Virus record (IMG/VR): IMGVR_UViG_3300030222_000026
Span: 1 to 54,646 of that record
Direction: 5' to 3' (one strand)
DNA length: 54,646 nucleotides
DNA from: a virus
In this document: piece after piece, positions 1-54,646 of the stretch
How positions within the stretch are numbered: the stretch's first letter is position 1
Layout: every line of letters begins with the position of its first letter
Notes under the pieces: model-generated
The model's database searches: none
The model's input: the letters and a program-made list of their open reading frames with translations, nothing else
What the model was told of the DNA's origin: nothing
Made by a program: the position numbers and the translations under genes

Positions 1-381
1 TCAAACCCCCATCGGGAGAGCGTAGAAGCAGAGAAGGCGGCGGCTGCCCGGCACGATGCAGGCGTGGTAAGCGTCGTCCTTGGAGTCGCGCACCTTCGGA
101 GAGCCAAAAGGGATGAGCCATTCGTGCGGAGTCATCTCGTTGGCCAGCATGGGGTGCTGGTCAGGAGAGAGCGTGATCGCGTAACCCTGCGCCGTTACAC
201 GGACGGAGGAAAACGGGATCGGCGCGCAGTCGCGGTCGGAACAGCAGATGGGGTCGTACCAGTCGTGGGCGCGGGCGCTCGCGGTGAGAAGCCAGAGCGG
301 ACCAAAGAGGAGAAGGAACACGATGGCGGCGACGAAAAGGGCCAGGAGGAACGCCCTGAGGTGCTCGCGAGGGGTCGTCAT
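1..381 (-). CDS. Exported Cys-rich protein of unknown function
   Basis: This is a 126-aa protein with a hydrophobic N-terminal segment (about residues 10-35) ending in an ASARAHD-type signal-peptidase-like site. A motif with paired cysteines, HDWYDPICCSDRDCAPIP, follows, and two more Cys lie near the C-terminus, so a periplasmic disulfide-bonded protein is likely. Similar HDWY/CCSDRDC proteins are, to my recollection, common in rhizobial genomes and phages. Its start overlaps the stop of the o-spanin gene by 4 nt (ATGA), so it is the last gene of the lysis operon. The function is unknown. Confidence 0.8.
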   Translation of the reverse strand: MTTPREHLRAFLLALFVAAIVFLLLFGPLWLLTASARAHDWYDPICCSDRDCAPIPFSSVRVTAQGYAITLSPDQHPMLANEMTPHEWLIPFGSPKVRDSKDDAYHACIVPGSRRLLCFYALPMGV

Positions 382-617
382 CGTGCACGCCCTTCAAGGC
401 AGTGGGTGTCGTGGATGGCGTTGTGGCGGGCCACCTGACGGAGAGTTTCGCTTGTGTCGGAGCGGCTGGCGCGGATCGGACGAGAGTTGTCGCAGTAGAA
501 CTGGACAGTGGTGGACTCGTCAGTCGCGGAGATAGGGGTCGTCGTCTGACACGCCGTCAGAGCCAGTGCGGCCAGAAGCAGCATCGGCGGCACGGCGTGC
601 CTCGCGTGTCCGGTCAT
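378..617 (-). CDS. o-spanin (Rz1-like outer-membrane lipoprotein)
   Basis: This 79-aa protein has a short signal sequence and the lipobox LALTAC, with Cys23 as the probable lipidated residue. A short periplasmic domain follows. Spanins fuse the inner and outer membranes at the last step of Gram-negative host lysis. The ATG at 617 was chosen over upstream in-frame starts because AAGGAG precedes it and the lipoprotein signal begins there. The start lies inside the i-spanin gene in another frame, the classic overlapping Rz/Rz1 layout. The family is assigned by architecture, not by homology. Confidence 0.82.
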   Translation of the reverse strand: MTGHARHAVPPMLLLAALALTACQTTTPISATDESTTVQFYCDNSRPIRASRSDTSETLRQVARHNAIHDTHCLEGRAR

Positions 618-792
618 CGAGGTTCTCCTTCGTGCGAATGGATTGGCGAAGCATTTCGTCCATCGCCTTGCGGTAGCCCTCGGCGCGCTTCGAGGCGTTG
701 TGGGCCTTGAGGCCAAAGAAGGCCATCAGAGCGGCCATGACGCCCAGAATGGGCTGCCAGTAGACGGCGGCGAGTTCGAGAAGGAAACTCAT
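520..792 (-). CDS. i-spanin (Rz-like)
   Basis: This 90-aa protein has one N-terminal membrane segment (about residues 5-29, ending in MAALMAFFGL). A charged, probably helical periplasmic domain rich in Lys, Arg and Glu follows. This is the usual inner-membrane spanin design; it would pair with the lipoprotein encoded by the overlapping downstream frame. The start at 792 overlaps the holin stop (ATGA) and has GGGAG upstream. A longer reading of the frame to 1143 would run through the holin gene and is not credible. Confidence 0.82.
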   Translation of the reverse strand: MSFLLELAAVYWQPILGVMAALMAFFGLKAHNASKRAEGYRKAMDEMLRQSIRTKENLDDRTREARRAADAASGRTGSDGVSDDDPYLRD

Positions 793-1040
793 TCGTGAGG
801 CTCCCTGTTGGCCGCACGGCCATCGCTGGTTATGGGGGTCGAAGCCCACGTCAGTCGGGTGGTGGTGCGCCAGGTGCGGAAGTAGAAGATCAGAGCCGCA
901 CCAAGAAGATTGACCGTCGTGAACACCTCCTCCTGATACGAAGGGGGAATGATGTCCCAGGTGTTCAGTAGGGTGACAGCCGTCAGGAACAAGACCGACA
1001 AGTTGATCTTGGACTTGTAGACGGGTTTCTCGGAAGCCAT
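789..1040 (-). CDS. Holin, two transmembrane segments
   Basis: This 83-aa protein has two predicted membrane helices, around residues 13-29 and 38-57, separated by a short acidic loop, with a polar basic tail. That is a class II-like holin layout. Holins make lesions in the inner membrane that time lysis and release endolysin. The ATG at 1040 follows a strong GGGAGGGG site. It is directly upstream of both spanin genes and downstream of the palindromic operator at 1180-1202, which may control it. The assignment comes from topology and context. Confidence 0.75.
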   Translation of the reverse strand: MASEKPVYKSKINLSVLFLTAVTLLNTWDIIPPSYQEEVFTTVNLLGAALIFYFRTWRTTTRLTWASTPITSDGRAANREPHE

Positions 1041-1179
1041 GAAGTCCCCTCCCCTCCCAGAAAGAGGGCCAGCGCTGGCGGTGTCTACGCTGCGCTGGCC
1101 CCAAGTGTCGCCGCCATCCTCGGGAGGAACAGGAAGACGACACCAGTCACGAGGGTCGGAAACGGACTGGATGTTCAAA

Positions 1180-1202
1180 AGATGTCACGTCTTGTGACAT
1201 CT
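1180..1202. promoter_or_regulatory. 23-bp palindromic operator, copy A (perfect 9-bp arms)
   Basis: AGATGTCAC and GTGACATCT form perfect arms around five bases. The site lies upstream of the holin gene on the minus strand and downstream of the stop at 1212. It matches the 23-bp element seen at 4108, 44781, 46617 and 53131. On the minus strand TTTACA, N17 and CATCTT could be a promoter whose spacer holds the palindrome; this is a weak call. Confidence 0.7.
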
Positions 1203-1211
1203 GTAAAGGGG

Positions 1212-1670
1212 TCAGGAGAAGAAAACCACATCGGTATGGTGGGGCTTGCCATGCCACTGGACGCAAGGACCAGGGGGGGTGGCGAAGGTCAGGTCGCCCG
1301 TCTGAAGGCAAAGGAACTGGCGTGACAGTTCGGTGGGGATGGGGCGCTCCAGACAGATCAGCGGAAGGGCCAGGTCGGCGGGGTACACGACGAAATGGCC
1401 AAGGGAGCGGTAGGTGTGGGCGATGCGATGGAAGAGGAGAGGAAAGCGCGTGGCGATCTCGTGGTTCGAGGCGCGAACGAGAGAGCGGTAATCGTCCTCC
1501 GGTGTGTGGGCGTGGGAGAGACCGATGCAGGGAGTGCCGTCGAGGGTGCGGTGGAGATCGGTGGCAGAGGTGAGGCGCTCGAGCAGCGCGGGCAGGTCAT
1601 CCTTCGGCCAGCAGGGATAGGAGATGGGCGCAACGTTCGAAGGAGAGGAAGAGGTGGAGACATCCGTCAT
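1212..1670 (-). CDS. Hypothetical protein between lysin and holin
   Basis: This 152-aa soluble protein is not recognised. It has a Ser/Thr-rich N-terminus, several His residues and a C-terminal segment with CVQWHGKPHHTDVVF. No signal peptide or membrane segment is seen. The start at 1670 overlaps the stop of the lysin gene by 4 nt (ATGA), so the two are translationally coupled. Position suggests a role linked to lysis or late expression, but nothing in the sequence proves it. Confidence 0.7.
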   Translation of the reverse strand: MTDVSTSSSPSNVAPISYPCWPKDDLPALLERLTSATDLHRTLDGTPCIGLSHAHTPEDDYRSLVRASNHEIATRFPLLFHRIAHTYRSLGHFVVYPADLALPLICLERPIPTELSRQFLCLQTGDLTFATPPGPCVQWHGKPHHTDVVFFS

Positions 1671-3007
1671 GTGCGGAACCCTCGCTTGATCTTGTTGGCA
1701 GGAAGGCCAGCGGCGAAGCCGCGCTGGCGAAGAACGGTCGAGGCCCAATCGGGAACGCGCGTCCAGCCGCCCCACCCACGGTCAAGGTCGAAACTCGAGG
1801 GGACTGCGGGTCGCATGTCCGCGTGGATGTGGCCGTCGTAAAAGCCAAGGCCGGTGAAGCCAGCGCCGACAAGAGCATCGACGAGTTGAGTACGCTCGGA
1901 CTCGGACATGTCACCAATCGGGATATCCAGAGCCGTGGAGGCACCGCCGTTGGTCGAGGTATGGTGAGAGCGGCGCGCGACCGTCACACGGTTGGGGTCG
2001 CCTCGCGAACGGATGGCATCCTGCTGCGCCTGGGTGCGAGAGCCAGAGGTGACAGGGATGTCGCGGCCAAGGATGGACGCCGCCATTCTGGCGGCGTTCG
2101 TCGCGGAAGGGTCGAGTCCCGAAAGGTCGACGCCGTCATGGGATGGGATAAGGCCGAAATCGCCAGCGGGGAGGCGGCGGGTGACGGTGGTATTGGGGTT
2201 GCCGCTGTTCTCCGGGCCAATGGAGGCGTCGGTGTTGGCATAGGCATTGGCGTAGGCGCTGCCGAAACCGGATTGAGGTGTCGGAATGGCGTCAGGGCCA
2301 AGGGTGGCCTTCTCGCCGGGAGAGACCTTCTGGGCGCCGTCAGTCGGGTCGGCCTTGCGTGCCGTCACGCGCGAATAGGCGGCGGCATAGGCGTCGCCAA
2401 AGGCTGAGCCATTGGAGGAAGGAGCGCCACGCCGCGCCGGAACCTGAACCATCCGGCGCGGGTCCGTAGGGTTTGCCGGTGGAGCCTTGGAGCCGGGAGA
2501 GAGTTTGGAGGCGAGGAGATCGGAAGAGACGTCGTCGCCAAGGGCGATGGTGTAGGACGGGACTTCGACGACAGGGTTCAGGCGGTAGCGGTTGTAGAAG
2601 TGATGGTCGCCCTCGACCATCGTCGGAGCGGTGGCCGCGAAGTTGGTGCCGCGCCGATTGGTGATGGCCGGGTTCTGGAAGAACGTCGCACCAGAGGTCG
2701 GGTCGGAGATGTTGCCAGAGGCGAAGGACGCAAGAGTTTCGTCGATAAGGCGGCGCGTTTCGCCAGAAGCCGAAGGCAGGTCTTGCCACGACTTGCGAGC
2801 GTACATGGGCTCGAACTGCCCCTTCTGCTCGATGACGCCCGTGACAGAGTTGGGAAAGCCGCCCGTGCGCGCGGCGGCGCGGTTCAGAACGGTGAAGAGA
2901 ACAGCCTGCTTGCCAAGGGAGGACTGGTTGCCAGCCTCCGCCTCGACAATGCGGGCCAGGGCATCACGGTCAGAACGAGAGATGGGAATGGCCATGCGGT
3001 CAGTCAT
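1667..3007 (-). CDS. Two-domain lysin: SleB-like hydrolase plus M15-like peptidase
   Basis: This 446-aa protein has an N-terminal domain (about residues 5-145) like SleB/Hydrolase_2 cell-wall hydrolases. It carries VEAEA with a probable catalytic Glu at 22 or 24, then LNRA, FEPMY and DHHFYNRY. The C-terminal domain (about 300-410) resembles D-Ala-D-Ala carboxypeptidase M15/VanY. It has TSGSRT, a His-containing loop near 348 leading to ALD361, and GHIHADMRP with His395 as a zinc ligand. The middle is a Pro/Ser/Ala-rich linker. ATG 3007 is preferred because GAGGG precedes it. As first gene of the lysis cassette it is probably the endolysin; a virion role is possible. Confidence 0.75.
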   Translation of the reverse strand: MTDRMAIPISRSDRDALARIVEAEAGNQSSLGKQAVLFTVLNRAAARTGGFPNSVTGVIEQKGQFEPMYARKSWQDLPSASGETRRLIDETLASFASGNISDPTSGATFFQNPAITNRRGTNFAATAPTMVEGDHHFYNRYRLNPVVEVPSYTIALGDDVSSDLLASKLSPGSKAPPANPTDPRRMVQVPARRGAPSSNGSAFGDAYAAAYSRVTARKADPTDGAQKVSPGEKATLGPDAIPTPQSGFGSAYANAYANTDASIGPENSGNPNTTVTRRLPAGDFGLIPSHDGVDLSGLDPSATNAARMAASILGRDIPVTSGSRTQAQQDAIRSRGDPNRVTVARRSHHTSTNGGASTALDIPIGDMSESERTQLVDALVGAGFTGLGFYDGHIHADMRPAVPSSFDLDRGWGGWTRVPDWASTVLRQRGFAAGLPANKIKRGFRT

Positions 3008-3350
3008 TGGAGAGGCCCTCACGTTCGCGCCAGCGGTGGGAGAAGACATCGCCCAGAGTGCGGACGGACGACATGGCCTGGTGGCCGAAGTGCATGAAGC
3101 CGCCGCTCCAGCCGTAGCCGACCTCGGGGCGACCATCGTGAAGTTCGATGGTGCCGAAGCCGAGGCCAATGACTTGGCCAGACATCACCCGCTCGCGGAG
3201 GAACTCAAGGGTCTTGAGGGCCTCTTCCTGATAGTAGCGAACGTCTTCGTCGCTCATGTCGACGGCATCGGAAAACGGAACGATCCGGTCGATGCCGTCA
3301 GGCGACGTGACAATGCGCGGGCCAGGAAACTTGGGGGTCTGCGCCGACAT
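3000..3350 (-). CDS. Hypothetical protein
   Basis: This 116-aa protein has no recognised domain. It contains an acidic helix (DMSDEDVRYYQEEALKTLEF) and a Gly-rich aromatic segment (GYGWSGGFMHFGHQ). The ATG at 3350 was chosen because GGAGG sits six bases upstream; an ATG four codons earlier has the ribosome site inside its coding sequence. Its stop overlaps the lysin start by 8 nt. Confidence 0.7.
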   Translation of the reverse strand: MSAQTPKFPGPRIVTSPDGIDRIVPFSDAVDMSDEDVRYYQEEALKTLEFLRERVMSGQVIGLGFGTIELHDGRPEVGYGWSGGFMHFGHQAMSSVRTLGDVFSHRWREREGLSND

Positions 3351-3407
3351 GTAAGCCTCCACGGTTGAGTGGAGAGCGTAAGCATAGGAAGGGCCAAGGG
3401 TCGTCCG

Positions 3408-3773
3408 TCAGGGGCGGAGCCCCTTCCGGTCGAGGTAGGCTTCGTAGAGGCGGATAAAGTCGCCAAGGCGGAGAAGGACGGTGGCGTCGTCCATGGATTG
3501 GCGAGAGCGCCGGTGGATCACTACGGGGGTCTCACCGGGGGCGGCATTGCGGATTGCCTGTGCGAGGAATTTCTCGGGCTCAAGGCGTTCCGTGCGCTTG
3601 GCCTCAATGGCCAGGGAGGGGGTACCGATGAGGTCTGGAGCGCCGACCCCGGGGTTCTCGATGAACTGCGTCGTGAGGCAGCGGCGGTGGACGGAAAGGC
3701 CAAGGGTGGAGGAGAGGTGGGCGCAGAGGTCGCGCTCGAACTGATCGCCCTTGGCCTTGGAGCGCTTGACCAT
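3408..3773 (-). CDS. PD-(D/E)XK nuclease, Holliday-junction-resolvase-like
   Basis: This 121-aa basic protein has the layout of small archaeal-type or phage resolvases. It shows KGDQFERD with Glu13, then GAPDLIG with Asp47, then LAIEAKR with Glu57 and Lys59, which together form a PD-(D/E)XK active site. Such enzymes cut branched DNA before packaging or during recombination. The gene starts directly after the stop of the upstream HTH/zinc protein (TGA next to ATG). The nuclease fold is fairly secure from the motifs; the exact substrate is inferred. Confidence 0.75.
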   Translation of the reverse strand: MVKRSKAKGDQFERDLCAHLSSTLGLSVHRRCLTTQFIENPGVGAPDLIGTPSLAIEAKRTERLEPEKFLAQAIRNAAPGETPVVIHRRSRQSMDDATVLLRLGDFIRLYEAYLDRKGLRP

Positions 3774-4076
3774 TCATTCCTCCATGGCCATGCCGAGCTT
3801 GCGCTTGCACGACTGGCAATAGAACTGCCACTTCGGACGTGGGGTTTTGTCGCCACAGCATGAACAGGGCCTTGACCACATTTGGATTTCAGGGAGTTCG
3901 GCGGCGATGTATTTCGCACCTGTGAATTGGACGATCCGGTTCTTGTGTAGGACACGCTTGCAGGTGTCGGTGCATACACCGATCTCGCGGGCCATGGTGC
4001 TGTACGGGATCTTCATGGCCGAGGCGACACGCAAGAACTGGAGTTGCCCCTCTGAGATGTTCGCGCGGCGAGGCAT
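3774..4076 (-). CDS. HTH and zinc-ribbon DNA-binding protein
   Basis: This 100-aa protein has an N-terminal helix-turn-helix-like region (about residues 8-48, including YSTMAREIGVCTDTCKRVL). A C-terminal cysteine set, CSCCG then FYCQSCKRK, probably binds zinc. The ATG at 4076 is preceded by GGAGGA. It is the first gene of the 3000-4076 group and lies just downstream of the degenerate palindrome at 4108-4130, so it may belong to the phage regulon. A DNA-binding or endonuclease-like role is plausible but unproven. Confidence 0.72.
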   Translation of the reverse strand: MPRRANISEGQLQFLRVASAMKIPYSTMAREIGVCTDTCKRVLHKNRIVQFTGAKYIAAELPEIQMWSRPCSCCGDKTPRPKWQFYCQSCKRKLGMAMEE

Positions 4077-4107
4077 TCGAAATCCTCCAGAGATGGCGAA
4101 TGGCATG

Positions 4108-4130
4108 TGTTGTGCCACTCGGTGACATCC
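4108..4130. promoter_or_regulatory. 23-bp palindromic operator, copy F (degenerate left arm)
   Basis: The right arm GGTGACATCC matches nine of ten consensus bases, while the left arm TGTTGTGCCA matches six of ten; they are separated by CTC. It sits 31 bases upstream of the minus-strand gene starting at 4076. TTGAAC on the minus strand directly precedes it and could be a -35 element. Confidence is lower than for the other copies. Confidence 0.5.
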
Positions 4131-4366
4131 GTTCAACATCTTGTTGTCCAAAACAGCGTGATCGTCAATGGGCGAAGCCCCGCCCTAAAGCGGGGCGAAG
4201 CCCTCCCGGACGCCTGCTTTAGGCAGAGAGGGGGTCGATGCAGGGGCCTCCCCGGAGCGCCATGCGACGGCCACGGGAGGGGAGACGCGCCTCGGATGTC
4301 ACGGGTCGTGGAAAAGTTGCACACAGACGGCATTTAGATGTTGTTTTCGCTTGACGGATCTGTGTA

Positions 4367-4509
4367 AAATCTCAACCAACCCCCATTGGGGACGACGCCG
4401 CTTGCCTTACGGCGCGGCGTCTGAAGGGGCGGCACACGGAACGTTCCACTCTCCCCTCGAGTGTGCCGCACCGGGAACAGATTGAGGGCGTGGGGGTTGG
4501 TTGAGATTT
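4367..4509. repeat. 19-bp perfect inverted repeat enclosing two inner hairpins
   Basis: The arms 4367-4385 and 4491-4509 are perfectly complementary over 19 bp. Inside are a first hairpin (4394-4401 with 4414-4421, extended by GCC/GGC around TTAC) and a second (4429-4437 with 4461-4469) whose loop holds the palindrome GGAACGTTCC. A transcript would fold as a closed multi-branch structure. The right arm ends six bases before the ATG at 4515. Confidence 0.85.
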
Positions 4510-4514
4510 CAGCA

Positions 4515-4736
4515 ATGCACAATTTTAAGGCGAAATCCCGTGAAAAACAGAGGGAGCGTGAGCGAATTGCAGCGCTCAACCGCGCGCGCAATCCGGACGT
4601 TGCGGCGCTGGTGGACATCCTGCGCGAGGAAGGGGTCGACCCTCAGGTCAAGTACGTCGGGCCAGTGCGGGAGAGCACGAAGGCACGATTGGCGAGCCTT
4701 CGCTCTGATGAAAATTCCAGTGGATTATCGGACTAG
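4515..4736 (+). CDS. Small charged protein of unknown function
   Basis: This 73-aa protein starts MHNFKAKSREKQRERER. It is strongly basic at the N-terminus and has the segment DVAALVDILREEGVDPQVKYVGP. The ATG at 4515 lies just after the right arm of the 19-bp inverted repeat and lacks a clear Shine-Dalgarno site, so translation may depend on RNA folding. Its 3' end overlaps the convergent gene at 4725 by 12 nt. The coding call rests on composition and an uninterrupted frame. Confidence 0.5.
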   Translation: MHNFKAKSREKQRERERIAALNRARNPDVAALVDILREEGVDPQVKYVGPVRESTKARLASLRSDENSSGLSD

Positions 4737-5045
4737 ATCGGTTAATCCGCCTCCGATCACGAAATCGCCAAGGGCGGCAACGACGAAGGATACCAGCAGC
4801 CAGAACATGCGTTGTTGACGCTGCTCCAGCTTCTCGGACATGCGCTCGTGGGCGTCGCGCATCTCCACAATGCCCTTTCGCAGGGCCTCTTCCATCCTGT
4901 CAAACCTCTGGACGAGGTGATTGAAACGCTCGGCGGCGACGGCGGCGTCGACCTCAAGTTTGGAGAGGCGCTGTTCGACCGTGTCCACACGCTTGCCCAG
5001 GCGGTCCTCGCCCTCGTAGACAGACTTCTCGTGCTGTTCGGACAT
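4725..5045 (-). CDS. Coiled-coil protein with C-terminal TM (XhlA-like)
   Basis: This 106-aa protein has an N-terminal heptad-rich helix (about residues 10-78, with VDTVEQRLSKLEVD and EALRKGIVEMRD). One C-terminal membrane segment follows (about 80-102, MFWLLVSFVVAALGDFVIGG). This is the layout of XhlA/hemolysin-XhlA-type phage proteins that act with holins, but many unrelated proteins share it. The ATG at 5045 is only 13 bases after a strong terminator hairpin, so it either depends on read-through or has its own promoter. Confidence 0.65.
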   Translation of the reverse strand: MSEQHEKSVYEGEDRLGKRVDTVEQRLSKLEVDAAVAAERFNHLVQRFDRMEEALRKGIVEMRDAHERMSEKLEQRQQRMFWLLVSFVVAALGDFVIGGGLTDLVR

Positions 5046-5058
5046 GAGGCCCCCCACA

Positions 5059-5087
5059 AAAAATGCCGCTCGAGTGGCGGCATTTTT
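5059..5087. terminator. Bidirectional rho-independent terminator
   Basis: The arms 5059-5069 and 5077-5087 are perfectly complementary over 11 bp around a 7-base loop, with runs of A and T at the outer ends. On the minus strand it would end the transcript of the primase-helicase gene. Confidence 0.85.
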
Positions 5088-5128
5088 CGAAGTGGCAGGA
5101 TTTTAAGTCGTCCCGTGGCTCGCCCGCA

Positions 5129-7153
5129 TTACGGGCGCTTTTCGTACCTCTCAACCCACTCCTCGATGGTGCGGATCGACTTGCCAAGCGCCGCCGCAAT
5201 CTGCGGAACGCTCATGTTTTTCAGGTACATATCGACGAACCTGTCATAGATGGTCTTGAAGCTGAACAGGGATTGCTTCCCCGTACTCAGTTCGATGATC
5301 CGAGCGATGTAGTAGTGCTTCTCCATCAACTCGTCTTCATCGCGCGTCTTTCCCATGCTCACACGCATGAGCATCGTCACCTTCCAGTCGATGCGCCCAC
5401 CCGGCAATTCGTTGTAGATGCGGTCGTGAATGCTCGGAAGCTCCTCGGAACGCGCGTCATGCACACCCCCCTTCTCACGCGCCACATCCTCGTCCTCATA
5501 GAGCAGAGCCGTATAGAGTTGAGTTTCGACTGCATCCAACTGAGACGTCGAGCCCGCATAGGAGCCCAGACCACGGTCGCCCGGCTTGTTGCGGTGGTGG
5601 AGCAGGATGATGCTGATGCCCTTGTTTCGCAGCTTGATGAAGAACTGGTTCAGAGGCTTCCATTGCGAAGCGTCATTCTCGTCCAGTGTAGGGAAAGCCG
5701 AGCGGATCGTGTCGATCACGATGAGATCGGGCCGCACCTTCATGATCATCCGGTACAGCCGCTTCCGGTTCTCCTTGCTGTCCAGCGTCATCGGGACGTG
5801 GCGAGACATGGACGCATTGTAGGTCACAACGTTCTCGACATGGGTCGGTCGCAAGGGGCCGATCAGTTCTGAGTTGTCGTGGATGCGGTTGCGGATCGTT
5901 CGCTTCCCCTCCTCGTAGTTCAGATACAGAGTCCGGAAACGACGCATCACCCTGAACGGGCCAACCCTGCGACGGCCTGCGGCTGTCGCGTGTGTAATCA
6001 GTTGCACGAGAGTCGACTTCCCCTGCCCCGTGTAGCCGCTGATATGGACGATATTGTCCTTCGGGATGATCGGCTCAACGAGAAACTCCGGCTCATAATC
6101 AGCCAGCAGGTCGGAAACCTCAGACAGCGTGTGTAGGTCAAGATCATCTTCCTGCTCAGGCTCTCGAGGTGGCTCCTCCATCGCCGCTGTCGCCGGGTTT
6201 CGGTGTGGTATGTAGTTACCGCATTCATCAAATCGCTCGGGATGGTTCCGGCGCTCCATGTCCTCGACCGACCGGCAGGTCGCACGCCACTCCTCGTCCT
6301 CGAGGCGGTCGACGAAGAAGGTGTCCATGAAGTGCAGGACGCGCTCATCCAGCTTTTCGCCCCAATACCCCGCGCGAACCTGCTCGCTCGCGTACATTAA
6401 TACGCGCTGGTTGCGGTAGTTGCCCTGCCCTGTCGGGATTTTTAGCGTCGCAGAGTAGTTCTCTGCCACATACTGAGAAGTCCGTTCCCATTCGGAACGG
6501 TAGTCGATGACATCGACACCGGTCAGGTCAATCGGACCATCACTGGAAAGGCCAAGAGGGAGCGGGGCGGAGGCCGCGCCAAGATACTCTCGAGGCGTGG
6601 AGTCAAGCGGCCACCCCTCCCACACTGGCCATTCGTCCAGTTCGTCTAGACCGACATCGGTGTCGAAGATCCACTCGTACCCACGAGAAGGGGCGATGAC
6701 CGCATAAGAGCCATCGCCCCGGAAGTCGAGCCCATCGAACTTGGGCCAGTCATGCCCGCGTGAATTACTCCCGGCACGGGGGCGAAACTCCTGCCCGCCC
6801 GGATGCCTGAAAAAAAGGTGCATGCCGTTCTTGGTCTTGGCCCGGATGGGCGACCACACACCGCACCGAAGGCAGAAATCAATCGCCTCCTGATTATCGC
6901 AGTCGACGACAACAATTCCCGACAAGGTGCCCGTGATCAGGGCCAGCTTGACCTCGTCCGGTGGGATACCCTCCCTTTCGGCCAGACATTGCCAACTTTC
7001 GACATCCGCTTCAGTTGGCAACTCTGTCTGGAAACGACGCCACCTGACCATCGCCTTCTTGGTCTTCGGCGAGATCGGAATGACGGAAAAGCCCCGCTCC
7101 AGGTATTCGTGGGCTGCGTAATCAAGAACACCTACCGCTCTGGTTCTCTCCAT
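5129..7153 (-). CDS. Bifunctional primase-helicase (Prim-Pol plus RepA-like AAA)
   Basis: This 674-aa protein has an N-terminal primase-polymerase domain (about residues 8-185). It shows VVVDCD84-D86, GMHLFFRHP with a conserved His, and DFRGDGSYAVIAPS. A RecA/RepA-type ATPase domain follows (about 350-580) with Walker A GYTGQGKST (373-381), Walker B LIVID481 and an ILLHHRNK motif. The last 35 residues look like an HTH (SVPQIAAALGKSIRTIEEW). It probably primes and unwinds phage DNA. Its start overlaps the HTH gene upstream by 22 nt, with only a weak ribosome site. Confidence 0.85.
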   Translation of the reverse strand: MERTRAVGVLDYAAHEYLERGFSVIPISPKTKKAMVRWRRFQTELPTEADVESWQCLAEREGIPPDEVKLALITGTLSGIVVVDCDNQEAIDFCLRCGVWSPIRAKTKNGMHLFFRHPGGQEFRPRAGSNSRGHDWPKFDGLDFRGDGSYAVIAPSRGYEWIFDTDVGLDELDEWPVWEGWPLDSTPREYLGAASAPLPLGLSSDGPIDLTGVDVIDYRSEWERTSQYVAENYSATLKIPTGQGNYRNQRVLMYASEQVRAGYWGEKLDERVLHFMDTFFVDRLEDEEWRATCRSVEDMERRNHPERFDECGNYIPHRNPATAAMEEPPREPEQEDDLDLHTLSEVSDLLADYEPEFLVEPIIPKDNIVHISGYTGQGKSTLVQLITHATAAGRRRVGPFRVMRRFRTLYLNYEEGKRTIRNRIHDNSELIGPLRPTHVENVVTYNASMSRHVPMTLDSKENRKRLYRMIMKVRPDLIVIDTIRSAFPTLDENDASQWKPLNQFFIKLRNKGISIILLHHRNKPGDRGLGSYAGSTSQLDAVETQLYTALLYEDEDVAREKGGVHDARSEELPSIHDRIYNELPGGRIDWKVTMLMRVSMGKTRDEDELMEKHYYIARIIELSTGKQSLFSFKTIYDRFVDMYLKNMSVPQIAAALGKSIRTIEEWVERYEKRP

Positions 7154-7335
7154 TTCACGTACCCGTTCAAGTCGATAGAGGGAAACTCCCCCTTAAGACG
7201 AGCAATATGCTTGCTCGCCATCCGCCCTCGATTGATCCAGCCATAGATAGCAGGGCGCGTGGTTCCAGTGACACGCGCGACCACGGATGGACCGCCGCAA
7301 TCGGCGATGAGAGCGCGAATGTCGAAGTAGAACAT
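7132..7335 (-). CDS. Small Cro-like helix-turn-helix protein
   Basis: This 67-aa protein has the HTH GGPSVVARVTGTTRPAIYGWINRGR (in part at residues 13-37), typical of Cro/YdaS-type regulators. The ATG at 7335 is preferred because AAGGGA lies at good distance; in-frame ATGs at 7341 and 7362 are alternatives. It is the first gene after the minus-strand promoter at 7374-7402 and could bind there. It overlaps the primase-helicase gene. A switch role is inferred from position, and no operator is proven. Confidence 0.72.
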   Translation of the reverse strand: MFYFDIRALIADCGGPSVVARVTGTTRPAIYGWINRGRMASKHIARLKGEFPSIDLNGYVKWREPER

Positions 7336-7355
7336 CCCCATCTTCCCTTTTCGCG

Positions 7356-7383
7356 TTGACACCGCCGTAACGTCTTATATACA
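7356..7383 (+). promoter_or_regulatory. Sigma70-type promoter for the recombination operon
   Basis: TTGACA at 7356-7361 and TATACA at 7378-7383 are separated by 16 bases. This is the best plus-strand promoter match in the left third. It faces the gene starting at 7420. Confidence 0.7.
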
Positions 7384-7402
7384 CCTAATTGACATCCGAC
7401 AA
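7374..7402 (-). promoter_or_regulatory. Divergent promoter for HTH and primase-helicase genes
   Basis: On the minus strand TTGTCG (7397-7402) and TATAAG (7374-7379) are separated by 17 bases. Its -10 overlaps the -10 of the plus-strand promoter, so the two probably exclude each other. An operator half-site, TTGACATCC, lies in the spacer at 7389-7397. Confidence 0.65.
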
Positions 7403-7419
7403 CGGGAAAGGCCGTGGCC

Positions 7420-7920
7420 ATGGAAGATGCGTTCGCCGAATTTGCGGATAAAATGTCGGGCCTGAAGGACGGGGATCAGCAGGGGAAGCTGTTCTCCAGA
7501 ACAGATGGCGATCTCGAGATCAAAGAGGGAATGTCAGTCGACGATCTCGCGGACATGTACGAGACGATCTGCGAGCGCTCGAAGATGCTGACGAAGGCGA
7601 AGTCCTACATCAAGGCGTACCTGATGGCTCTCGCCGATGCCAACGGAATACCCGGAGCACCGGGGACGGTTCATGTCACTGGCAACCGAAAGGATGTGGC
7701 CGTCACGAAGCAGGCCAAGTTGGCCTTCGATGACAACGCCGCACTGACCGACATGGCCAATGGGGCGAAGCTGCCCATCCAGCCGAAGCAGAGCTTCGGT
7801 CTGACGGACGCGAAAATCCGCTCCCTCAATGAAACGCTGAATGCCGACGACCTCGTCAAGATCGCGAAGTACGTCAGCGTGAAGGGTGAAAACGTCACCA
7901 TCTCCATCGAAAACAAGTGA
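7420..7920 (+). CDS. Hypothetical protein, first gene of recombination operon
   Basis: This 166-aa acidic protein is not recognised. It has a helical N-terminal half (DLADMYETICERSKMLTKAKSYIKAYL) and a C-terminal part with GLTDAKIRSLNETLNADDLVKIAKYV. ATG 7420 follows GGGAAAGG at nine bases; a GTG at 7414 is too close to that site. It is followed after six bases by the Sak4-like gene, so a role in DNA replication or recombination is likely, but only from context. Confidence 0.72.
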   Translation: MEDAFAEFADKMSGLKDGDQQGKLFSRTDGDLEIKEGMSVDDLADMYETICERSKMLTKAKSYIKAYLMALADANGIPGAPGTVHVTGNRKDVAVTKQAKLAFDDNAALTDMANGAKLPIQPKQSFGLTDAKIRSLNETLNADDLVKIAKYVSVKGENVTISIENK

Positions 7921-7926
7921 GGCGTC

Positions 7927-8721
7927 ATGCCACCTGTCTTCAAGCCTCGAAACACAGAGGCAATCGGCCACGATGAGCCGACCAAGACACTCGTCGTGGC
8001 CCACCATGGGTTCGGAAAAACCACACAATGCGGATACATGCAGGACCACTTCGGGCCGGGCTTCATCATCAGTGGTGAAAGCGGGCTCAAGTCGATTGCC
8101 GACAAGAAGATCGACTACCTGCACTTCAACTCATGGGACGAGCGGGACGAGGAAGGAAACTCCAAGGACACATCCTTCAAGGGCATCGTCAAGTTGATGT
8201 CCACTCAGGAGTTCCGCGACGCGGGATACAAGTGGATTGCCATCGACAGCCTTACGGAGATGAGCGATCAGTGTTACCGGCACTTCGAAGCGCAGGAGAT
8301 GCGCGCGCGAATGCAAGACCCGGACAAGAAGAAGGACGGGTTCGCAGTCTGGAACAACTACAATTCGGCGATCATTGGTGCCCTCAAGTGGGTGCGAGAC
8401 CTGAACTATCACGTTCTGGTGACATGCCTTGCGGCGGAGGAAACCGACGAGAACGGGGCCGTTGAATACTGGCCATCCGTTCAAGGGCGGAAGATCGCGA
8501 AGCAAATCCCCGGCATGTTCGACAACGTCCTGTGTGGCGTGCGTGCGTCCGAAATGGACCCGGCAACGAACCGGCCCAGGATCAGCCGACAGTTCATCAC
8601 GGATGAGTTCATGGGGTGGCGCGGGAAGGTGCGCGACCCGTTCAAGCGCGTCGATATCGTGGAGAAGACATCGAACCTCTGCGACATCCTCGAGAAGATT
8701 TCCAAGCCCAAGGAGGACTGA
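7927..8721 (+). CDS. Sak4-like RecA-fold ATPase (AAA_24), annealing/recombination
   Basis: This 264-aa protein has Walker A VAHHGFGKTT (residues 24-33) and Walker B WIAID107. A conserved-looking segment, HVLVTCLAAEE, is followed by a basic C-terminal part. These are features of phage Sak4/AAA_24 recombinases, small RecA-core ATPases that work with a phage SSB in strand annealing. The neighbours fit: an SSB-like gene follows directly and then an exonuclease, giving a complete phage recombination set. Confidence 0.8.
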   Translation: MPPVFKPRNTEAIGHDEPTKTLVVAHHGFGKTTQCGYMQDHFGPGFIISGESGLKSIADKKIDYLHFNSWDERDEEGNSKDTSFKGIVKLMSTQEFRDAGYKWIAIDSLTEMSDQCYRHFEAQEMRARMQDPDKKKDGFAVWNNYNSAIIGALKWVRDLNYHVLVTCLAAEETDENGAVEYWPSVQGRKIAKQIPGMFDNVLCGVRASEMDPATNRPRISRQFITDEFMGWRGKVRDPFKRVDIVEKTSNLCDILEKISKPKED

Positions 8722-8723
8722 CC

Positions 8724-9230
8724 ATGGCTCTCTCGAACCTCGATCTGACCAATGATGAACTCCAGTCGTCGCGCATTCTGCGACCCGGACGCTATCGCGT
8801 CATTTCGCGCGATGCGACCTACGAGGCGAAGGACGCACAGAGGGAAGCGGTCATCGTGACCTTCGACGACATGGACGGCCAAGGGTCCATCACGCACTAC
8901 TTCAATTACCGAAATCCGAATGAGGATGCGACCCGCATCGGACGAAGCCAACTCAAGACGTTCCTCACCCACGGGAAGCACCCGGACCCGAACAGGCCGA
9001 GCACAACCGCGAGCATGGTCGGGCTGAAACTGGTGATCACCGTCGAGAAGAATGGGACGTATGTGTCCAGCAAGTCCGGGAAGACCCTCGACAGGTATCA
9101 GGTCAGCCAGTTCCAGCCGTACACGGAAGATGGCTCTTTCGGCCCCACGGAAGCGCCACAAGCCAAGGCGGCGTCGGGAGGAGTGGTGCAGTCGGGCGTC
9201 GACAGCATGGACGATGAAATCCCATTCTGA
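8724..9230 (+). CDS. Single-stranded DNA-binding-like protein
   Basis: This 168-aa protein has a beta-rich core with RPGRYRVISRDATYEAKDAQ and a C-terminal low-complexity tail. It ends in the acidic tip MDDEIPF, the hallmark through which SSB proteins recruit partners. It may belong to the DUF669-type phage SSB substitutes. The ATG at 8724 follows AAGGAGGACTGACC. The gene sits between the Sak4-like ATPase and the exonuclease, and its stop overlaps the exonuclease start (TGATG). Confidence 0.78.
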   Translation: MALSNLDLTNDELQSSRILRPGRYRVISRDATYEAKDAQREAVIVTFDDMDGQGSITHYFNYRNPNEDATRIGRSQLKTFLTHGKHPDPNRPSTTASMVGLKLVITVEKNGTYVSSKSGKTLDRYQVSQFQPYTEDGSFGPTEAPQAKAASGGVVQSGVDSMDDEIPF

Positions 9231-10042
9231 TGGTCGATCTCGCAGAGAAAATCCTGAAGGCCATCGACGATCAGGAGCGGGCCAAGCCAAGGGAAAAGGC
9301 TCGCTCCTACATCGGGGCCAGTATCGTTGGCGGGGAATGCAGCGCATTCCTCGCCTTTTGCTTGCGAGGCTTTCCGGACAACGAGATCGAGCCGCGCCTC
9401 AAGCGCATTTTCCAACTTGGCCACTACCTCGAGGATCGCGTGGTCGCGGACCTCAAGGCCGCTGGTATTTCAGTGGTCGAGCGCGACCCGATGACCGGAC
9501 GGCAATGGACCTACGAAGGGTTCGAGGGGCATGTGATAGGGCACGCTGACGGGATCATGGAGTTAGAGAACTCCGAGATCGCCGGAGTCGAGATCAAGAC
9601 GATGGGCCAACAGCCATTCGACAAATTCAAATCGGATGGCGTACTCGTGAGTCACCCGAAATATTTTGCTCAGGTCCAACTCATGATGGGACTCTCCGGA
9701 ATAGAGTCCTTCGTCGTGATCGCATATTGCAAGAACAACTCCGACTACCATGCCGAGGTGGTTCGGAAGGATGAACTGTATTTCTCGTACCTGACCGCCA
9801 AGATCGAGCGCGTCATGAGGGATGAAGACGTTCGTCGAGCGGCAGCCGACGCCAGTTCCTTCATGTGCCGCTTCTGCAACAAGAGTGAGGCGTGCTGGAG
9901 CGGGAAAACACCGGGGCCGAGATGCGCAAACTGCGCACACTCGATCCCTGGCCTGAATGCTGGCTGGTACTGCCGCCTGCACAAGCGCGATTGCCACGAT
10001 GTGTGTGGTGATTACCGTGCGTGGGAGCCAAGGTCAGCCTAA
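9230..10042 (+). CDS. Cas4/RecB-like exonuclease with Fe-S signature and zinc tail
   Basis: This 270-aa protein has a PD-(D/E)XK core: GHYLED (residues 64-69), HADGIM with Asp107, GVEIK with Glu121 and Lys123, and a later FAQVQLMMG motif. Cys37 plus Cys213, Cys216 and Cys222 (C-x2-C-x5-C) match the Fe-S arrangement of Cas4 and AddB nucleases. A second cysteine group (232, 235, 248, 255, 259) suggests a zinc knuckle. It probably resects DNA ends for the Sak4/SSB pair. The nuclease call is firm; the cluster is inferred. Confidence 0.8.
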   Translation: MVDLAEKILKAIDDQERAKPREKARSYIGASIVGGECSAFLAFCLRGFPDNEIEPRLKRIFQLGHYLEDRVVADLKAAGISVVERDPMTGRQWTYEGFEGHVIGHADGIMELENSEIAGVEIKTMGQQPFDKFKSDGVLVSHPKYFAQVQLMMGLSGIESFVVIAYCKNNSDYHAEVVRKDELYFSYLTAKIERVMRDEDVRRAAADASSFMCRFCNKSEACWSGKTPGPRCANCAHSIPGLNAGWYCRLHKRDCHDVCGDYRAWEPRSA

Positions 10043-10332
10043 TCACAAATAACGGTGTGACCGTAGTCGATACAATTCCTGGACCGCCCAGAGTTCGGCC
10101 CAATCCATGACGGCTCGACAGTGAAATGCCGAGGATATTGCTGCTGCGATTGCTGTCGCTGTCGCTCCAGCGGATCTCGGTAGTAAGGGTCAGGCTGCGG
10201 CGGTGGGGGTGGGACGTTGCGACCCGTCACGCTATTGAAGGCGCGGCTGTAATTGTCCCCAAACGAGGATTGGGCCAAGGCGGCGGCGCTCCCAAGAAGG
10301 AGCGCGACAATCGAAAGCGCTGCGATCTTCAT
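10039..10332 (-). CDS. Small exported protein of unknown function
   Basis: This 97-aa protein starts MKIAALSIVALLLGSAAALA, a clear signal peptide. The mature part is Pro/Gln-rich (VPPPPPQPDPYYRDP) and ends with two Cys in RNCIDYGHTVICD. ATG 10332 follows GGGAGG. That site lies at the 3' arm of a possible hairpin (CCCGTG with CACGGG), like three other genes of the late operon. It is the last late gene and converges with the exonuclease gene, overlapping by 4 nt. Confidence 0.75.
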   Translation of the reverse strand: MKIAALSIVALLLGSAAALAQSSFGDNYSRAFNSVTGRNVPPPPPQPDPYYRDPLERQRQQSQQQYPRHFTVEPSWIGPNSGRSRNCIDYGHTVICD

Positions 10333-10389
10333 CAGAACCTCCCGTGATCTCCCAATTCTGGTGGCAGCGCCCACGGGATGCAATCCGGC

Positions 10390-13300
10390 CTATTCCGTAT
10401 CGCGTGTGTAGTCGATGAAGTCGAGCGTCGATGGGTCGATTTTCGCGGACTGACGTTGTCGGGTTCGCTCAGCCTCTCCCGCCGCCAAATCAACCATCAT
10501 CTCCCGGACGGGCTTCACACCGCCAAGGACGGGCACGCGCTCGGCAATGGAGCGAACGCCACGCCGCTCGGTGGAGTTGCTATCCGGGGTGCGGTCGAGA
10601 AGAGCATCAAGCCCCCCAGAGGCCACGTTGAACGCCCCAACGCCAGTGGAGACGGACGGCCCGAAGAGGGTCGAAGCCACCCTCACCTGGCCATAAGCCC
10701 CATTGTCCGTCTGAGACACGACGTCGTGGATCATCTCGAGGAGAAGGCCGAACCCTGCTGCGTGCGTGAAGCCTTCGACCACCCAACCGGCGTACATGTC
10801 GATGGTCTCATCGTCCATCGGCTCCGACATGAGCGGGTTCCAGTCAGAGAAACGACGCTCTCGAAGAGCAAAATCGGGATCATCCCGCTCGCCACCACGC
10901 CCCTGAACAATGTCCTTCACAGCCAGGGAGCCCATGCCTGCGGCAGGAGCGGCTGTGAGCAGCCACATGGCGCGGCGCAGATCGCCCGTCCCCTTCAGGT
11001 TGCTCGGAGGCTTCTTCCCAAGCATGTCGTAGAGGGCCAGCTTGACGTCATCGACGATGATCTCCTTGGACATCCTCATCATCATAAGGGGGAAGGACTT
11101 GAGTTGGAAGATCATCGCCCCGAGCGGCGTCTGACCCCAGATCGGAATGTCTGCCGGGTTCGGAGCGAAGATGGACTCGTCGGCAAACTTGATCACGGCA
11201 ACACGGGCGGCGTCGCTGTCGGCAATACCGATGGCCTCGTTCGTGTAACGCCCCTCGAGAACATCCGGACTGTCGATCATGGGGGCGCTCCGGTGGGTGA
11301 AGCCCTCCAACCCATAGTTCTTGAGTGTGCGGTAGGCGCGCTTGACCTTCGCGGGCTGCTGGTGGAACGGGACACCATCGACCCAGGCGTCGTGAGCCTT
11401 TTTCTGAGCCGCCTTGAACGTCTCAATGGCGACCGCACCAGCGAAACGACGGTTCACATCCGTCCAGGGAGTCAGGCCAGTTGCGTTGAAAAAGGCGTTG
11501 GTGAAGCGACCATCTGATGCTCCCCACATGTAGGCCAGCCTGTCGTGCAGGATCGACTCCCCCGCGACACCAATGTTCTCCAGCATCTCCCTGTAGACGG
11601 GATCGCTGGCGAAACGCCTGAGCGCCTTCGCATAAGCACTCATGTTGCCAGAGCGGATGAGCGGGAGGACGGGGTCGCCAAGTGAGGTCAGCGTCGTGAA
11701 GCCAAGGAGGGTCACGAGGTTGAAGTTCCGCATGCCACGCGAGAACTTCAGCATGCCCTCATGGTCGGACAGCGTCTTGCGGTTAGACACCTTCATCAAG
11801 CGCTCGATGAAATGGGCCGCGTCGTTGGTGATGAGGTGCGGGTCTCCATCGAAGTCCGAGAGCGCGGCGAGGATCGCCTCGACGCGACGCTCGTAGAACA
11901 ACGACGGCTCCCCATTGGCCTGATCGACTGGCTGGTACTTCATCAGGATATTGCGGGCGACCGGCTCTCCGAGCCCTGGGTCGGCAAGAGCCTCTTCCAC
12001 CTCCCGAATGACCTGAGCCGCCTCCTGCTCCTTCCCCTCGAAGGGCATGTTGAAGGTGTCGAGGAAGACGACCTCCTCCATGTTGCCGCTTTCGTCGCGC
12101 GCACGTTTGGTGGATTGAAACACCTTCTTGGTGGTCAGGAGTTGAACCGCACCTGCTGTGCCATCCTGCATGACCTTCAGGTAGTCATAAGCCCCATGGG
12201 AGCCGATGCCGAAAGTCTCGATCTGGTGGATGCGACGACCAGCCTGATCGTAATACTTCACCATGACGGCCTCGAGGTCGTCTTCGAGGAACTCTCGCAG
12301 GGCCATGCTGGTGTCGGAGTTGTCCAGGCGGATCGCGCGAGAGCCATCAAGGTTCTCGGCTGCCGAGTTTCTGGATGCCCCACGGCCCGGCACCATCAGC
12401 CCTTCACTCTCGTCGTCGAGGATTTTCAGGACAGTGCGGCGAGCAATCTCCTCAGTCTCCTCGCGGCCAAGGGGGTTGCCCTCGCGGAGCGAGGCATCAA
12501 GGAAGTGATCCCGGAGAAGAGACGTGAAGCGCTCGCGGTCCTCGGTCGACTTGTGGATCTTGTGAACGCTCCACAATTGCGGGAAGTAGTCCTTGATGAA
12601 CCCGATGCGGGGGTCGATGCGACGCATGGCATCGTGCGTCCTGGCCAGGTGATCCGCAATGGCCTGAGCCGCACGTTGCTCTTCAGAGGACATGGCGTTC
12701 CAGTTGCGCTTGTTGCGCTGAGGATCGACAGAGCCACGCTGCGACAGCCAGCGGAAAATTCGCTTATGGCTTTCAGGCTGGTCAGCCCCGAATTTCCTCG
12801 TGCCAGCCGCATCCGCTGTTGCGCGACGATACCAGCGATGGAGGGCGTGCTTCACGCTACCGCTCGAGTCAGGGAGCGTGCGCAGGATCTTCAGTGGCCC
12901 CTTGTCCTGAAGCCCACCATGCAGAAGACGGTTGGTGATCTGCGTCGAGCGCTGGAAGTAGGTGTCGAACTTCCCGGCGAGCCAGTGGGCATTGAAAACA
13001 CGGAGCGTGTTGGGGTTCGAGCGGAAGACGCCCTCGGCGAAGTTGCCAATGGCGCGGCCACCGGGGAGCATGTCGAGCATCCCGCGAACAAGGCCACGGT
13101 TGCCGTTGTTTTTCGTAAGGCGAATGACCGCCCTCTGGTCGGCATCCGAAGGCGCGCGCTTGCGGACGAAATTCCCGATAGCATGCTGGACATCGCGCAG
13201 AGGCTCCGCCTTCGAGATCGAGGAAAGGATGATCGTCGCCTTCGCGTCGTCAATGCCAGACGCATCGCCGTCGACCGTCCTGTTCAGGACAGGGCCAGAC

Positions 13301-16300
13301 GGGCGGATCGGGGTGCCGGTCGGGTGAGCGAACTCCTCAAAGAACTCCGGTTCAGCCGTGAGTTTGACATCGGATGGGTCGAAGAGAACCGTGCTGTCGA
13401 TAGCGTTGAACCCACGGTATCCAGACGCCCGGAACAGGTTCGACGCAGCGGTGCGGCTCGTGGCTTTGGAGAGACGCTCATAAAGCAGGTAGTTCGTCGG
13501 GAGCGTGTCGATCTCCTCAGCCTGATCGCGCACCATGGCGGCGAATGACTCGAGGGCCTTCGTCATCTTCTGAGGTGCTGTGCCCTTGTACCGTCCGGAC
13601 GCAACGGTTTCGAGGAGGAGCGAGACGATCTTCGGATACCCATCTTCACTCAGCGAAACCGGAGCGCCGAGGTCGAGGAGGCTCGTCGTCCGGGCAATGA
13701 CCGGAACAACGTAGTCGTCGTGGAGGACATCCTTTAAGTCCTCCATCAGGGCGGCTTCACGGTCGAGAGCGTCCGAGATAGACTTGGAGGCGGACGGCCC
13801 GGTGCCACTCGATGCCTTGTTCAGAAACTCCCTTGTCTCCTGAAGCAAGCGGATCTTTTCAGTGACTTCGCCTGTCACAACAGCGTCATCACGCAGGAGC
13901 GGAATGGAGTTCGAAGGGACTGCCTGAAGGTAGACGCCAGGGCCGAACTCCTTGTTCATCGAGACGATGGATGGAGAGTCTGTCTTCGCGGCCTTGGATT
14001 TTGCCGAAATCCGGTAGAACATGACAGGGGCGGTCTTCCCCGAAATGTCCTCTCCAGCGAACAGGCTCATCTCCCGCTTCCGGCTCGGGGGAGCGGACAT
14101 GACGTCATCAATCGCGAAGCGCGCTTGCCCCGGCGTCAGAATGTTGTTGGCCGGAAGATAGGCTCGAGGAACAAGATCGCCGCTGAAGGGGTTGCCATAC
14201 CAAGTCAGACGGGCGTTCGTTTTCGCGACGGGCTCCGACATCAGACCGTTGGCCATGTAGCCGACGCGGTCGATAATGCGGCTGATGAAATCATCAGGGG
14301 AAGAGGCATTGCCAGACGAGGGAGCCATCGGAGGAAGCGGGGCGGCCTCGTTCATACTGTTGTGAAGGCGGTGATGGACGGCCTTGCGAACCCACATGTC
14401 GGCAACGGAAATCGCTTCCTCCGGGTTCTCTCGTGCGATGTTCCGAGCCTCCTCCGGAAAGAACGAAGTGACCTGCTCGACCCAATTGTCCCCATCCAGT
14501 CGCGCGGCGATTTCCGAAAGCCGGTTGATCGCCTCCGCGCTGTCCCCATTCCTGCCGCTCAGACCGGAACCAATCTGCCGGAAGGTTTCGACGAAGCGCT
14601 TGTGCGCCTCGTTGCCAGTCGCGACGAAAAGGCCGTCGACGAATGGCTCGCTCTCGAAGCCAAGGAGGTTCTTCACACGTTCAGCATCGAGCGGATCGCC
14701 CTTGTCGGCAAGGTTCAGGAAGCGAAGGGCAGCCTTGCGGGCTGTATATTCCGTTCGCTTCTCCCGATGAGCGATGGAGATCAAGACCTGGCGCGTGCTC
14801 TGGTCGATATTGCCAGGGACGCCGCGCTCGGAGGATGCAAAAGTGTCGAAGGATTTCTCCCGCTCAATGGCGTCGAGAACGGTCGGCTCTGCAAAGGAGA
14901 TGATCGGATTGCCATTATTGCGAGAAGCCAATTCAAGGGCATAGGCATCGACATCCTCATCGCCAAGACGGAACGCCTCATCCACCGTGGCCACCAGATC
15001 GTCGATATCCTGAATGGAAGCGCCCTTCCGGAGTGGAGCACCATCCTTCATGTAAGGATTGATGATGACCTTCGTTCGCTTCGCTGTTTCCAGCGCCTCG
15101 GCATAACGATCCGCCTGATCCGTTTCATTGGCCTCGATGACACGTTCGAGTTCGGTTTCAGACATTGCCGTAGCCGAAGTCATAGACTGTGCATCGGAAG
15201 CTGGACGGATCGGTGCGGTCTTCCGTCCAGTGTTCTGGACCGCCACCTCATCGACCTTCTTGCGACGACGGGCGCGGACCTCGGCAGCACGCTCACGAAG
15301 GCTCTTCGAGGCCCTCTCCATGTGCTCGACTGTCGTGCGCCCCTCCTGAGCAAGCCTCACCTCGCGCTCGGAGCGACTCTCGGCACGCTTGAACTCCTCA
15401 ACGGTTTCCGAAGAGATCTCGATTGTAGCTTCGCTCCCGTCGATCTTGGCAATCGCGAAGCGTCCAATTTCGGGGCTGTCCTCGAAGCCAATGACACGAG
15501 CCACGAAGTCGTCGGTCTTGTGCAGGAAAGGGTCGCCGATCCGGACGTCATGGAACTTCTTCCGGTCGTTCCCGATGACGGCGACCTTCGCATCCTTCGC
15601 ATCCTTCGTGCGGTCAAGGTACTTCTTCTCGAGAGAGGCAGGGGTGTATTTCGCGCGAGCGCCATTGCGCTCGAAGGACGTATCGAGGGACTTGTGCGCA
15701 AGGTTTAGCCAGTCGGACAGAGAAGACCCCTCGGCGCGCTCACCAGACCCGACCTTCTTCTTCCCATACAGGAAAAGCTCCATCAGGCGGTCGGCGACCT
15801 CCTCGGGCCTCGCGCCGACCTTCAGGCTGTCAGAGTCAAGATCGCGCACGCTGGCGGCAGCATGGTCCAGGGCGTTCGAGTTCTTCTTGGTGAAGGGGTC
15901 TTTCGTAACCTCCTTGGCATCCGAAATACCAACGACCTCACGGCCCGCAAGAATACGGGCGATGTCGTGCGCCTTGTTCCGGCCATGAGCGGCGAGGCGG
16001 TTCTTGCCGCCAGCATGGTAGGCATAGAGAACACCAGCCTCGCCATACTGCGATTGCAGGGGAGTTCCGGCGCGCTCTGCCGCGCGCCTCATGATCGACG
16101 CCATCTGCTTCTTGGAGAACGTCGAGCCATAAAGATAGGAGAGGGTCTCCTTCGCTGCCTGAATGGCCTTGTCCGGGACATCCCGATTGGCAACGGCATC
16201 GTCCCAAAGCTCATCCAAATATTGGAGCCGTCGAGAGTGGTTCTTCAAAACTCGGACGTAGGACGCGCGCTCTTCCGGAGCGAGTTCGAGAAGCTCCTCC

Positions 16301-19300
16301 TCCGTGTAGTCACGGACCCAATTCTCGATAGGGCCAGTGCGGCGCTCCCCGTCCTTCTTCTCATCGGAGTTCAGACCAGGCTTGACCTTCTTGCCCGTGC
16401 GGCGATCTGTCGACGGTGACGGCGGAGTCGGAGTGTCGTCCACGTCATCCGTTGTATCTGCCGCGTCGGGAAGCGCGTCGCCAGCGCCAGAGGCAGAGTC
16501 GAGCTTGCGCGCCTCGATCTCCGCCATCTTGCGCTTTCGCTCGGGGAGCAACCTCGCGAAGTGCGGGACCAGATCAGGGTCGATGGAAGTCTTGGCGAAG
16601 AAACGGTCGAAGACCGCCTTGATGTAGTAGGTCGCCTTCTGCCAGATCGAGCGCTGAGCATCTCCCCGGACTTCACGAGTGGCCCACATTGCGAACTGGT
16701 TCGCGAGGAACTCGGCCGGGCTGTCGAGAGCGTTCAGAACGCCAACCGCACGCCCATTCACCGCCTCGATGGGAGAGCGCTTAAAGACATCCAGCGGAGA
16801 GAAGACGCCATTGGCGTCATAGTATTTTCCGAGCGACTCCATGACGGATGCCTTGTCGGCATCCGACATCACATGAACCCACGCCCAATGGAAGATCTCA
16901 TGGAACAGCGTCGCGGTCGGCGGCGTATCGCCCTTGGCAATACGCGACGTGTTGAAGGAGACCTGCCCAATGCGGTCGCCACGAAGCCCGCCAGTGGCCG
17001 TTTCCGCCGCCGCCTTCATGGACGCATCCTGAGCGAACCGGGGGAGTGCACGGGAGGCCAGTCGGTCGACGAACTCCTTCGCGGTCTTGACCTGCTCAGA
17101 GCCGAATGACGAAAAGATCAACTCGATCTCGGCAAGGGCAATGGTCCTGTCAGCCTCGGGCAGAGCAACCCCATAAGGAGCCAGTCGAGAACGCATCTCG
17201 GTGAGGCGCTGGACGAGGGCCAGTAGCTCACGCTGCGCGTCAAGCGAGGTCGGCCACTTCGACATGAACTTGTGAGCACCCTTCAGACGACGATGCGCCC
17301 CCAACTCGATGTTGGTCAGAAGGCGCTGGATCGTACGCCCATTCACACCCCCGCCACTTGCGCGAAGGCCGTCGATGTAGGCGACCGCATCACCGCTCTT
17401 GACCTGGAGGCCAGCGGCCACACGAAGCGTACTCCAGTCTTCCTCCGTGAGCTTCTCCGGCGAGAGTATCGCGGACTCGAAGTCCGCGAAATTCATCGCC
17501 GTGCGCTCCTCGTACCTGGTGATGGCAGGCGTCTGAGGTTTGCCTGACGACGCAGCCTTCTTCCCAACTGCGGTGTTCGGGGTGTCAGGATCAACGTAGG
17601 TGGCCGTCCAGTCCTCGAGATCCTGCTTCGTGCCAACAAGATCCTGAGCCGTACGCTTCGCGTCGATGTCGGACTTGCTGGCAAGAATTGTCAGGCTCGG
17701 GTCCTTTTTCAAGGTGAGGAGAAGGCGACGACCCTGATCGTCGACAAGATCAGGCATGTCGATGGGAGTATCAACGGATGCCATCTTGCGCTCGGCGCGC
17801 TTCACACGCGCGAGCATCTTCTCCACGCTGATCTTGCCAGCCGCGTAATCGTCGAGGGCCTTCTTCTGGATGTTGCGAACGCGGTTCTGCTCGGTCGGAG
17901 CGGCCCGGTTCACCTCGTCGAGAATGTGCTTAGGGGCCTTGGTGGGGGACTCCAGACCCATGGCCGAATAGACGTTCCGCCAGTTCTTGAAGACCTTCCC
18001 GTTGGGCGAAACCCACAACATGGAGCCGCTCGGGGAGACCTTAGGGCTGTCGACCGTCTTCGTCTGGCGCGTGGCGATGAACGCCGCAGGCAGATCCTTG
18101 CTCTGGGCGATCACATTCGCTTCGTCGCGCGTCGCCACATTCTGGTAGTTGGCCTCGCTCTCGGTCGGGGCCATGCCCCGATCCGTCGAATACTCTTCGC
18201 CCGTCTCTTTCGATGTGTAGGAACGGCCAGGGCGCATGAAGGACTGGATGTTCTTCTGCGTGTCCTCGGTCGCATAGATGGACTTGCGCTCGATGGAACT
18301 CTGCGCGGAGCGCGTGCGGCCAGTGTCCGAGACGGATGCCGCGCGCTCGACCGCCTTGGTCGCCCGGTCGCGAGCAATGATCTCCGGCATGTCCGGATTG
18401 TCCCGCATCGTCTCCATCGTGAGACGCTCAATCTTACGGGCCTTCTCGCGAGCCAGACGCTTCTCGGTCTGCTGGCGCTCGTACTCCGCCTTGCTCAACT
18501 TGATTGGCGCAGAGCCCTCCTCGACCCCCGCTTCCTTCGCAGAGCGCACGTAGCGCTCGATCTTGGCGTACTGCTTGGCGTCATCGGAAACGCCGAGTTC
18601 TTGCGCGACCGCGCGTGCGATCATCGACGGGTCGTCGCGGAAACTCGCACGGATTTCCTCCGGCATCTCGTCAAGGCGCTCAACCAGTCGCTCGGTCGTG
18701 GCGCGGACGTTCGTGGCGAAGTCCTCCTCCGCAACACGCTCAGGGGTTTCCTGAGCCAGATACTTGCGGATATCGCCCTGAGTGACCTTCCCATCCTTGC
18801 CAGTGGGCGTCACATCATCGAGGTCGACAAGGTTCGCATCGGCAAAACGACGAACCTGTTCGCGGGTGACACTGGATGTGGTCGCCTTGGGGGGCACCTC
18901 GGGAGGGATAACGCCAGTGGGGGCAGCCCCGGCCTCAGCTTCGGCACGCTCAAGCTCAGCGAGTCGGGCGACAAAATCGTCGAGCGTTCCAGCGTCATCA
19001 AGACCTTCATCGACAGGCGTGGAGTCAGGAACTTGTTCGGTGACTTGTTCGGTGGGCCGCTCATCTGGAGCGGTTACACCTTCCTGGGAACCCGTGCCTC
19101 GCGCCGCCTCAGTGGGCGCTTCAGTCGGCGCTTCAGCACCCTCCCCCTTGGCGGTCGTACGCGCGGCTTGTCCACGACGCGGCTCACCCCCCTTCTTCGC
19201 TTCCTTCTGCTGCTCGGCCTGCTGCGCCTTCTGCTGCTCGGCCCGCGCCTTTCGCTCCTCAAGTCTCTGGCGGATGAATGCGCCATAGTCCTCCGGGACA

Positions 19301-20589
19301 GTCTCCGTCAGGAGCGCGTCCAGCATGGCCATGTCTTCCTCGAAGACGCCAGCCCGCTTGCGGGCGCGCTCGAGAGCATCCAGCTTATTGCTGCCCTCAT
19401 CCTTGATGATCTGGGCAAGCTCGTTCTCGGTGCGCTGCTGGAACTCGAGGGCCATGCGAACGTTGGCGAGACGGCGCTTCACCTCGTCGAGATAGTCCGG
19501 GTCGGCGTCAGCCTCCTCGCCAAACTCGACCTGACGCCGGTATTCGTTGAGAAGCTCACGCAGCTTGGCCTGATGCTGTTTCAGCTTGAGACTGTCTGCC
19601 TCGCGGGCCTCGGCGGCAGCGCGTTCCGCCTCCATCTCCGCAGTCTGCTCGGGCGTCAGATCCTCCTGAGGGGCATCGGAACGCGAGGCCAGGACGGCAG
19701 GAGACGGGGGGCGCTGGTTCTGGACGACCTGCCTGACCTCGCCCAGCGTCATGTCCATCAGTTCAGTGGGGCGATAGCCAAGGTCGATGGCCTGGTCATA
19801 TGCCTTACTCGCCTGGGAGCGGCCAATCGCACCGCCCGCAGCGCCGAGGATCGAGCCGACACCGGCACCCATCAGAGCACCAAGGGTGACATCCTCAAGG
19901 ACAGCCATACCCGAGACGCCGTCCTGAAGCCCAAGCTCGGATCGCATCGACTGTTGACCAACAGAGGCAAGACCCTCCGCCGCGCCGCTGATCAGGCCCT
20001 CGACCTTCGCGCCGTGGAGCGCACCCTCCTTCAGGGCGCGACCAACGGTGAAAGACTCCCCAAGAGAGCGCGCGGCCAGGAGGCCCTTGCCCACTTTCGC
20101 CGATGCGCTAACAGCAGGGATGACGTTGAGCGGGTCGGTAATGACGCCCTCGGCAATTGAGGGTACGGCAGACAGGCCGCGCCCCCCCTCGGAGAACATG
20201 CCGGGGTATTTTTCGGAAACCTGCTGAAGGCGCGCGAGCGCCGCCTTGCGCTCTTCGGAGGAGTTGGCTGCGTCCGCGAGAGAGCCAGTCGCACCAACGA
20301 AGTTGCCAACGGAGTTGAAGGTGCGCCTGTTGAAATTGTCGAGAACGAGGTCGCGAAGCTCCTCGCGCGTCTTTCCCTCGGCATCAACCCCGAATGCGGT
20401 TCGAACGTCCTCGAAGAAACGAGGGTCGTTCATCAACTCATCAGGGATACGGGCGCGTTCTGTGTAATCGCCCGGATCAGATTGCACACTTTGGCTGGGC
20501 TGCTGCTCCCGGAGTCGGCGACGGTATTCGCTGACGGATACACCTGCGGCTTCGGCAGCGCGGGAAAGCGCAAGAAAATCTTCGGACAA
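10390..20589 (-). CDS. Giant internal/ejection protein with protease and ART-like segments
   Basis: This 3399-aa protein ends a run of internal virion genes, like the very large ejection proteins of T7-like and Bcep22-like podoviruses. A Gly/Ala hydrophobic stretch lies near residues 150-260. A fold like the E2 peripheral-subunit-binding domain (REQVRRFADANLVDLDDVTP) lies near 565-605. A zinc-protease motif, LFHEIFHWAW, is near 1228-1237. An ADP-ribosyltransferase-like part is near 2190-2410 (MFYRIS, FGPGVYL, then GYRGFNAID and VLFDPSDVKL). Membrane-prone segments occur near 2955 and 3205. Translation appears to start at TTG (20589), preceded by GGAG. It is probably injected with the DNA; enzyme activities are inferred from motifs. 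Confidence 0.8.
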   Translation of the reverse strand: MSEDFLALSRAAEAAGVSVSEYRRRLREQQPSQSVQSDPGDYTERARIPDELMNDPRFFEDVRTAFGVDAEGKTREELRDLVLDNFNRRTFNSVGNFVGATGSLADAANSSEERKAALARLQQVSEKYPGMFSEGGRGLSAVPSIAEGVITDPLNVIPAVSASAKVGKGLLAARSLGESFTVGRALKEGALHGAKVEGLISGAAEGLASVGQQSMRSELGLQDGVSGMAVLEDVTLGALMGAGVGSILGAAGGAIGRSQASKAYDQAIDLGYRPTELMDMTLGEVRQVVQNQRPPSPAVLASRSDAPQEDLTPEQTAEMEAERAAAEAREADSLKLKQHQAKLRELLNEYRRQVEFGEEADADPDYLDEVKRRLANVRMALEFQQRTENELAQIIKDEGSNKLDALERARKRAGVFEEDMAMLDALLTETVPEDYGAFIRQRLEERKARAEQQKAQQAEQQKEAKKGGEPRRGQAARTTAKGEGAEAPTEAPTEAARGTGSQEGVTAPDERPTEQVTEQVPDSTPVDEGLDDAGTLDDFVARLAELERAEAEAGAAPTGVIPPEVPPKATTSSVTREQVRRFADANLVDLDDVTPTGKDGKVTQGDIRKYLAQETPERVAEEDFATNVRATTERLVERLDEMPEEIRASFRDDPSMIARAVAQELGVSDDAKQYAKIERYVRSAKEAGVEEGSAPIKLSKAEYERQQTEKRLAREKARKIERLTMETMRDNPDMPEIIARDRATKAVERAASVSDTGRTRSAQSSIERKSIYATEDTQKNIQSFMRPGRSYTSKETGEEYSTDRGMAPTESEANYQNVATRDEANVIAQSKDLPAAFIATRQTKTVDSPKVSPSGSMLWVSPNGKVFKNWRNVYSAMGLESPTKAPKHILDEVNRAAPTEQNRVRNIQKKALDDYAAGKISVEKMLARVKRAERKMASVDTPIDMPDLVDDQGRRLLLTLKKDPSLTILASKSDIDAKRTAQDLVGTKQDLEDWTATYVDPDTPNTAVGKKAASSGKPQTPAITRYEERTAMNFADFESAILSPEKLTEEDWSTLRVAAGLQVKSGDAVAYIDGLRASGGGVNGRTIQRLLTNIELGAHRRLKGAHKFMSKWPTSLDAQRELLALVQRLTEMRSRLAPYGVALPEADRTIALAEIELIFSSFGSEQVKTAKEFVDRLASRALPRFAQDASMKAAAETATGGLRGDRIGQVSFNTSRIAKGDTPPTATLFHEIFHWAWVHVMSDADKASVMESLGKYYDANGVFSPLDVFKRSPIEAVNGRAVGVLNALDSPAEFLANQFAMWATREVRGDAQRSIWQKATYYIKAVFDRFFAKTSIDPDLVPHFARLLPERKRKMAEIEARKLDSASGAGDALPDAADTTDDVDDTPTPPSPSTDRRTGKKVKPGLNSDEKKDGERRTGPIENWVRDYTEEELLELAPEERASYVRVLKNHSRRLQYLDELWDDAVANRDVPDKAIQAAKETLSYLYGSTFSKKQMASIMRRAAERAGTPLQSQYGEAGVLYAYHAGGKNRLAAHGRNKAHDIARILAGREVVGISDAKEVTKDPFTKKNSNALDHAAASVRDLDSDSLKVGARPEEVADRLMELFLYGKKKVGSGERAEGSSLSDWLNLAHKSLDTSFERNGARAKYTPASLEKKYLDRTKDAKDAKVAVIGNDRKKFHDVRIGDPFLHKTDDFVARVIGFEDSPEIGRFAIAKIDGSEATIEISSETVEEFKRAESRSEREVRLAQEGRTTVEHMERASKSLRERAAEVRARRRKKVDEVAVQNTGRKTAPIRPASDAQSMTSATAMSETELERVIEANETDQADRYAEALETAKRTKVIINPYMKDGAPLRKGASIQDIDDLVATVDEAFRLGDEDVDAYALELASRNNGNPIISFAEPTVLDAIEREKSFDTFASSERGVPGNIDQSTRQVLISIAHREKRTEYTARKAALRFLNLADKGDPLDAERVKNLLGFESEPFVDGLFVATGNEAHKRFVETFRQIGSGLSGRNGDSAEAINRLSEIAARLDGDNWVEQVTSFFPEEARNIARENPEEAISVADMWVRKAVHHRLHNSMNEAAPLPPMAPSSGNASSPDDFISRIIDRVGYMANGLMSEPVAKTNARLTWYGNPFSGDLVPRAYLPANNILTPGQARFAIDDVMSAPPSRKREMSLFAGEDISGKTAPVMFYRISAKSKAAKTDSPSIVSMNKEFGPGVYLQAVPSNSIPLLRDDAVVTGEVTEKIRLLQETREFLNKASSGTGPSASKSISDALDREAALMEDLKDVLHDDYVVPVIARTTSLLDLGAPVSLSEDGYPKIVSLLLETVASGRYKGTAPQKMTKALESFAAMVRDQAEEIDTLPTNYLLYERLSKATSRTAASNLFRASGYRGFNAIDSTVLFDPSDVKLTAEPEFFEEFAHPTGTPIRPSGPVLNRTVDGDASGIDDAKATIILSSISKAEPLRDVQHAIGNFVRKRAPSDADQRAVIRLTKNNGNRGLVRGMLDMLPGGRAIGNFAEGVFRSNPNTLRVFNAHWLAGKFDTYFQRSTQITNRLLHGGLQDKGPLKILRTLPDSSGSVKHALHRWYRRATADAAGTRKFGADQPESHKRIFRWLSQRGSVDPQRNKRNWNAMSSEEQRAAQAIADHLARTHDAMRRIDPRIGFIKDYFPQLWSVHKIHKSTEDRERFTSLLRDHFLDASLREGNPLGREETEEIARRTVLKILDDESEGLMVPGRGASRNSAAENLDGSRAIRLDNSDTSMALREFLEDDLEAVMVKYYDQAGRRIHQIETFGIGSHGAYDYLKVMQDGTAGAVQLLTTKKVFQSTKRARDESGNMEEVVFLDTFNMPFEGKEQEAAQVIREVEEALADPGLGEPVARNILMKYQPVDQANGEPSLFYERRVEAILAALSDFDGDPHLITNDAAHFIERLMKVSNRKTLSDHEGMLKFSRGMRNFNLVTLLGFTTLTSLGDPVLPLIRSGNMSAYAKALRRFASDPVYREMLENIGVAGESILHDRLAYMWGASDGRFTNAFFNATGLTPWTDVNRRFAGAVAIETFKAAQKKAHDAWVDGVPFHQQPAKVKRAYRTLKNYGLEGFTHRSAPMIDSPDVLEGRYTNEAIGIADSDAARVAVIKFADESIFAPNPADIPIWGQTPLGAMIFQLKSFPLMMMRMSKEIIVDDVKLALYDMLGKKPPSNLKGTGDLRRAMWLLTAAPAAGMGSLAVKDIVQGRGGERDDPDFALRERRFSDWNPLMSEPMDDETIDMYAGWVVEGFTHAAGFGLLLEMIHDVVSQTDNGAYGQVRVASTLFGPSVSTGVGAFNVASGGLDALLDRTPDSNSTERRGVRSIAERVPVLGGVKPVREMMVDLAAGEAERTRQRQSAKIDPSTLDFIDYTRDTE

Positions 20590-20651
20590 CGGGAGGCTCC
20601 ATCGTTGTGTGATTTTGATGGAGGCTAGGTACGAGACAGAGTCCTGTCGTC
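20590..20651 (-). promoter_or_regulatory. Stem-loop holding the ribosome site of the giant gene
   Basis: On the minus strand the upstream stop is followed by GACGAC, then CTCCATC and GATGGAG form a stem with a 13-base loop. GGAG in the 3' arm is the ribosome site for the TTG start. The stem could limit translation or be an RNase III site. Confidence 0.5.
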
Positions 20652-22781
20652 CTATTGGTTCCTTCCACCCCCGCCGCGACGCTCGATCCGTTCGCGATCA
20701 GGAGTGGCGCGAAACCAGCCGCCAAGAGGGATTGCATCCTGCCTCTCAGCCCCGCCGCCACGCTTGTCCATCCGGTCCTGTCGACGCGCGTCGATATCGG
20801 CCTCCCGCTGACGGACGGCTTCCGCATCGCGCGCTTCAAGGGCTTTTCTGATTGCGACCTCTTTCGCGTCAGCCGCCTCACGGAGACGCTGGATCTGCTG
20901 CTCCGCATTGGTCATGGTGGTGGACACAATGCGGTTGAAGCGATCATCGTCCCAGACGCCGCCGACCTCGGACTGCCACATGTTGCGGTGCTTGCGAGCA
21001 AAGCTGGCGTTGTCCAGATAGGCTTCGAGTTCACGCTCCATGCTGTCAGCCATTTTGCGAAGCTGATCCACCGCCTCGGGCGTCGCCGTCGCTGTCCTGG
21101 TCGATTGGGAAACCATGTCGCCCATCATGGAGACAAGGTTGGAACTGATGGCCTCAAGACCGTTGATGTAGGCGTCGGCGGGCATGTTGCTCTTGGGGAG
21201 TGTGTCACGCTGGCGCATCAGGCGAGACTTGGTCTCTCCGATCTTGCGGAGACCTGCCGTGGTGCTGATGTGATTGTAGATCCCCGCAACATCCTGCGGT
21301 TCGATGCCAGCGTCGCTGAGAGACTGCTCGGTGATGGCACCGAGAATGCGCATGCGCGCGCCGGAGTCGGAGACGATATCGAAATCATTCGCCAGGCTCG
21401 GGAGAACTTGGGCAACGGCGGGGCCGTAGTCGCCAGAGAGGGCGTCACCCTTGGCAACCGCCTCGGAGATGCCAAGGACAATACCCTTCGCCCGCTCGCC
21501 AAGCTCCGAGAGGCGCGTGTCGACGAAGCCGTCGCGGAAAGCGGAATAGCCAACGCGCGCCTTGTTCTCGCGGGCCGCAACAATCTCGTTGATCGTGGCC
21601 TCCACCTGATCGGGGCGGAAATCGTCGAGAGACAGATTGGGGTTCTCAAGGCGAAGACGGTTCGCGAGGGCTGCACGAACTTCAGCAAAACTCTGCCCAC
21701 GCGTGCCAAAGACCATGTCAGGGTCATTGACAAGGCTCGACGCGGCGGATTTGAGGATGTCGCTCTGTTTTCCGAGGTTGGCACTCATGAGCCTCGCACG
21801 CTCGCCAGCCTCATAGGCGCGCAGTTGGCGCATCTGCTCCGGAGACAGTTCGCGGCCAGGTTGGTAGGGGTCGGTGCGACCAGACCCCACCCACACCTTG
21901 GCATTCTCCCGCTCTGCGTCCAGATCGGCGTCAGCATATCCCTCCGCCTCCTGCTCACGCTGCTTGAGGGTCCAATCGCGGTCCTCTGCCTTCTGCTCGG
22001 CGGTTCGGCGAGCCTCCGCCTGCTTGGCCTCGAGGCTCCTGATCAGACCCGTGCGCTTGAGTTCGAACTGGTTCGCTGCCTCCCCAAGAGGCAAAAGCGG
22101 CTTGTAAGCGCGAAGTCCTTCAAGGTCGCCGCTCTCGTAAAGATCGTTGAGAGTGGCGCGCTCCGACTCGAAATTGGTGGCTGCGGATTTCAGCCGCTCA
22201 GCCTGAAGCGTCGCCTCCACCTGAGACTGGATGCCCTGAATGACGCCGCTCGGAGCGTTGGGCAGGACTGACTTGATGTCGAAGCTCGGGTCCACACGCA
22301 TGCGATTGATGATCGAGGGGGTATAGTCGTTGACCAGCTTCATGCGCTGCCGCTCGCGGATCGGAGACAGACCCTTCGGGTACATGCGGTGGAACATGTC
22401 TCGGATCTCCGGTGTGTCCCCCATCTGGCCGATGATCGTGTCGCGAATGGCCAGGTCGTTGTCTTCCTGGAGGACCATATTGTCGACCATGGACGCAATC
22501 GAGTTCTGAAGCGACGTTTGCTGCTGGGCGAACTGCGCACGCTCAAGGTTCAGAGCGCGCTCGCGTTCGCGTTGGGCTCTTTCGTATTGGTGGCGGAGGA
22601 TCTGCTCAGACGTCACAGAGCCAGGGCGACCGCCCGTCACGCGGTTGAGTTGGTCGACCCACATGTCCCAGGTCGCGTCAGGGTTCGACTTGCGCCAAGC
22701 CTCGAAGGCTTGCGCGTTGTTGACGCGACGCGCCTGCGACTGCTGGAAGGCCGTGTTGTAGTTGGCCCAGAAGGAAGACAT
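20652..22781 (-). CDS. Internal virion protein (T7 gp15-like position)
   Basis: This 709-aa, highly charged, mainly helical protein has Gln/Arg/Glu-rich segments such as RAQRERERALNLERAQFAQQQ and a Gly/Arg-rich C-terminus (GGGGRNQ). No enzyme motif is seen. It lies between a gp14-like coiled-coil protein and the giant ejection protein, as T7 gp15 lies between gp14 and gp16. It is therefore probably an internal core or ejection protein. The assignment rests on gene order and composition. Confidence 0.68.
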   Translation of the reverse strand: MSSFWANYNTAFQQSQARRVNNAQAFEAWRKSNPDATWDMWVDQLNRVTGGRPGSVTSEQILRHQYERAQRERERALNLERAQFAQQQTSLQNSIASMVDNMVLQEDNDLAIRDTIIGQMGDTPEIRDMFHRMYPKGLSPIRERQRMKLVNDYTPSIINRMRVDPSFDIKSVLPNAPSGVIQGIQSQVEATLQAERLKSAATNFESERATLNDLYESGDLEGLRAYKPLLPLGEAANQFELKRTGLIRSLEAKQAEARRTAEQKAEDRDWTLKQREQEAEGYADADLDAERENAKVWVGSGRTDPYQPGRELSPEQMRQLRAYEAGERARLMSANLGKQSDILKSAASSLVNDPDMVFGTRGQSFAEVRAALANRLRLENPNLSLDDFRPDQVEATINEIVAARENKARVGYSAFRDGFVDTRLSELGERAKGIVLGISEAVAKGDALSGDYGPAVAQVLPSLANDFDIVSDSGARMRILGAITEQSLSDAGIEPQDVAGIYNHISTTAGLRKIGETKSRLMRQRDTLPKSNMPADAYINGLEAISSNLVSMMGDMVSQSTRTATATPEAVDQLRKMADSMERELEAYLDNASFARKHRNMWQSEVGGVWDDDRFNRIVSTTMTNAEQQIQRLREAADAKEVAIRKALEARDAEAVRQREADIDARRQDRMDKRGGGAERQDAIPLGGWFRATPDRERIERRGGGGRNQ

Positions 22782-22795
22782 GGGAACCGCCCTCC

Positions 22796-24325
22796 TCAGA
22801 TGTCACCGTAGGACCGCCTGTAGGGCGGTCGTGCCACGGGGGTGGGTGCGTAGGCGGGCGTGCCGACAGGGCCAGATGGGCGGGACCAGTTGCTGCCCCA
22901 TCCACCCTCGGAGAGAAACCCATCGAGAGCGCCGCCAACGCCACCGAGAGTGCCGACACCCGCATTCATCATGTTGGAGGCATTCTGCGCCCAACTTTCC
23001 GGATTGTAATGGCCAGGGATGTTGGATTGGAGGCTCGCGGCATTGCTGAGGTAGCCTTGCGGGCTGGAAATATTCCACGCCGCAGGGCCGACTGCGCGTG
23101 TGCCAGCGTCATAGACAAACGCTTCCGCGACGGAGGGGGCCATATAGTTGGACATCCCGGAGCCAATGCCGCCCTGCGTGAAGGTCGCCGAGTTGACGGA
23201 GACAGGGGCACGGAAGTTGTTCGCGGACTGAACCCCGCGCGCCGACATGCCTGTCCCGATGGGAACCGGGGCCGAATAATCGTTCGCGGACCCGACGCCC
23301 GTATTGGCCTGTAGCATGGCTTCGATGGGTGCGAAGCGCATGTTCATGATTTCGTTCGCCGAACGGTCGCGGGCCTGGGCCATCGCGTTCCAGCCCATCA
23401 TCTCGTTCTCATTCAGGCCAGTGATGTAGGACATCGCCTGCTGGATCGCACCAAGACGCGCACGCTCATATTCGGGGGCCATGCGCGCGCCGACATCAGC
23501 CCGCGCCGACTGGCCAATCGAAGAGTTCTCGAGGCCGCGCGTCATCAAGGACGCCTCGTTCTGAGAGGCAATACGGTCAACGGCACGGTCGACATCCTGC
23601 ACGTTCAGAGCCTCGTAGCGTGAGAGCATCTGCTCGAAGTCCTCACGGCCAAGGAGGTCGGGGGCAACAAGTGGGCCGAGAGTCTCGTAGGCAGACTCGA
23701 TCTCGGTGCTCATGTTGTCGAGACGGCGAATGATGTCGTCGCGGAAAGCCAGATCGTCGAAGCGCTCCTGAGAGGCCACGGTCTGAGCGCGGTAGAGTTC
23801 CTCGACTGCAAATTCACGCTCCAGACGGGCCGTGAGATCCTCCTCCGCCCGACGACGGAGATCCTCATCCCGCTCCCCCTCGGCAACCGCTCGGGCCTGC
23901 TCGAGTTGCGCAATCGCGAAATCACGCTCCTCCTCGGCAAGCTGAGTGTTGCGCAGGTATTGCTCAAGCATGAATTTCTGCTGCTTGGCCGCGTCCTTGT
24001 CGGCCCGGACCTGCCGGTCGATCTCGTAGGCACGCTCCCGCTTGGCCTGCTCGAGACGCTGCTCGTAACGGTCATTGCGGAGTTCGTATTCCTGGCGGGC
24101 GAACTCGGCATTCTCCTCGCGGATCATGCGGTTGTAGCGTTCCTGCTCCCGCTCGCGGCGAAGCTGGTCAAGGCCAAGGCCATAGTTGAGCACAGCCATG
24201 TCACGCTGATCGCGAAGAGCCTTTCGCCTCAACTGAAGCTCCTGCATCGCGATAGCGTTCGACTGGCTCGCCGCCGCGAACTGAAGCCCCGCACCAGCGA
24301 GGCCAAGGATTGCGCCAAAAGGCAT
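22796..24325 (-). CDS. Internal virion protein (T7 gp14-like position)
   Basis: This 509-aa protein starts with a hydrophobic Gly/Ala segment (FGAILGLAGAGLQFAAA), as in T7 gp14. About 170 residues of charged coiled coil follow (QEYELRNDRYEQRLEQAKRE). The C-terminal half is Asn/Ser/Gly-rich with GIGSGM-type repeats and ends Pro-rich. Such proteins form the ejection conduit with gp15- and gp16-like partners. The assignment is by architecture and order. Confidence 0.68.
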   Translation of the reverse strand: MPFGAILGLAGAGLQFAAASQSNAIAMQELQLRRKALRDQRDMAVLNYGLGLDQLRREREQERYNRMIREENAEFARQEYELRNDRYEQRLEQAKRERAYEIDRQVRADKDAAKQQKFMLEQYLRNTQLAEEERDFAIAQLEQARAVAEGERDEDLRRRAEEDLTARLEREFAVEELYRAQTVASQERFDDLAFRDDIIRRLDNMSTEIESAYETLGPLVAPDLLGREDFEQMLSRYEALNVQDVDRAVDRIASQNEASLMTRGLENSSIGQSARADVGARMAPEYERARLGAIQQAMSYITGLNENEMMGWNAMAQARDRSANEIMNMRFAPIEAMLQANTGVGSANDYSAPVPIGTGMSARGVQSANNFRAPVSVNSATFTQGGIGSGMSNYMAPSVAEAFVYDAGTRAVGPAAWNISSPQGYLSNAASLQSNIPGHYNPESWAQNASNMMNAGVGTLGGVGGALDGFLSEGGWGSNWSRPSGPVGTPAYAPTPVARPPYRRSYGDI

Positions 24326-24331
24326 GTCAGG

Positions 24332-26125
24332 TCAGAGCCTCAAGATGTTGCCAGAGAAACCGGAGCGCAGGTTCGAGAGTTCCTCCTCCTCCTCGATGCC
24401 AGCCAGAAGAGCCAGATACTCCTCCGGGCTTAGGGAACCGTTGGAGACACCCTGCAAGAGTTGCTCGGCAGTCTGTGTGGCTGCCTGCGTCGGCGTAGAC
24501 GATGCAAGAAGGTCGTTCTGAAGGCGAGCACGCTCCGTGGCCAAGCGGTCCCTGTACTGAGCAAGCTCGTCCGTCGCCGAAGTCGCGCCATACTGGTCAA
24601 TGAGAGCCTGAAGTTCCGACGCGCGAGCGTCATACTGATTGAAGTCCGACACGTCGTAGAAGGGCGTCCCGCTGAGCGCTTCAAGCTCGGACTGAAGATC
24701 CGACTCGATACCAGTGCGATAATCAGCCAGATCGTCCAGACGGCCACGGGTGGCGTTCAGGGCGCTCTCGAGATCAAAGCCGATCTGCTGAGCGTCCATG
24801 CCAGAGAAGCGGCCAAGGTTGCCCTGAAGAGACTGAAGGTCGGACAGAGCCGAGTTGAAGGCGTCTTCCTCGTAGAGGTTGGCCGAGTTCACACCGGAAA
24901 GAAGATCGTCGATCTGTGTATCGTAGCCAGACAGCGTGTTCTGGCGCTGAGCCAAAAGCTGGTCGATGGCCGACTGCGCACCCGTCAGGCGCTCGACCTC
25001 GTTGCCGAAGTCGAAGTCAAGTTCGGACGTGAAGTCGTTCAGGTCGTTCAGCCCCTCACGTGTCTGACGCTTCAGACTGTTCAGACGCCCGAGGTCGTAC
25101 ATGTCGACGGTGTCGAGCGTGTCCTCGAGGTTCATGGCAGCCTGACGCGCGGCATCCTGAGACATCTGGATGCGACGAAGCTCGGCCTGCCGGTCAGATC
25201 GAAGACCGGACAGGCGATCTTCGAGAGACTGGTAGTTGTTGAGCGAGTTCGTGAAGTCGAAGTCCAGTTCGGAGTCAAAACGGGACGCATCAAGCTGACG
25301 CTGGTCGATGGCCCGCTGGAGGTCCGTGATCCCCTGCTCGTCTGCAATTGTCAGGCCGGAGAACTGGTCGTCCAGCGTGTCATAGCCAGAACGGAGATTG
25401 TCCCGGTAGCCGGAAATCCGGTCGAGTTCGGTCTGACGACGACCGCGCAGATCGTCCAAACCCGAACGCGCCTGCGTCTCACGCTGCTGGAGCGTCGTGA
25501 AACCGCCAGGGTAGAGTTGGTCAAGAATGTTCGAGGTAAAGGTCGAGCGGCGCGTGTTGATGTCGCCAAGCGTCGAGGACAGGGCGTTCATCTGACCAAC
25601 GTCACGGATCGAGAGGTTCTCGAGTTGATTGTTGACGTTGTTCAGTTCACCGAGAAGGCCAGTGCGGAACGCGCCGACGCGCCCCTCCTCTTGGGTCCGG
25701 TCCTCGCGCAGACGCGATAGGTCGCCAGCGTAGTCGGTCAGACCAGAGGTGATCGAGTTCTTGATGCGATTATCGACCTGCGTCAGCGTCGGGCTCTCGA
25801 CAGTGACAGCGCCATATGGAGACTGAACGGAGGAACTCCATTCTGGAGCAGGCGTGTCGAACGACATGAGGTTCATCTGGTTCTGAAGACCAGTGAGTTC
25901 ATCCTCGAAGGAGCCGAAGCGGTCGACATCGCGGATGGTGAGGTCGTCCAAGCGCCCACCAAAGTCGTTCACACGGTTCAGGTTCGTGCGCAGGAGGTCG
26001 TTGTGCCCCTGAACCTGGCGATTGTAGGCATTCGCTCGCTGCTGGCGATTGGCGGCCTCCGCTGCGGCAAATTCGGCACGCTCTTGCGTGTAATCGGGTT
26101 CAGGCGGGGGAGTCTTCGATCCCAT
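24332..26125 (-). CDS. Repetitive coiled-coil internal/structural protein
   Basis: This 597-aa protein is built of about six related helical units. Each has a motif such as LDDLTIRDVDRFGSFEDEL, LENLSIRDVGQMNALSSTL, FSGLTIADEQGITDLQRAI or TSELDFDFGNEVERLTGAQ. The spacing is irregular (about 60-100 residues), and the FDSELDFDF/TSELDFDF pair is nearly identical. No catalytic motif is visible. It lies among the internal virion genes, so a long rod or core component of the ejection apparatus is likely. It is not recognised as a known family. Confidence 0.68.
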   Translation of the reverse strand: MGSKTPPPEPDYTQERAEFAAAEAANRQQRANAYNRQVQGHNDLLRTNLNRVNDFGGRLDDLTIRDVDRFGSFEDELTGLQNQMNLMSFDTPAPEWSSSVQSPYGAVTVESPTLTQVDNRIKNSITSGLTDYAGDLSRLREDRTQEEGRVGAFRTGLLGELNNVNNQLENLSIRDVGQMNALSSTLGDINTRRSTFTSNILDQLYPGGFTTLQQRETQARSGLDDLRGRRQTELDRISGYRDNLRSGYDTLDDQFSGLTIADEQGITDLQRAIDQRQLDASRFDSELDFDFTNSLNNYQSLEDRLSGLRSDRQAELRRIQMSQDAARQAAMNLEDTLDTVDMYDLGRLNSLKRQTREGLNDLNDFTSELDFDFGNEVERLTGAQSAIDQLLAQRQNTLSGYDTQIDDLLSGVNSANLYEEDAFNSALSDLQSLQGNLGRFSGMDAQQIGFDLESALNATRGRLDDLADYRTGIESDLQSELEALSGTPFYDVSDFNQYDARASELQALIDQYGATSATDELAQYRDRLATERARLQNDLLASSTPTQAATQTAEQLLQGVSNGSLSPEEYLALLAGIEEEEELSNLRSGFSGNILRL

Positions 26126-26137
26126 CGGGAAGCTCCA

Positions 26138-26551
26138 TCAGTCGAGAAACGGACACTCCCGACGAAGCATTCCGTAGACAATCAGGTCGTCCTCTCCCAT
26201 GGGGCCACACTCGGGAAGGCAGCCGTGCTCACGGAAGCCCATCCCTTCGGCCAGCTTGCGGGCGCGGCGGTTGAGCTTGGGGGTGAGCGTATAGATGTAG
26301 CGCTTACCCAAGGTGTCGAAGAGAACCTCGGAGACCTTCCGGCAGTTGGCAGGTGTGCACCAGCGCGGGGATGCCGAATAGATGCCAAGGCCCGTAGAGT
26401 GCTCTTTCACATCGTGAAGGCTGATGCCGCAAATGAGTTCGCCGTCCTTGTTGACGAAGCCGAAGGCCATCTGGCCATCCTGCGGCGTCTCGTTGAGATT
26501 TTCCGCCACCCAATTGGCGACGAAGCCCGATGTGTCGCGGATCAGTTCCAT
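26138..26551 (-). CDS. GNAT-like protein (T7 gp13-like position)
   Basis: This 137-aa protein resembles GNAT N-acyltransferases in outline: MAFGFVNKDGELICGISLHDV, then a helix and LTPKLNRRARKLAEGMGFREHGCLPE. The last is the usual C-terminal alpha4/beta6 part with a GF motif. T7 gp13 and similar podovirus proteins beside the internal core genes share this size and position. A true acetyl-CoA site is not evident, so it may be a degenerate structural relative. ATG 26551 follows GGAGTGACG. Confidence 0.6.
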   Translation of the reverse strand: MELIRDTSGFVANWVAENLNETPQDGQMAFGFVNKDGELICGISLHDVKEHSTGLGIYSASPRWCTPANCRKVSEVLFDTLGKRYIYTLTPKLNRRARKLAEGMGFREHGCLPECGPMGEDDLIVYGMLRRECPFLD

Positions 26552-26553
26552 CG

Positions 26554-28095
26554 TCACTCCAGAATTTCGACCGAGAAGGAGACCGACAAGGTGTTGGCCG
26601 AAGACGCCGAGGAGACTTCGACCGCCAGAATTTTGGAGGCCATCGTGCTGTCGATCTCGATCAGGGTCGAAAGGGGCTGGTCGAGAACGGTCGACGAGAC
26701 CGCATAGACAGCGCCAACGAGGGTGCCCGCAACCTTCACCTGGATCTGACAAGAGCCAGAGGCCAATTGCGCGGAAATGCCAGTGAGGCGAATGCGCGTC
26801 TTGTAGGTGTTCGTCACCGTGTAGGTGCCGTTGGTGACAGCGCCGGATTGCTGAAGGAAGTAATTCATGGTGCCCCGAACCTCGGGCATCTGACCCTCCG
26901 GGATCAGGCCCGAAGAGTCGAGAGACGGGACACCGTTCGCCGCCCCCTTCTGGGTCACGGGGATCAGGCCGGAAAGGTCAACGTTGGACAGTTCGAGGTT
27001 CGTGCCCGTGCCATTGACGCGCAGATATTGAAGCGCATTCGTCGCATTGAAGGGCGGGATAGACGACTCCGGAGAGGTCGCGATGTACTGAATGCCATCA
27101 TAGAAGCGAAGCACATTCGGCGTGACAGATGTATCCAGCCAGAGATCGCCAGTGGACGGGTCCAGGGGCTCAGTACCATTCACAGCAAGAACCGCCTTCC
27201 CACCAAGGTCGGTGACAAGGTTCGCGATCTTGGATTGGGGGATTTCGTCGTCGTCGATCCCGATCTTCAAATAGTCGATCTTGCCGGTGGCCGAATTGAC
27301 GTAGTTCTCCTCCGTCATCAGGCCCGTGATCGCGGTTTCGCCAGTGGCCTCGATGAGGAGCGTCGTCACCGTGTCCGTGTTCAGGACAGGCGAAGTGAAG
27401 GTGATCGTGTTGGTCCCAGGCTGCGTGGTGTAGTCGTAGGCCCCGCCCTCGCGCTGAAGAACGCCATTCTTGTAGACGTACAATTCATAGGCATTGGACG
27501 GGAAAACAAAGGCGAAGACCGACTGGCTCGACGCCGGAGTCGTGTCAACTCGCGTCGTCAGGATCGTGCTCTCCGCGCGAACCTTAAAGAAGGTGACGCT
27601 GTCATTGAGAGCGGGCGGAACGCTGAAAATCACCTGGTTGGTTCCAAGCGTATAGTCGAAAGCGCCACCCTCCCGCTGAAGAACGCCATTCAGAAAAACG
27701 AGAACCTCGTCCTCGGACGTGAAGGTGTAATCGAATGTGTCTTCGGAGTTGTCACCCGTGTAGTCCGTGCGGGATGTGATGACCGGAAGGATGACCGTTC
27801 CAGAGGAAACGCCGGGCTCGCCACGAAGAGCATCCAGCGAAACCAGGGTCTGCCATCCATCGCTGTCGTTCGTGTAGGTGCCAACGCGGTACTGAATGCC
27901 AGCGGAGGCGTCGTTGCGCAGTTCGAGAATGCCGGAGACTTCGCCACTCTCGTTGAAGATCAGAGCCATCAACTCCTTCAGCGTCTTGTTGCCACGCTCG
28001 CTGGCAACAAGGTAGCGAATGATGCTCTCGAACTCTTCGTTGATGCGAACCGAAGAGGCGTAGTTGCCAGGGTTGATCTGCTGGATGCGGGCCAT
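26554..28095 (-). CDS. Tail/appendage protein with duplicated beta domain
   Basis: This 513-aa protein contains two copies of a roughly 70-residue beta domain. One has EVLVFLNGVLQREGGAFDY and the other ELYVYKNGVLQREGGAYDY. Fiber-like Gly/Thr/Ser-rich segments follow, including a DPSTGDLWLDTSVTPNVLRFYDG motif seen in phage fibers. It is probably a tail-associated adhesin or appendage. The start at 28095 overlaps the upstream stop by one base (TGATG), with AGAGGA as ribosome site. The function is inferred from composition and position. Confidence 0.68.
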   Translation of the reverse strand: MARIQQINPGNYASSVRINEEFESIIRYLVASERGNKTLKELMALIFNESGEVSGILELRNDASAGIQYRVGTYTNDSDGWQTLVSLDALRGEPGVSSGTVILPVITSRTDYTGDNSEDTFDYTFTSEDEVLVFLNGVLQREGGAFDYTLGTNQVIFSVPPALNDSVTFFKVRAESTILTTRVDTTPASSQSVFAFVFPSNAYELYVYKNGVLQREGGAYDYTTQPGTNTITFTSPVLNTDTVTTLLIEATGETAITGLMTEENYVNSATGKIDYLKIGIDDDEIPQSKIANLVTDLGGKAVLAVNGTEPLDPSTGDLWLDTSVTPNVLRFYDGIQYIATSPESSIPPFNATNALQYLRVNGTGTNLELSNVDLSGLIPVTQKGAANGVPSLDSSGLIPEGQMPEVRGTMNYFLQQSGAVTNGTYTVTNTYKTRIRLTGISAQLASGSCQIQVKVAGTLVGAVYAVSSTVLDQPLSTLIEIDSTMASKILAVEVSSASSANTLSVSFSVEILE

Positions 28096-29633
28096 CACGT
28101 CCTCTTGATGTGTACGCCGAAGCCAGAAAAGAAGAAGAGGCCCCTGCCCTCCGTCACCTCGAACTCGAAGCGAACACCCCGGTAGCGACACTGGAATGGG
28201 CGCTCGAATTGGTCGAACAATGGGACACGCGCAATGGTCCCGTCGTCCCCACTCGCCTCGACCCAGAACTCGTCAGAGAAAATCTGGCGGTCGTTCTCGT
28301 CGCAGGCGACGACCTTCATGCGCCCCTGGCCAGCCGCCTGAATTGTCAGGGCGCGCGTCTCCTTGTAGTTCGAAATCGAACCGTGCCAGAGCAGAGGCGT
28401 GCAGAAGCGAAGCGGGGCCTGCTCCTCGGAAAGCTCATAAGCTTCATCGTTGACGATGTAGGGTCCGTCGATGGTCCCGATGACCACCTTGTCGGAGAGG
28501 GCGAAGCCGCAGGTTCCGTTCAGAAAGCGGGTCATGGACCACTTCGGGGAGAAGCTCTGCTGGTTCGGGTTCATCGAGAGCGTCAGACGCGTCGTGAAGC
28601 CCGTCGTCTCGTTCGGAAAGAAGATGTGATAATGCGAGTTGTCCTGATCCCAGACAGCGGAAATGGTCTGAGGATCGTCCACGGAGTCGACAAGCTGGCG
28701 GTAGAGGCGTTGGACGCGATCCGACATGGATTGAGAGAAGACAAGAATGCCATTCTGCTTCGAACGGGCAACCGAATGGACGCCATTACGGGAACAGAAA
28801 AGAAGATCCGTGCCAGCCGACTGGATCGTGTTGTGAGAGATGCAGCCAACGTTGACGTTGGCTGAAGCGTCAATGGTCCAGTTTCGGATGTCCGGGTCGG
28901 TTTCGTAGAGGATCATCCGGTTCTCGGTGAAAATGGCCAGGCGGGAGACCTCGAACGGGGCGATGCCCGTGATCGTCTCAGCGCGCGGAATGAGGTTCTG
29001 AATGTCGATGAAGCCAGCGCGTGTGACCTCGGTCGAGGTCGCGTCAGTGTCCTTGTCGTAGAAGACAAGGCTGTTGGTGCGGGAGAAGTGGATCTCCGTT
29101 GGGCGCAGGGGAATACCGGCAATGATGACGCGGTTCTGGACCGTCGTGCAGAAAGCCGGGACATAGGAGCCAAGGTTGGTCGTGGGCTGCGCCTCGCGAA
29201 AGAGGAGCCCGTTGTAGGTGTACGGCATCAGCGCCTTGGCCGTGTAAAGCTGAACGCCGTTGAAGGTCGTCGACGAGACGACCGCATTCGAAGGCCAGAC
29301 TTCCGGGGTTTCATGGTTGCGGGTCGAGCGGAAACCGAGACCGGCATTCGTACGATAAACCCAGGCAGCTTCGGGGCCATCCGCGTTGAACAGGATCAGA
29401 TGGACGATCCGGTCGTAGTTCTCGACCCCGTCAATCATCTTGAGGCGACTGTAGCCCGCGTCGCGGACGATCTGGCCGTATTCGTCCGCATACCCACCGG
29501 AAAGCGTCGTGAGAGGCTGACTGTTGCCGCGATCACGGGCCAGGGGGGAGAGGGTCGTGTCGAGGCCAACGAAACCCTCATAGGCGGAAACAGACTCGTT
29601 GCGGATCGACGTCGGACGCAGAGGGTTACTCAT
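28095..29633 (-). CDS. Tail tubular protein B-like / tail nozzle protein
   Basis: This 512-aa beta-rich protein has features of podovirus tail nozzle proteins. It starts near YEGFVGLDTTLSPLARDRGN and has FNGVQLYTAKALMPYTYNG, then propeller-like repeats (VIIAGIPLRPTEIHFS, LAIFTENRMILYE, LLFCSRNGVHSVAR). It follows the tail tubular A-like gene and precedes the internal core genes, matching gp12 of T7-like phages. The start overlaps the upstream stop by 4 nt. Confidence 0.72.
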   Translation of the reverse strand: MSNPLRPTSIRNESVSAYEGFVGLDTTLSPLARDRGNSQPLTTLSGGYADEYGQIVRDAGYSRLKMIDGVENYDRIVHLILFNADGPEAAWVYRTNAGLGFRSTRNHETPEVWPSNAVVSSTTFNGVQLYTAKALMPYTYNGLLFREAQPTTNLGSYVPAFCTTVQNRVIIAGIPLRPTEIHFSRTNSLVFYDKDTDATSTEVTRAGFIDIQNLIPRAETITGIAPFEVSRLAIFTENRMILYETDPDIRNWTIDASANVNVGCISHNTIQSAGTDLLFCSRNGVHSVARSKQNGILVFSQSMSDRVQRLYRQLVDSVDDPQTISAVWDQDNSHYHIFFPNETTGFTTRLTLSMNPNQQSFSPKWSMTRFLNGTCGFALSDKVVIGTIDGPYIVNDEAYELSEEQAPLRFCTPLLWHGSISNYKETRALTIQAAGQGRMKVVACDENDRQIFSDEFWVEASGDDGTIARVPLFDQFERPFQCRYRGVRFEFEVTEGRGLFFFSGFGVHIKRT

Positions 29634-30070
29634 GTCTTCGTCCCGTTGATTGTCGAACGCCCCTCGCTCCGGTCGACAGGCCGAACCTCAATGCGCGTGT
29701 TGCCATTGAGGCGGTTCCAGAGGAGTTGGTTCAGCATGCGGTGGTACTTGGGCTGGAAAAGACCAATTCGTTCGCTGCCTTGTTGCTCCGCGAAACGCGC
29801 CAACAGGCCATAGGTCATGACCATATCGGGGATCGGGCACTCCTCCGTCGCCGATGTGAGATAGTCGAGGGGTGGGTTGTTCTCCCAATACGGATGGGAA
29901 TTGACGTCCTCGATCACGGAGTTGGCCAGCAGAAGGAACGTGTGGGTCAAGGTGCCGTCCATGACCTCGGCATGAGAGACACCCCACAGGTTCATCGCGT
30001 TGGCGATGACCTGCGCCATCGGAGAGTACTGCCCTCCGGCAAGCGTGTGGGGTTCCGTCTGCTCGGACAT
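29630..30070 (-). CDS. Tail tubular protein A-like adaptor
   Basis: This 146-aa protein has a helical core (MAQVIANAMNLWGVSHAEV, then DMVMTYGLLARFAEQQGSERIG and QPKYHRMLNQLLWNRLNG). This is typical of phage head-tail adaptors of the gp11 or gp4 kind that join portal and tail nozzle. It lies directly before the nozzle-like gene. The identification is by size, helix pattern and position. Confidence 0.65.
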   Translation of the reverse strand: MSEQTEPHTLAGGQYSPMAQVIANAMNLWGVSHAEVMDGTLTHTFLLLANSVIEDVNSHPYWENNPPLDYLTSATEECPIPDMVMTYGLLARFAEQQGSERIGLFQPKYHRMLNQLLWNRLNGNTRIEVRPVDRSEGRSTINGTKT

Positions 30071-30074
30071 CGGC

Positions 30075-30338
30075 TCACTTCTTTCGGATGACGCGGCCTG
30101 TCACGACATGATGGTGCCGCGAAAAACGGTCGGCCTCATCAGCGGGAACCTCGAAGTGAAGGCGACCGTCGTTCGAGCGGGACGGGCGAATGCCGATGAT
30201 CTGGAACTGATGGCTCTCGCGCTCCTTCGAGACGAAGTCGATGGAAGACGGTTCCGAAGACGCGGCGCGCGCCTTGCGCTGGCGCTTCGGGGCCTCTTCG
30301 GTCTGAGCCGAGGCAATGATTTCTTCGATCTCAGTCAT
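30075..30338 (-). CDS. Small basic protein, probable head-associated
   Basis: This 87-aa protein has a charged, disordered N-terminal third (EEAPKRQRKARAASSEP) and a small beta domain (HQFQIIGIRPSRSNDGRLHFEVP). It lies between capsid and tail adaptor genes and overlaps the upstream small gene by 8 nt. A head-decoration or completion role is plausible. No family was recognised. Confidence 0.65.
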   Translation of the reverse strand: MTEIEEIIASAQTEEAPKRQRKARAASSEPSSIDFVSKERESHQFQIIGIRPSRSNDGRLHFEVPADEADRFSRHHHVVTGRVIRKK

Positions 30339-30600
30339 GGTTCAGAACCACCTCTTCTCGCGAAACAAGATGGACAGACGATCCATCCAACTCGCTCGCC
30401 AGGTTGCGCAGCGCGCGCTGCGCCTCGGAAAGACGACCCCGCTGCCAGAGCATGAGGGCCAATGGGGGAGCCTCCGGGGACGCCGCCTCGGCGAGAGCCT
30501 CCGGCGTCGTCACGAAGACGATGTCCGTCAGTGGAGTGCCAAGCCGCATGGCGAGCAACTTGCGGATCGCGTACTTGCGGCTGTTCGTGATGACGATCAC
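30331..30600 (-). CDS. Small hypothetical protein after capsid
   Basis: This 89-aa protein begins at GTG (VIVITNSRKYAIRKLLAMRLG), chosen because GGGGAG sits just upstream. It contains DIVFVTTPEALAEAASPEAPPLA and a helical C-terminus. It follows the strong stem-loop behind the capsid gene. No family was recognised; a structural or accessory head role is only suggested by position. Confidence 0.62.
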   Translation of the reverse strand: MIVITNSRKYAIRKLLAMRLGTPLTDIVFVTTPEALAEAASPEAPPLALMLWQRGRLSEAQRALRNLASELDGSSVHLVSREEVVLNHD

Positions 30601-30621
30601 CAGAACTCCCCTGTGAAAGAG

Positions 30622-30651
30622 GCAGGGGGCGGGCCAGATCCCGCCCCCTGC
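30622..30651. terminator. Strong 12-bp stem-loop after the capsid gene
   Basis: GCAGGGGGCGGG and its exact complement surround a 6-base loop. On the minus strand the tail CTCTTT is T-rich but broken. It may be a partial terminator or may protect the capsid mRNA, lowering expression of the genes that follow. Confidence 0.7.
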
Positions 30652-30660
30652 GGCCACCCG

Positions 30661-31842
30661 TCAGGTACGGGTCGACCAGTTCTTGATGTAGGCGTGGACC
30701 TTGTCCTGAAGCAGTTCCAGACCGCACTCGGTCAGGTACTCGTGCTTCACGCCGTCCTCGTCGTTCGCCTGCCGGTTCTCGAGAAGCTGCGTGTCGCGGC
30801 CCTCGAGATAGCGGTAGGTGACATACGGGAAGTCGACGACGATCATCGCCTCGCGCATGCCAGGAACCTGACGGAACTGCGGATGCAGATGGACCATCAG
30901 GTCGCCCGCGAACGTGTTGTAGCGGGTCAGGTTCACGCCATAAGCACCCTGGACGGTGTCCGGGGACCAGCGGTCCTTGCCGTACATCTGGAGGTGATGC
31001 GCGACCTTGTCACCAACGAAGGCGATCTTCTGGGACGAACCGTACTTGAAGATCGTCTGGATGAGTTGTTCGTCGAACTGCTCTTCCGACATCGAGCCAT
31101 CTCCGTCGATGTCGGAGTTGCAGTCGATGACGTTGGTGAGTTGGGTCAGCAGACCGCCAGTGTAGCGGGTCGGCTGCGCCGTGGTGCCATTGGCCTCGTG
31201 CTTGACGCCGAAGAAAAACGCACGCTCGATGTCCGACATGTGGAGCTTGAGGGCCTTGGTCATGGCCTCCTCCTCCTTCGGACCCGTGCGAAGGTACGTC
31301 GATTGCAGAGTGCCACTGACCGAGAAGGCATAGCGGAAGATCTGCGTGTAGTTCGACGCAACCGTCGCATCGAACGTCACCGCAGTCGGAGACGTGCCAC
31401 CTTCCTGAGCCGCATAGCCAGCGACGAAGAGTTCGTCGTTGTCCGTGATGGTGTAGGAGGTGCCGCCGATGTTGCGGGTGACAGTGAGCGTGGTCGCCGT
31501 GGTGTCAGCCGTGACGTGCATGACTTCGCCAGTCGCCGAGTTGACGATCAGAGCGCCAGCGATGGCGTACTTGTTGTCGTCAGACGCGTCGATGGTGAGA
31601 GAGCCAGTGCTGTCGTCGTAGCCAGCGCCGTTGTTGATGGTGAGAACGCGCTCGGGAAGCTCGTCCCGGAAGTTCTTGAACTCCGGGTCGTCGGTGGACT
31701 CGTTCGAGCCCATGGCCAGGAGGGCGTTCAGTGGAGCGTTGCCGTTCGGCTCAAGGAGCGTGAACAGTTCGCGGTAGTTCTTGGGGCGGAAGTCCGTGTT
31801 GAACTCACCAGTGCCACGGAGCCCCTGAATTGCAGCAGGCAT
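30661..31842 (-). CDS. Major capsid protein
   Basis: This 393-aa protein has the start typical of HK97-fold capsid proteins of the DUF5309/SU10-like kind (FRPKNYRELFTLLEPNGNAPLNALLA). A beta-hairpin extension with DNDELFVAGYAAQEGG and a core with EEAMTKALKLHMSDIERAFFFG follow. Residues 244-255 (DIDGDGSMSEEQ) resemble an EF-hand calcium loop, possibly an insertion. GGAAGGAG precedes the start. It follows the scaffold gene across a terminator, so it may have its own promoter in 31843-31980. Strong capsid candidate by order, length and motifs. Confidence 0.85.
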   Translation of the reverse strand: MPAAIQGLRGTGEFNTDFRPKNYRELFTLLEPNGNAPLNALLAMGSNESTDDPEFKNFRDELPERVLTINNGAGYDDSTGSLTIDASDDNKYAIAGALIVNSATGEVMHVTADTTATTLTVTRNIGGTSYTITDNDELFVAGYAAQEGGTSPTAVTFDATVASNYTQIFRYAFSVSGTLQSTYLRTGPKEEEAMTKALKLHMSDIERAFFFGVKHEANGTTAQPTRYTGGLLTQLTNVIDCNSDIDGDGSMSEEQFDEQLIQTIFKYGSSQKIAFVGDKVAHHLQMYGKDRWSPDTVQGAYGVNLTRYNTFAGDLMVHLHPQFRQVPGMREAMIVVDFPYVTYRYLEGRDTQLLENRQANDEDGVKHEYLTECGLELLQDKVHAYIKNWSTRT

Positions 31843-31983
31843 GTGCCCACTCCTTCCGATTGAAGGTGGATTACAGGGTTTTGTGCTCTGGCGAAGGCAA
31901 TCGCTTCTCTCGCCGGATCAGTGGACAGCCGCAGCGGCCCTATGGCGGAAATAGCAAGAGGGGTGAAATCTATCGTCCCACCC

Positions 31984-32014
31984 AAAAAAAGAGGGGAGAC
32001 CCGGAGGTCTCCCC
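31984..32014 (-). terminator. Rho-independent terminator between scaffold and capsid
   Basis: On the minus strand a 9-bp stem (GGGGAGACC with GGTCTCCCC, loop TCCG) is followed by TC and seven T. A weaker 6-bp hairpin (AGGACA with TGTCCT) lies at 32021-32038. The stretch 31843-32053 has no gene. Confidence 0.9.
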
Positions 32015-32053
32015 CAAGTCAGGACAGGGCGGTGTCCTGACGTTAGACGAATG

Positions 32054-33100
32054 TTAGACGCCCGCGCGCTTGGCCATGACGGACTGAGTCAGGCGGTCAA
32101 GGGGGGTCTCCTCGGACGGGCCAGAGGTTGCGCCGCCAGCGGTCGGCGTCGCGCCAATGCCACCAGAGGTGAAGGCTTGGCGGCGCTTCGCGATCTCGCG
32201 AATGCGCTCCATCTCGGGGCTGGCCAGCGTGTTGGCGAAGTCCTTCATGACCTTGGCCGTCAGGTTGATGTCGATGAAGTCGTCCTTCGTGTAGCCACGC
32301 TCGGCGGCAAACATCATGAAATCATTCGCGGCCTCGTCAGGGAGCTTCAGGGCAGCCTGCACACGGTCGAGGTTGTTGGCGATCTGCTGGCTGACGAGAG
32401 CCTGCTGGTTCTGCCCCTGCTGACGCTGAGACGCAGCCGTAGCCTGGGTCATGCCCTGAGCCGCGCCCATCATCCGCTGCATCATCTGCATCATCTGCTG
32501 CATCTGTTGCTGCGTGCGCTGGACGTTCGTGAACATATCCTCATAGCCAGGGGGGAGCGAGTTGAGCGCGTTCTCCTCCGCCCAACGCTGAAGCGCCTGA
32601 ACGTCGGTGGGTGCCGTCTCGGCCCGCTTTTCCTGGGCGCGCTCTGCGTCCGCGCCGAACTGAGGCTGAGGAGACTGGCCGCGCGCAAGATCGAGGAGCT
32701 TGCGCGCCACTGTCTTGGGGTTCTCGTTCGGATTGTTGCGAAGGTAGGCCCCGACAACGTCGAGAACCGGCTTCATCTGGGCGTTCTGGTAGTTCAGGGC
32801 GCGGTAACGGTCGAAGGTCGAGAGGATCTGCTGAGGCGTCAGCTTCTCGGTGTTGCCGTCCGGACGCTTGATCTCGTAGATGATGGCGTCCTCCGCCATC
32901 TTGTCCCCCTCGGTGTCAGGGGAGCCCTGCGCCTCGGCGTTGCCAACAGTCGTGTCAGGAGCGGGTTTGGACGTGTCCAGGTTGGGCTGTGCATCAGGTT
33001 GGGCTGAGGCATCTGCCGGAGCCGCGCCATCAGACGCCCCCAAGGCAGCCGCAGCGACCTGCTGAATGAGGCGGTCCTGATTTTCGACGGGCTTGTTCAT
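32054..33100 (-). CDS. Capsid scaffolding protein
   Basis: This 348-aa acidic protein begins with an Ala/Pro/Asp-rich disordered segment. A structured part with EKLTPQQILSTFDRYRALNYQNAQMKP follows, then a Met/Gln-rich coiled coil (QQMQQMMQMMQRMMGAAQG) and a basic C-terminal helix region that would bind capsid. The position directly upstream of the capsid gene and these features fit a podovirus scaffold. The start overlaps the upstream stop by 4 nt. Confidence 0.8.
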   Translation of the reverse strand: MNKPVENQDRLIQQVAAAALGASDGAAPADASAQPDAQPNLDTSKPAPDTTVGNAEAQGSPDTEGDKMAEDAIIYEIKRPDGNTEKLTPQQILSTFDRYRALNYQNAQMKPVLDVVGAYLRNNPNENPKTVARKLLDLARGQSPQPQFGADAERAQEKRAETAPTDVQALQRWAEENALNSLPPGYEDMFTNVQRTQQQMQQMMQMMQRMMGAAQGMTQATAASQRQQGQNQQALVSQQIANNLDRVQAALKLPDEAANDFMMFAAERGYTKDDFIDINLTAKVMKDFANTLASPEMERIREIAKRRQAFTSGGIGATPTAGGATSGPSEETPLDRLTQSVMAKRAGV

Positions 33101-33372
33101 CGTGAGCCTTCCTTCGGTCCATTGAGCCTGGCTTCCGTCTCCTCCCGGTCAATCAGGCGGTCGGGAAGACGGAGGAGATTGCGCGCCGCGAACAATACGC
33201 CCCTCGTGTAGTTGCGTTCGTCCTCCGGGAGGTTCGGGTTCATCAGAAGGCGATCCGTGACCCGCTCGATCTCGAGGGCCATGGCCTCGCACATGAGCGC
33301 CCACCCCTTGGAGTCACGAACGGCGCGGATCTCCTCAACACGGCGCGCAGGAGGAAGACGGAGACCGCTCAC
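33097..33372 (-). CDS. Small helical protein upstream of scaffold
   Basis: This 91-aa charged helical protein (EAMALEIERVTDRLLMNPNLPEDERNYTRGVLFAARNLLRLPDRL) starts at GTG. The GTG overlaps the stop of the 36-aa basic peptide gene (GTGA), so translation is probably coupled. No family was recognised. Confidence 0.65.
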   Translation of the reverse strand: MSGLRLPPARRVEEIRAVRDSKGWALMCEAMALEIERVTDRLLMNPNLPEDERNYTRGVLFAARNLLRLPDRLIDREETEARLNGPKEGSR

Positions 33373-33479
33373 CCTTTCTTGCCCCCCATGGCCTTCTTCG
33401 TGGCCGACTTGCGATCCTGCTCGATGCGGGCGCGACCGTACTTGTCATTGCCGCTCGGCTTCTTGCCACCCTTCTTCAT
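33369..33479 (-). CDS. 36-aa lysine-rich peptide
   Basis: This gene encodes MKKGGKKPSGNDKYGRARIE followed by QDRKSATKKAMGGKKG. AGGAGG lies upstream at good distance. Both ends overlap neighbours by 4 nt (ATGA with the amidase stop, GTGA with the next start), which strongly supports translation. The product is very basic, so nucleic-acid or envelope binding is possible. It resembles no family I can name. Confidence 0.72.
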   Translation of the reverse strand: MKKGGKKPSGNDKYGRARIEQDRKSATKKAMGGKKG

Positions 33480-34351
33480 CGGGACGTCCTCCTGAAAAAA
33501 CCGGAAAGCCACATGGCCAGGCGCATGAAGATGCGCGCAATGTAACTCTGCTGGAGTTCCCGCGAAGAGTCGTCCTGCTCGACGGGGCGGCTCTCGATGG
33601 CCTGCTTGAGCGCGTCACGCTCTTCCATTACCTCGGAGAGCTTGCTGGCCATCGCCCTGCGGCGCTTGGCGTGCATCGACTGAAGGCGGTTGAGCGTGAG
33701 CCTGTCGAAGCGGCCAGTGATGGGGAGGTCGGCAGCCTTCTGGAAGCGCTTGATGGCCGCACGGGTCTTCGGGCCAACGATGCCATCGAGAGGGCCAAAT
33801 TCATAGCCTGCCTCCTTCAGGAGGATCTGGCTGTCGAGGGCTTCGCTGTCGGGGCCGAAATCCCAATCGCCCTGAATGGCCAGGGTGGGGAGGCCGCGCG
33901 CCTTGGCCTCCGGAATGACGTCGAAGCAGGGACATGCTTTCAGGTGTTCGTGGGCCTCGATTATGCCGTCACCGTCCCGATCAGGAGAAAGATCGCGATG
34001 ACCGCAGATCACGGAGCCAGGATATTCGGAGGTGAGGCTCTCCAGCAGGTTCCAGAGAGTGGAAACCTGCTCGGGCGTCCGCGTGTCGGACGGCTTCCCA
34101 TTGTCGTCGAGGCCGCCTTCGAGACATACGCCGATGGATGTGGAGTTGTAGCCGGAAACATGCGCGCCGATCTGGTCGAGGTCGCGGCCCTTCTCGAGAG
34201 TGCCATTCCTACGAATGACATAGTGATAGCCGATACCGCTCCAGCCGCGCGCCTTGTGCCAGCGGTCGATGTCGGCAGCGCTCGAGGTCTGGGAGGGCCG
34301 GATGGCCGAGACATGGACGACGATGTAGGAGGTCGTCTTGCGCTTCGGCAT
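33476..34351 (-). CDS. T7-type N-acetylmuramoyl-L-alanine amidase with peptidoglycan-binding domain
   Basis: This 291-aa protein has an amidase_2/PGRP domain (residues 8-145). Zinc ligands are likely His13 (YIVVHVS), His118 (ICGHRDLSPD) and Cys140 of ACPCFDV, and GIGYHYVI carries the usual Tyr. A PG_binding_1 domain follows (about 158-225, GPLDGIVGPKTRAAIKRFQ). The C-terminus has a helix and an amphipathic or membrane-prone tail (IFMRLAMWLSGFF). It would cut the amide bond between MurNAc and L-Ala. It is a second lysin, far from the lysis cassette, and may be virion-associated. AGGAGT precedes the start. Confidence 0.85.
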   Translation of the reverse strand: MPKRKTTSYIVVHVSAIRPSQTSSAADIDRWHKARGWSGIGYHYVIRRNGTLEKGRDLDQIGAHVSGYNSTSIGVCLEGGLDDNGKPSDTRTPEQVSTLWNLLESLTSEYPGSVICGHRDLSPDRDGDGIIEAHEHLKACPCFDVIPEAKARGLPTLAIQGDWDFGPDSEALDSQILLKEAGYEFGPLDGIVGPKTRAAIKRFQKAADLPITGRFDRLTLNRLQSMHAKRRRAMASKLSEVMEERDALKQAIESRPVEQDDSSRELQQSYIARIFMRLAMWLSGFFRRTSR

Positions 34352-34352
34352 G

Positions 34353-34571
34353 TCAGGACTCCTTCCTCGAACGAGCGGAAGGTTTTGAGGGCCGCGAGGG
34401 CTCCTTCTTGGCTTCACTCTCGGCCTGGAGCGCGGAGCGCATGGAGGCGATCTCGCGGTCCTTCATGGAGAGTTGCGCCGCAAGCGTGTTGTTCGAAAGA
34501 ACGAGTTCGCCAATCAGGCTCTTGGCCTGGGCCAACTGATAGGTCAGTTGGCGATATTCTGCGTCTTCCAT
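34353..34571 (-). CDS. Small coiled-coil protein
   Basis: This 72-aa protein has a heptad-rich helix (YRQLTYQLAQAKSLIGELVL to RSALQAESEA) and a basic Ser/Pro/Lys tail. It starts at 34571 and ends one base before the amidase gene. Its ribosome site lies in the 3' arm of a hairpin. The function is unknown. Confidence 0.65.
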   Translation of the reverse strand: MEDAEYRQLTYQLAQAKSLIGELVLSNNTLAAQLSMKDREIASMRSALQAESEAKKEPSRPSKPSARSRKES

Positions 34572-34628
34572 GGGAACTCCATCTGTTGAGATGGAGGGAG
34601 AATTGCGCAGAGTGTGACGGCTGTCGTC
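34572..34628 (-). promoter_or_regulatory. Stem-loop holding the ribosome site of the coiled-coil gene
   Basis: On the minus strand, after the stop TAG and GACGAC, CTCCATCT and AGATGGAG form an 8-bp stem with loop CAAC (34577-34596). GGAG in the 3' arm is the likely ribosome site for 34571. The design matches those at 20590 and 39854. Confidence 0.55.
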
Positions 34629-35141
34629 CTAGAGGGAGGCCGCAATCAACCAAAGTTCGTCGATGCGGGTTTTCGACAGGCCGAGGGCCGCGCCGATCTG
34701 TGCGATCAGTGGATGGTCGCGTTCGTAGGACGTCGCGTACTCCCATTCGATGAGGGCAGCCTCACGCTCGACGGGGTCAGTGATCAATTCAATCTGCTCG
34801 ACAACTTGAGCCTGAGTGATGGACTCCTGCGTGAGCAGGGCCAGGCGGAGTTGGCGGGCGGTGATCTCCGGGTAAACCACTGGAGCGACATAGGGAACCC
34901 ACGAGTTCGTGTCGAAATCCCATGTGTCCAGGGCGCAGTTGGGCGGGCCGGGAACCTCGATGCCGCCTTCGGGGGGCGTTACATCGGGCGTGACCGTTTC
35001 GATGAGGTCAGGCTGAGGAATTTCTTCGCCGGTGTCAGGGTCGGTGATGGGGTCTTGCGGCGTGCGGACGGTGTAGGCGGGAGCCGGGGCGAAGCCGCCA
35101 AGATAAACGCCGTTCGCGTCGATGTAGTATTTTGTAATCAT
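34629..35141 (-). CDS. Tail-fiber assembly-like protein
   Basis: This 170-aa protein starts MITKYYIDANGVYLGGF, the common opening of small proteins encoded after phage fibers. It ends with a helical ITARQLRLALLTQ... and LIEWEYATSYERDHPLIAQIGAALGLS segment seen in fiber-assembly or XkdW-type proteins. Its start overlaps the tail fiber stop by 4 nt (ATGA). A chaperone or accessory fiber role is likely. Confidence 0.65.
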   Translation of the reverse strand: MITKYYIDANGVYLGGFAPAPAYTVRTPQDPITDPDTGEEIPQPDLIETVTPDVTPPEGGIEVPGPPNCALDTWDFDTNSWVPYVAPVVYPEITARQLRLALLTQESITQAQVVEQIELITDPVEREAALIEWEYATSYERDHPLIAQIGAALGLSKTRIDELWLIAASL

Positions 35142-37552
35142 GCGAAAGCCCTTATGATAATCTTCCATTTTGATGCAATAATACTGCCATAACCGCCCGT
35201 CGTCCAATTGATGATGTCGATTGGGTATGTATCAGAGCCAATTCTGACAACAATATTCGTGCTATCAAATTGGATCGCGAGCCCTCTTGCTGGCCCTTCC
35301 CACAACGAACTCACACCAGGGTTCACAAAGACCTCGTCACCGACAGAATATCCAGAGTCAGCGGAGGTGCACTTGATGGATGCGAGCACTAGCTTCGGCA
35401 CCGCTCCGAGCCCATGCGCGAGCGTCAGGCTCCCGCCGCTGGTGATGGTCTGTTCAGCGCTCTCATAGGATTTCGTGAAGGGGACGGTATCCAGCCCCAA
35501 GCTCGCCAGAAAACCCTCCTTGGTGTTCTTGCGGACGAAGCTGTCGGTGGAGCTATAGAAGATCGTGTCCGAGTTCCGCGTCGTCTGGGTGTGAGTCATC
35601 CAGACGTGCGTGCCTTGCAGATAGCGCCCCGAGATATCCCCCTCGCCGTCCCGCCGAACGAGTGTGTGCGGGTTTTCGGCGACAGAGATAGGCTGGTTCC
35701 CCTCATGCCAGACGGGGTTGTTGTCTACTTCAAGGCCGCCGTAAACAAGGACGATAGAGCCGCTTCCAGGATCAATGCGAACGTTTCCATTGTCTGAAAC
35801 AAGATACAAATCACTGTTGTTAACGGAGCCGAACCCGACATAGCCGAGGCGGGAAATCGAGCCGCCGAGAACCGTCGACCACAAGAACTCAATGTATGGG
35901 TTCGCAAGAGCCGCGCTAGCCGCTCCAGCGTCGATTAGCTGGAGAATATCAGCCCCAGATGTATTCTGAATACGGACGTCACCTCCGGCGAGGTCAAGGC
36001 GAATATTCGCGCCCTCTACATTCAAATCTGAAAATGTGCCAGAGGAGGGAGCCGACTCTCCAATCGCAGTTCCATCGACGGTGCCGCCATTGATGTTGAC
36101 CGCGCCCAACGTCGCCATTCCACTCACAACGATATTCCCATCGACATCAAGCCTTTCAGTGGGAGAGGTCTTGCCAATGGCAAGGTTTCCGCCATTGATG
36201 TAGCTGTCGCCTTGTCCTCGAAAGAACACCTTGGCATTTCCGTCGCCATCGTAAAGGAGTAGGCCCCCGTCATCTGTGCTGCCGGTGTCGCCCATGTAGA
36301 CATATCGCGACTTGTCAGGGCGCGTGATACCTAGTCCAGCGTTTTGATTTTGTTGTACTTCTAACCCGAATTGCGGCGCACCGCTCACCCCAATACCAAA
36401 CCTCCCCGTGCTGGCATCCCATCGAGCGCCTACCGTTGATCCGTCGTCTCGATAAAGAAGAATGTCACCACCAAGCGTCGCGCCACCACTTACCGCAATG
36501 GTGTCAAAGGTTGATGCCCCGAGCGCGCGAACTCCGCCATCAATCCTAAGGTGGACAGGAAAAGTGCCCGAGGCGTTCCTGGCTCGAATGTTCCACTCGC
36601 GATTATTGCCATCGTAGTAAGTCTGTAAGTGACTACCGTCATCGTATGAGCCGCTGTACGGCTCGATTTCGAAATAACCGCCAGTGACCGTGGGGCCGTA
36701 AGCCGAGAGGAAGTCCGAGGCATGCTCGCCGTCGAGCGTGTCAGCGTCGAGGCCGGAAGACGCCCCATCGTTGCCAGAGTGCCAGATCGTGTGGCCGTCG
36801 TAGGTCGAATTGGTGATCGTCACGCCGTCGATGCCGCCGCCCGTGATCGCAGCCGTCGCCACGTTGCTCATCGAAATCCACGAGGAGCCCGTGTAGACGC
36901 GCATCTCTGGCATCGTCGTGTTGAAGTAGAGCGCGCCAGCGGTCAGAGGGTCGCCATCGTTGTCGAGAGCAGGGTCGCTCGCCTTGGGGCCAAGGTAGCG
37001 GTCGTCGAAGTCATCGTACGATGACGCAGCAGCAAGGGCTGAAGCCGCCGCATTCGTCTCGCTACCAAGAGCGGCAGAGGCAGACGAAGACGCAACATTC
37101 GCATGGCCAAGGGCCGTGGAGGCAGAGCCAGAGGCGTTCGAAGCGTAGGTCTGCGCGTCGTCGCGGTGAGATTGCGCGGAGTCGCGGTAGGAAAGAGCCA
37201 GGTCGCGCGCCGCCTCGGCGGCGGCTTGGGCATCCTCGGCAGCCAACTGAGCCGCCTCGGAGGCAGTCACGAAGGCTTGGAAATCCGTCGAAGTGACATC
37301 CTCCCATCCCGCGTTCGGGTCGACAAAGTCGCCAACCCTGACCTGAAGGAGGCCGGGGGTGGAGGGGGACTCGCGGAACTCGAAAAGTTCGGAGCGAAAC
37401 TCACCGTCGCTTGGGTCGAAAAGGTCTCCAAGGAGATCGGCAAGGGAGCGACCGCCAATCTCGGCAGCCTCAAGGTAGGTGTCGAGGACGTGGTTGCCCG
37501 TGTTCTCGGACAGGAAACGGAGTTGCTTACCCCGAACCTTCGTTTCCGTCAT
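35138..37552 (-). CDS. Tail fiber / receptor-binding protein
   Basis: This 804-aa protein has a virion-anchor-like N-terminus (residues 1-90). An Ala/Ser-rich helical stalk follows (AEDAQAAAEAARDLALSYRD to SALAAASSYDDFDDRYLG), then a beta motif common in fibers (GALYFNTTMPEMRVYTGSSW) and long beta-rich repeats. It ends in a compact domain with SGGSLTLAHGLGAVPKLVLA. The part coded by about 35150-36650 is much richer in A and T than the rest (one sampled 60-base row has 25 G/C). This suggests that the receptor-binding tip was exchanged by transfer. Confidence 0.82.
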   Translation of the reverse strand: MTETKVRGKQLRFLSENTGNHVLDTYLEAAEIGGRSLADLLGDLFDPSDGEFRSELFEFRESPSTPGLLQVRVGDFVDPNAGWEDVTSTDFQAFVTASEAAQLAAEDAQAAAEAARDLALSYRDSAQSHRDDAQTYASNASGSASTALGHANVASSSASAALGSETNAAASALAAASSYDDFDDRYLGPKASDPALDNDGDPLTAGALYFNTTMPEMRVYTGSSWISMSNVATAAITGGGIDGVTITNSTYDGHTIWHSGNDGASSGLDADTLDGEHASDFLSAYGPTVTGGYFEIEPYSGSYDDGSHLQTYYDGNNREWNIRARNASGTFPVHLRIDGGVRALGASTFDTIAVSGGATLGGDILLYRDDGSTVGARWDASTGRFGIGVSGAPQFGLEVQQNQNAGLGITRPDKSRYVYMGDTGSTDDGGLLLYDGDGNAKVFFRGQGDSYINGGNLAIGKTSPTERLDVDGNIVVSGMATLGAVNINGGTVDGTAIGESAPSSGTFSDLNVEGANIRLDLAGGDVRIQNTSGADILQLIDAGAASAALANPYIEFLWSTVLGGSISRLGYVGFGSVNNSDLYLVSDNGNVRIDPGSGSIVLVYGGLEVDNNPVWHEGNQPISVAENPHTLVRRDGEGDISGRYLQGTHVWMTHTQTTRNSDTIFYSSTDSFVRKNTKEGFLASLGLDTVPFTKSYESAEQTITSGGSLTLAHGLGAVPKLVLASIKCTSADSGYSVGDEVFVNPGVSSLWEGPARGLAIQFDSTNIVVRIGSDTYPIDIINWTTGGYGSIIASKWKIIIRAFA

Positions 37553-37937
37553 GGGAGGCAGCCTCTCGACGCATGATTGCCTTCACCTTCGCGGATGTGA
37601 AGGAAGCGAAGGTCTTCTCGATGTTCGTGTCGACTAGCGCCACGAGGTTTTTCAGGTCGTCCTCGCGAGCCGCCAGAAGGGCGGCGTGACGGTCAGCCTG
37701 GAGACGCTCGAGGTCGTCGATGCGGGACACAATGGCTTCAAGGGAGTGCGAGGTGTCACAGGAAAGGGTAGAGAGGCGGTCGCGCAAACGACGGACATTC
37801 TCAGAAAGAGAACGCTCCGAAGAAGCCAGGTGGCCACGGATCTCCGCCGAAAGATCCCGGCGAAGCGTCGTGGCAACGGAACTCAGGTGCTTCGCGACAG
37901 AGGCGTCGATAAGAGCCTCGAGTTCGTCGTCGGTCAT
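37527..37937 (-). CDS. Coiled-coil protein between portal and fiber
   Basis: This 136-aa protein is almost wholly helical with heptads (RRDLSAEIRGHLASSERSLS, RRLRDRLSTLSC, IVSRIDDLERLQADRHAALL). It overlaps the portal stop by 4 nt and the fiber start by 26 nt. No membrane segment or enzyme motif is seen. It may be a structural or assembly factor. Confidence 0.65.
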   Translation of the reverse strand: MTDDELEALIDASVAKHLSSVATTLRRDLSAEIRGHLASSERSLSENVRRLRDRLSTLSCDTSHSLEAIVSRIDDLERLQADRHAALLAAREDDLKNLVALVDTNIEKTFASFTSAKVKAIMRREAASHDGNEGSG

Positions 37938-39853
37938 TGCGGCCTCGCAGGGATCAGGTTTCCGCGCTCAACCTGGCGCTCAACCTCTTCGGCAGGCTTC
38001 ACGGTGGCGCGGCCAGAGGAAATGCCGCGCTCCTTCTCCATCAAGGCCAACTGTTGAGAGGGGGTGAGGCCCTGCTGGAGTTCGTCCTTCGAGATGCGGA
38101 AGCGGTCAAGGTCGGTTACGCCCATCGAGCGGATAGCCTCCTCGGCAATGCGACCGATGTTGTATTCCATCATCAGACCCGTCTGGGAGAGAACCTGAAG
38201 CATGTCGATCCAGGTCTGCGCATTGCGCGTGGGCTCGATGGGAAGCGTGCCGTCGATGACAAGGTAGTCGATGTCCCCCTGAAGATCCTTCGTGACATCG
38301 AAGTCGAGGTAGCCATCCTCAACCATCGAGGCTAGCTGGGTGGGCATCGAGTCCTCGGAAATGCGGATGGAGCCCTGATAGGAAAGCGCATCCTGAATGT
38401 TCTGGACCATCATGCGGACCTGAGGGCGGATCGTGGTCGCGGACGTGATGCGGGACAGGACGCCAAGCCGCTGGGAGCCAAGCTGGGTCAAGCGCTGGAT
38501 TTCCGTGGCCGTACGAACGTCGGCGGTCGGCATGCCCTGCTGCGCGTCAGAGGCAGCGGACGTGCGCTGCTTCAGATCGGAGAGAAGCTGGATGTCCTGC
38601 CAATGGCCACGGGTGATGTCCGGAATGTCAGCGATAAAGACGCCCTCGCCGGGCTCTGAGCCCTGGAGCGTCCGGACAACGCCGTAAGGGTTGCGGTCGA
38701 TGAGGTCGGGGACGGAAACGCGCGTCGGATCAACGAAGATCAGGTTCGACATCGCAGCCTGAACGTTGTCCACACGACTGCGAAGAAGCCAGGTGGCGAT
38801 CTCGTGCAGCGGCATCAGGATGTCGTAGAGAGACTGGCCGAAGGTCTTGTGGACGTCCTGGAAAAGAGAGCCGATGACGACAGGGAATTGGCGTCCGTAC
38901 GGGTTCGCCTGACAGCGGATGACAACGTCTTCGTCGATGATCGTGACGACAAGGTACATGGACTGGATGGCAGGCATGCCGATCTGCCAGCCCTGAACGA
39001 CAAGCCAAACCTCGTCGACGACCCGGTTCGATCCGATTTGCCAGTGACGGGTCGTCTCGCCGGTCTGAGCCGGGTTCTGGGGGTTGATCGTGAGACCTTG
39101 GCCCTGCTCCTGCGTGAAATGATGCGCCTTCCAGGCCGCGCGGTTCGGAGTTGTCGAGCGGCGGCGGAGCGCTGGGTACTTCGCCAGCTTGGGGTAAAGG
39201 CCAGTGCGGACAAGAGCCTCGTAGGAGACGTAATCGGCGAAGCCGATGAAGTTCATATCCTCCCAATCGCCCCAATTGACGCGCGGATCAGGGAAGAAAC
39301 GGCGAGGATTGAAGTTGATGATGCGGTTCTGGTTGGCGGTGGAGTCCCACAGGATCTTGGTGGGGGCGCAGCCGTAGCGAATGCCGTCCAGGAGTTGTTG
39401 GGCAACGCGAGCCTCACCAGCCGTGCGGCGCATCTGCTGGTGCAGAATGCGCTCGATGATCAGAGAGGGCATGCGCGACTTGCGGTTCAAGCCCTCAAGC
39501 TGGAACATGGGGTTACGGCCAGTGAGGGCCGCCATCATGTAGGTGAGGACCGTGTCGCTGATCGCGCGGGTGTCCGGGATCACCGCCTTCTCGGTGAAGT
39601 CGGTCGCGTCCGGATCGACATAAACGTCATGCGCGCGGTCGGCAGCGTCCCACGAGGCGTAGCGCTTCGAGATCTGAGCAGCCGACATCTCCATGCAGGC
39701 ACGGACATAGTCGACGATGGAGCGCTCCTGCTCGTCCGTCAGAAGATCGGAAATGTCCTGATACGAGGCCAGAGCATCAAAATGCTCGGAGAGGTCGGCG
39801 ATCATCTCGCTGGGAGAGGTGATCACGTCGCGCTTGTAGGCTGGCTCCGTCAT
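37934..39853 (-). CDS. Portal protein
   Basis: This 639-aa protein has features of podovirus portals. The N-terminus carries DAADRAHDVYVDPDATDFTEKAVIPDT. Then come a helical part with SLIIERILHQQMRRTAGEARVAQQLLDG, a wing or stem with RRFFPDPRVNWGDWEDMNF, and a long helical C-terminal region with EIQRLTQLGSQRLGVLSRI. It forms the dodecameric DNA channel at one vertex. It follows the terminase gene. The ribosome site (AGGGA) sits in the 3' arm of a 9-bp stem. Confidence 0.82.
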   Translation of the reverse strand: MTEPAYKRDVITSPSEMIADLSEHFDALASYQDISDLLTDEQERSIVDYVRACMEMSAAQISKRYASWDAADRAHDVYVDPDATDFTEKAVIPDTRAISDTVLTYMMAALTGRNPMFQLEGLNRKSRMPSLIIERILHQQMRRTAGEARVAQQLLDGIRYGCAPTKILWDSTANQNRIINFNPRRFFPDPRVNWGDWEDMNFIGFADYVSYEALVRTGLYPKLAKYPALRRRSTTPNRAAWKAHHFTQEQGQGLTINPQNPAQTGETTRHWQIGSNRVVDEVWLVVQGWQIGMPAIQSMYLVVTIIDEDVVIRCQANPYGRQFPVVIGSLFQDVHKTFGQSLYDILMPLHEIATWLLRSRVDNVQAAMSNLIFVDPTRVSVPDLIDRNPYGVVRTLQGSEPGEGVFIADIPDITRGHWQDIQLLSDLKQRTSAASDAQQGMPTADVRTATEIQRLTQLGSQRLGVLSRITSATTIRPQVRMMVQNIQDALSYQGSIRISEDSMPTQLASMVEDGYLDFDVTKDLQGDIDYLVIDGTLPIEPTRNAQTWIDMLQVLSQTGLMMEYNIGRIAEEAIRSMGVTDLDRFRISKDELQQGLTPSQQLALMEKERGISSGRATVKPAEEVERQVERGNLIPARPQ

Positions 39854-39913
39854 GATGGTCCCTGCCGTGAAAAGTCAGACGCGTTATCGCGCGGCAGGGA
39901 AAGAGCGGTCGTC
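39854..39913 (-). promoter_or_regulatory. Stem-loop holding the ribosome site of the portal gene
   Basis: The arms 39859-39867 and 39892-39900 are perfectly complementary over 9 bp around a 24-base loop. On the minus strand the 3' arm CGGCAGGGA holds the ribosome site eight bases before the portal ATG. The upstream terminase stop is TAG followed by GACGAC, as at 20652 and 34629. Confidence 0.6.
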
Positions 39914-41494
39914 CTAATGGCCAAGGGGACGCGGGGCCTTGCCCCGCGCGATCATGCCGTTGAGAGAAGGCGAGCGGCGGATGTCCTTGTCTTTCGAGGC
40001 CAGGGGGTCGGAAGAAGTGGCGAGGAGCGAGTTCAGGGAATTGCCCATACTGGTCGAGTCGATCAGTTGGTCGGCGGAAATGCCAACGCGGGAAAGAATG
40101 TCGACGCCCATGATGAACGCGTCGACCATGTCGTCGTGAACGCCTGACGGGAATTGGGCAAGCTCGCGGAGGAAGTCATCGAGCCAGGGGGCCTCCTGCG
40201 GGATGAAGACGCGGCCACCCTCGATGAGAGGGAGAGTGACATTGACGCGGGCGATCTTGTCGCGGTTCGCGAGGTTGTAGGGGATTACCGACATGCCAGA
40301 AGTGTTGCGGAGTTCCTGGATCAGGGATTGGCCGGAAGCGCGGTTTTCGATGTAAAGGCCGCGAAGCCCCTTTCCGCGAAGCGCAGCGGTGCGGGAAATG
40401 GCGATGCGCTTCATCGTGGGGAAATCCCACTTGCCACGCTGAATGTCCAGAACATGAATGTCACCCTGCCGGGTCAGGCCCATGGTGCAGAGAACGGAGT
40501 AGTCAGAGTTCGAGGTGGCCTGGTAGGCCGTGTCGGCGGTGATGATGAGAGACGTGTAGTCGTCCTGAGGGACGTCGTACTGCTGAAACCAGTCGATGCG
40601 GATCAGATTGCCGCCCATGATCTGGGGGTTCTGCTGGTAAAGAGCCTCGAAGTCGCGCTCGGATTTCTCTCGCTCGCGGTTCAGATCGGTCAGGGAAAAA
40701 CGCTCAGGCCACAGGGCGCGGTATTGGACGGGTTCGGTGTTGGGGACTTCAGAGATGGCCGGGAAGTTGATGTGGTGCCACAGACCCTCCTCCCACTCAG
40801 GGGTCTGCATGATGCGACCAGCAAGGTCATCAGGGTGCCAGCGAGTCAAAATCACGATCTGGATCGGGGCGGCACCGGAGAACTCGGGTTCGCGGCGATT
40901 GGAAAGAGAGCCCGTGTAAAAGTCCCAGACACGGTCGCGGATCAGCTTCGACTCCGCGTCGACGCGGGATTTGACCGGGTCGTCAATCAAGAGGCAGTTG
41001 GCCGCACGGCCAGTGGTCGTGCCGTTCAGGCCGATGGAATAGTAGTTGCCGTTGTCGGTGGTGACGAAGGTGTCAGCCGCGCGCTTGTCGGAGGCAATGC
41101 GAGAGTCAGGGAAAATGTTGCGGTACATGGGCTCGTTCATGACGGTGCGGACAGAACGGCCAAAGCCCTTCGCGAGGATCGCATTGTAGGAAACCGACAT
41201 GACGTGGCGACGAGGGTCACGGCCAAGGAAATAGGCCGGGAAGTTGATGGTGCCCCAACTGGACTTCGCGTGGCGCGGCGGCATCGTGACCAGAAGGTTG
41301 CGGGTCGGTTCAGACCGGGAGCCGACGAAAAGCGCGCGCTTCTCCAGGAGATCGAGAGCGTTGATCAGTTCGACCTGAAAGTCAGGGAGAGTGAAGTGCG
41401 GGTACATCGTGCGAACGAAGTCGAGGTACGACTCGGAAGCGCGGCGGTACTTCAGAAGTTGCTCGATGGCCGCACGGCGCGCGTCATCATTCAT
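39914..41494 (-). CDS. Terminase large subunit
   Basis: This 526-aa protein has an ATPase domain with Walker A MPPRHAKSS (71-79) and Walker B CLLIDD (167-172). The RNase H-like nuclease domain shows IITAD321, YIEN with Glu383, and HDDMVD with Asp454 to Asp458. It packages and cuts phage DNA with the portal. ATG 41494 is chosen; a GTG at 41506 is possible. It overlaps the upstream small gene by 8 nt. All catalytic motifs are intact. Confidence 0.92.
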   Translation of the reverse strand: MNDDARRAAIEQLLKYRRASESYLDFVRTMYPHFTLPDFQVELINALDLLEKRALFVGSRSEPTRNLLVTMPPRHAKSSWGTINFPAYFLGRDPRRHVMSVSYNAILAKGFGRSVRTVMNEPMYRNIFPDSRIASDKRAADTFVTTDNGNYYSIGLNGTTTGRAANCLLIDDPVKSRVDAESKLIRDRVWDFYTGSLSNRREPEFSGAAPIQIVILTRWHPDDLAGRIMQTPEWEEGLWHHINFPAISEVPNTEPVQYRALWPERFSLTDLNREREKSERDFEALYQQNPQIMGGNLIRIDWFQQYDVPQDDYTSLIITADTAYQATSNSDYSVLCTMGLTRQGDIHVLDIQRGKWDFPTMKRIAISRTAALRGKGLRGLYIENRASGQSLIQELRNTSGMSVIPYNLANRDKIARVNVTLPLIEGGRVFIPQEAPWLDDFLRELAQFPSGVHDDMVDAFIMGVDILSRVGISADQLIDSTSMGNSLNSLLATSSDPLASKDKDIRRSPSLNGMIARGKAPRPLGH

Positions 41495-41723
41495 GGGGAG
41501 AGCCACGTAGCTTGTAGCGGAGAAGACGGGCAGCCGTGATCTCGGCTGCCGCCGAGCGGTCGTGGATCGTGTCGGCCATGATGCGCATGAGGTGGTCCAT
41601 CAGCGCAGCCTTTCGCTTCTCGGAGGGGACAGAGGACAGATCGAGTTGAGCCATCGCACGGCCAAGGGAGGACGGCGTCAAGGACGCCGCCAGGGCGTCC
41701 TTCTGGAGATTGCGGACAACCAT
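41487..41723 (-). CDS. Small protein before terminase (candidate small subunit)
   Basis: This 78-aa helical protein (SLGRAMAQLDLSSVPSEKRKAALMDHLMRIMADTIHDRSAAAEITAARLL) lies between a zinc-binding protein and the large terminase. It overlaps both neighbours by 1-8 nt. The position suits a small terminase subunit, but no HTH is evident and it is short for that role. Confidence 0.6.
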   Translation of the reverse strand: MVVRNLQKDALAASLTPSSLGRAMAQLDLSSVPSEKRKAALMDHLMRIMADTIHDRSAAAEITAARLLRYKLRGSPHE

Positions 41724-42760
41724 CAGGAGGTCTCCTTGTCGGAGGGGCCAGAGGGAGGAGTGGCCTCAAGGTCGAGGCAGGGGGCGGCGTCGGCGTCTGG
41801 CTCGTTGTGCGGGACAAAGTCGCCAATGACCTCATCGTGATTGACTGCCTCCGGGGAAAGGTGTCGCGGGAGATCGTGCTCACCCGCCTTCGGGGAAGAG
41901 AGGTAGTCGGAGAGAAGCGACTCGAGGTCGGAGCGCGACATGCTCGCAATCTCCTGGGGGTCGTGCTCGATGGTCTTCTGCTTCGTGTCGGGAAGGCGGC
42001 GGGCCGCGAGGTTGGCATCCGCCTTGTAGCGGGTGTCGGCGGAAACCAGCAGGCGATCCAGAAGGCCAAGGAACAGGCGCGTGCGAGAGAGAGACCACTC
42101 GTCACGACCAGACAGGGCCTCGGATACAGCGTGGGCCTTGGTCGAAATGACCTTCAGATAGCGCTCCCGAAGGGCGTCCTCCTGCTCCTTGGTCAAGGGT
42201 AGCTTCTCCTGCAAATAGTCGACGAGATCAGTGCGGCGCATCAGAAACTCCAAAGACGGGATGAGGGTATTGGAGACAGATGACGCAGGTCGTCCGGGGT
42301 ACGGGTGCGTCAGACACCACCAACGGAACTCAAGAGTCTCCGGTTGGAGCGCCGTAGGGTCAAAGGCCAGGGCGAAGGCGTGGAGGCGCACGATCTCGCG
42401 GCAGTGGTAAGAGCAGAACTCGTACCGGGAGTTCGGGCCGCAAATCCAGAACTTGCGGCGACAGCAGCCGCAGCGGTGCGTGCGCCAGTTGGCCTCGAGA
42501 TCGGGCAGGCGTCCGGTGCGCTCCTCGTCCAGACGTATCCACTCACCCGATAGCAGTTGGGGGTAATAGCCCTCGCGGAAGCGACGCCGGTTGGGCGTGT
42601 TGATGCTCTTCGGGGGGCGGTATCGCCCACTGGCCACGCGAGCCCAATACTCGCGGACGAGCATGGGCGCAGGGCCGCGAGGGAAGAAGCGGCGGAAGTT
42701 GTAGATGATGGAGTTGTAGAGCTTCGAGCGTTGCTCAGGTGTGCGATGGCGACGACGCAT
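41723..42760 (-). CDS. Zinc-binding protein at head of late operon
   Basis: This 345-aa protein is very basic at the N-terminus (MRRRHRTPEQRSKLYNSIIY). It has a cysteine cluster around residues 97-122 (CGCCRRKFWICG, then FCSYHCRE) that probably binds zinc. The C-terminal third is acidic. The ATG at 42760 follows GGGAGCCA. As first gene of the late operon, just before the terminase, it could be a terminase partner or late regulator. I do not recognise the family. Confidence 0.65.
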   Translation of the reverse strand: MRRRHRTPEQRSKLYNSIIYNFRRFFPRGPAPMLVREYWARVASGRYRPPKSINTPNRRRFREGYYPQLLSGEWIRLDEERTGRLPDLEANWRTHRCGCCRRKFWICGPNSRYEFCSYHCREIVRLHAFALAFDPTALQPETLEFRWWCLTHPYPGRPASSVSNTLIPSLEFLMRRTDLVDYLQEKLPLTKEQEDALRERYLKVISTKAHAVSEALSGRDEWSLSRTRLFLGLLDRLLVSADTRYKADANLAARRLPDTKQKTIEHDPQEIASMSRSDLESLLSDYLSSPKAGEHDLPRHLSPEAVNHDEVIGDFVPHNEPDADAAPCLDLEATPPSGPSDKETS

Positions 42761-42879
42761 TGGCTCCCAAAACCCCGATTTAGACCACGAGTGAGCACCG
42801 CGTAGGGAGTGGAACAACCAGGTGCGCGGGACTCCAACGGCGGGTCGAAGACCCGCCCCCCCAGGCGGTATACATCTAC

Positions 42880-42908
42880 CACATATGAGGGGGTGGGGGT
42901 CGTCTCAA
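42880..42908 (-). promoter_or_regulatory. Candidate promoter of the late operon
   Basis: On the minus strand TTGAGA (42903-42908) and TATGTG (42880-42885) are spaced by 17 bases, facing the gene at 42760. The -35 fits well and the -10 only moderately. Confidence 0.45.
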
Positions 42909-42994
42909 CGGCAAAAAATTGACACAGCAGAGGCATAAATCACTGAAATTGCTAGTGAAAAACTCCCCTCTCAAGGGAGTGTCTCGTAGTGTTT

Positions 42995-43021
42995 ACGCGC
43001 GTGAATAGGGAGTCTTAGGGG
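42995..43021 (+). repeat. 27-bp recurring element, copy 1
   Basis: It shares the core GGGAGTCTTAG and flanking bases with copies at 44264-44290 and 47460-47486, and is the most diverged. It lies 54 bases before the first right-arm ATG and is followed by a GAGCCG/CGGCTC hairpin. Confidence 0.65.
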
Positions 43022-43075
43022 GCGAGCCGAGCCAGTCGGGACCGGCTCATGACATGACACACAAGGAGTTTACAC

Positions 43076-43540
43076 ATGTCCAAGCGCAAGACGCCCACCA
43101 ATCCATTCACCGTCGCGTCCGTGGAGATTTCTCGCCTCGGCATGGGCGGGCGCGTCGCGAAAGTCATCTCGCAGCCCGTCTACGCCTACTCGGGCAAAAT
43201 CGTCGCCCACCTCGCTGGCAAGCTGCGCGAAGTGACGCCCACGGGCGACACGACCGCCACCGTCGACCTGCTCGCGAAGCCCGTGTTCGAGTTCCCCGAG
43301 CGCCCCAAGCGCGCGGAGGTCGCGGACAAGCTGGCGGAGGTCGGCGCGGTCAAGCTCGTGCCCGCGAAGGCGGCTGCGCCCGCGTCTTCGCCGAAGGCGA
43401 AGGCCGCGCCCAAGGCTTCGCCGAAGGCGAAGGCGAAGGCCGCCCCTGCGGACACCGTGGGCGCGGCGGTCGCTGCCATCATGGGCAACGCCCACCTCAC
43501 GCTCGACCAGAAGCTGGAGGCGCTCGCCGCGCTGCGGTGA
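43076..43540 (+). CDS. Hypothetical protein with histone-H1-like Lys/Ala linker
   Basis: This 154-aa protein has a beta-like N-terminal domain (about residues 10-85, VYAYSGKIVAHLAGKLREVTP). A Lys/Ala/Pro-rich low-complexity stretch follows (about 100-128, ASSPKAKAAPKASPKAKAKA) and then a short helix (LTLDQKLEALAAL). AAGGAG precedes the start. It is the first gene of the right arm and is followed by a strong terminator, so it is expressed on its own. It may bind DNA through the basic linker; function is unknown. Confidence 0.7.
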   Translation: MSKRKTPTNPFTVASVEISRLGMGGRVAKVISQPVYAYSGKIVAHLAGKLREVTPTGDTTATVDLLAKPVFEFPERPKRAEVADKLAEVGAVKLVPAKAAAPASSPKAKAAPKASPKAKAKAAPADTVGAAVAAIMGNAHLTLDQKLEALAALR

Positions 43541-43565
43541 GCGTCCCTGCCACCACCACCACAAC

Positions 43566-43598
43566 AACGCCTCGCTCGCAAGAGCGGGGCGTTTTTTT
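43566..43598 (+). terminator. Rho-independent terminator after 43076 gene
   Basis: A stem AACGCC/GGCGTT, extended through CGCTC/GAGCG around GCAA with one mismatch, ends in seven T. Confidence 0.9.
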
Positions 43599-43622
43599 AT
43601 GCCTCACACACGGAGATTACCC

Positions 43623-43757
43623 ATGTTCGAAACCCTCGCGCACCTCGTCGACACGAACGATTTATCCGCTGCACGAGCGGCCCTTGGCGACGATCCCGTC
43701 GCCATGACGTTCGACGACGACGATCACGCCGCCGACGACGACACCATCGACGAGTGA
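43623..43757 (+). CDS. 44-aa acidic protein
   Basis: This gene encodes MFETLAHLVDTNDLSAARAA followed by a strongly acidic tail with four Asp in a row twice over (DDDDHAADDD). CGGAG precedes the ATG, and terminators flank it on both sides, so it is a stand-alone cassette. A very acidic mini-protein could mimic DNA, but that is a guess. Confidence 0.65.
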   Translation: MFETLAHLVDTNDLSAARAALGDDPVAMTFDDDDHAADDDTIDE

Positions 43758-43768
43758 CCATCGGATCG

Positions 43769-43791
43769 GGCCGCACGCTGTGCGGCCTTTT
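43769..43791 (+). terminator. Rho-independent terminator after the acidic mini-protein
   Basis: GGCCGCAC and GTGCGGCC form a perfect 8-bp stem with a 3-base loop followed by four T. Confidence 0.85.
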
Positions 43792-43832
43792 CCCGTGTTC
43801 ATTGGCGAGCACGACGACACGAAAGGAACCGC

Positions 43833-44030
43833 ATGGAATATGACGTTGAAAGGCCCGCATCCTACGTCTTGAGAGCGGCGACGATCATCGGCATGAACCG
43901 GTTTTTTGACCACGTTGACGACGTGATCCAGGCCGGGGTGCGCAGTGGGGAGGCGCTCGACTACGAGCAGGCGCTTCTCCGAGCGGCCAAGAGATGCCAC
44001 GCCATCCTAGACGCACAAGTCACATCGTGA
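43833..44030 (+). CDS. Small hypothetical protein
   Basis: This 65-aa helical protein (YVLRAATIIGMNRFFDHVDD, then LDYEQALLRAAKRCHAILD) is preceded by GAAAGGAACCGC and followed at once by a terminator. Its stop lies within an 18-base direct repeat also found at the end of the previous gene. No family was recognised. Confidence 0.65.
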   Translation: MEYDVERPASYVLRAATIIGMNRFFDHVDDVIQAGVRSGEALDYEQALLRAAKRCHAILDAQVTS

Positions 44031-44040
44031 CCATCGGATC

Positions 44041-44065
44041 GGGCAGGCCGCAAGGCTTGCCCTTT
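44041..44065 (+). terminator. Terminator after 43833 gene
   Basis: GGGCAGGCC and GGCTTGCCC form a 9-bp stem (one G-T pair) around GCAA, followed by TTTCTC. Confidence 0.75.
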
Positions 44066-44111
44066 CTCGTGCTCATGAACGGCACGACACCAGACACAAG
44101 GAGATCACGCC

Positions 44112-44258
44112 ATGACCGACGAGCGCCGCGAAACCCTCAACGCCTTGGCCCAAGCCCTCCGTCAGGAAGCCGCATTCTGGCGTCAGGAGGGTGATCACAA
44201 CCGCGCCGATGACTGCCTCAAGCGCGCTCGGATCGCCGAGAAGCGCCTCGCCGCCTGA
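44112..44258 (+). CDS. 48-aa helical protein
   Basis: This gene encodes MTDERRETLNALAQALRQEA and then AFWRQEGDHNRADDCLKRAR and a short basic end. AAGGAG in an ACACAAGGA leader precedes the ATG. It is followed by the second copy of the 27-bp element and a terminator. It is probably all helix; function unknown. Confidence 0.65.
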   Translation: MTDERRETLNALAQALRQEAAFWRQEGDHNRADDCLKRARIAEKRLAA

Positions 44259-44263
44259 TCACA

Positions 44264-44290
44264 ACGCGTGTTGAAAAGGAGTCTTAGAGA
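44264..44290 (+). repeat. 27-bp recurring element, copy 2
   Basis: It differs from copy 3 at only two positions (ACG or ATG at the left end, AAAAGG or AAAGGG in the middle). It lies directly upstream of a strong terminator stem. Confidence 0.8.
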
Positions 44291-44294
44291 TCGC

Positions 44295-44325
44295 AAGGCG
44301 GGGCCATTTGGCCTCGCCTTTTTTT
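44295..44325 (+). terminator. Rho-independent terminator behind 27-bp element
   Basis: An 11-bp stem (AAGGCGGGGCC with GGCCTCGCCTT, one G-T pair) around ATTT ends in a run of seven T. Confidence 0.9.
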
Positions 44326-44352
44326 CGTCCACGACACACAAGGATCACAACC

Positions 44353-44712
44353 ATGACGACACCGAATGCCTACGTGCTTCTGCACGCCGACCGCACCATG
44401 TCCCCGCTGATCGTGGATTACACCATAGCCAACGCCCTTGAAGTGATCAAGGAACTGAGGACGCTCACGACCGACGTCAGCGATCCCGACGCGTGGCTTG
44501 CGCCCGTCCTTGTCACGATCTCGGCGCGCGCCGCAAGCCCGACCGAGCCGATCAAGGTGCGGAGGCTCACACGGCAGGATCGCAAGCTGATCCGTACTGA
44601 TCCGTACGCCTTCGCGCGTACGGAGGGGCTCGACCTCATCGTCTACGACGTGAAGGAGGGGGTCTACAATATGTGCCTCTGCGGCCAGCCTGCGGAGAGC
44701 GAAGCGGCCTGA
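44353..44712 (+). CDS. Hypothetical protein
   Basis: This 119-aa protein has a mixed alpha/beta pattern (YVLLHADRTMSPLIVDYTIA, then a basic VRRLTRQDRKLIRTD) and two Cys near the end (MCLCGQP). The ATG at 44353 follows an ACACAAGGA leader; the in-frame start at 44308 lies in the terminator and is rejected. A terminator follows. Not recognised. Confidence 0.68.
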   Translation: MTTPNAYVLLHADRTMSPLIVDYTIANALEVIKELRTLTTDVSDPDAWLAPVLVTISARAASPTEPIKVRRLTRQDRKLIRTDPYAFARTEGLDLIVYDVKEGVYNMCLCGQPAESEAA

Positions 44713-44741
44713 TCACGACCGATCACACGGCCAGGGGGAGA

Positions 44742-44769
44742 GGCGACGGCATGAGCCGTCGCCTTTTTT
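44742..44769 (+). terminator. Rho-independent terminator after 44353 gene
   Basis: GGCGACGGC and GCCGTCGCC form a perfect 9-bp stem around ATGA with six T. Confidence 0.92.
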
Positions 44770-44780
44770 CATTGACTCAA

Positions 44781-44803
44781 GGGTGTCGCATAGTGTGACA
44801 TCC
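44781..44803. promoter_or_regulatory. 23-bp palindromic operator, copy B
   Basis: GGGTGTCGCA, three bases and TGTGACATCC. It lies between a terminator and the gene at 44838, where a new transcript must start. TTGACT lies just upstream at 44772. Confidence 0.8.
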
Positions 44804-44837
44804 GGAAGACATCCACCACCACACGAAAGGACACCAC

Positions 44838-45101
44838 ATGGCCCTCACCACGGCGGCGGCCAGCCGCAAGGATCGCTCGATGAGCGACCACGAACTCAGG
44901 CGGTTTCAGCACCGCCATTACGCTGCCATCGCCGCCATCCTGCGGCGTATGCAGGAAGACGGCCTCGTCCCTGTGCCCATCTGCAACAGGGTCACGCAGC
45001 ACTTCGCCAACGAGTTCGAGCGGGCGAACGAGAAGTTCGACCGATCCCGTTTCATCCTCGGCACCGTGAGTGGCGATCACCTGCCCGAAGACTTCGCCTG
45101 A
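44838..45101 (+). CDS. Hypothetical protein, first gene behind operator B
   Basis: This 87-aa basic, helical protein (ELRRFQHRHYAAIAAILRRM, then RVTQHFANEFERANEKFDRSRF) has a CACACGAAAGGACACCAC leader before its ATG. It heads an operon controlled by the palindrome at 44781. No family was recognised. Confidence 0.68.
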   Translation: MALTTAAASRKDRSMSDHELRRFQHRHYAAIAAILRRMQEDGLVPVPICNRVTQHFANEFERANEKFDRSRFILGTVSGDHLPEDFA

Positions 45102-45118
45102 CACAAGGAACCACCACC

Positions 45119-45472
45119 ATGCTGCTCATCACCAGCGACCAGAACCTGCGTCTCGACCGCAACGGGGAGGCCCTTGCAGCCCGCCGCAAGGACGCGCTCG
45201 ATCTCACCCCTCCTCTCAAGCTGTTCACGCCCTGGGGTGGCGCGACGTGGCTGTTGGTCAGCCGCGACCCGGACCACCACAACATTCTCTTCGGCCTCTG
45301 CGATCTCGGCCTTGGTTACCCCGAACTCGGCGACGTCGACCTCGACGAACTCAAGGCCCTGCAAGGGCCATGGGGGCTCAGGGTGGAGCGAGACATCCAC
45401 TGGACGGCGCGCAAGCGTCCGCTCCGCCACTTCTACGACGAGGCCATGGCCAACGGGAGGATCGTGGCGTGA
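45119..45472 (+). CDS. DUF2958 protein
   Basis: This 117-aa protein matches the DUF2958 pattern known from plasmids and integrative elements. It has LKLFTPWGGATWLLVSRD, then ILFGLCDLGLGYPELGDVDL, and LRVERDIHW. The function of the family is not known. It starts after GACACAAGGAACCACCACC and its stop overlaps the next start (GTGA). Its presence links this phage arm to the accessory gene pool of conjugative elements. Confidence 0.82.
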   Translation: MLLITSDQNLRLDRNGEALAARRKDALDLTPPLKLFTPWGGATWLLVSRDPDHHNILFGLCDLGLGYPELGDVDLDELKALQGPWGLRVERDIHWTARKRPLRHFYDEAMANGRIVA

Positions 45473-45558
45473 AGGACGTCGACGAGATTGCCGCCAATGC
45501 CCTCGGCATCGCCTTCATCCTGATCATCTGGCTGACCGTGTGGGAGGTGCTGCCATGA
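45469..45558 (+). CDS. 29-aa single-TM peptide
   Basis: The product is short: an acidic start (KDVDEIAANA) and one membrane segment (LGIAFILIIWLTVWEVL). It begins at GTG with GGGAGG upstream and overlaps both neighbours by 4 nt (GTGA, ATGA). Such coupling supports translation. The function is unknown. Confidence 0.6.
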   Translation: MKDVDEIAANALGIAFILIIWLTVWEVLP

Positions 45559-45827
45559 CCCTGTTCGAGCGCATGGGGAGATCGCTGGCCGACTTCAAGC
45601 GGGGCCTGAAAACTCCGGCTCCGCCTAACCCGGAGCCACCGATCACATTCACGAAGACGTGTGAGTGGTGCAGGTATTTCGCCACCCCGCTGACGTGCCG
45701 CCGATATCCGAAGCACACCGCCGCCCCCTCGCCCTCCCACGTGTGCGGAGAGTGGGATCATGGACGTCACGCGGCGAAACAGCTTGACGATCACATGTTG
45801 TGGAAATGGAGGCAATTCGGGACGTGA
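45555..45827 (+). CDS. Small Cys-rich zinc-knuckle-like protein
   Basis: This 90-aa protein has a basic N-terminal helix and then CEWCRYF, a Cys in LTCRRYP and HVCGEW. The pattern C-x2-C ... C ... C-G-acidic-aromatic also occurs at the end of the exonuclease encoded at 9230-10042 (CANC ... WYC ... VCGDY). This suggests a shared zinc-binding module. It is the third gene of a tightly overlapping set. Confidence 0.7.
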   Translation: MTLFERMGRSLADFKRGLKTPAPPNPEPPITFTKTCEWCRYFATPLTCRRYPKHTAAPSPSHVCGEWDHGRHAAKQLDDHMLWKWRQFGT

Positions 45828-46162
45828 CCGACCGCCTCAACAAGACGCTGGCCCTGCTCAACAGGGCCACGTCGGAGGGCGAAGCCCTCGCCGCTTGGCG
45901 AGCGGCTCGCCGGATCAAGCCGGATGGGGAGTTGTTCGTTTCTCCGTCCACTCAATCCACCATGAGCAACGAAGACATCGGGAGGATCGCCAGACACATC
46001 AACTACTTGAACACACTACTCAGCATGGAGAAGCGCACGGTCATTCTCGAGCGAAGGAAAGCGCGACAAGCACGGGAGCGTGGAGTTGTCATGGCAATTG
46101 TTGCCTTCGCAATTGGCATGATCTTCGGCTGGCACGCAGCCGTGCTTGCCATCTCCTCATGA
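45824..46162 (+). CDS. Hypothetical protein with C-terminal TM
   Basis: This 112-aa protein has a helical N-terminal part (DRLNKTLALLNRATSEGEAL), a basic stretch (RRKARQARERG) and a C-terminal membrane segment (VVMAIVAFAIGMIFGWHAAV). GTG 45824 is chosen because it overlaps the previous stop (GTGA); an ATG at 45806 is an alternative. It is probably an inner-membrane protein with its N-terminus in the cytoplasm. Confidence 0.62.
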   Translation: MTDRLNKTLALLNRATSEGEALAAWRAARRIKPDGELFVSPSTQSTMSNEDIGRIARHINYLNTLLSMEKRTVILERRKARQARERGVVMAIVAFAIGMIFGWHAAVLAISS

Positions 46163-46178
46163 CACAAGGAACACCACC

Positions 46179-46490
46179 ATGAACACCGAGTTTTGCAGGA
46201 TCGAGCGACATCAGGGGCATCAGGCCCTCGCCATGCTCGAAGATCGGGACGATGAGGGTGGGAACCTCTTCGTCCACATTCGAACCGATGCAGGAGGGGC
46301 CACGCTCTCGCTCTCCTTCGGAGGGTGGCCCCCGGAAGAGCGCGATCTGGCCATCGAGGCCATGAAGCGGGTCAACCTGAGTGCTTGGGTCGTCATCGCC
46401 CTGACGGGCGACTACGAGCGCATCACGGAGATCTTTGACCCCATTAAGGACATCTTCAATGGCGTCAAGCTGGAGGGTTCCAATGCCTGA
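46179..46490 (+). CDS. Hypothetical protein
   Basis: This 103-aa acidic protein has a beta-rich start (FCRIERHQGHQALAMLEDRD) and then LSLSFGGWPPEERDLAIEAM and a helical end. It begins after GACACAAGGAACACCACC. Its stop overlaps the next small gene. No family was recognised. Confidence 0.66.
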   Translation: MNTEFCRIERHQGHQALAMLEDRDDEGGNLFVHIRTDAGGATLSLSFGGWPPEERDLAIEAMKRVNLSAWVVIALTGDYERITEIFDPIKDIFNGVKLEGSNA

Positions 46491-46599
46491 CCTACCCAAG
46501 ATGCGGGTCGGCGACCTGCTCCACAGCCTACCCACCAAGAATGCCGACAGGCTGAGGCTGCTCTGCCTGTTCATCGTGATCGTGGCCCTCTTCACATAG
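46483..46599 (+). CDS. 38-aa small membrane peptide
   Basis: This gene encodes MPDLPKMRVGDLLHSLPTKN followed by a hydrophobic end (RLRLLCLFIVIVALFT). GGAGGG lies upstream and the start overlaps the previous gene by 8 nt. A one-TM peptide is likely. The coding call is moderate. Confidence 0.55.
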   Translation: MPDLPKMRVGDLLHSLPTKNADRLRLLCLFIVIVALFT

Positions 46600-46616
46600 A
46601 GGCCACCACGCTTGCG

Positions 46617-46639
46617 GGGTGTCGCACAATGTGACATCC
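46617..46639. promoter_or_regulatory. 23-bp palindromic operator, copy C
   Basis: GGGTGTCGCA, CAA and TGTGACATCC, identical in both arms to copies B and D. It is 40 bases upstream of the ATG at 46680, in an otherwise empty gap. Confidence 0.8.
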
Positions 46640-46679
46640 TGTTGACGTCTACCACCACCACAGAAACGGAGACACAAGG

Positions 46680-47438
46680 ATGACCACCATCAATTTCGTG
46701 AACGTTCCCACCTCTTGCGATGCCGACACCATCGACGCCGACTCCAGGGCGTTCGGCGACGCCCTCATCAAGGCGTTCGTCGCCTTCGTCGACAATCGCC
46801 TCGATGCCGACCCGGAATTGGGGGAAGTGGAGCATCTGGAGACTGCTCGGCACATAACGAGGGGTCCGGATGGAGACTCCCAGATGCAGAGCACCCACCT
46901 GATACAGCAGGTGGCCAATGGCCTCTGCGACAACGACCCCCGCCTGATGTTCGTGCTGCTCAACCTGATCGGGCTGCGTCGGATCGCGCTGACCCACAAG
47001 ACGGGGGCGGCGCACGCCTTCATCAACTCGTTGATCGCCGCCACGGTGAAGACGAGGGTTGCGCCTCCGAAGATCCTCGAGATCGCCTACGACGTCGCGG
47101 TCAGAAAACTGGAATACAAGGTCGAGTTCCGTGGCGAAGACGGCTTCGTCGTCTTCGAGGACGGACGGGAGTTCAAGGTGGCCGGGGGGCGGAATGGCAC
47201 CGACTTCCCCGAGCCGGTTTCGCTCGAAGATGAAGCGGAGCACGAGGTCAGGGCGATCAGGCTGACACTCGATGACGTCAACGAGTTCGCCACCTTGGTC
47301 GAGCAGGCCGAGGCCGGGGGTGGCGACACCATCTCGTGGCGGGGCATGGACGTCCCGCTCGAGGTCGCCACCAAGCTGATTGCCATGGCCAAGGCGGCTG
47401 AGGAGGCGGGCGGGGAGCCCAAGGCCACCGTCCACTAA
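46680..47438 (+). CDS. Hypothetical protein behind operator C
   Basis: This 252-aa acidic protein has a helical first half (ADSRAFGDALIKAFVAFVDN, then LIQQVANGLCDNDPRLMFVL). The second half has a beta segment (KVEFRGEDGFVVFEDGREF) and an acidic C-terminal helix. No known domain was recognised. The leader GACACAAGG is directly before the ATG. It is the only gene between operator C and the 27-bp element/terminator pair, so it forms its own transcription unit. Confidence 0.7.
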   Translation: MTTINFVNVPTSCDADTIDADSRAFGDALIKAFVAFVDNRLDADPELGEVEHLETARHITRGPDGDSQMQSTHLIQQVANGLCDNDPRLMFVLLNLIGLRRIALTHKTGAAHAFINSLIAATVKTRVAPPKILEIAYDVAVRKLEYKVEFRGEDGFVVFEDGREFKVAGGRNGTDFPEPVSLEDEAEHEVRAIRLTLDDVNEFATLVEQAEAGGGDTISWRGMDVPLEVATKLIAMAKAAEEAGGEPKATVH

Positions 47439-47459
47439 GACTTCCCACTGACACGCACA

Positions 47460-47486
47460 ATGCGTGTTGAAAGGGAGTCTTAGAGA
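47460..47486 (+). repeat. 27-bp recurring element, copy 3
   Basis: It is nearly identical to copy 2 and again lies directly upstream of a hairpin terminator. Confidence 0.8.
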
Positions 47487-47487
47487 A

Positions 47488-47520
47488 AGCCGAGGCCGTC
47501 TTTTGGCCTCGGCTCTTTTC
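47488..47520 (+). terminator. Rho-independent terminator behind 27-bp element
   Basis: AGCCGAGGCC and GGCCTCGGCT form a perfect 10-bp stem with a 7-base loop followed by CTTTTC. Confidence 0.85.
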
Positions 47521-47546
47521 TCAACCGACACAAGGACACCACCACC

Positions 47547-49376
47547 ATGGAATACCGAGCCAGAGCGGAGGCGCTCGTGGCGGCGTACTGTCGTGGCCAC
47601 ACGTCAGAGCACGCCCGAACCTTCAACGACCATCGCCGCAGCCGAGTGCGCAAGCTGGTCATGGACGCAACCGAGGATTGGGACCGTGATGGCCTCCTTC
47701 ACGAGGCTGATAACCACGGCCACGGCCACAGGTTCTCTTCGTACAAGGGAACCTTCAGCACACTGCGTGACACCATGGATAACTCCATGATGGTCGCTGT
47801 CGTGCTTGGCCTTGCCGATGAGGAGATCATCCGGAAGCTGCTTCGGGGCCATAAGCCCCTCTCGGCACCTTATGCGGCGATCAGTTCGTTGGTCACTCAC
47901 ATGAACCAACTCAACCTGATCATATGGCGTGAGGCACTCCTGATTGGAACGCGGGCACATCCGAACGATACGTCGGAAGACCTGAAGAAGAGGTCGGAGA
48001 GAGTCGCTCGAGTAATTGCGAACGCGAAGTGGGACTCCGGCATCGACACCGAAGACTTCCAGGAGTTCGTCATCAACCATGCGATGACGATGGCGACCGC
48101 CCTCGCGGAGGGCGGTCTCGACCCCAAGTCCGTGCACGACATGGACACCACCACCACCACCGAGAAGGACACCACCATGACCGACACCAACATCGACTCC
48201 ATCACCTCCGGTCTCGAAGCCATCGGCGACGGCGAGCGCGCCGTGGTCGATGCCTTGCTTCAGAAGTTCAACGTGCCGCAGATCGACGACATCGAGTCGA
48301 AGTTTCAGACGCTCAGGGAAAAGGCCAAGGAGGCGGCGTCGGGGCCGACCGGCGTGAAGATCGAGGTCAAGCTGGAGGATGCCTATGGCACCAACAAGGT
48401 CGGCGATCTGCCTGATGGCAAGGTCGACTATCGCAAGGCCAGCGACGTCTTCGGCATCACCGGGAAGGGTGTGTCGATGTTCGATTTCGATGTGCCCGTG
48501 TGGACGTGGGATGCGGAGCACCCGATGGTGCCGGAGGTTGACGATCACTATCGGTTCGAGCCGTCCTCGCTCCTGCGTGCGCTCATGGCCGTCGTCATGA
48601 ACAAGATGGCGTGGATTTACGGTCATACCGGGACCGGCAAGTCCACGCTCGTCGAGCAGATCTGCGCCCGCCTCAAGTTCCCGATGATCCGTGTCAACTT
48701 CGACTCCGAAATCACCCGCATGGACCTGACCGGGAGGGATACCCTCACCATCGACGCCTCGACGGGAACGCAGATCACCGAGTTCGTGGAGGGTCTGCTG
48801 CCGCAGGCGCTCCAGATGCCCTGCGTGATGCTGGCCGACGAACTCGACGCCATCCGGCCCGACGTCGCCTACGTGTATCAGCGGGTTCTCGAAGGCAACG
48901 GCATGGTGCTCAACGAGAACGGTGGGCAGGTGATCAAGCCGCATCCGTGGTTCCGCCTCATGGCAACCGGCAACAGCCGTGGCAACGGCGACACCAGCGG
49001 CATGTACAACGCCGTCAGGCCGCAGTCCATGGCCATGCTGGACCGCTTCGGCGTGTGGATCGAGGTCGACTACATGGCCATCCACGAACTGAAGAGGCTG
49101 CTCAAGTCCAAGTTTTCGGCGCTCAACAACGACGAGATCGACCTGATCTCCAAGTATGCCAACGAACACTGGACGGCCTTCAAGGGCGGCGATCTTCGCC
49201 AGCCGCTCTCGCCTCGTGGTGTTCAGGCGGTTGCCGAACAGTACACCTTCTTCAAGGGGCTGATGGCGCAGGACAAGGCCATCGAGCAGGCGATCCGCTG
49301 CGCCGTGGCCGACAGGGCCGAGGAGTCCGACGCGCAGGTCATCGCCGGGCTGATGCAGCGGGTCAAGAAGTCCTGA
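47547..49376 (+). CDS. MoxR/CobS-like AAA+ ATPase fused to an N-terminal domain
   Basis: This 609-aa protein has an unrecognised helical domain (residues 1-198), a linker DTTTTTEKDTT (200-210) and a CobS/MoxR-like AAA+ domain. That domain carries Walker A GHTGTGKST (359-367), Walker B VMLADE432 and a MATGNSRGNGD sensor-like motif. MoxR-type ATPases act as chaperones with VWA proteins, and such a gene follows at 49480. The linker DNA looks like this phage's normal intergenic leader, with a ribosome site before ATG 48177. That internal start would yield a 399-aa CobS-like protein, so two products are possible. Confidence 0.82.
   Translation: MEYRARAEALVAAYCRGHTSEHARTFNDHRRSRVRKLVMDATEDWDRDGLLHEADNHGHGHRFSSYKGTFSTLRDTMDNSMMVAVVLGLADEEIIRKLLRGHKPLSAPYAAISSLVTHMNQLNLIIWREALLIGTRAHPNDTSEDLKKRSERVARVIANAKWDSGIDTEDFQEFVINHAMTMATALAEGGLDPKSVHDMDTTTTTEKDTTMTDTNIDSITSGLEAIGDGERAVVDALLQKFNVPQIDDIESKFQTLREKAKEAASGPTGVKIEVKLEDAYGTNKVGDLPDGKVDYRKASDVFGITGKGVSMFDFDVPVWTWDAEHPMVPEVDDHYRFEPSSLLRALMAVVMNKMAWIYGHTGTGKSTLVEQICARLKFPMIRVNFDSEITRMDLTGRDTLTIDASTGTQITEFVEGLLPQALQMPCVMLADELDAIRPDVAYVYQRVLEGNGMVLNENGGQVIKPHPWFRLMATGNSRGNGDTSGMYNAVRPQSMAMLDRFGVWIEVDYMAIHELKRLLKSKFSALNNDEIDLISKYANEHWTAFKGGDLRQPLSPRGVQAVAEQYTFFKGLMAQDKAIEQAIRCAVADRAEESDAQVIAGLMQRVKKS
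48147..48179 (+). promoter_or_regulatory. Translated leader with internal start inside the AAA+ gene
   Basis: ACCACCACC repeats followed by GAGAAGGACACCACC and ATG match the leaders before 44838, 47547 and 49480. It is in frame within the larger gene. It could drive internal initiation at 48177. Confidence 0.65.
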
Positions 49377-49398
49377 AAAGTTCACATGGCCAGGAGGG

Positions 49399-49420
49399 AC
49401 GAGGCGCTTGCGCGCCTCGT
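49399..49420 (+). terminator. Hairpin after AAA+ gene
   Basis: ACGAGGCGC and GCGCCTCGT form a perfect 9-bp stem around TTGC, followed by only a short TT. It may attenuate transcription into the VWA gene. Confidence 0.6.
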
Positions 49421-49479
49421 TTCCACCATTCGTGCGGGAGCGGTGAGGCTTCCGCTTCTCTTGAGTGAAAGGACACACC

Positions 49480-51552
49480 ATGACTGACAAACCAATCGAC
49501 GCAATCGACGCCGACGCCCCCGGCGTCAAGCCCTTGATCTTCAAGGACGAGATGACGCGTGTGACCCGCACGTTGAGCCGTGACGCTGGACTCAATGTGA
49601 TCGTGTCTGGAACGCGGGCCTTCACGAATGGAAAGACCGTCGTGCTGCCCGACGTCGACGACACGGTGAACATCTCCCAGAACGCCGCCAACGTGGCGCG
49701 TGGTTACGTTGACCACGAGGCGGCGCACAATCGGTACACCGATATGGAGGGCGACTGGATCGCCAAGGCGAGAGCCCACGGTGGTGACTACGCTGAAGCC
49801 GTGCTTCAGGCCATTGAGGACGTGCGGATCGAGGGTCGGCAGGTCGCCGACTATCCGGGCAGCAAGGTGAACCTGTCGGCCACGGCCAACGCCACGTATC
49901 GGGTGCTGAACGAGGGCATCGAAGCGGGGGAGTACGACCTGTCGGATCAGCGGGCCATGTTTCCTGCGAGCGTCACGGCCAGGGGGCGGCAGAAGATCGG
50001 GCACGACCTCCTCGCAGAGGAGGTCGAGAAGATGGCGTCGCATCTCGACGGCGAGAATGCGTCGAAGCTGGAGACGCTGACCGACGAGATCGCCAGTCTG
50101 GCGTCGACCGAGGATGCCTTCCATCTGATGCGGCGGTTCGTCGACGAGGATGGCCAGATGCGGGATGAGCCGCTGAGCCGGGAGGCCGAGGGCCAGATGC
50201 CGGTGAAGGAGGGTAACGATGATGGCCAAGGCGAAGGCGAAGGGGGCAGCCAGAAGGGCGAAAGCGAGGGCGAGAGCCGCATGGGCGAAAGCGCCAAGGG
50301 GGCTGGCGGCGTGATGTCGAAGGCTGCCTCCGAGGCGGTATCGAGGGCGCTTGGAACAAGGCGTGAGTACGACGGAGTCCCCTACCTGTCGGATTGGGAA
50401 CTCGATATGTGGATCAGCCCCCGCAATGTGGAGGAAGTGTCGAAGGGCGTGGGAGAGGGCGCGAAGTTCGTGAGCGGCACTGTTCATGGGTGCTTTCTCG
50501 GGGCCAAACAGAACGAGGGGCGCAAGAGGTACAACGGGAAGAAGCGGAGGATCGGGCCGCACCTCAACGCCATCAAGAGCGCGTTCGAGCGCTACCTCAT
50601 GTCGAAGATGCAGCGGGGGTGGGAGCACGCCCTCGAGCAGGGACTCATCGACCCAAGACGGCTTGCCCAGGTGCCCACGGGGGCCAGCAACGTGTACCGG
50701 CGGCGCGACCCGGTTCAGGAGTTGGATACCTGCGTATCCATCATCGTGGACATGAGCGGCTCGATGTCGGGGCGTGAGATCGCGATGGCGCAGGAGGCGT
50801 GCATCGCGATCAGCGAGGCGATGCACCGACTCGGCATCCCGTTCGAGATTGTGGGACACACGACAATGGGGGATGACTGCTCGAGTGTGGCGAACGAGAT
50901 CCGTGGGCATGAGCATCTCAACAAGAAGTCGCATTACTCCATCGACGAGTACGAGGATATGCCCATCGGTGTGGGGCCGAAGGTCTATGGACTCTACGAC
51001 CTCGAGAAGTTGGCTCAGAATGTCGCCGGAAAGAGCCTGTCGAAGATCAGGAGGAAGGAGGAGAAGATCAGGAGGAAGGAGGACTGGATACCGGACGTCT
51101 ACGCCGACCCGAACGTCTACCAGACGCTCTTCGTCACGAGGTTTTGGACCCAGAACATTTACGAGTTCAAGGGGTTCGACGACCGGCTGTTCGACGTGGA
51201 GCCATACATCGGCGTGATGGACCAGATGGCGGGCGGCGGCACGATTGAGGCCGACACGATCCTGAAGGTGTACCAGCGGCAACTGCGCCGCAAGGAGAAG
51301 AAGCGCGTCATCGTCGTGTTGTCGGACGGCCAGCCGGGTGGCTACGGGCTGGCCGACGAGGAAGAGCGGACCAAGGATGTGTGTCGGTACGTTGAGAGTG
51401 ACAAGAATTGTCACCTCATGCAGATCGGCATCGGGAGTCCTGCGGGCAAACGGTACTACTCCAATGTCCATGTGATCAACAATACGAACGAACTTGCGCC
51501 CGTGCTGTTCGCCAATCTCAAGAACATCCTGCGCGTCCAGAAGGCAAGCTGA
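49480..51552 (+). CDS. CobT-like VWA-domain protein, partner of the AAA+ ATPase
   Basis: This 690-aa protein has an N-terminal region with HEAAH (79-83), a zinc-protease-like motif, and IEDVRIEGR (112-120), as in CobT-like proteins. An acidic Gly/Glu/Ser-rich linker (about 243-275) follows. The C-terminal VWA domain has the MIDAS motif DMSGSMSG (424-431) and VVLSDGQPGG. CobT/CobS pairs assemble cobaltochelatase; MoxR/VWA pairs more generally remodel protein complexes. A real chelatase role is unlikely without a CobN. A Lys/Arg/Glu repeat, IRRKEEKIRRKE, lies within the VWA domain. Confidence 0.82.
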   Translation: MTDKPIDAIDADAPGVKPLIFKDEMTRVTRTLSRDAGLNVIVSGTRAFTNGKTVVLPDVDDTVNISQNAANVARGYVDHEAAHNRYTDMEGDWIAKARAHGGDYAEAVLQAIEDVRIEGRQVADYPGSKVNLSATANATYRVLNEGIEAGEYDLSDQRAMFPASVTARGRQKIGHDLLAEEVEKMASHLDGENASKLETLTDEIASLASTEDAFHLMRRFVDEDGQMRDEPLSREAEGQMPVKEGNDDGQGEGEGGSQKGESEGESRMGESAKGAGGVMSKAASEAVSRALGTRREYDGVPYLSDWELDMWISPRNVEEVSKGVGEGAKFVSGTVHGCFLGAKQNEGRKRYNGKKRRIGPHLNAIKSAFERYLMSKMQRGWEHALEQGLIDPRRLAQVPTGASNVYRRRDPVQELDTCVSIIVDMSGSMSGREIAMAQEACIAISEAMHRLGIPFEIVGHTTMGDDCSSVANEIRGHEHLNKKSHYSIDEYEDMPIGVGPKVYGLYDLEKLAQNVAGKSLSKIRRKEEKIRRKEDWIPDVYADPNVYQTLFVTRFWTQNIYEFKGFDDRLFDVEPYIGVMDQMAGGGTIEADTILKVYQRQLRRKEKKRVIVVLSDGQPGGYGLADEEERTKDVCRYVESDKNCHLMQIGIGSPAGKRYYSNVHVINNTNELAPVLFANLKNILRVQKAS

Positions 51553-51722
51553 TGGCCGTGCGAATACATCGGAGGTGGGGGCTGAGAGGCCCCCTCTCCT
51601 TCCAGATACGTGTGGCCAGGGAGGTGAAGCGACGGAAGATTTCGAGTGACGATGTGGAGCGGGTGCGAGAGGTCGCATCCGAACTTCGAGTTTATGAGAA
51701 GCGGAGCAAGCGAAATGTCTGA
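51552..51722 (+). CDS. 56-aa basic protein
   Basis: This small, strongly basic protein (MAVRIHRRWGLRGPLSFQIR, then EVKRRKISSDDVERVREVAS) starts where the VWA gene stops (TGATG overlap) and overlaps the next start by 8 nt. Nucleic-acid binding is possible. The longer frame from 51408 would lie within the VWA gene and is rejected. Confidence 0.62.
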   Translation: MAVRIHRRWGLRGPLSFQIRVAREVKRRKISSDDVERVREVASELRVYEKRSKRNV

Positions 51723-52347
51723 TGGAAACGACGAGATAGAGAAGAAGATTGGCAAGGCCGGGGTGGATGACCTCGGTGTGCCGAAGAAGAAGCCGACCTA
51801 CACGTCGCCCTATGGCAGTGGGTACGGTGGATACAGTGGGTACGGGCGTGGGTACGGCGGCGGAAGCGGTTATCCCAATCCGTACGGAAGGCGCACGTCG
51901 ATCTTCGATGACTTCGAGGATGACGAGTGGGAGCGCTACGCTCCCCCGCAAAAAAAGGGCGGCCACCCCACCACGAGCAGCCGCCCCGACACAAGGATGT
52001 ACACCACCACCGAAAGGACACCGGCAAGGGGTACGCTGTCACATATAGTGACGCTCGATGCTCCTGTCCAGTACTCGGTCGGCGTGAAGTTGCATCATGG
52101 GATCGTTTTCGAGCCCGAGGATATCGCCGACATGGAGCGGCGGATCATGCGGGCGATCTCTCAGGCGTGCGACGATCTCCATCTCGTGTTCAACATGGAG
52201 GCGCGCGACGACATGAAGGTGTTCGTTCGCGATCTCGTGCGGGACATGGCCTACTACGAGGGCGGCGTCACACCCGGCTTCTGCAAGGTGCTCGAGAACG
52301 GCAAGGACTGGCCGTTCGAGAGTGAAGAAACGGCCAAGGGGGAGTGA
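51715..52347 (+). CDS. Gly/Tyr-rich protein fused to a second domain
   Basis: This 210-aa protein has a Lys/Asp start and then a Gly/Tyr/Ser-rich low-complexity stretch (about residues 38-62, YGSGYGGYSGYGRGYGGGSG), which can drive phase separation or self-assembly. A linker (about 80-106) is coded by DNA that looks like a terminator stem plus a standard leader. An unrecognised C-terminal domain (VTLDAPVQYSVGVKLHHGIV onward) follows. An operator-like palindrome lies inside at 52034-52056. The layout suggests fusion of two former genes. GGAG precedes the ATG. Confidence 0.68.
   Translation: MSDGNDEIEKKIGKAGVDDLGVPKKKPTYTSPYGSGYGGYSGYGRGYGGGSGYPNPYGRRTSIFDDFEDDEWERYAPPQKKGGHPTTSSRPDTRMYTTTERTPARGTLSHIVTLDAPVQYSVGVKLHHGIVFEPEDIADMERRIMRAISQACDDLHLVFNMEARDDMKVFVRDLVRDMAYYEGGVTPGFCKVLENGKDWPFESEETAKGE
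52034..52056. promoter_or_regulatory. Degenerate palindromic operator, copy E, inside a gene
   Basis: CGCTGTCACA, TAT and AGTGACGCTC fit the 23-bp pattern with several mismatches, mostly at the outer ends. It is coding here, behind a leader-like segment. It may be a relic or a working internal site. Confidence 0.4.
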
Positions 52348-52409
52348 CCCACGGGCGTGGGCCGCTGGCTCACGCCCACCACCACACCACCACACGAAAG
52401 GACGAAGAT

Positions 52410-53057
52410 ATGGACGTGAATGAGCAGAGCGACCCCGTCAAGGCGGGGTTCGCCGCAACCAATGACCTGTTCAAGAGGGATGACGAGAGGGGGGACTTCT
52501 CGTGGATGGTCGAGGGCAGGTCCATCCAGTGCAAGCGGGCATGGGGATTGCGCCAACAACTGATCGACATCGGGAACCTCATCGGCCAGAAGGTTGGGGC
52601 CGACGAGACTGTGACGATCCCGATGATCGCGCTCGGCATCTGCGATGCAGCCGTTGCGAGTGCCCTCCTTCATGAGAGGGAGATCACGCAGACGCAACTG
52701 GATTGGTTCATGGAATACCAGGAGCGGGCGCGCCGGAAGATCAACCACCTCAGAGCCGGTGGCGACCCGAACGAGTTCCGGATCAGGGAGCCCTTCACCC
52801 GAAAGAGCGGGTCAAGGATGGTGACGCAGCGGGGCGCGGCATTCTCCGACATTGTCGAGACACTGACGCAGCGTCACAATGATGAAAACAGCCAGGAGGG
52901 GGAGGCCCCGAGGAAGGTCGACGAGGCCGAACTCAAGGCCGCATCCGTCCTCATGGAACGATGGTTCGAAGAAGCGGCCATCGACGCGCTGGAAGGCCGG
53001 GCAACCCCGGCCACACGACTGGTTCGCGCCATCATGGGGCTTTACCCAGAGGCGTGA
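52410..53057 (+). CDS. Hypothetical protein
   Basis: This 215-aa helical protein has GRSIQCKRAWGLRQQLIDIG, then HEREITQTQLDWFMEYQERA and a C-terminal helix (ASVLMERWFEEAAIDAL). The ATG at 52410 follows CACACGAAAGGACGAAGAT. A GTG at 52344 overlapping the previous stop would add a His/Thr run coded by the leader and is less likely. A stem (GGGCGTG/CACGCCC) lies in the gap before it. No family was recognised. Confidence 0.68.
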   Translation: MDVNEQSDPVKAGFAATNDLFKRDDERGDFSWMVEGRSIQCKRAWGLRQQLIDIGNLIGQKVGADETVTIPMIALGICDAAVASALLHEREITQTQLDWFMEYQERARRKINHLRAGGDPNEFRIREPFTRKSGSRMVTQRGAAFSDIVETLTQRHNDENSQEGEAPRKVDEAELKAASVLMERWFEEAAIDALEGRATPATRLVRAIMGLYPEA

Positions 53058-53117
53058 CAGGCCAAGGAGGGTAAGCCCCTTGGCAAGCCGACGTCGTGGA
53101 CAATACGGATGTCATGT

Positions 53118-53146
53118 TTGACACTCGTCAGGGTGTCGCATATTGT
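53118..53146 (+). promoter_or_regulatory. Promoter of the LuxR-type regulator gene
   Basis: TTGACA (53118-53123) and TATTGT (53141-53146) are 17 bases apart. The -10 lies in the centre of operator D, so a bound regulator would block RNA polymerase. Confidence 0.7.
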
Positions 53147-53153
53147 GACATCC
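53131..53153. promoter_or_regulatory. 23-bp palindromic operator, copy D
   Basis: GGGTGTCGCA, TAT and TGTGACATCC overlap the promoter of the LuxR-type gene. The arms are identical to those of copies B and C. Confidence 0.82.
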
Positions 53154-53193
53154 TGTTGTCGCCGACGCCCAACATGGAAAGAGAAGAGAGGCG

Positions 53194-53691
53194 ATGACGA
53201 AGAAGGAGACGGATGGACAGGGCGCGAACATGGAAAGTCCAGCGGTTGCGCAACTTCTGTTGGCGCTCGGTCGTGTCGAGGGGATGATGATGACCCTCAA
53301 GGATCGCGTCGATGCCCTCGAGAACGAGAAGGTCGTGAAGCCCTATCGTCGTAACGAGGAAGATCGTCAGGGCGATCCGGAGATCGTGCTGGCGGGGCTC
53401 ACGCCCCGGCAGCATGCAACACTGCAAATGGTGATGAACGGGAGAAGCACGCAGGAAATGGCGAAGCGTCTCGGCGTCACCGAGTCAACGGTCAAGGTGC
53501 ACGTACGCCTCATCGGCAAGAAGTGCGGCGTCAAGCTGAGGCGGCAGATCGCAATGTTTCTGCGGCCAGCGTTCGAAAAAATGCCCGCACGAAAATACCT
53601 CGCCATGTCCGGTGGACTCCCGAAGGATTGGGACGAAACCTGGGGCCAAGGCGGGGAGGCGTTCGACTACATCGTGAGGCAGGAGCCGTGA
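53194..53691 (+). CDS. LuxR/GerE-type HTH transcription regulator
   Basis: This 165-aa protein has a short N-terminal helix (VAQLLLALGRVEGMMMTLKD, coiled-coil-like). A GerE HTH follows at about residues 68-125 (LTPRQHATLQMVMNGRSTQE and MAKRLGVTESTVKVHV). No autoinducer or receiver domain is present, so it lacks a ligand domain and may dimerise through the N-terminal helix. It lies behind operator D and next to the integrase. That makes it the best candidate for the protein that binds the 23-bp palindromes, by inference. Confidence 0.8.
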   Translation: MTKKETDGQGANMESPAVAQLLLALGRVEGMMMTLKDRVDALENEKVVKPYRRNEEDRQGDPEIVLAGLTPRQHATLQMVMNGRSTQEMAKRLGVTESTVKVHVRLIGKKCGVKLRRQIAMFLRPAFEKMPARKYLAMSGGLPKDWDETWGQGGEAFDYIVRQEP

Positions 53692-53707
53692 GTAGTAGGA
53701 GGGTACA

Positions 53708-54646
53708 GTGCTCGACATCACAGCGAGAGGCGACAGGCTCTACATCACGGGAACGGTCAACGGGGAGCGGGTGCGACGCTCGACCGGGCTGAAGGTGGGT
53801 CAGGAGGCGGAAGCACGCCGCCTCCTGACGGAGAACATGGGGCCACGGGTGAGCGAGTGTGCGGATGAGTACATTCGCTCGCAGAGAGTCGGAACGACAT
53901 CACAGACGTACATCAGGAGGTTCGTGGACAGGTTCGGGCCAGTCAGGCTCGGCAAGATCGACGTGGCCAGGGTGTACGCCTTCTTCTCGACACGGAAGAA
54001 AGCGCCCGAAACCGTTCGGCGTGAGATCGGCGCGGTTCAGGCAATGCTTAATTGGTCCGCTCGGGCGAATGGGGTCGAGCGGACATTCAATATCCAGAAG
54101 CCAAGGGCTGGAGAGCCACGGCTCAGGTTCCTCGAGCAACACGAAGTGCAGGCTATGATCGAGAACGCATCGTCGTTCTTTCGACCGTTCGTCGTGGGGC
54201 TGTTCTATTCGGGAATGCGACGAGGCGAACTCGCCGGGCTCGTCGGGCGTGACATGGTGAACGGACAGTTCATCGTGGCAACGGCCAAGGGGCGGGGCGG
54301 AAGGGTCAGGCACCGGAGCGTGCCCGTGCACCCGGAGATCGAGAGTGTGCTGCCGACAAGGCCGGGGCCGCACGATCCGCTGTTCGTCAATGAGTACGGG
54401 GAGGCATGGGTCCATGACCTGACGAGGATCAACAAGCTATGGAAGGAAACGGCCAGTCGGGCGGGAGTGGAAGACTGCGTGCCGCATGACGCACGACGGA
54501 CGTTCGCCAGCCGCCTGCTGGAAAGCGGCGTGGATATCAGGACCATTGCGGCGCTTCTCGGGCACGAGGATCTGTCGATGCTCATGCGGTACGCGCAGGT
54601 CCGGGGACAAAGGAAAGTCGATGTGATGAGTTCGCTCGTCTATTGA
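53708..54646 (+). CDS. Tyrosine recombinase, phage integrase
   Basis: This 312-aa protein has an arm/core-binding N-terminal part and a catalytic domain. The domain has SGMRRGEL (Arg171 or Arg172), a candidate catalytic Lys near 194 in ATAKGRGGR, HDAR (His260, Arg263), LLGHEDL (His286) and the nucleophile Tyr295 in MRYAQV. It inserts and excises the phage at att sites. It starts at GTG with AGGAGG upstream, 16 bases after the regulator gene. The window ends at its stop, so attP should lie just beyond. No excisionase was recognised. Confidence 0.9.
   Translation: MLDITARGDRLYITGTVNGERVRRSTGLKVGQEAEARRLLTENMGPRVSECADEYIRSQRVGTTSQTYIRRFVDRFGPVRLGKIDVARVYAFFSTRKKAPETVRREIGAVQAMLNWSARANGVERTFNIQKPRAGEPRLRFLEQHEVQAMIENASSFFRPFVVGLFYSGMRRGELAGLVGRDMVNGQFIVATAKGRGGRVRHRSVPVHPEIESVLPTRPGPHDPLFVNEYGEAWVHDLTRINKLWKETASRAGVEDCVPHDARRTFASRLLESGVDIRTIAALLGHEDLSMLMRYAQVRGQRKVDVMSSLVY

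Follow-up and report, generated by a model that had tools for sequence, protein, structure and literature searches.

A likely stem-loop replication origin of the pRN1 type, in variant form, beside the Prim-Pol/helicase gene of a CRP-810-type phage

The window, i.e. the whole 54,646-nt stretch of viral DNA analysed (IMG/VR record IMGVR_UViG_3300030222_000026), carries a gene for a replication protein at positions 5129–7153 on the minus strand. The protein contains a Prim-Pol domain (PF09250, E = 3.9e-21), an AAA_25 helicase domain (E = 1.4e-20), and a C-terminal helix-turn-helix (HTH) domain resembling HTH_23. It is a homologue of pRN1 ORF904, whose structures (1rni, 3m1m, and 1ro0) were the best solved (PDB) relatives of its profile, with E values of 9e-7 to 3e-6. 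Among deposited phages, a relative of this protein was found only in Roseobacter phage CRP-810 (38.9%). The window also encodes cobT, a cobS-like AAA_5 protein, an integrase, TerL, and a portal protein, and these genes, together with Prim-Pol/AAA_25, assign it to the CRP-810-type (cobS/cobT, integrase) phages as judged from the encoded proteins. This family was described in PMC11288001, in the text of which the words 'promoter' and 'inverted repeat' are absent.

A minus-strand gene at 3774–4076 encodes a 100-aa protein with an HTH motif and a four-cysteine zinc ribbon, which is conserved across the family on the opposite side of the element described below. Pfam gave weak HTH matches only for this protein, and one of its helices is nearly invariant among relatives. 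It is adjoined by a gene for a RusA-like/PDDEXK Holliday junction resolvase (3408–3773, minus strand). Directly 3' of the element lies a small conserved plus-strand gene (4515–4736; 73 aa), represented in relatives by the ENRRKYPEIA..VDEVRKYFP family. In CRP-810 (locus L009), the region from the rep gene to the resolvase gene is mostly unannotated: the HTH/zinc-ribbon gene corresponds to L009:14035–14316 with no annotated feature beneath the match. The stem is also present in this region, as is a homologue, likewise unannotated, of the small plus-strand gene.

The element is closed by a stem, P1, identified on the plus strand by repeat search and DNA folding. Its 5' arm AAATCTCAACCAACCCCCA (4367–4385) and 3' arm TGGGGGTTGGTTGAGATTT (4491–4509) are complementary at 19/19 positions and lie 105 nt apart, and position 4365 pairs with 4511 beyond one A–C mismatch. 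P1 encloses two hairpins found in the DNA folds, namely hairpin A (4394–4421), in which GACGCCGC (4394–4401) and GCGGCGTC (4414–4421) form 8 bp plus GCC/GGC, and hairpin B (4429–4469), in which GCGGCACAC (4429–4437) and GTGTGCCGC (4461–4469) form 9 bp around a loop containing the palindrome GGAACGTTCC (4438–4447). An earlier sequence-only reading had described a perfect 19-bp repeat enclosing 8- and 9-bp stems with a palindrome in one loop, and its coordinates were confirmed. P1 is the sole perfect inverted repeat of at least 13 bp with 40–260 nt between its arms in the whole 54.6-kb window. When its intergenic region was shuffled 200 times, no repeat as long as 19 bp arose. Folding of both strands, which that reading had suggested as a check, yielded DNA centroids consisting of exactly P1 and hairpins A and B on each strand, with minimum free energies of −44.5 kcal/mol (z = −6.2 against shuffles) on the plus strand and −43.2 kcal/mol (z = −6.9) on the minus strand. 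The RNA folds gave z values of −5.2 (plus) and −6.4 (minus), and the 9-bp stem is rearranged in the minimum-energy fold of the plus-strand RNA, so the drawn structure suits DNA or the minus strand better than plus-strand RNA. None of the predicted genes of the window convincingly overlaps the stem, in agreement with the claim that no gene explains the structure. No Rfam 15 match at gathering score was obtained in the window and 10 relatives, and no terminator was found.

Eighty related loci were fetched with a four-sequence alignment of the replication protein. In nearly all of them, the order in the orientation of the window is the HTH/zinc gene (minus), the inverted repeat, an optional plus-strand gene, and the rep gene (minus). 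A perfect stem of 10–19 bp was found in 68 of 74 loci and in 29/29 non-redundant regions, compared with 1.9 regions expected from dinucleotide shuffles. These stems usually span 99–158 nt, are separated by 83–965 nt from the point where the primase match ends, and comprise 22 distinct arm sequences across the family. Judged by eye, the element survives in altered form in some of the exceptions, as a 14-bp stem with a span of 262 in L067/L068, an interrupted stem (7+4 bp) in L054, and a degenerate one in L076; L069 is seemingly rearranged, and L073 is truncated. In L067 (8330–8591), a Sphingomonadaceae prophage-type relative, GGATCAAT/ATTGATCC constitute a competing hairpin that surrounds the 5' arm. 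Relatives have a central hairpin that is GC-rich and comparable to hairpin B; a central hairpin with a conserved 1 × 1 mismatch is common (24/44) but not universal. Nucleotide searches of phage and plasmid records for the element returned nothing, an exact arm search of viral contigs returned two chance matches, both without the repeat, and prophages in GTDB genomes yielded only two partial Prim-Pol matches without a clear element.

The gene directly following the element usually belongs to the small ENRRKYPE family. It is replaced by a RuvC-like gene in L033, L035, and L052 and by a SET-like gene in L004 and L005 (names based on our reading of the sequences), and no homologue is found in the L006/L074/L077–L087 clade, in which the element is kept. 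L077–L087 retain the element together with a promoter close to consensus, yet have no homologous gene before the end of the convergent rep gene. Because the downstream gene is swapped or absent while the element stays, the element is not the leader of that gene.

In most relatives, a TTGAC-like −35 sequence lies at a fixed distance, 16–17 nt before a TAnAAn −10 sequence within the 5' arm, which covers the −10 and the discriminator of this σ70-like promoter; TTGA occurs at −19/−20 in 19/29 relatives. In the window, a weak −35-like TTGTTT (4341–4346, plus strand) stands where the relatives have a conserved TTGAC(T) and is followed, after an 18-nt spacer, by a −10-like TAAAAT (4365–4370, plus strand), which overlaps the 5' arm at its outer end and is positioned as in the relatives. 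A strict consensus promoter scan of the window found none, and the weak TTGTTT-18-TAAAAT fails that scan. A few loci, namely the window itself, L010, L060, L072, and L004, have the arm further downstream, where it covers roughly −7 to +8. GGTGT/ACACC motifs in the relatives were counted 48 times upstream and 3 times downstream of the element, compared with 3.7 expected, and none was found upstream of the element in the window itself. The near-invariant helix of the HTH/zinc protein is easier to reconcile with a motif that stays constant than with arms that vary.

As MAFFT did not align the structure of whole elements, the stems were anchored on the −10 instead, giving a covariation set of 20 distinct stems. 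In this set, 12 of 14 base pairs are changed on both sides, a positive outcome for the compensatory changes in related phages that the sequence-only reading had proposed to look for. Doubly changed cells numbered 70, compared with 21 in shuffled and 7–17 in slid alignments, although these are not counts of independent events because the stem sequences are related. In core columns 4–11, all 160 cells are Watson–Crick with zero G–U, and the isolated mismatches of the inner helices include one G–T. This absence of wobble argues, with due caution, for DNA over RNA, the arms having originally been found as perfect repeats. The arms of L053 and of L061/L070, whose replication proteins are 94–95% identical, differ by a compensated T–A/A–T swap, and the C-terminal HTH of the replication protein is identical at 43/44 positions between L053 and L070, which speaks against a simple recognition of the arms by this HTH.

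The closest known counterpart is the plasmid pRN1, in which replication requires a 100-bp stem-loop beginning 54 bp 3' of orf904 and needs nothing beyond this stem-loop and the rep operon, and in which the structure of the stem-loop is conserved and its sequence variable (PMC4234260; PMC3869888). One stem mutation in pRN1 was tolerated only when symmetry, not the wild-type sequence, was restored (PMC4234260). The CRP-810-type loci likewise possess a pRN1-family Prim-Pol gene and, in its 3' vicinity, a stem-loop of ~100 nt with a long perfect stem, the sequence of which drifts under a kept structure. Unlike pRN1, they have a three-branched interior and an embedded σ70-like promoter, and their Rep carries AAA_25 and another, HTH_23-like, domain in place of the SF3 helicase and winged helix, which makes the element a variant rather than a strict member of the pRN1 type. 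We therefore consider it likely, with a probability of roughly 0.6, that the element is a DNA stem-loop replication origin of the pRN1 type, located 3' of the phage's own Prim-Pol/helicase gene; this function is suggested by position and by homology to the experimentally tested pRN1. The best reading appears to be a new variant of such an origin, with a RepA-like rather than an SF3 helicase and with a promoter built into the stem. A replication origin was one of three candidates named in the sequence-only reading, and it appears well supported by position, covariation, and the homology of the replication protein to ORF904. Against it stand the AAA_25 helicase, compared with SF3 in pRN1 and BPP-1, and the promoter overlap, which also fits a transcriptional role; GC skew gave no clean origin signal. 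The lack of a comparable stem in some sampled Prim-Pol phages and the RNA-like features of the plus strand, both described below, likewise count against it. For this marine phage family, no previously described origin was found, and the element marks a likely one. How Prim-Pol replicons initiate is unsettled, and the two groups that mapped the pRN1 stem-loop disagree on the mode.

In the proposed mechanism, the region would extrude, or be held single-stranded and folded, under negative supercoiling or promoter melting. The replication protein, with its Prim-Pol, RepA-like ATPase, and C-terminal HTH, would assemble on the element, unwind, and prime, perhaps joined by the HTH/zinc protein on the GGTGT repeats. 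Because the −10 lies inside the stem, promoter firing and stem folding would be either mutually exclusive or coupled, which would tie transcription to initiation. A tentative extension, possible rather than probable, is that the −10 and the start region of the origin's own promoter are part of its folded state. The same DNA would then alternate between initiating transcription and folding as an origin, with the promoter serving as a built-in switch or melting device, and this arrangement would be widespread in a globally distributed phage family.

A stem-loop has also been proposed for phage BIP-1 (PMC4234260). In BPP-1, a 22-bp stem with a span of 104 nt lies 3' of the rep gene, and the arrangement resembles that of the CRP-810-type loci: a small HTH gene (minus), the stem, a small gene (plus), and the Prim-Pol gene (minus), the small gene often separating stem and rep gene in these loci. 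The flanking small proteins of BPP-1 are not recognisably homologous to the CRP-810-type ones, and BPP-1 differs in that its helicase is of the P4-type SF3 kind and its arms consist of internal repeats and contain no −10. Among BPP-1-like loci, the stem is 3' of the rep gene in 63/66, with 40 distinct arms, compared with 6 in upstream control stretches. The repeats in these loci (L102–L172) are perfect over 14–28 bp, span 86–111 nt, and lie 3' of a P4-type/Prim-Pol rep gene (522–621 nt after the end of the rep match in L102). Their arms contain two direct repeats of ~9–10 bp, e.g. GCGACGTTT present twice, and the first bases of these repeats vary from phage to phage, as would be seen with a drifting iteron specificity; in these phages, iterons and pairing thus appear to be mixed. 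The mycobacteriophages Prithvi, Chris, and Adonis carry 17–21-bp inverted repeats (AGAACAGAT-type) just 3' of the primase gene (L093:6227–6353, L098:3546–3673, and L101:3555–3683), that of Prithvi being overlapped by two tiny annotated ORFs, and a comparable stem was absent from the sampled Prim-Pol phages Shawty, Armstrong, GrootJr, PIN1, and BoostSeason. Of these stem-loops, only that of pRN1 has experimental origin function. The occurrence of the same kind of element in CRP-810-type and BPP-1-like phages, with different helicases and tens of arms each, suggests a general, testable origin class; strict covariation and two families would take it beyond a single-plasmid curiosity, with the isolated phage CRP-810 as a model.

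In the oriV of RSF1010/IncQ, with ssiA and ssiB, an archaeo-eukaryotic-type primase recognises DNA hairpins, with a RepA-like helicase and iterons nearby (PMC4434180). The CRP-810-type system shares the type of primase, the RepA-like helicase, and hairpin DNA with repeats nearby, but it has one large element and one fused protein, whereas RSF1010 uses three separate proteins (RepA, RepB', and RepC) and a 40-nt ssi site on each strand. No second comparable repeat is present in the window. In single-strand promoters such as F plasmid Frpo and the M13 complementary-strand origin, the promoter motif lies within the folded strand. Here the stem does not include the −35, and folding of a single strand would therefore leave the promoter incomplete.

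The promoter overlap also accommodates a transcriptional switch with no origin role, in which cruciform extrusion, or an RNA/DNA hybrid between the 3' arm and the melted −10 region, shuts a promoter that would be supercoiling-sensitive or self-limiting. The placement of the 5' arm over the −10 and discriminator at a fixed distance from TTGAC in most relatives agrees with this explanation, and the repeats overlapping the −35, together with the divergent HTH gene, resemble an operator region. We regard it as rather unlikely, given that the element and its promoter are kept in L077–L087 without a homologous downstream gene, that most of the arm is downstream of the −10 in four cases (the window, L010, L060, and L072), and that the BPP-1 stem (by eye) is without such a promoter.

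A structured RNA, the second candidate of the sequence-only reading, would be a small non-coding RNA or leader made from the plus strand by the embedded promoter or from the minus strand within the rep–HTH operon. The unpaired plus-strand bases are purine-rich (A644, G410, T228, and C197), many loops are GNA/GNRA-like, and the plus strand folds better as RNA in 33/44. Nevertheless, the 5' arm is the promoter −10 in most relatives, in which a plus-strand transcript would begin where P1 ends on its inner side and would not include the 5' arm, and the G–U-free core, the single G–T of the inner helices, and the lack of an Rfam match likewise disfavour a purely RNA structure, which we consider unlikely. 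It is quite improbable that the arms represent a single protein-binding site (iteron or operator) present twice in inverted orientation, with pairing irrelevant, as the iteron-like direct repeats of BPP-1-like arms and a site-reading protein at the upstream GGTGT repeats might suggest: the arms match each other at positions that vary freely between relatives, which points to pairing, compensated changes separate phages with a near-identical rep HTH, the inner hairpins are kept as well, and the pRN1 stem mutant was rescued by symmetry. Translation control or a UTR function for the 4515 gene, the remaining candidate of that reading, is scarcely credible, for although only 5 nt separate the element from the start codon and most relatives keep the gene family, this distance varies widely and the element persists where the gene is swapped (RuvC-like, SET-like, or other) or missing.

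An attachment site was rejected, the attP of CRP-810 being at its tRNA-Thr (PMC11288001; tRNA at L009:9328–9402) and not at the element. In L033, L035, and L052, the gene that follows the element looks like a RuvC-like resolvase, and the RusA-like resolvase occupies the other flank found in the family; enzymes that cut junctions are grouped here around a three-way structure. Hairpin promoters of the N4 type, which would serve a virion RNA polymerase, were also rejected, as a 3399-aa protein of the window has no RNA polymerase match in Pfam. This open frame (10390–20589, minus strand), for which the only Pfam match is E3_binding, probably encodes a giant internal virion protein, and it exceeds the 2016-aa CDS that adjoins internal virion protein D in CRP-810.

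Follow-up and report, generated by a model that had tools for sequence, protein, structure and literature searches.

A probable second in-frame start within the interdomain linker of a CobS-like ATPase gene from a CRP-810-type phage

A ring-forming NTPase made in two lengths is known from phage T7, where both gene 4 proteins (63 and 56 kDa) are proven and the shorter one is without an N-terminal domain; the T7 protein, a helicase-primase, is unrelated to the CobS-like ATPase considered here. Among phage endolysins, single genes that yield two polypeptides by means of an internal in-frame start have been described; the internal start there has its own ribosome site, lies between domains and recurs in clusters, and the short product, which covers the C-terminal part, can join the full-length protein in one assembly (PMC9430671). 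The cobS locus discussed below is similar in having a putative internal start, in frame, between domains and behind a ribosome site of its own, with such sites in many relatives, but it encodes an AAA+ ATPase rather than a lysin, is known here from sequence, and has an internal ribosome site that resembles the phage's standard leader, read as a linker. The gene itself is widespread in its group, almost all CRP-810-type phages having both cobS and cobT, and the source for this, in the text available, treats cobS as a vitamin B12 auxiliary gene, terms its role uncertain and makes no mention of a second start (PMC11288001). The MoxR AAA+ systems NorQ-NorD and CbbQ have a VWA partner, as CobT is here, and the solved NorQ and CbbQ chains, of about 230-270 residues, are without an N-terminal region of the cobS type. 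Internal initiation in frame has precedents among phage genes; for phage CobS, a literature search over titles and abstract openings of openly accessible papers found no report of it.

The DNA analysed (the window) is the whole of IMG/VR record IMGVR_UViG_3300030222_000026, 54,646 bases long. Because its capsid (MCP, 78% identity), portal (67%), terminase (TerL, 51%) and primase-polymerase (Prim-Pol, 39%), along with other proteins, match those of Roseobacter phage CRP-810, the phage is by these sequence matches a CRP-810-type one, and it has cobS followed by cobT, a feature named for such phages (PMC11288001). In CRP-810 itself, which belongs to the same phage group, has the same gene pair and has a cultured Roseobacter host, FZCC0198 (PMC11288001), CobS includes the N-domain, and its gene has a GGAG-ATG site within it, at L004:2256. 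The last stretch of the window (53194-54646) holds LuxR-type and integrase genes that match CRP-810 genes, and a temperate lifestyle is therefore probable. A very long minus-strand open reading frame (ORF) at 10390-20589, of about 3,400 codons, spans matches to two neighbouring CRP-810 genes. An Rfam scan of the window gave no match, and no close relative of it was found in the collections searched with the cobS N-region and CobT as queries. The features of the cobS region are as follows.

47527-47546, + strand: leader of the long form, GACACAAGGACACCACCACC
47547-49376, + strand: long ORF of 609 aa, a CobS-like MoxR-type AAA+ protein with an N-terminal extension (open reading frame, family matches)
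47619-47822, + strand: stretch homologous to the N-domain of relatives, residues 25-92 (hhalign E 1e-5; hmmsearch 3.9e-5)
48138-48176, + strand: translated leader or linker, DMDTTTTTEKDTT, within a low-confidence stretch of the structure model (189-224)
48163-48169, + strand: AGAAGGA, a Shine-Dalgarno-like stretch ahead of the internal ATG (duplex energy -4.7)
48177-49376, + strand: short ORF of 399 aa from the internal ATG (M211), including the whole AAA+ module
48203-48216, + strand: CACCTCCGGTCTCG, CACCUCC-like, part of which can pair with the internal Shine-Dalgarno stretch in a 100-nt fold
48621-48647, + strand: P-loop, GHTGTGKST
49480-51552, + strand: partner gene for a CobT-like VWA protein, preceded by a leader, GAAAGGACACACC

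The long ORF, whose start has CACAAGGACACCACC, shows the sequence and fold traits of a phage CobS of the MoxR AAA+ type: family matches (phrog_249, 2.2e-55; AAA_5, 1.9e-14), the P-loop, a MoxR-like fold, with CbbQ and NorQ as the closest folds of the AAA+ part by fold matches of the structure model, and a downstream VWA neighbour with a CobT_C match (7.8e-23). The N-region of the long form is helical; it has no match in Pfam or PHROG, and a fold search with the N-terminal model returned no PDB match at E <1. Directly upstream of the cobS leader lies a terminator-like hairpin (47488-47514) of 11 pairs followed by CTTTTCT, and a search of positions 47300-49600 gave no sigma-70-like promoter.

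A preliminary description of this DNA read codons 200-210 of the gene as DTTTTTEKDTT, placed a leader of the kind found before other right-arm genes just ahead of an internal ATG at 48177, and proposed that the phage may make both a long and a short ATPase. The reading of the codons is correct, and they end in AAGGACACCACC immediately before the ATG at 48177, which encodes M211; the leader stands too, with the motif, given there as CACCACC repeats, corrected to (ACC)5 followed by GAG AAG GAC ACC ACC. The string GAGAAGGACACCACC is present exactly once, at 48162-48176. On both strands of the 54.6 kb, AAGGA followed by an A/C-only spacer of 4-11 nucleotides and ATG occurs six times, with the ATGs at 44838, 45119, 46179, 47547, 48177 and 49480, and all of them except 48177 are ORF starts, in agreement with the leader type proposed; third-order Markov versions of the right arm contain the motif 0.04 times on average and once at most. 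The duplex energy at 48177 (-4.7) falls within the range of the ten listed starts that also bear a leader, which runs from -4.6 to -8.0 with most values at -4.6 to -4.9, so that the internal ATG does keep a ribosome site resembling the phage's own leaders, and, because the long ORF also has its own leader, both starts look usable. In the AlphaFold models both linkers are covered by stretches of low confidence (189-224 in the window; 127-133 and 216-229 in the relative L015), with the internal start within 189-224 in the former and 127-133 in the latter; the ATG at 48177 is thus in frame, has a ribosome site to itself and lies outside the folded domains. Positions 48138-48176 hold two leader-like copies in tandem, GACATGGACACCACC... 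and GAGAAGGACACCACC, an arrangement that looks like a leader duplication; the copy at 48138, which comes first, is the leader with AAGG changed to ATGG.

At this particular site the Shine-Dalgarno letters are dictated by the residues E-K-D (synonymous p 0.80), and in the 100-nt fold they are partly paired with downstream UCC/GUCUC. This predicted pairing is a point against simple accessibility, and it could shut the internal site on untranslated RNA, which would make it a possible switch.

Relatives add family-wide evidence for a second start. In the first set of these, the junction between N-domain and AAA+ module is a Thr- or Asn-rich linker ending in Met, with a different peptide each time (TTTTEEEP-M, NNNGDTH-M, STTQEPT-M and TTKEKS-M, for example), encoded by A/C-rich nucleotides followed by GGAG or similar and then ATG. 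A composite rule (in-frame ATG, Shine-Dalgarno energy <= -4.3, second residue S/T/A/G/N, and A+C >= 0.6 in 30 nt) was applied to 54 nonredundant CobS ORFs (33,139 codons) and 51 CobT controls (32,941 codons), after removal of near-duplicates (shared 4-mers > 0.6) and of ORFs shorter than 250 aa around the anchor motif. It found 31 sites in 29 of the 54 CobS ORFs and 3 sites, anywhere in the ORF, in 3 of the 51 CobT ORFs, a difference for which the Fisher value of 4e-8 is only indicative because the rule was set after examples had been seen, the rows moreover being related. Within the linker interval, defined as 148-271 codons before the P-loop, 26 of the 54 CobS ORFs have a composite site and never two; 28 have none in this interval and 25 none anywhere, and N-domain members without a linker site include L001, L021, L022 and L035. 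Counts of Shine-Dalgarno-like sites alone were dropped as evidence for a linker start, the AAA+ core motif ranking as high (first, 17/23) as the linker (second, 16/23), and linker Shine-Dalgarno strength irrespective of ATG showed nothing unusual; what sets the linker apart from the AAA+ core is its low peptide identity (0.21), its A+C content (0.71) and its small second residue. In a later set of loci, a looser rule using the Shine-Dalgarno alone was satisfied in 11 of 19, where 6.3 would be expected (P 0.018).

The position of the site varies. It lies 217-229 codons before the P-loop in most relatives, in what is the first linker, and at 148 in the window, in a later linker, where comparable sites are limited to L111 (TSTEKETET-M, -148), L110 (-161), L053 (-171) and L034 (-158), the last of which fails the second-residue rule. 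On a tree of 52 rows, from which two of the 54 CobS ORFs were left out, the first-linker site is found in most of one large clade, and the second-linker site in the window and four scattered companions; the window is a long branch whose placement is unsure. Since the later-linker members do not group and presence or absence of the site needs about nine changes on the tree, the site seems to have been gained, lost or moved several times. A CobS-like AAA+ ORF in L128 (3468-4787) begins only 64 codons before its P-loop and has an extra C-terminal region.

The competing explanation that survives best, although we judge it improbable, is that this is an ordinary disordered Thr-rich linker, its amino acids accounting for the A/C-rich codons and the weak RNA structure and its ATG being a chance Met. 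It is favoured by the A/C-rich codons and weak folding of Thr/Pro/Asn linkers in general, by the commonness of Shine-Dalgarno-like sites in cobS ORFs and by the 28 ORFs without a linker site. Predicted RNA structure at the sites is near the minimum of the ORF (median fraction equally unstructured 0.005 in 54-nt windows and 0 in 100-nt windows), a contrast that falls to a median of 0.037 against A+C-matched positions (20/26 ORFs with >=3 matched positions). Against a chance Met stands the residue that follows, which is S/T/A/G after 14 of 16 internal Mets and after 76 of the 313 Met codons found elsewhere in these ORFs (p 4e-7); a few Mets beyond the strictly defined first linker (those of the window, L034, L039 and L044) were added by hand for this test, as for the first synonymous test and the first linker set. 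The codon that precedes a lone GAG also speaks against chance, for it ends in G, completing GGAG, in 12 of 12 cases (4.4 expected, P 2e-6), the test having been framed after the pattern was noticed in L029, L089, L090, L091 and L108. Synonymous choice, too, favours the Shine-Dalgarno at 21 junction sites hand-picked from the first-linker class (mid-p z 4.5; p 2.5e-7 against 430 control Mets); the first version of this test, with ties counted against, gave a Fisher p of 0.11 and a Stouffer value of 0.025. Nor would chance readily account for there being no more than one site per ORF in the linker interval, despite the other disordered stretches of the L015 model (216-229 and 267-290), or for the scarcity of composite sites in CobT. 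Over the eight residues upstream of the internal Met mean identity is 0.21, and these sequences suggest that the linker peptide drifts and the start signal stays.

The preliminary description went on to propose that an upstream gene, having lost its stop, turned the leader into a linker. A recent fusion of this kind in the present phage, with the upstream reading frame continuing across the ATPase leader, would draw some colour from the leader-like linker at 48138-48176 and from the short-form-only cobS of two sister contigs (L121 and L122); it is largely refuted and now seems very improbable, as residues 25-92 of the window protein are homologous to an N-domain that is fused in nearly all relatives. 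Among 88 N-domain ORFs in the fetched loci, near-copies included, 84 also have the AAA+ P-loop, and of the remaining four, two run off the contig end and two represent one contig with a frameshift; relatives with two separate genes, the check then proposed, did not come to light, the N-domain never being found as a gene of its own in this set. We reject a fusion private to this phage on this homology and on the union of N-domain and AAA+ module in one ORF in relatives. Three candidates for a detached or divergent N-domain were rejected: the gene upstream of cobS in L121 (E 0.41, unrelated), the ORFs upstream in L034 (no support for a split N-domain) and the cobavirus-type N-terminus of L010 (no homology). 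In L041, which shares its contig with L056, a frameshift at about 2280-2305, either real or an assembly error, interrupts cobS.

In L121 and L122 cobS starts behind AAGGAG, and in alignment with their sister L120 its start lies only a few residues away from the internal ATG there (CACGGAGGAACT-ATG); the contig stretch examined yielded no N-domain, and an AAA+-only protein therefore exists as its own gene in a sister line. On this basis an ancestral fusion at the root of the family is possible. The preliminary description had named, as the pattern that would speak against its reading, relatives that are all fused, with a conserved linker and no initiation at the internal ATG; what is seen is different: the linker peptide differs between relatives, and start signals recur.

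That the Shine-Dalgarno-like stretch is instead an elongation pause, during which the N-domain folds before the AAA+ module is made, would suit its place at a domain boundary and the codon choice favouring Shine-Dalgarno, but we give this little credence, for it leaves the ATG at start spacing and the small second residue unexplained, and in N-domain members whose linker has no Met the Shine-Dalgarno signal at that place is unremarkable.

We therefore return to one cobS gene with two in-frame starts, which probably gives a long and a short ATPase by internal initiation, a reading suggested by the sequences because start-like sites recur in an interdomain linker of many related phages; the second start in the preliminary description thus appears likely from family-wide signals, without the lost stop as its origin. 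Ribosomes starting at 47547 would make the 609-aa protein, consisting of the helical N-terminal region, the linker and the AAA+ module, and those starting at 48177 would make the 399-aa AAA+ module alone, their leader, of the phage's usual type, being translated as a disordered Thr-rich linker when the long form is made. By analogy with NorQ/CbbQ rings and two-polypeptide endolysins, the two forms would probably join the same ring, in which case the internal start would set the number of subunits that bear an N-domain. Mixed rings together with CobT are likely by analogy with the endolysins and T7 gene 4, and we infer them along with the act of initiation and the function; what the analysis shows is sequence, homology, recurrence in the family, codon choice and low predicted RNA structure.

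A bolder proposal, which we consider rather unlikely, is that in CobS mixed rings the translated leader sets the ratio of N-domain-bearing to bare subunits, and that CobS is thus a regulated two-form machine rather than a subunit of a B12 enzyme. Under this proposal the leader would have been kept as a start signal as the peptide drifted, and would have arisen in, or moved between, two linkers across lineages; it is from this retention, drift and movement that the regulated machine would follow.

The locus shows that a gene leader can persist within an ORF, where it is read as the linker between two domains. If the two-start reading is true, annotation of cobS as a gene with a single product misses the short form, and a single codon, that of the internal start, would offer a clean handle on the role of the N-domain.
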